Shown one piece after another: positions 1 to 17,155 of a stretch of DNA of 17,155 nucleotides. The first letter of the stretch is position 1. Every line of letters starts with the position of its first letter. The stretch is taken from contig JAGCRL010000022.1 in assembly GCA_017964705.1 (NCBI GenBank), positions 1 through 17,155 on the forward strand, read 5' to 3'. Position numbers and translations under genes: made by a program. The notes under the pieces were generated by a model. The model was not told the origin of the DNA. It saw nothing but the letters and a program-made list of their open reading frames with translations, and searched no databases. The DNA comes from Alphaproteobacteria bacterium (lineage in GTDB: Bacteria; Pseudomonadota; Alphaproteobacteria; RF32; CAG-239).

Positions 1-1
1 G

Positions 2-250
2 AAAAAAGGCAAAGATGCAGCTGCAAGGTGCCGTGACCAACAAGCAAAACGTAACAAACAAGCAAGTCAAAGAAATAATCCTTCCCAAACTTCTGTTACC
101 AGAAATCGAATAAATTCAGGAGCAACCGTTCCAGCAGATAATACAAGGAGAGTTTCTAATCGACCTCCGGAAACACCAGACTATATTAAAAAAGGTAAAA
201 AAGGAAATACCCCTTTGCCTGGTAATTTAACATTAAGACAAGGAAGATAA
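2..250 (+). CDS. C-terminal fragment of an unrecognised basic, low-complexity protein
   Basis: One frame is open from the left edge to a TAA at 248-250 and gives the last 82 residues of a protein whose start lies outside the window. The visible part is hydrophilic and rich in Lys, Arg, Asn and Gln. It contains no membrane segment and no motif I can name, and it looks like a disordered tail (for example PETPDYIKKGKKGNTPLPGN near the end). Its last 18 bases overlap the end of engB on the opposite strand, so the two genes converge. No terminator is visible between them. I assign no function. The long open frame and sensible codon use support coding, but a fragment this repetitive is a weak call. 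Confidence 0.5.
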   Translation, partial: KKGKDAAARCRDQQAKRNKQASQRNNPSQTSVTRNRINSGATVPADNTRRVSNRPPETPDYIKKGKKGNTPLPGNLTLRQGR

Positions 251-892
251 CGCCAAATCGGCAATTTCAGCCTTTAATTCGTCCAAATAAAGATTTTTTT
301 CCGAACTTGTTTTTAAAATATGAACATGAGCTGCTGTATGCTTTTCTATTTGTTTCTTTGTTTTAACAAGCATTTCTTCCAACTCTTTGGTATTAATTTT
401 ATCAATTTTAGTAAGTACAAGCTGATAGGTAACAGCCGCTTTATCTAACATATCCATAATTTCTTCATCAATTTTTTTAATACCATGCCGAGAATCTATA
501 AGCAAAAAAACGCGCCTTAAGTTTGCCCTTCCCACTAGATAAGTATTAATCAATTGTTGCCAATTTTTAACAATTTCTTTTGGGGCTTGAGCAAAGCCAT
601 ATCCGGGCAAATCAACCAGATAAAGCTTATTATCCAAGTTAAAGTAGTTAAGTTGTTGTGTGCGTCCCGGTGTGGATGATGTTTTGGCCAGTTTTTTTTG
701 CCCAAACAAGGCATTAATTAAACTGGATTTACCCACGTTAGAACGTCCGGCAAAAGCAACCTCTACCAAATCATCAGCCGGAAGCTGCTTCAAATGAGCA
801 ACACTCAAAACGAAATCACAACGTCTATTAAAAAATTCTTTTCCTTTTTTTAGACGTAATGCTTGAGCCTCATCTTGAGTATTATCAGTCAT
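233..892 (-). CDS. engB: Ribosome biogenesis GTPase EngB (YihA/YsxC)
   Basis: This is a 219-residue GTPase of the TrmE-Era-EngA-EngB family, which acts in late assembly of the large ribosomal subunit. All the GTP-binding motifs are visible: G1 GRSNVGKSS (49-57), G2 region TSSTPGRTQQ (71-80), G3 DLPGYG (94-99), G4 TKID (161-164) and G5 TSSEK (195-199). The length fits the family (about 200 residues), with a short N-terminal extension. The start ATG shares one base with the yidC stop (TAATG at 894-890), which implies translational coupling. It is the last gene of the rpmH-rnpA-yidD-yidC-engB operon. Its 3' end overlaps the convergent fragment at 2-250. The stop codon is TAA. Confidence 0.97.
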   Translation of the reverse strand: MTDNTQDEAQALRLKKGKEFFNRRCDFVLSVAHLKQLPADDLVEVAFAGRSNVGKSSLINALFGQKKLAKTSSTPGRTQQLNYFNLDNKLYLVDLPGYGFAQAPKEIVKNWQQLINTYLVGRANLRRVFLLIDSRHGIKKIDEEIMDMLDKAAVTYQLVLTKIDKINTKELEEMLVKTKKQIEKHTAAHVHILKTSSEKNLYLDELKAEIADLALSSLS

Positions 893-2571
893 TACTTTAC
901 TCCGTTTTTATGCATAATGGCTTTTTGTTGGATAATGGAAAGAATATTACTTAATGTCCAATAAATGATCAAACCGGAAGCAAAATGCCCTAGCATAAAA
1001 GTAAAGAAAACCGGCATTAAAGCAAACATTTTAGCTTGATCTTTATTAGCTGGAGCAGGGTTAAGCTTTTGTTGCATCCACATTGTTAATCCCATAAAGA
1101 TAGGCCATAACCCGATATCTAAAATACCTGGTACATAAACATGCAATAGCTGAGATATCGTTAGCGGATCAGGTGCAGATAAATCCTGAATCCACCCGAT
1201 AAACGGGGCATGTCTGATTTCAATGGAAATGTTTAATACCTTATACAATGAGAAAAATACCGGTATTTGTATAAACATAGGCAAACATCCTGCCGCAGGG
1301 TTAATTTTTTCTTTTTTATACAACTCCATGGTAGCTTGCTGAATAAGCATTTGATTATTACCATATTTCTCACGAATTTCGCTGATTTTAGGTTGCAAAG
1401 CTTTCATTTTAGCCATGCTGGTAAAGGATTTATTGGCTATTGGAAACATGCATAATCTTAAAATTGCCGCGAATAATAAAATAGCCCAACCCATATTACC
1501 CAAAAAACTATATAAGAAATCTAAAATATAGAAAAATGGCTTTGTTAAGAAGTAATACCATCCAAAGTCAACTGCCAAGTCAAACTTAGGAATGTTATGC
1601 TTTTTAGTATATGAATCTAAAAGCTTAATTTCTTTAGCTCCGGCAAAAAAACGGTAAGTGTAGTGCTCTGTTTTTCCAGCAGGAATAATTATCCGTTCCC
1701 CCAAATAATCAACCTGAAAATTATCATTGTCATTATTTTTATATTCAAACTGAGCCTTATCTTTGTTATTTAAAATTAGAGAGGCAAACCAATACCGATC
1801 AGAAAAGCCTATCCAACCACCTTTTGTTTCAGCCGTTTTATTTTTATCCTTCTTAAAATCGGCATATTTAAATTCTTTAAGCGTATTATCAACAACACTA
1901 CTCATACCTTCATGAACAACGGTTCTTGGGGCAACATAATCTTTCAAATTTCTGCTAATAAGCGCATAAGGAAAAATATCAATATCCTGCTCTGTTTCAT
2001 TGTAAATGGTATCTTCAACAGTAAACATATAATTTTTATCAAGAGAAATTTTTCTGGCAATACTTAATCCGGAATTATTTCTCCAAGTCAAAACAGCCGG
2101 ATTTTCTGATGTCAATTCCTTGTTATCTGTCTGCCAAAGAGAATTAGCAGTGGGTAATTTAATATTTTTTTCTAAAGATAACCATCCTAAGTCTGCAAAA
2201 TAATGGTTAATCGTCTGCATAGGCTTCAATAATTCAACCTTTGTTGAAGGATTATTAAGCTCAACATTATACTTTTGTAAATAAAGATTATCAAATCTTG
2301 CTCCTTTAAGACGAATGCTTCCGGAAATAACATCATTTTTTAATGGAAGACGCGCATCTTCAGCAAGAACCGTTTCAATATCCTTAAACACATCAACCGG
2401 TGCGGTTGGAGCAACAACACCACTCTTACTATTAGCTTCTGATTGAGCAAATTGTTCTATTTTTTTTGTGGAAATACGTGGTTGATTTAATCCAAAAAAT
2501 TGATTAACGGCATAAATGGCAATAAACGAAAGCAAAATAGCTAATGCCAAAGATTTAGATTCATTATTCAT
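892..2571 (-). CDS. yidC: Membrane protein insertase YidC
   Basis: This is the inner-membrane insertase/chaperone that works alone or with SecYEG. I chose the ATG at 2571 (MNNESKSLALAILLSFIAIY), giving 559 residues. An in-frame ATG 21 bases upstream overlaps the GGAG ribosome site, which sits 10 bases before the chosen ATG. Visible parts are TM1 (about 5-25), a large periplasmic P1 domain (about 55-330), then the conserved insertase core with FGWYYFLTKPFF, a helix carrying the hydrophilic-groove arginine (AAILRLCMFPI, Arg about 372), the cytoplasmic hairpin MKALQPKISEIREKYG, CLPMFIQIPVFFSLYKVL and C-terminal TM helices ending LIIYWTLSNILSIIQQ. A P1 domain of this size is the Gram-negative form. 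It is separated from yidD by about 100 bases and coupled to engB by a 1-base overlap. Confidence 0.97.
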   Translation of the reverse strand: MNNESKSLALAILLSFIAIYAVNQFFGLNQPRISTKKIEQFAQSEANSKSGVVAPTAPVDVFKDIETVLAEDARLPLKNDVISGSIRLKGARFDNLYLQKYNVELNNPSTKVELLKPMQTINHYFADLGWLSLEKNIKLPTANSLWQTDNKELTSENPAVLTWRNNSGLSIARKISLDKNYMFTVEDTIYNETEQDIDIFPYALISRNLKDYVAPRTVVHEGMSSVVDNTLKEFKYADFKKDKNKTAETKGGWIGFSDRYWFASLILNNKDKAQFEYKNNDNDNFQVDYLGERIIIPAGKTEHYTYRFFAGAKEIKLLDSYTKKHNIPKFDLAVDFGWYYFLTKPFFYILDFLYSFLGNMGWAILLFAAILRLCMFPIANKSFTSMAKMKALQPKISEIREKYGNNQMLIQQATMELYKKEKINPAAGCLPMFIQIPVFFSLYKVLNISIEIRHAPFIGWIQDLSAPDPLTISQLLHVYVPGILDIGLWPIFMGLTMWMQQKLNPAPANKDQAKMFALMPVFFTFMLGHFASGLIIYWTLSNILSIIQQKAIMHKNGVK

Positions 2572-2671
2572 ATCAAAAATATCTCCACACACAGGTCTTC
2601 AGATTAAAATTATGGTCTTTTGTAATATAAAAAAGACAGATTGTAAAGCATTTATCACCGATTGTCTTATT

Positions 2672-2934
2672 TTATTTAGATTGAGTATCTTTTTTAGGTT
2701 CTGGAACCGGATCAAATCCGGATCCTCCCCAAGGATGACACCTTAAAAGGCGCCTTATTCCAAGATATATTCCATAAATAATTCCATGTTTTTCTATTGC
2801 TTCAATCATATACTCAGAACAAGTCGGTTGAAAGCGACAAGCCCCTGGAAGCCAAGGAGAAATACATTTTTTATAAAACTTGATTAAATAAATAAAGTTT
2901 TGACCAGAAACTTAAAAAAACTATATATTTTCAT
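2672..2934 (-). CDS. yidD: Membrane protein insertion efficiency factor YidD, reading frame broken by an apparent 1-base frameshift
   Basis: YidD is a small inner-membrane-associated protein that aids YidC-dependent insertion. The family core is unmistakable in the frame ending at the TAA 2672-2674: [19 protein letters not shown], then [18 protein letters not shown]. That frame is open only from 2911 and has no ATG, GTG or TTG before the core. The natural start is the ATG at 2934, 22 bases after the rnpA stop and preceded by a GGA ribosome site. It reads [12 protein letters not shown] and then hits TAA at 2886-2884. One extra A in the four-A run at 2898-2901 would join the two frames into an 87-residue protein of normal YidD length, reading ...[20 protein letters not shown]. 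The break may be a sequencing error, a real mutation, or frameshifting; I favour error. The gene is too short and broken to appear as one ORF. Confidence 0.85.
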
Positions 2935-2956
2935 AATCCAAATATATAATGAAGTC

Positions 2957-3328
2957 TTATAAAACATTGCTTTCTTCTATGGCTAGTTGAAAATTTTTAT
3001 TAAGTTTTGTTAAGGCATAAACAGCATCTTGCTTTAGTTCACTATATTTACAAACAGCAGTGGAATTACGGGCAATAAAAATATAATCAATACTGGCAAG
3101 AGCATATTGATCCAGCACTTCCCGAGCAACCGCACGCAAGCGCCGCTTACTTTTATTTCTAAAGACAGCATTACCGATTTTTTTTGTAGCTGTATATCCC
3201 ACTCGGATATAGTCATCTTCAAACAAACTACGAGCCGCCTGCACAACCACATTATGTGTGGCAATATAATGACCTGAGGCGACTCTTAAAAAATCTTTTC
3301 TTTTTTTGAAAGTAAGTATTTTGACCAT
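2957..3328 (-). CDS. rnpA: Ribonuclease P protein component
   Basis: This 123-residue basic protein is the protein subunit of RNase P, which helps the catalytic RNA remove 5' leaders from pre-tRNA. The family signature is clear: RNKSKRRLR at 57-65, following TATKKIGNAVF, with Phe and basic residues near the N-terminus (KKRKDFLRVA). Length fits the family (about 110-125). The start ATG at 3328 lies 11 bases after the rpmH stop, with only a weak ribosome site (AAGAC), so coupling to rpmH translation is likely. It is followed by yidD, the usual order in this operon. The stop codon is TAA. Confidence 0.96.
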   Translation of the reverse strand: MVKILTFKKRKDFLRVASGHYIATHNVVVQAARSLFEDDYIRVGYTATKKIGNAVFRNKSKRRLRAVAREVLDQYALASIDYIFIARNSTAVCKYSELKQDAVYALTKLNKNFQLAIEESNVL

Positions 3329-3339
3329 TTGTCTTAAAT

Positions 3340-3474
3340 TTAAGCAGAAAGCTTTTTACGGCCTCTAGCACGACGAGCAGCTAAAACCTTACGACCGCCG
3401 GCAGTAGCCATACGCGTACGAAAGCCATGACGACGAGCTCTAACAAGCTTACTAGGTTGATAAGTTCTTTTCAT
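3340..3474 (-). CDS. rpmH: 50S ribosomal protein L34
   Basis: This 44-residue, very basic protein starts [18 protein letters not shown] and ends [12 protein letters not shown], which is the L34 sequence throughout. L34 is a small protein of the large ribosomal subunit. The ATG at 3474 has a GGAG ribosome site 7 bases upstream. It is the first gene of rpmH-rnpA-yidD-yidC-engB, with rnpA starting 11 bases after its TAA. A strong sigma-70-type promoter lies at 3541-3569, and the roughly 60-base leader contains a small hairpin. It is below common ORF length cutoffs and easily missed. Confidence 0.98.
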
Positions 3475-3507
3475 ATTTAATCTCCGGTTGATTTGTTAAT
3501 TATTTAA

Positions 3508-3526
3508 AAGCTTTAATTAAAAGCTT
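3508..3526 (-). repeat. Small inverted repeat in the rpmH leader
   Basis: AAGCTTT and AAAGCTT form a perfect 7-bp inverted repeat around a 5-base spacer. It falls in the predicted 5' leader of rpmH, between the presumed start of transcription (about 3534) and the ribosome site. It is too AT-rich to be a convincing terminator. It could be a leader structure for autoregulation or chance in an AT-rich stretch. Confidence 0.35.
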
Positions 3527-3540
3527 CTCGGTTCTGAAAC

Positions 3541-3569
3541 TTTATAAAAGCATTTTATTAATAAGTCAA
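3541..3569 (-). promoter_or_regulatory. Promoter of the rpmH-rnpA-yidD-yidC-engB operon
   Basis: On the minus strand TTGACT (3569-3564) is followed after exactly 17 bases by TATAAA (3546-3541), close to the sigma-70 consensus. Transcription would start near 3534 and leave a leader of about 60 bases before rpmH. Position, strand and spacing all fit the head of a ribosomal-protein operon. Confidence 0.75.
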
Positions 3570-3606
3570 CATTTTTTATAGTAAGTTCCCAAAACGAATA
3601 AAATAC

Positions 3607-3634
3607 TTGAAAAATAAAATAATTATGGTATAAA
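3607..3634 (+). promoter_or_regulatory. Promoter of the small helical protein gene at 3667
   Basis: TTGAAA (3607-3612), a 16-base spacer and TATAAA (3629-3634) give a good sigma-70-type promoter. The predicted start is near 3641, just before the GGAGG ribosome site at 3648-3652. It is divergent from the rpmH promoter, with about 40 bases between the two -35 elements. Confidence 0.65.
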
Positions 3635-3666
3635 ATACATGTATTTTGGAGGTTTACGTTCTTGCC

Positions 3667-4023
3667 ATGATTATAGACAGCAAAAATGAAACACAAAAAA
3701 GTATTTTAACAAATAAATGTTTTTATCAAACAACGGCACAGATAATGCATGAGTTTGAGAAGAAAGGCTATGCCAATTCGGCAGATGAGACAGCAAAAGT
3801 AATTGCGGCCTATCATAATGTTGTTCAAAAAAAAGCCAAAAATAATTTCAGTAAAGATTATAACGAAGCATTTAAGAAAATTGATGAAGCTATTAAAAGT
3901 TTAGCTAATAAAGTTTTTTATAGCTATGATAAAAAAAGTTTGGATTATGCATATAAGTCTTTTGCAGAGTTTGATTATATTAATGCGATCATTGGTCGTC
4001 AACGCACTAAGAAAAGTTCATAA
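3667..4023 (+). CDS. Small soluble helical protein of unknown function
   Basis: I do not recognise this protein. From the ATG at 3667 it has 118 residues (MIIDSKNETQ...). The same frame could also start at a TTG (3646), but that TTG overlaps the only ribosome site (GGAGG 3648-3652), so the ATG is preferred although its 14-base spacing is long. The sequence is Lys- and Ala-rich and reads as several amphipathic helices (for example DETAKVIAAYHNVVQKKAKN and YNEAFKKIDEAIKSLANKVF). It has no signal peptide, membrane segment or Cys cluster (one Cys). It has its own promoter, and gpsA follows about 100 bases later with a possible separate -10. Codon use resembles the neighbours, so it is probably a native lineage-specific gene. 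Confidence 0.7.
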   Translation: MIIDSKNETQKSILTNKCFYQTTAQIMHEFEKKGYANSADETAKVIAAYHNVVQKKAKNNFSKDYNEAFKKIDEAIKSLANKVFYSYDKKSLDYAYKSFAEFDYINAIIGRQRTKKSS

Positions 4024-4096
4024 ATTTATTTTCACCTCAGTTGTTAATTTCTCATAAACTTGGTTTGCCAAGAAAATATTTGCGTTTTAAATTCCT

Positions 4097-4102
4097 TATA
4101 AT
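4097..4102 (+). promoter_or_regulatory. Possible -10 element of gpsA
   Basis: A perfect TATAAT lies 25 bases before the gpsA start codon, with transcription expected near 4109, ahead of the AGGAG ribosome site at 4117-4121. No good -35 hexamer sits 16-18 bases upstream, so this is tentative; gpsA may instead be read from the promoter at 3607. Confidence 0.35.
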
Positions 4103-4127
4103 AAAGAGTAACAAAAAGGAGTCGAAG

Positions 4128-5099
4128 ATGTCAGAAATTTCTGTTATTGGTGCTGGTCGCTGGGGAACATTTTTGGCTTGGTATGCGGCCAATTATTGTC
4201 ATATGGACAAAGTCAGAATTTATAGCAAACCTGGAGATGATTTTACAGAACTAAAAGAAACACGCAAAAACTCGTATTTAACTCTAAGTGATAATATGAG
4301 TTTATATGAGAATATAACAGATATTTTAAACAATGATTTCATAATCATTTCAATTGGCAGCCAACATTTGCGCTCGCTGGCTAAGGAACTAAATGGCTAC
4401 AATATTGCCGGTAAGACATTTTTACTAGCAATGAAAGGGTTGGAAGAGCCAATTGCCAAAATATTAAGTACGGTAATGCGTGAAGAAATATCTCAACCCA
4501 TCCATATTGCAACATTAGGAGGACCGGGACATGTTCAAGACTATATGAAAAAAGTACCGTCTTGTGCTGTGATTGATAGTGATGAAGAAGCTGTAAAAGA
4601 AAAAGTAGTTAAAACACTGCAAAGCGAGTTAATCAGATTCTACTATGGTTCTGATTTTATAGGTAATCAAATCGGTGCAGCTTTAAAAAATGTGATTGGT
4701 ATTGCCGCCGGCATTTTAGATGGTTTGGAATGGTATGGCTTAAAAGGTGCGTTAATGGCGCGTGCTCCGATAGAAGTAGGGAGATTCATTAAGCACTTTG
4801 GTGGTAATCCGATGACCGCTTATGGTTTATCGCATTTAGGCGATTATGAGGCAACGTTATTCTCAAAACACAGCCATAACCGAATGTTTGGAGAAATGTT
4901 TGCCAAAGGTGAGAATTTCGGTAAGTTAGCCGAAGGTTATTACACTCTAAAAGCCGTGAAAAATATTGCAGATATTGAAAATATCAGTATGCCGATATGC
5001 CAAGCCTTGTACAAAGCTGTTTATGAAGGTGCCGATGTTAAACAAACAATTCGTGCGATGTTTGAACGTAATTTAAAACAAGAATTTGAACATTTTTAG
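4128..5099 (+). CDS. gpsA: NAD(P)-dependent glycerol-3-phosphate dehydrogenase
   Basis: This enzyme reduces dihydroxyacetone phosphate to sn-glycerol 3-phosphate in the cytosol, supplying the backbone for phospholipids. The ATG at 4128 has an AGGAG ribosome site 6 bases upstream, giving 323 residues, typical of the family. The Rossmann dinucleotide motif is GAGRWGTFLA (8-17). Catalytic-type lysines sit in AMKGLE (Lys103) and ALKNVIGIAAGILDG (Lys187). GDYEAT (Asp240) and HNRMFG (Arg252) match the substrate-binding region. Several usually conserved stretches differ: GGPGH instead of a GPSFA-like motif at 132-136, and ARAPIEVGRF where TRGLAEMxRL is typical. It is therefore a divergent GpsA; a related dehydrogenase is possible but less likely. 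It ends in TAG, 14 bases from the convergent recF stop. Confidence 0.87.
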   Translation: MSEISVIGAGRWGTFLAWYAANYCHMDKVRIYSKPGDDFTELKETRKNSYLTLSDNMSLYENITDILNNDFIIISIGSQHLRSLAKELNGYNIAGKTFLLAMKGLEEPIAKILSTVMREEISQPIHIATLGGPGHVQDYMKKVPSCAVIDSDEEAVKEKVVKTLQSELIRFYYGSDFIGNQIGAALKNVIGIAAGILDGLEWYGLKGALMARAPIEVGRFIKHFGGNPMTAYGLSHLGDYEATLFSKHSHNRMFGEMFAKGENFGKLAEGYYTLKAVKNIADIENISMPICQALYKAVYEGADVKQTIRAMFERNLKQEFEHF

Positions 5100-5113
5100 T
5101 TTTAAGTAGAATA

Positions 5114-6337
5114 TCAAGATTGATGAACACTATTGTCTTTAACTTCAAAAAACTGAGCTTGGTCATGTAGCGAAGAAAATTCAAAAGGATTCGTTGTCGT
5201 AAGCCAAACTTGAGTTTTGAGCTCTGCAAGCTTATTTAACAAAATATGGCGTTTATTATCATCTAAATGAGCAGCGACCTCATCTAAAAGCAAGATCGGT
5301 GGAAATCCTTTATGAGCAGCCAAATAGCGTGCTTCAGACAAAACAATGCTAAGCAAAAGAGATTTTTGCTCACCCGTAGAGCACAAATTTGCAGGAAGGT
5401 TTTTCTTTTTATAAATAGCATTAAAGTCTGTTTTATTAATAGTTTCCCCACGATCATTTTCCAAAACATTTTGGCGCATTTTAAGTAATGATTCGCGGTA
5501 ATAATCTTCAACATATACAGCCGCTTTTTTATCTAGCATCGTTTCAATTGTTCCATCAAGTTCCAAAACCACATCCGGAAAAGTATCATCTGGATTTTCT
5601 TCCATAAAAAGATTAAGTTTTTGCACCTGTTCTCGTCGAGCTGCCGCAATAGCAACACCCGTGGCGGCAATTTGTTCCTCTAAAGAAAGAAGCCACTGAT
5701 GATTGCTTTTCCCGCTTTTTAATATTTGTAACCATTGTCGATAGAGATTATCAAAAGTGGATAATCTTTGAGAATGAGTGGTGTCGAAAGCATATACGAT
5801 TCTATCTAAAAAATGTCGCCTATGCTGTGTTCCCCCGATGAATAAACGATCCATTTGTGGGGTAATCCAAATTACTGTTAGATAATTTCCTAATTCATTC
5901 TGTGAAGTGATTTTTTGATTATTAATCTGAACGATTCGGCGTTCTACTTCTTTTATTTCATTATAATTATCTTCTTTTAACATGGTTTCAACTGCGGTAC
6001 CGATAGAAAAAGAATCATCATTTCTTTGTACAAGCGCAGAAACAGCCCATCCCTGATTATTAGCAAAGGCGGCGGGTTGTTGTTGAGTCAGAAAATCAAA
6101 AGTTTTTATTTCAGAAAGCTTTGCGTTTCTTAGCCCGCGACCTTGAGAAAGAAAAGAAATTGCCTCTAAAATATTGGTCTTTCCGCTACCATTCTCTCCA
6201 TGTAAAACAACAAAAGGTTTATCAAGATTGAGGCGTAAATTTTCATAGTTACGAAAATTAACTAAGGTCAGGCGCGAAATCGCAGACCTAACCCCAGCTA
6301 CATTACAATCAAAATGAGTATCACAAAACGTATCCAC
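5114..6337 (-). CDS. recF: DNA replication and repair protein RecF
   Basis: RecF is an SMC-like ATPase that, with RecO and RecR, loads RecA at single-strand gaps. Its 407 residues contain Walker A GENGSGKTN (47-55), the signature STGEQKSLLLS (from about 320) and Walker B PPILLLDEVAAHLD (Asp352-Glu353). The family N-terminus (ISRLTLVNFRNYENL) begins near residue 20, so there is a short extension. The only usable start is GTG at 6337, which directly follows the dnaN TAA with no gap (TAAGTG). No other ATG, GTG or TTG lies in frame before the conserved region, so coupling to dnaN translation is likely. It ends in TGA, showing that TGA is a stop here. gpsA converges from the other side. Confidence 0.96.
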   Translation of the reverse strand: MDTFCDTHFDCNVAGVRSAISRLTLVNFRNYENLRLNLDKPFVVLHGENGSGKTNILEAISFLSQGRGLRNAKLSEIKTFDFLTQQQPAAFANNQGWAVSALVQRNDDSFSIGTAVETMLKEDNYNEIKEVERRIVQINNQKITSQNELGNYLTVIWITPQMDRLFIGGTQHRRHFLDRIVYAFDTTHSQRLSTFDNLYRQWLQILKSGKSNHQWLLSLEEQIAATGVAIAAARREQVQKLNLFMEENPDDTFPDVVLELDGTIETMLDKKAAVYVEDYYRESLLKMRQNVLENDRGETINKTDFNAIYKKKNLPANLCSTGEQKSLLLSIVLSEARYLAAHKGFPPILLLDEVAAHLDDNKRHILLNKLAELKTQVWLTTTNPFEFSSLHDQAQFFEVKDNSVHQS

Positions 6338-7456
6338 TTAAATTCTCATTGGCATCAGAACATAAATGGCGCTATTATCAGATGTGTCATTAATCACAGT
6401 TGCAGCGGCGCTGCTGGATAAACTGAAACGAACATGTTCACCTTTAATTTGCGCCAAAATATCCAACAGATAACGGAAGTTATAGCCGGTATCAATTGAT
6501 TCCTTATCATATTTGGCTTCCAACTCCTCTGTTGCATTGCCGAGCTCAGCATTAGACGCTGCAATTGTAACATGATTTTTATCTGTAATCAAACGAATGC
6601 CACGGCTTCTTTCCGTTACAACAGAAACTCGATCAACAGCAGTAGCCAAATCTTTTACATTAACTTCCAAAATTTTATCATTATCTGTCGGAATAACACG
6701 CTCATAATCAGGGAAAGTTCCATCAATCAACTTTGAAGTCAATGTAATATCTTCAAAAGAAATACGTACTTTGTTTTCCGAAAGAGCCATAGAAACGTTG
6801 TCTATAGAGGCATCATCCAGCAATTTACGAATTTCTAAAACAGATTTTCTCGGAATAATCACACCTTCTAATTTTTCGGCACCAGCCGGCAAAGGAGATT
6901 CTGCACAAGCGAGGCGATGTCCGTCTGTTGCTACAACGCGCAAGACCTTTGTCTCACCTTCTGTTTTAGCGTGAACATAAAGACCATTCAAATAATAACG
7001 AGCCTCTTCAACCGAAGCTGAAAACTGCGTGCGATCTATAAGAGTTTTCAATTCATCTTTGCTAATTTCAAAATTAATAGGCAAATCATCACCGGAAATC
7101 AAAGGAAAATCCTCAACTCCGATAGTAGAAAGTGAAAAGTTAGAACGACCGGAAGCAATTGTCAAAGCACCCTTATCATTAGGATATGTTAATTCAACAT
7201 CAGATCCATCGGCAAGCTTTCTAACAATATCATAAAGCATATGAGCCGGAGCTGTTGTGGCACCTTCTTCTGTAATTTTAGCTTCTACAAGCTCCGTAAT
7301 TTCAATATCCATATCGGTTGCTTTGAAATTAATCATATTGTCCTTTGCTTCAATTCGAACATTAGATAATACTGGAATAGTATTTCTTTTCTCAACAATG
7401 CTCTATACATGGCTGAGAGTCTTTAAAAAATTTGCACGCTCAATTGTAAATTTCAT
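6338..7456 (-). CDS. dnaN: DNA polymerase III beta sliding clamp, with an in-frame amber codon at position 18
   Basis: The beta clamp encircles DNA and tethers replicative polymerase. The natural start is the ATG at 7456 (MKFTIERANFLKTLSHV), with an AGGA ribosome site 9 bases upstream. From there the gene has 373 codons including the stop, the normal alphaproteobacterial length. Codon 18 (7405-7403) is TAG, exactly where family members carry Gln in LSHVQSxVERRNTIP; the frame then continues SIVEKRNTIPVLSNV. The first ATG after the amber is at 7336 (Met41, MINFKATDMDIEI), preceded by AAGGA at close spacing, giving an uninterrupted 332-residue product. That product lacks the first part of clamp domain I. 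The rest is conserved, ending YVLMPMRI. Sequence error, amber suppression or re-initiation are the options. recF follows with zero spacing. Confidence 0.93.
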
Positions 7457-7469
7457 TATTTTTTATCCT

Positions 7470-7541
7470 AAAAAAAGACTTGTTTTATCTTTCTACAATT
7501 TATCATAAAACAATAAAAGCAGAAGTCAAAAAACAAGTCTT
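7470..7541 (-). terminator. Intrinsic terminator of dnaA, with the dnaN promoter in its loop
   Basis: Reading the minus strand, AAGACTTGTTTT (7541-7530) pairs perfectly with AAAACAAGTCTT (7486-7475). A run of seven T (7476-7470) overlaps the end of the second arm and continues beyond it. Inside the 43-base loop a second stem can form: CTTCTGC with GTAGAAAG, one bulged A and one G-T pair. It lies immediately after the dnaA stop region and just before the dnaN ribosome site. The stem is AT-rich, so efficiency is uncertain. Confidence 0.6.
7502..7529 (-). promoter_or_regulatory. Promoter of dnaN-recF nested inside the dnaA terminator loop
   Basis: TTGACT (7529-7524), a 16-base spacer and TATGAT (7507-7502) form a good sigma-70-type promoter. 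Transcription would start near 7495 and give a leader of about 40 bases. Such a transcript would include only the second arm of the dnaA terminator and so could not form the hairpin. Confidence 0.6.
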
Positions 7542-7563
7542 CAACAATTTTTTTATATAAAAA

Positions 7564-9021
7564 TTAGTTTTCTAAAGTTCTTCTTAAAATCTCAATATTT
7601 TCAGCCAGATTTGGATCTTCAATAATAAGTTCTTCAACTTTTCTGACAGCATGCATAACAGTTGTATGATCGCGATCAAACTTACGACCAATTTCAGGTA
7701 GAGAACGAGAAGTCAACTGTTTAGCCAGATACATCGCTACCTGACGGGGACGTGCAACTGTTCGAGCCCGACGAGAGGACTGCAGTTCCTTAACAGAAAT
7801 ATTAAAGTGTTCTGCAACTTTCTTTTGTATTTCATCAATAGTTGTCTTACGGTCAATAGAACGCAACATATCCTTTAGAACATCTTGAGTCATATCAAGA
7901 GTAATTTCTTTTCCGGAAAGCAACTGAGAATGTGCAGCAACTCTTTTTAATGATCCTTCAAGTTCGCGAACATTAGAGGTAATCTTTTGAGCCAAAAACT
8001 CTGCAACTTTAGTAGGTAATTCAATTCCCATAAGTTCTGCTTTCTTTTGTAATATACCCATTCTTAAATCAAAATCTGTAGGCATAATATCAACCACTAA
8101 ACCACCTACTAAACGAGACTTCAAGCGCTCTTCAATACCTTCCAGATCTGTTGGAGACTTATCAGCAGAAATAATAACCTGCTTGCCTTCTTCTACTAAA
8201 GAGCTGAAAGTATGGAAGAATTCTTCTTGAGTCGTTCCTTTATTTCCCATAAATTGGAAATCATCAACCATCAAAACATCAACAGAACGGAATTGTTCTT
8301 TAAAAGATTGAGTATCTTTATAGCGCAAAGCCTTAACAAACTTATAAACAAACTGTTCTGCTGTAAGATAAATAACATTACGGTTCGGATCATTTTGTTT
8401 AATGTGCCAAATAATCGATTGCATCAAGTGTGTCTTACCCAAGCCTACGCTGGAATATAAAAACAACGGATTAAATGAAACATTTTTAGCTTCTGCCGCT
8501 TTACGTGCTGCAGCATAAGCAAATTCGTTGGTCTTACCGACAACAAAGTTTTCAAAAGTATAGCTTGGATTGAGAGGGGCTGCGTTATTAAAGGCATTAT
8601 TTTTAACAGTATCATTAGCTAAGCTTGCCCCGGAAACTAAACCAAAAGAACTACTATTAATATTACATCCGTAAATGTTTTGCGGAGTAGGTGTGGTTGA
8701 TATTTTCTTTAACAATGATGTATCAACACTGCGTCTATCCTTAAAACCTGTTTGAACAATAAAGTTAACTTTTTTGATACTGGGATTCTGTTGTTCCCAT
8801 ATTTTACTGATTCTATCTGCATAATGAGCAACAACCCAATTCTTCATAAAGGCTGTCGGAGCACAAATGCTCATTTCTCCATCATTAATATCACCAACAG
8901 TTAAAGGCTTAAGCCAACTGTCGAATGCTGTCGCACCGAATTCCGTTCTAAGCTGTCCGCATATTTGCTCCCATTGAGTATCAATAGGTCTTATATCATT
9001 TGCAAATGCTTCTTCTGCCAT
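7564..9021 (-). CDS. dnaA: Chromosomal replication initiator DnaA
   Basis: DnaA is the AAA+ ATPase that binds DnaA boxes and opens the replication origin. I chose the ATG at 9021 (MAEEAFANDI), 485 residues, because GGGAG lies 6 bases upstream. A second ATG two codons earlier abuts that ribosome site. Domain I is at about 14-90 (WEQICGQLRTEFG, FDSWLKPL). A variable Asn/Ser-rich linker follows at about 105-150. The AAA+ domain has Walker A SSVGLGKTH (190-198) and Walker B LMVDDFQF (250-257), then the arginine-rich EERLKSRLVGGL. Domain IV ends with the DNA-binding signature DRDHTTVMHAV. The first two P-loop positions are Ser where Gly-Gly is common. rpsT lies upstream behind a strong terminator, and dnaN lies downstream behind a terminator with its own promoter. 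Confidence 0.98.
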   Translation of the reverse strand: MAEEAFANDIRPIDTQWEQICGQLRTEFGATAFDSWLKPLTVGDINDGEMSICAPTAFMKNWVVAHYADRISKIWEQQNPSIKKVNFIVQTGFKDRRSVDTSLLKKISTTPTPQNIYGCNINSSSFGLVSGASLANDTVKNNAFNNAAPLNPSYTFENFVVGKTNEFAYAAARKAAEAKNVSFNPLFLYSSVGLGKTHLMQSIIWHIKQNDPNRNVIYLTAEQFVYKFVKALRYKDTQSFKEQFRSVDVLMVDDFQFMGNKGTTQEEFFHTFSSLVEEGKQVIISADKSPTDLEGIEERLKSRLVGGLVVDIMPTDFDLRMGILQKKAELMGIELPTKVAEFLAQKITSNVRELEGSLKRVAAHSQLLSGKEITLDMTQDVLKDMLRSIDRKTTIDEIQKKVAEHFNISVKELQSSRRARTVARPRQVAMYLAKQLTSRSLPEIGRKFDRDHTTVMHAVRKVEELIIEDPNLAENIEILRRTLEN

Positions 9022-9242
9022 ATCCATCTCCCACTTCAGATATTTATACAAATTAATAATTATGAAATTTATAAAATCGCAATAGAATAACTGCGTTGAT
9101 GATAAAGTTAACTTTGTAACTTAAGAAAGACGATATGGAACAAAAAAAGAAATTACAAATAAATTTTTTAACAATTTTTAAATAAATTCGCTTGACAAAG
9201 ATTTAAAAGAGAGTCGCGCTAAGTGTTTGAAAAATAAACAAA
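9022..9242 (-). other. dnaA upstream region, AT-rich, with a 12-bp palindrome
   Basis: This gap of about 220 bases between the rpsT terminator and dnaA has no gene. It must hold the dnaA promoter, but no single match stands out; the best minus-strand candidate is TTAACT, 16 bases, TATTCT, which overlaps the palindrome AAAGTTAACTTT (9104-9115). Next to it, GTTAACTTT and GTAACTT form a near direct repeat. The stretch 9130-9190 is extremely AT-rich. No cluster of DnaA boxes is visible, so I do not call it an origin. Confidence 0.4.
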
Positions 9243-9283
9243 AATACGCAAACACCAATATCACGCATTGGCATTTGCGTATT
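9243..9283 (-). terminator. Strong intrinsic terminator of rpsT
   Basis: Two 17-base arms (9267-9283 and 9243-9259) pair fully on the minus strand, apart from two adjacent G-T wobbles, around a 7-base loop. The stem is followed by TTTTTG and further T-rich sequence. It starts about 22 bases after the rpsT stop and should separate rpsT from dnaA transcription. Confidence 0.88.
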
Positions 9284-9305
9284 CAAAAAAAACTAAGCAG
9301 AAAAA

Positions 9306-9566
9306 CTAAAGAGCTTTAACTTTTTGACTCAAACGAGAAATAGTGCGAGATGCTTTGTTTTTATGGAAAACACCTTTCTGCGCAGCTCTCATCATTTCGC
9401 TTTCAGCCACTTTCAATGCAGAAGCTGCAGCCTCTTTGTCACCTGCAGATACAGCAGCAACAACTTTTTTTACAAAGGTTCTAACTCTACTTCTGCGAGC
9501 GCCGTTTATAACAGCCCTCTTATTATTTCTATTTATTCTTGTTTTTGCCGATTTACGATTGGCCAT
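9306..9566 (-). CDS. rpsT: 30S ribosomal protein S20
   Basis: This 86-residue basic protein starts MANRKSAKTRINRNNKRAVI and ends SRLSQKVKAL, matching S20 in sequence and length. S20 is a primary 16S rRNA-binding protein of the small subunit. The ATG at 9566 has an AGGA ribosome site 8 bases upstream. It has its own promoter (9619-9646) and a strong terminator (9243-9283), so it is probably a single-gene unit. The stop is TAG at the usual family C-terminus, which shows that TAG normally means stop in this genome and bears on the amber codon in dnaN. Confidence 0.98.
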   Translation of the reverse strand: MANRKSAKTRINRNNKRAVINGARRSRVRTFVKKVVAAVSAGDKEAAASALKVAESEMMRAAQKGVFHKNKASRTISRLSQKVKAL

Positions 9567-9618
9567 TTCTTTTATCCTGTTTTAAAATTTAAGTTAATTA
9601 CAATAAAATTCTGAACCA

Positions 9619-9646
9619 TTTATAAACAATAATCCCAGATAGTCAA
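9619..9646 (-). promoter_or_regulatory. Promoter of rpsT
   Basis: TTGACT (9646-9641), a 16-base spacer and TATAAA (9624-9619) on the minus strand give a good sigma-70-type promoter. Transcription would start near 9612, about 45 bases before the rpsT start codon. Confidence 0.7.
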
Positions 9647-9670
9647 CAAATTTTTTAAAAAATAATTAAA

Positions 9671-10042
9671 TTAATTTTTACTTTTGATATTGACAGCAAT
9701 TTTTAGAGGGCGTGATTGTTGTTTCGAAATCTCCAGAACATCATTATCTCTTAAGAATACTAGAGAGGATTCTGTTGAGTTTCTGAGTTTCCATCCAAGC
9801 TTAGGTAAAACATCTATATAGAAGTATTTAATTTTTTCAAAGCTCTCTTTTTTATTAGCTACCAAAATAGCTTCTGTATAACCGGCTTCTTCGTTACTGA
9901 AAGAAAAATTTTGGCTTTCAATTTGTTTCAATCCGTTCATTAAAGGGATATCCTCAAATCCCTCGATAAAGTTACTTCCTAAGGCACATAAAGGGAAGAG
10001 CTGAAGAATCAAAAATGTAAATATATATAAAGTCTTTCGCAA
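9671..10042 (-). CDS. Small exported protein of unknown function, TTG start
   Basis: This 123-residue protein starts with TTG at 10042. GGAG lies 8 bases upstream, directly after the mutM stop (TAAGGAG), and the first in-frame ATG would remove the signal sequence, so the TTG is preferred. Residues 1-22 form a signal peptide: MRK, a hydrophobic run (TLYIFTFLILQLFPLCALG), then SNF. The Cys is not in a proper lipobox, so cleavage by signal peptidase I is more likely than lipidation. The mature part is a small mixed domain with FEDIPLMNGLKQIESQNFSF near the start and YFYIDVLPKLGWKL in the middle. It would act in the periplasm or envelope. It starts 12 bases after mutM and is probably cotranscribed with it. 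I do not know its role. Confidence 0.85.
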   Translation of the reverse strand: MRKTLYIFTFLILQLFPLCALGSNFIEGFEDIPLMNGLKQIESQNFSFSNEEAGYTEAILVANKKESFEKIKYFYIDVLPKLGWKLRNSTESSLVFLRDNDVLEISKQQSRPLKIAVNIKSKN

Positions 10043-10054
10043 TTTTATAACTCC

Positions 10055-10888
10055 TTACTTTTGTAAACAAGGGCAATAATAAGTAGAGCGCCCTCCTTGA
10101 ATAATTTTAAGTATATGGTCTTTTTTACATCGACAATTTGGGCATTTTTTCCCATCTTTACCGTAAACAGCATGCTGTAATTGAAAATAGCCGGTTTGTC
10201 CGTCTGGCTGGCGATAGTCGTGCAGAGTCGAACCGCCCGCTTGAATAGCCTTTGCTAGAGTCTTTTTTATAGCAGCAATTAAATTTTTGATTTCTTTCAA
10301 TTGCAAAGAGCAACATGTACGCAATGGAGATATCCTTGCCTCATATAATGCCTCAGAAGCATAGATGTTACCGATTCCACATATAATTGATTGGTCAAGA
10401 AGCGCAATTTTAATAGGAATCCGCTTATTCTTAAATGCTTCCTTTAAATAAGCAGCTGTCAATTGAACATCAAACGGATCAACCCCCAAATGAGCAAACA
10501 AAGGATGCAAATTAAATTTATCAGATTCGATTAACGTTACCAATCCAAATCGGCGAGGATCATTATAAATCAAATTTCCAAGATTCGTTTTTAATATAAC
10601 ATGGTCATGCTTTTCCAAATTGACATCAGTATTTGTACCAACAATTTTAATCTTACCGCTCATTCCAAAATGCCAAACAACACTATATCCATTATCAAGT
10701 TCCATAATGGCATATTTAGCAACTCTATACAAGCGTCGGATCTTTGCTCCGGTAATTATTTTCTCCAAATCAACAGGTATCTGTTGTCGTAATTGTCTTT
10801 GACGTACTTCAACAGATTCGATAACAGCTCCGCAAACAGCTTTTTGCATTGCTTCTTTAATGGTCTCAACTTCGGGTAATTCCGGCAT
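10055..10888 (-). CDS. mutM: Formamidopyrimidine-DNA glycosylase (Fpg/MutM)
   Basis: This base-excision repair enzyme removes 8-oxoguanine and formamidopyrimidines and nicks the abasic site. The ATG at 10888 yields MPELPEVET, so Pro2 becomes the catalytic N-terminus after Met removal. A TTG directly before it is in frame but would bury Pro2. GGGAGG lies 6 bases upstream of the ATG. The protein has 277 residues, normal for the family. Glu3 and Lys58 (VAKYAIM) are in place, as are NDPRRFG, DQSIICGIGNIYASEALY and the C-terminal GGRSTYYC loop. The zinc finger is unusual: C249-x2-C252, then C272-x-C274, instead of C-x2-C-x16-C-x2-C. The first gene of its unit, it is followed at 12 bases by the exported protein. 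Confidence 0.95.
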   Translation of the reverse strand: MPELPEVETIKEAMQKAVCGAVIESVEVRQRQLRQQIPVDLEKIITGAKIRRLYRVAKYAIMELDNGYSVVWHFGMSGKIKIVGTNTDVNLEKHDHVILKTNLGNLIYNDPRRFGLVTLIESDKFNLHPLFAHLGVDPFDVQLTAAYLKEAFKNKRIPIKIALLDQSIICGIGNIYASEALYEARISPLRTCCSLQLKEIKNLIAAIKKTLAKAIQAGGSTLHDYRQPDGQTGYFQLQHAVYGKDGKKCPNCRCKKDHILKIIQGGRSTYYCPCLQK

Positions 10889-10995
10889 CAATATCCTCCC
10901 TTTTATACTTAAAGAATATCAATATTTTGTAAGAAAAGATAAAAAAAATAACTTATACACGTTTTATTTTCAAAACAAAAATAGATAATTAGTAT

Positions 10996-11024
10996 TTGAC
11001 GCGTGCCTAATTTTATATTATACT
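10996..11024 (+). promoter_or_regulatory. Promoter of the J-domain gene
   Basis: TTGACG (10996-11001), exactly 17 bases, then TATACT (11019-11024) match the sigma-70 consensus well. The predicted start is near 11031, leaving a leader of about 28 bases that carries AAGGA (11046-11050) before the GTG start. Confidence 0.72.
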
Positions 11025-11058
11025 TATTCGGATTCTAACTTAAAAAAGGATAAGATTT

Positions 11059-11613
11059 GTGATTAAATCCGGCACAACCAGGCGAACCAGAAAATATTTT
11101 GCTCCTCAAAATGAAGGAGTATATCATCAGTGTGACCATCCGGGATGCGATAAAAAAGGAGAATTTAAAGCACCGAAAGATAAAACACTCAAAAATTATT
11201 ATTGGTTTTGCTTAGAACATGTTCAAGAATATAATGCTCAATGGAACTACTACAATGATGAAACCACCGATTCTGATCAAGAAACCTTTCGTCATAAGAC
11301 ACGTTTTCGTGGTTTCCATTCCAAAATCAAATATAAGTTTGGCTGTGATTTAGAAGATGAATTAGATTTTTTACAAGGATTCTCCGGATATGATAAGGTA
11401 GCAGACAGCATTTACTTTTCTTCAGCGGATAAAAAAGAATTGCAGCACTTGGAGTTAGATACAGAAAATTTAAGTCTTGCAAAGCTCAAAAAGCAATACA
11501 AAAAACTTGCTAAAAAATGCCATCCGGACTTACATCCGGAAGATAAAGAGGCCGAAGAAAAATTTAAACGCCTGACAGAAGCTTATAAAAAACTTTTAGA
11601 AAAAATGTCTTAA
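11059..11613 (+). CDS. J-domain (DnaJ-like) protein with an N-terminal Cys-rich region
   Basis: This 184-residue protein starts with GTG at 11059, with AAGGA 8 bases upstream. Its C-terminus (about 138-184) is a J-domain: LSLAKLKKQYKKLAKKCHPD with the HPD tripeptide at 155-157, then EEKFKRLTEAYKKLL. J-domains stimulate the ATPase of DnaK-type Hsp70s. The N-terminal half holds C25-x4-C30 and C51-x2-H54 around YYWFCLEH, which may bind a metal. There is no Gly/Phe region or canonical DnaJ zinc domain, so this is a class III co-chaperone and not DnaJ itself. Partner and substrate are unknown. It has its own promoter, is divergent from mutM, and converges with mfd; the last 4 bases of the two genes overlap. 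Confidence 0.9.
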   Translation: MIKSGTTRRTRKYFAPQNEGVYHQCDHPGCDKKGEFKAPKDKTLKNYYWFCLEHVQEYNAQWNYYNDETTDSDQETFRHKTRFRGFHSKIKYKFGCDLEDELDFLQGFSGYDKVADSIYFSSADKKELQHLELDTENLSLAKLKKQYKKLAKKCHPDLHPEDKEAEEKFKRLTEAYKKLLEKMS

Positions 11614-14600
11614 AGAGATAATTCATATAGTTTTATAGAATAATCTTTTATTGTTTCCAAACGAGTTTGATAATCACTCAAATTTTTTTCAATAAATAGT
11701 TTTTGATCTGGTCTTATTTTGATTTTTCCCAGTTGAGAAGTTACAAAATCCATAAGTCTATCAACATTCTTAAAAGTATTATTATGAAACATTAATAAAA
11801 TGCCACGCGCACCGGCATCTATCCGTTCAATGTTTGCTAATTGACATAATTGCTTGATTTCTACCGTCTTCAAAAGATTTTCCACTTCTTCGGGAACAGC
11901 TCCGAAACGATCAATCAATTCTTCTCTCATATCATTTATTTCATCGACTGTTTTGAGGTTGCCGATACGCTTATACAAACCAAGCCGAACCCCTAAATCA
12001 GCCACATAGTTTTCCGGAATAATAATCGGAACCCCCGTTGTAATTTGTACACTCCAATCAGTTTGATTGAGAGGCTCATTATTGATACCGATTTTTAATC
12101 GATTAATTTCCTCTTCCAAAAGATGATGATAAAGCGCTATGCCGACATCTTTTATATGCCCGGACTGTTCTAATCCTAAAATATTACCGGAACCGCGAAT
12201 ATCTAAATCATGATTAGCCAAAGAAAATCCAGCACCCAATTGGTTTAAGGCTTGTAAAATATTCAAGCGTTTTTGAGCAATTTGTGTTAAAACTTTTTGA
12301 TTAGGAATTGTAAAATAACAATACCCACGTAATTTTGAACGGCCGATTCGACCGCGTAATTGATACAATTGAGCTAAACCAAACATATCAGCCCGATAGA
12401 TAATCATGGTATTAACATTTGGCATATCAATACCGGACTCAATAATGGTTGTAGAAAGCAAAATATCAGCTTTCCCATCTGCAAAATCACACATGACATC
12501 TTCTAAATGAGAAGGGGACATTTGTCCATGTGCTATAGCAATCTTAATATCTGGAACTAATTCGCGTAATTTAGGTTCTATTTGTAAAATATCAGAAACC
12601 CTAGGGCAAACAAAGAAAACTTGTCCACCACGATATTTTTCACGATAAATTGCTTCTTTTATCATAACCTTATCAAAAGGCATAGCAAAGGTTCTGGCAG
12701 CTAATCTGTCAACGGGAGGCGTTGCAATAATACTTAGCTGTTTTACTCCGGTTAAAGAAAGCTGTAAAGTTCTGGGAATGGGTGTAGCACTCAAAGTAAG
12801 AACATGTACATCAGATTTAAGTTGTTTAAGTTTTTCTTTATGAGCGACACCAAAATGCTGTTCTTCATCAATAATTAAAAGCCCTAAATTACAAAATTCA
12901 ATGTCTTTAGCTAATAAGGCATGTGTTCCGATAACAATTTCTAAACCACCATCTTTTAGTTCTTGTTTAATTGCCTTAGCTTCTTTAGCAGAAACTAAGC
13001 GCGATAACATTTTAACTTTAACTGGAAAGCCTGCCAATCTTTCTTTAAAATTAAGATAATGTTGTCTTGCCAATAATGTTGTCGGAACAATCAAAGCCAC
13101 CTGAGCCCCCCCGGTAGCAACGGTAAAAGCCGCTCGCAAAGCAACTTCGGTTTTACCAAAACCGACATCTCCACAAATAAGTCTATCCATCGGTATGCCG
13201 AGCGATAAATCTTTAATAACATCTTCTACTGCGCTAAGCTGATCATCTGTTTCAGTATATAAAAATCGATTACAAAATTCATCATAAACACCGCGTTCAG
13301 GAATGAAGATTTCAGCCTTTTTAGTTTGTCTTTGTGCGGCAATTTTAATTAGTTTTTCTGCAATATCTTTAATCTTTTCTTTAACTCGAGATTTTTTAGC
13401 CTCCCAAGCAGAGCCTCCTAATGTATCTAAGGTAACATTACTGTCTTCCGCACCATATCGACTGATAACATCAATATTTTCAACAGGAACATACAATTTA
13501 TCATTATTGGCATAAATAAGTTTCAAACAATCATGTGCAGCTCCATCGGTTGTAATATTTTCAAGCCCTTCAAATCTGCCGATCCCATGTTCTATATGGA
13601 CAACATACTCACCAACATTAAGCGATGAAATATCAGAAATCAGATTCTCTGCAGAAACTTTTTGCCGATGGCGCAGATTCTTACGTTCTCCCCAAATATC
13701 TTGCTCAGTAACAATAAAATATTCATTTGAAACAAATCCGTGTTGTAAACCCAACAAAATAAGGACAATTTTGTTTTTTGCGGCTTCTTTTTCTGCTTTT
13801 TCCCAACTATCAGCAATAATCAAATTTTTAAATTTATTTTCAAGCAATGTCCCTTGCATACGATTAATAGAGCCCTCGGTATAGCAGCAAATAATCTTTT
13901 TTTGAGCAGAGTGCTTTTTTAGTTCTGTTGCTAAGTTTTCATAAACAGTAGAACCAGTAACATTTTTAAGCGAAGAGAATATTGTTTGAGGAACAGTACC
14001 AAAATTAACAATATCCTCACTTTCTGGAACAGAAAGATTAGAAAATTTGCAAAAAGAGTGAGCTTGAATCTTTTGTAAAAAAGCATTTTGAGATAAGAAA
14101 AACAAATCAGGATTAATTGGTCTGTATTTGTCTACTTCCGCTACATCTTTTATATTAAGAGCTTCTAATCTGGCAAGATAGTGATCTTTAATAGTTTCCA
14201 CTTTAGCTTTAAGAGCATTATCTGCATCAATACCTAAAATAATATTGGCATCAGGCATATAATCAAATATTGTCGGGAGTTCATCATCATAAAAGAATGG
14301 AAGCCAATTTTCCATGCCGATATATTTTTTGCCGTTAGAAATGCTTTCATATAATTCATCTTTAATACCATCTGCACCAAAAGCTTCCCTATATTTTGAA
14401 CGAAATGTTTTAATAGTGTTTTTATCTAAAATAACCTCATTAGCTCCTTCAAAGTTATAATAAGTTAATTCGGAAATACTGCGCTGAGTTTCAACTTCAA
14501 AAAGGCGCAATCGTTCAATTTCGTCATCAAACAAGTCGATTCTGAGAGGTTGTTCTGCTCCGCTTGGAAAAATATCAATAATATCCCCTCGCACAGCATA

Positions 14601-15074
14601 TTCTCCAGCTTCCATAACTTGTTCAACCCTGGTATATCCATTAATAACGGCATAATGCAAAAAAGAATCAAAATTTAACGTATCGCCTATTTTAAGCGTT
14701 TTATGGGTGTTTAGAAATATTTTTTGCGGTGGTAATTTTTGGATAACTGCACCGATACTGGCCAAAACGACGTGCTTTGGCGCAGATTTAAAGGTTAGTT
14801 TAGCTAAAGTACTGATTCGTTCCGAGAGGATATTAGGATTAGGTGATACTCTGTCATAAGGAACGGTATCCCATGCCGGGAAAGTTAAAACGGATAAATT
14901 TGGTGCGATGTATCTCAGAGTCTCATAAGCTTGCCGTAAAGATAATCCATCGCTTAAGATACACAATAAATTTTTATTTGTTTTTTCTGCCAAAGCTTTT
15001 ATGGCAAAAGCTTCAGCATCTTTGACAATGCTGCAAATAGTTTTTGTGTTGTACTTATCAAAATCAATAGACAT
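11610..15074 (-). CDS. mfd: Transcription-repair coupling factor Mfd
   Basis: Mfd pushes stalled RNA polymerase off damaged DNA and recruits UvrA. I chose the ATG at 15074 (MSIDFDKYNT), 1154 residues, the usual family size; the frame extends to a TTG at 15089 without a ribosome site. In order: a UvrB-like N-terminal module (about 1-330, LTFPAWDTVPYDRVSPN), the RNA polymerase-interacting domain (about 485, VGEYVVHIEHGIGRFEGL), and the RecG-like translocase with Walker A GDVGFGKTE (about 635), DEEQHFG (about 735), TLSATPIPRTLQLSL and motif VI QLRGRIGRS (about 905). The C-terminal UvrA-masking domain follows. It is divergent from recG across 68 bases and converges with the J-domain gene. Not interrupted. 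Confidence 0.98.
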   Translation of the reverse strand: MSIDFDKYNTKTICSIVKDAEAFAIKALAEKTNKNLLCILSDGLSLRQAYETLRYIAPNLSVLTFPAWDTVPYDRVSPNPNILSERISTLAKLTFKSAPKHVVLASIGAVIQKLPPQKIFLNTHKTLKIGDTLNFDSFLHYAVINGYTRVEQVMEAGEYAVRGDIIDIFPSGAEQPLRIDLFDDEIERLRLFEVETQRSISELTYYNFEGANEVILDKNTIKTFRSKYREAFGADGIKDELYESISNGKKYIGMENWLPFFYDDELPTIFDYMPDANIILGIDADNALKAKVETIKDHYLARLEALNIKDVAEVDKYRPINPDLFFLSQNAFLQKIQAHSFCKFSNLSVPESEDIVNFGTVPQTIFSSLKNVTGSTVYENLATELKKHSAQKKIICCYTEGSINRMQGTLLENKFKNLIIADSWEKAEKEAAKNKIVLILLGLQHGFVSNEYFIVTEQDIWGERKNLRHRQKVSAENLISDISSLNVGEYVVHIEHGIGRFEGLENITTDGAAHDCLKLIYANNDKLYVPVENIDVISRYGAEDSNVTLDTLGGSAWEAKKSRVKEKIKDIAEKLIKIAAQRQTKKAEIFIPERGVYDEFCNRFLYTETDDQLSAVEDVIKDLSLGIPMDRLICGDVGFGKTEVALRAAFTVATGGAQVALIVPTTLLARQHYLNFKERLAGFPVKVKMLSRLVSAKEAKAIKQELKDGGLEIVIGTHALLAKDIEFCNLGLLIIDEEQHFGVAHKEKLKQLKSDVHVLTLSATPIPRTLQLSLTGVKQLSIIATPPVDRLAARTFAMPFDKVMIKEAIYREKYRGGQVFFVCPRVSDILQIEPKLRELVPDIKIAIAHGQMSPSHLEDVMCDFADGKADILLSTTIIESGIDMPNVNTMIIYRADMFGLAQLYQLRGRIGRSKLRGYCYFTIPNQKVLTQIAQKRLNILQALNQLGAGFSLANHDLDIRGSGNILGLEQSGHIKDVGIALYHHLLEEEINRLKIGINNEPLNQTDWSVQITTGVPIIIPENYVADLGVRLGLYKRIGNLKTVDEINDMREELIDRFGAVPEEVENLLKTVEIKQLCQLANIERIDAGARGILLMFHNNTFKNVDRLMDFVTSQLGKIKIRPDQKLFIEKNLSDYQTRLETIKDYSIKLYELSL

Positions 15075-15088
15075 TTTTATGCATTTCA

Positions 15089-15117
15089 ATTATAAATATA
15101 TCATATAAATAACCCAA
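15089..15117 (-). promoter_or_regulatory. Possible promoter of mfd
   Basis: On the minus strand TTGGGT (15117-15112), 17 bases and TATAAT (15094-15089) give a plausible promoter. Transcription would start near 15082, only about 8 bases before the mfd ATG, so the message would be almost leaderless. This would agree with the absence of a ribosome site before mfd. Confidence 0.45.
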
Positions 15118-15142
15118 ACCTAAAATTTGTAAAGAGTTTAAT

Positions 15143-17155
15143 ATGCGGCCGAATATTTTATATTCGTTATTTACCCCAATAGAATCCTTAAAAGGAGTTG
15201 GCACGAAATATGGCAAATTAATAAAAAATCTTTGTGGCGAAAAAATAATAGATTTACTATTCCATTTACCGATTAACCTGGTTGACAGAACTTATAATGA
15301 GCCTTTAATAAATGCAAAAGATGGTAGAATATGGACCGGCATTGTTACAATAACTGAACATCAAAAACCAGCAACAAAAAATCACCCTTATCGTATTTAT
15401 TGTACAGACGGTACAGCAGAACTAATTTTGATTTTTTTCAAAATTTATGAAGATTCGTTGGTGAAAAACTATCCGATTGGTGAAAAAAGAGCTATTAGCG
15501 GAAAGTTAGAATATTTTAATGGCATGTGGCAAATAAGTCATCCTGATTATGTTACTTCCGCAGCGAACCTATCAACAATTGCTAGGCAAGAACCTGTTTA
15601 TCCGCTAACGGCAGGAATAACCAACAAAATGTTGATAAAATTTATAGATAATGCCTTTACATATCTTCCTCAATTACCGGAATGGCAAATTCAGGATTCT
15701 ATGAAAGATATGGAATATCTAAGCTTTAATCAGGCATTGGAAAAAGTTCATCATCCTAAAAATATGGCAGATTTATTACCCTCATCAATGGCCAGACGTC
15801 GGCTGGCATATGATGAAATATTATCAAATCAGTTGGCGCTGGCATTTGTTCGGCAAAAAGTGAAACAACAAAAAGGGCGTTCTTTTTTGGGGAATAATAA
15901 GCTCTATAAACAGGTTATAAGTTCTCTTCCTTTTGAATTAACCGAAGCTCAAAAAAAAGTGCTGACAGAAATTGCGGAAGATCAAGCAAAGCCGTATAAA
16001 ATGCTTCGATTATTGCAAGGAGATGTTGGTTCCGGAAAAACCGTAGTAGCATTATTAAGTATGCTAAAAGTTATTGAAGAAGGAGCTCAGGTAGCTTTAA
16101 TGGCACCAACAGAGATTTTGGCAAAACAGCATTATGAATCCATAACAGAACTTTGTGCTAATACCGATATAAACATCAGGTTATTGACCGGCAAACTGAG
16201 ACCTAAAGAAAAACGAGAAATTTATACCCAATTAGCTTCTGGAGAAATCAATATTCTTATAGGAACTCATGCATTGTTTACAGATGCGGTAACATTTAAA
16301 GATTTAGGCTATGTGGTTATAGACGAGCAACATCGTTTTGGAGTTAATCAACGTTTATCTCTTTCAGCAAAGGGGGATATGTGTGATGTTTTAGTAATGA
16401 CGGCCACGCCGATTCCTCGAAGTTTATTGCTTACAGCTTATGGAGACATGGATTATTCTAAAATTGATGAAATGCCCAAAGGCCGAAAACCAACACAAAC
16501 AGCGGTAATGAATGTCAATAAAATGCCGGAGGTTATTTCCGGATTACAACGAAAATTAGCCGCCGGTACCAGAGCATATTGGGTTTGTCCTCTAGTAGAA
16601 GAAAGTGAGAAGTCAGATTTGGCAGCAGCAACGGAACGCTATGAATTGTTAAAACAATATTTTGGAGATACAGTTGGTTTAGTTCATGGCAAGATGAAAG
16701 AGAGCGAAAAAGATAGCATTATGAATGATTTCAAACAAGGACGTAAAACCTTACTTGTAGCCACGACTGTAATAGAAGTAGGCGTAAATGTACCTGAAGC
16801 AACTATTATGATAATAGAACATGCAGAACGTTTTGGTTTAGCTCAGTTACACCAATTACGTGGGCGGATTAAACGAGGCAATGAAGCCGGAACTTGTATA
16901 TTATTGTATAGCTATCCGCTAACCGCCATATCAAGAGAACGTATGGATATTATGAAGCATACGGAAGATGGCTTTTACATTGCTGAAAAAGATTTAGAAT
17001 TACGTGGTGGCGGAGAAATTTTAGGCACACGTCAATCCGGATTTACCCAATTTAAACTGGCCGATATGTCTGTCCATACAGATTTATTAATGAAAGCTCG
17101 AGATGATGTGCAGCAGATTCTAAAAACGGATTCCAAACTGGAAACCGAGCGCGGC
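15143..17155 (+). CDS. recG: ATP-dependent DNA helicase RecG (3' end beyond the window)
   Basis: RecG is a branch-migrating DNA translocase that remodels stalled forks and Holliday junctions. The ATG at 15143 opens a frame that runs to the right edge (671 residues; the family has about 690-700, so little is missing). The N-terminus MRPNILYSLFTPIESLKGVG is the alphaproteobacterial type. The wedge (OB-fold) domain covers roughly 50-190. The helicase part shows Walker A GDVGSGKT (293-300), DEQH (394-397), TATPIPRSLLLTAYGD, ATTVIEVGVNVPEAT and motif VI QLRGRIKRG (571-579). The last has Lys where Gly is usual. The C-terminal RGGGEILGTRQSG is present. The ribosome site is weak (AAAGAG). It is divergent from mfd. 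Lack of a stop inside the window makes it easy to miss. Confidence 0.97.
   Translation, partial: MRPNILYSLFTPIESLKGVGTKYGKLIKNLCGEKIIDLLFHLPINLVDRTYNEPLINAKDGRIWTGIVTITEHQKPATKNHPYRIYCTDGTAELILIFFKIYEDSLVKNYPIGEKRAISGKLEYFNGMWQISHPDYVTSAANLSTIARQEPVYPLTAGITNKMLIKFIDNAFTYLPQLPEWQIQDSMKDMEYLSFNQALEKVHHPKNMADLLPSSMARRRLAYDEILSNQLALAFVRQKVKQQKGRSFLGNNKLYKQVISSLPFELTEAQKKVLTEIAEDQAKPYKMLRLLQGDVGSGKTVVALLSMLKVIEEGAQVALMAPTEILAKQHYESITELCANTDINIRLLTGKLRPKEKREIYTQLASGEINILIGTHALFTDAVTFKDLGYVVIDEQHRFGVNQRLSLSAKGDMCDVLVMTATPIPRSLLLTAYGDMDYSKIDEMPKGRKPTQTAVMNVNKMPEVISGLQRKLAAGTRAYWVCPLVEESEKSDLAAATERYELLKQYFGDTVGLVHGKMKESEKDSIMNDFKQGRKTLLVATTVIEVGVNVPEATIMIIEHAERFGLAQLHQLRGRIKRGNEAGTCILLYSYPLTAISRERMDIMKHTEDGFYIAEKDLELRGGGEILGTRQSGFTQFKLADMSVHTDLLMKARDDVQQILKTDSKLETERG

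Follow-up and report, generated by a model that had tools for sequence, protein, structure and literature searches.

The in-frame TAG in dnaN of a draft alphaproteobacterial genome is most likely an error of the draft assembly

The beta sliding clamp gene dnaN of this draft genome is interrupted at codon 18 by an in-frame TAG. We conclude that the draft assembly very probably has a wrong base here, because other conserved genes of this draft, including rpsL, are also interrupted by in-frame stops, and all three stop codons occur among them. The window (the whole stretch of DNA that was analyzed, 17,155 nucleotides) is one contig, number 40, of a draft assembly that comprises 283 contigs and 1,228,036 bases and has an estimated completeness of 81.87% and contamination of 3.15%. 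The records nearest to this draft are mostly labeled as metagenome bins, and two are from animal colon; the window's draft is probably a metagenome bin as well. It is called G000 below, and the congener used for comparison as its closest relative is called G013.

On the minus strand of the window dnaA, dnaN, and recF lie adjacent in series. The coordinates of dnaN and of the other features discussed are collected in Table 1. From its ATG the dnaN frame runs for 17 codons to the TAG and is then open from codon 19 through the terminal TAA. The initial annotation had described the gene in this way, with an AGGA before the start and an intact downstream part, and its coordinates and description were correct. 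The match to the PF00712 profile covered 119 of 120 profile positions and ran through the stop, with one TAG within it, and residues 41–372 scored 267.7 against NCBIfam TIGR00663 (cut-off 137.65). The gene matches the DnaN profile over its length, and there is no uninterrupted dnaN frame from the usual start. Compared with G013, 18 of the 20 residues before the TAG and all 20 after it were identical; judged from this alignment, the TAG sits within conserved coding sequence. It is genuinely present in the assembled sequence, and a search of the assembly for a second, intact dnaN gave only this one match. Elsewhere in the window, a 44-residue frame (3340–3474, minus strand) upstream of rnpA resembles by eye rpmH, encoding ribosomal protein L34, and is too short to have entered the ORF list. 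Two further frames, of 125 residues (3646–4023, plus strand) and 123 residues (9671–10042, minus strand), had no Pfam match at an E-value of 0.001.

Table 1. Positions of dnaN features in the window and of in-frame stops elsewhere in G000 and G013
Feature	Position	Strand or genome	Basis
dnaN (beta sliding clamp), interrupted at codon 18	6338..7456	-	Frame reading; PF00712; TIGR00663
In-frame TAG, codon 18 of dnaN	7403..7405	-	Gln in the 109 other loci compared
AGGA preceding the dnaN ATG at 7456	7466..7469	-	Sequence
ATG, codon 41 of dnaN, proposed restart	7334..7336	-	Met in 3 of 110 loci, 0 of 16 congener loci (L003–L018)
AAGGA, 4 bases upstream of dnaN codon 41	7341..7345	-	Sequence
rpsL (ribosomal protein S12), TGA at Arg codon	L227:4245 (G000 contig 56), also L264	-	
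ppdK, in-frame TGA	L148:9235	G000	
PseC-like aminotransferase, in-frame TAA	L171:1648	G000	
BamB-like protein, in-frame TAG	L230:4241	G000	
RmlB-like dehydratase, in-frame TAA	L160:257	G000	
dnaE, in-frame TAA (intact in the window's genome)	L203:12935	G013	
engB, in-frame TAA (intact in the window's genome)	L187:3481	G013	

The codon normally found at this position was expected to be CAG or CAA, and relatives agree. In a codon-by-codon comparison of 110 dnaN loci, which includes some genomes twice, codon 18 was Gln in all 109 other loci (75 CAG and 34 CAA) and TAG only in the window's own. Searches of genome collections holding one genome per species gave the same picture: dnaN was matched in 53 of 57 related genomes, with a stop within the match in the window's genome alone, and a family-wide search with dnaN domain I matched 142 of 152 genomes, the only stop among the matches listed, which extend into the weak ones below the cut-off, being the window's own. 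The best protein representative of the clamp was 93% identical (among the matches listed, 120 of 8,000). The stop is therefore private to one assembly among the genomes compared, and it is the sole private change in dnaN at a residue invariant in the genus.

If the dnaN stop reflected some special biology of TAG, the rest of the draft would be expected to be clean or to be broken by TAG alone. For this comparison we took contigs 1–39 and 41–61, chosen by numerical order and not by content, together with the window (61 contigs, 263,019 bases in all), and compared them with 60 stretches of G013 (968,287 bases). A stop was counted as internal when at least 12 of the 20 residues on each side were identical. 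G000 had eight internal stops within 32,054 aligned residues. Two of these, in L151 and L135, were not counted as clear on account of the poor alignment around them. The remaining six comprised two TAG (replacing Gln and Trp), two TGA (both replacing Arg), and two TAA (replacing Lys and Asp). They lie in dnaN, rpsL, ppdK, and genes for a PseC-like aminotransferase, a BamB-like protein, and an RmlB-like dehydratase; the PseC and BamB names rest on profile scores below their cut-offs. Confidence is lowest for the RmlB-like stop, located 257 bases from a contig end; at this position the protein of another congener, G005, likewise has Asp. The same criterion discarded 13 of 21 stop marks in G000 and 21 of 24 in G013 as lying in poorly matching stretches, most of those in G000 being at alignment ends. 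No match in the G000–G013 comparison was split in the manner of a frameshift.

One of these breaks is in rpsL, which is essential. The G000 genome has one rpsL match, with one TGA inside it. Among the 16 genus genomes searched, 12 had a match, the other 11 were without a stop, and all 11 of these loci had an Arg codon at the position of the TGA. A TGA is not read by a TAG suppressor. Similarly, ppdK carries one TGA in G000 and no stop in 13 congeners with a strong match spanning the position. The same type of break thus occurs in other essential genes of the draft, with no preference for one stop codon. The reverse comparison covered 31,836 residues of G013 and gave three stop marks. Those in dnaE and engB are clear; the third, in L249, was not counted as clear because it lies near the gene start. 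Such breaks are therefore confined neither to dnaN nor to TAG. In G005, a small sample of 6,278 residues was free of internal stops, which indicates that drafts of the genus differ in this respect.

We also examined whether G000 carries an excess of amino acid substitutions. Nonsense changes make up 4.3% of all single substitutions in the three genes dnaN, dnaA, and recF of the window; at that share, six of them would correspond to roughly 140 erroneous bases in 96 kb, or about 7 extra missense changes per 2,109 genus-invariant residues. Private missense changes at genus-invariant residues numbered 23 of 2,109 in G000, 20 of 2,061 in G013, and 30 of 2,113 in G005; the test is a weak one, and the range among congeners was from 0 of 2,039 (G011) to 87 of 1,408 (G007). 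The missense load of G000 is not raised, a result that neither shows nor excludes such errors.

Three readings of the dnaN stop had been offered at the outset: a consensus error, a suppressed amber, and re-initiation at Met41. The stops of all three kinds in other conserved genes favor the first, and the other two were not supported. That a real amber is read as an amino acid through a suppressor tRNA or leaky termination, giving a full-length clamp, is quite improbable. The TAG does stand at a Gln codon with conserved sequence on either side, and Belinky et al. (2021; PMC7918605) have proposed that in-frame stops can be read through in prokaryotes; however, TGA or TAA accounts for four of the six clear stops, and an amber suppressor does not explain such a mixture. 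Among 20 tRNA hits in G000, 19 were typed and none of these had a CUA anticodon, in a tRNA set that is incomplete; a pattern search for CUA loops gave six matches, compared with nine for the reversed control. No tRNA-Gln was found in the G000 assembly, so that an altered one could escape view, whereas 14 of the 15 other congeners searched had tRNA-Gln, all with the anticodon CTG; it is this difference that marks the tRNA set of the assembly as incomplete. One tRNA-like sequence on G000 contig 65 (L131:1501–1586, minus strand) was considered as a suppressor and rejected, since its anticodon loop, read by hand, is not a normal CUA loop. It scored 40.7 bits against RF00005 and was left untyped by ARAGORN, and a default scan of the entire locus listed nothing. 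This tRNA-like gene, with its odd anticodon arm, adjoins a long frame that resembles by eye a phage-type DNA polymerase. Against suppression it also counts that TAG is an ordinary terminator in this genome: at 70 ortholog ends located where the congener's gene ends, G000 had 54 TAA, 12 TAG, and 4 TGA. These 12 ends bear equally on genome-wide reading of TAG as Gln, which the initial annotation had considered unlikely because gpsA and rpsT end in TAG; its judgment was sound. Nothing but the dnaN stop speaks for such recoding, the second clear TAG stands in place of Trp and not of Gln, and we give the idea practically no credence. We consider highly improbable a broader form of readthrough, in which termination in the species is so unusually leaky that in-frame stops of all three kinds are tolerated in essential genes and both the clamp and S12 are produced by reading through them.

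Restart at Met41, with the cell living on a 332-residue clamp, draws on features that are indeed in the sequence, as had been reported: codon 41 is ATG and is preceded by the AAGGA. Like the stop, this ATG is private within the genus. Codon 41 is highly variable, however (Ala, Val, Ser, Thr, Cys, and others), so we do not read the private Met as an adaptation, and two distant loci have Met there without a preceding stop. No clamp beginning at Met41 was found among the relatives compared, and the other congener loci carry residues 1–40 without a stop; in the window, codons 19–40 still encode conserved clamp sequence. In a structural model of the clamp (21 aligned sequences, mean pLDDT 86.4), a strand (residues 2–6), a helix (7–18), a short helix (28–31), and a second strand (32–38) precede residue 41. 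A review describes the inner ring of the clamp dimer as built of its twelve helices (PMC11139829). On the model, a product restarted at Met41 would lack the first strand and helix, and a clamp of this kind is unlikely; that the cell subsists on one seems very remote. The TAG might instead be a genuine mutation carried by some of the sampled cells, which either are dying or survive thanks to an intact copy elsewhere, with the variant chosen by the assembler. In favor of this, it is one substitution away from the relatives' codon, but the assembly gave no second dnaN match, and the explanation would have to extend to rpsL and the other genes. We regard this as improbable.

A draft error remains the simplest account of the dnaN stop. 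The TAG may have arisen as a sequencing or consensus error, or as a rare read variant picked at low coverage, and a single technical cause may well lie behind all of the in-frame stops in G000. Spurious in-frame stops do occur in draft genomes. The G000 stops resemble them in being scattered, private, of all three codons, in essential genes, and in a fragmented draft; they differ in that the missense load is not raised, and a technical cause would here be deduced from the pattern of the stops. A Gln-inserting amber suppressor tRNA would suit a TAG at a Gln position, but no CUA tRNA was seen in the incomplete set, and TGA and TAA break other genes. A precedent for restart is the beta* form of the Escherichia coli clamp, a short product begun at an internal start in dnaN. 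It is made alongside the full clamp and is not known to replace it, and its start lies much further in. The readthrough stops described by Belinky et al. (2021; PMC7918605) likewise lie within conserved coding genes. According to their description, stops common to at least two species were kept in order to minimize artifacts; the dnaN stop, present in 1 of the 53 genomes with a match, would fail that filter.

If the dnaN stop were real, this organism would need suppression or restart to make its clamp. That would be remarkable, but the evidence does not call for it. A broken essential gene in a draft looks striking, and the background rate of breaks in the remainder of the draft should be read first. 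The living organism would, by our preferred explanation of a draft error, make an ordinary full-length clamp.
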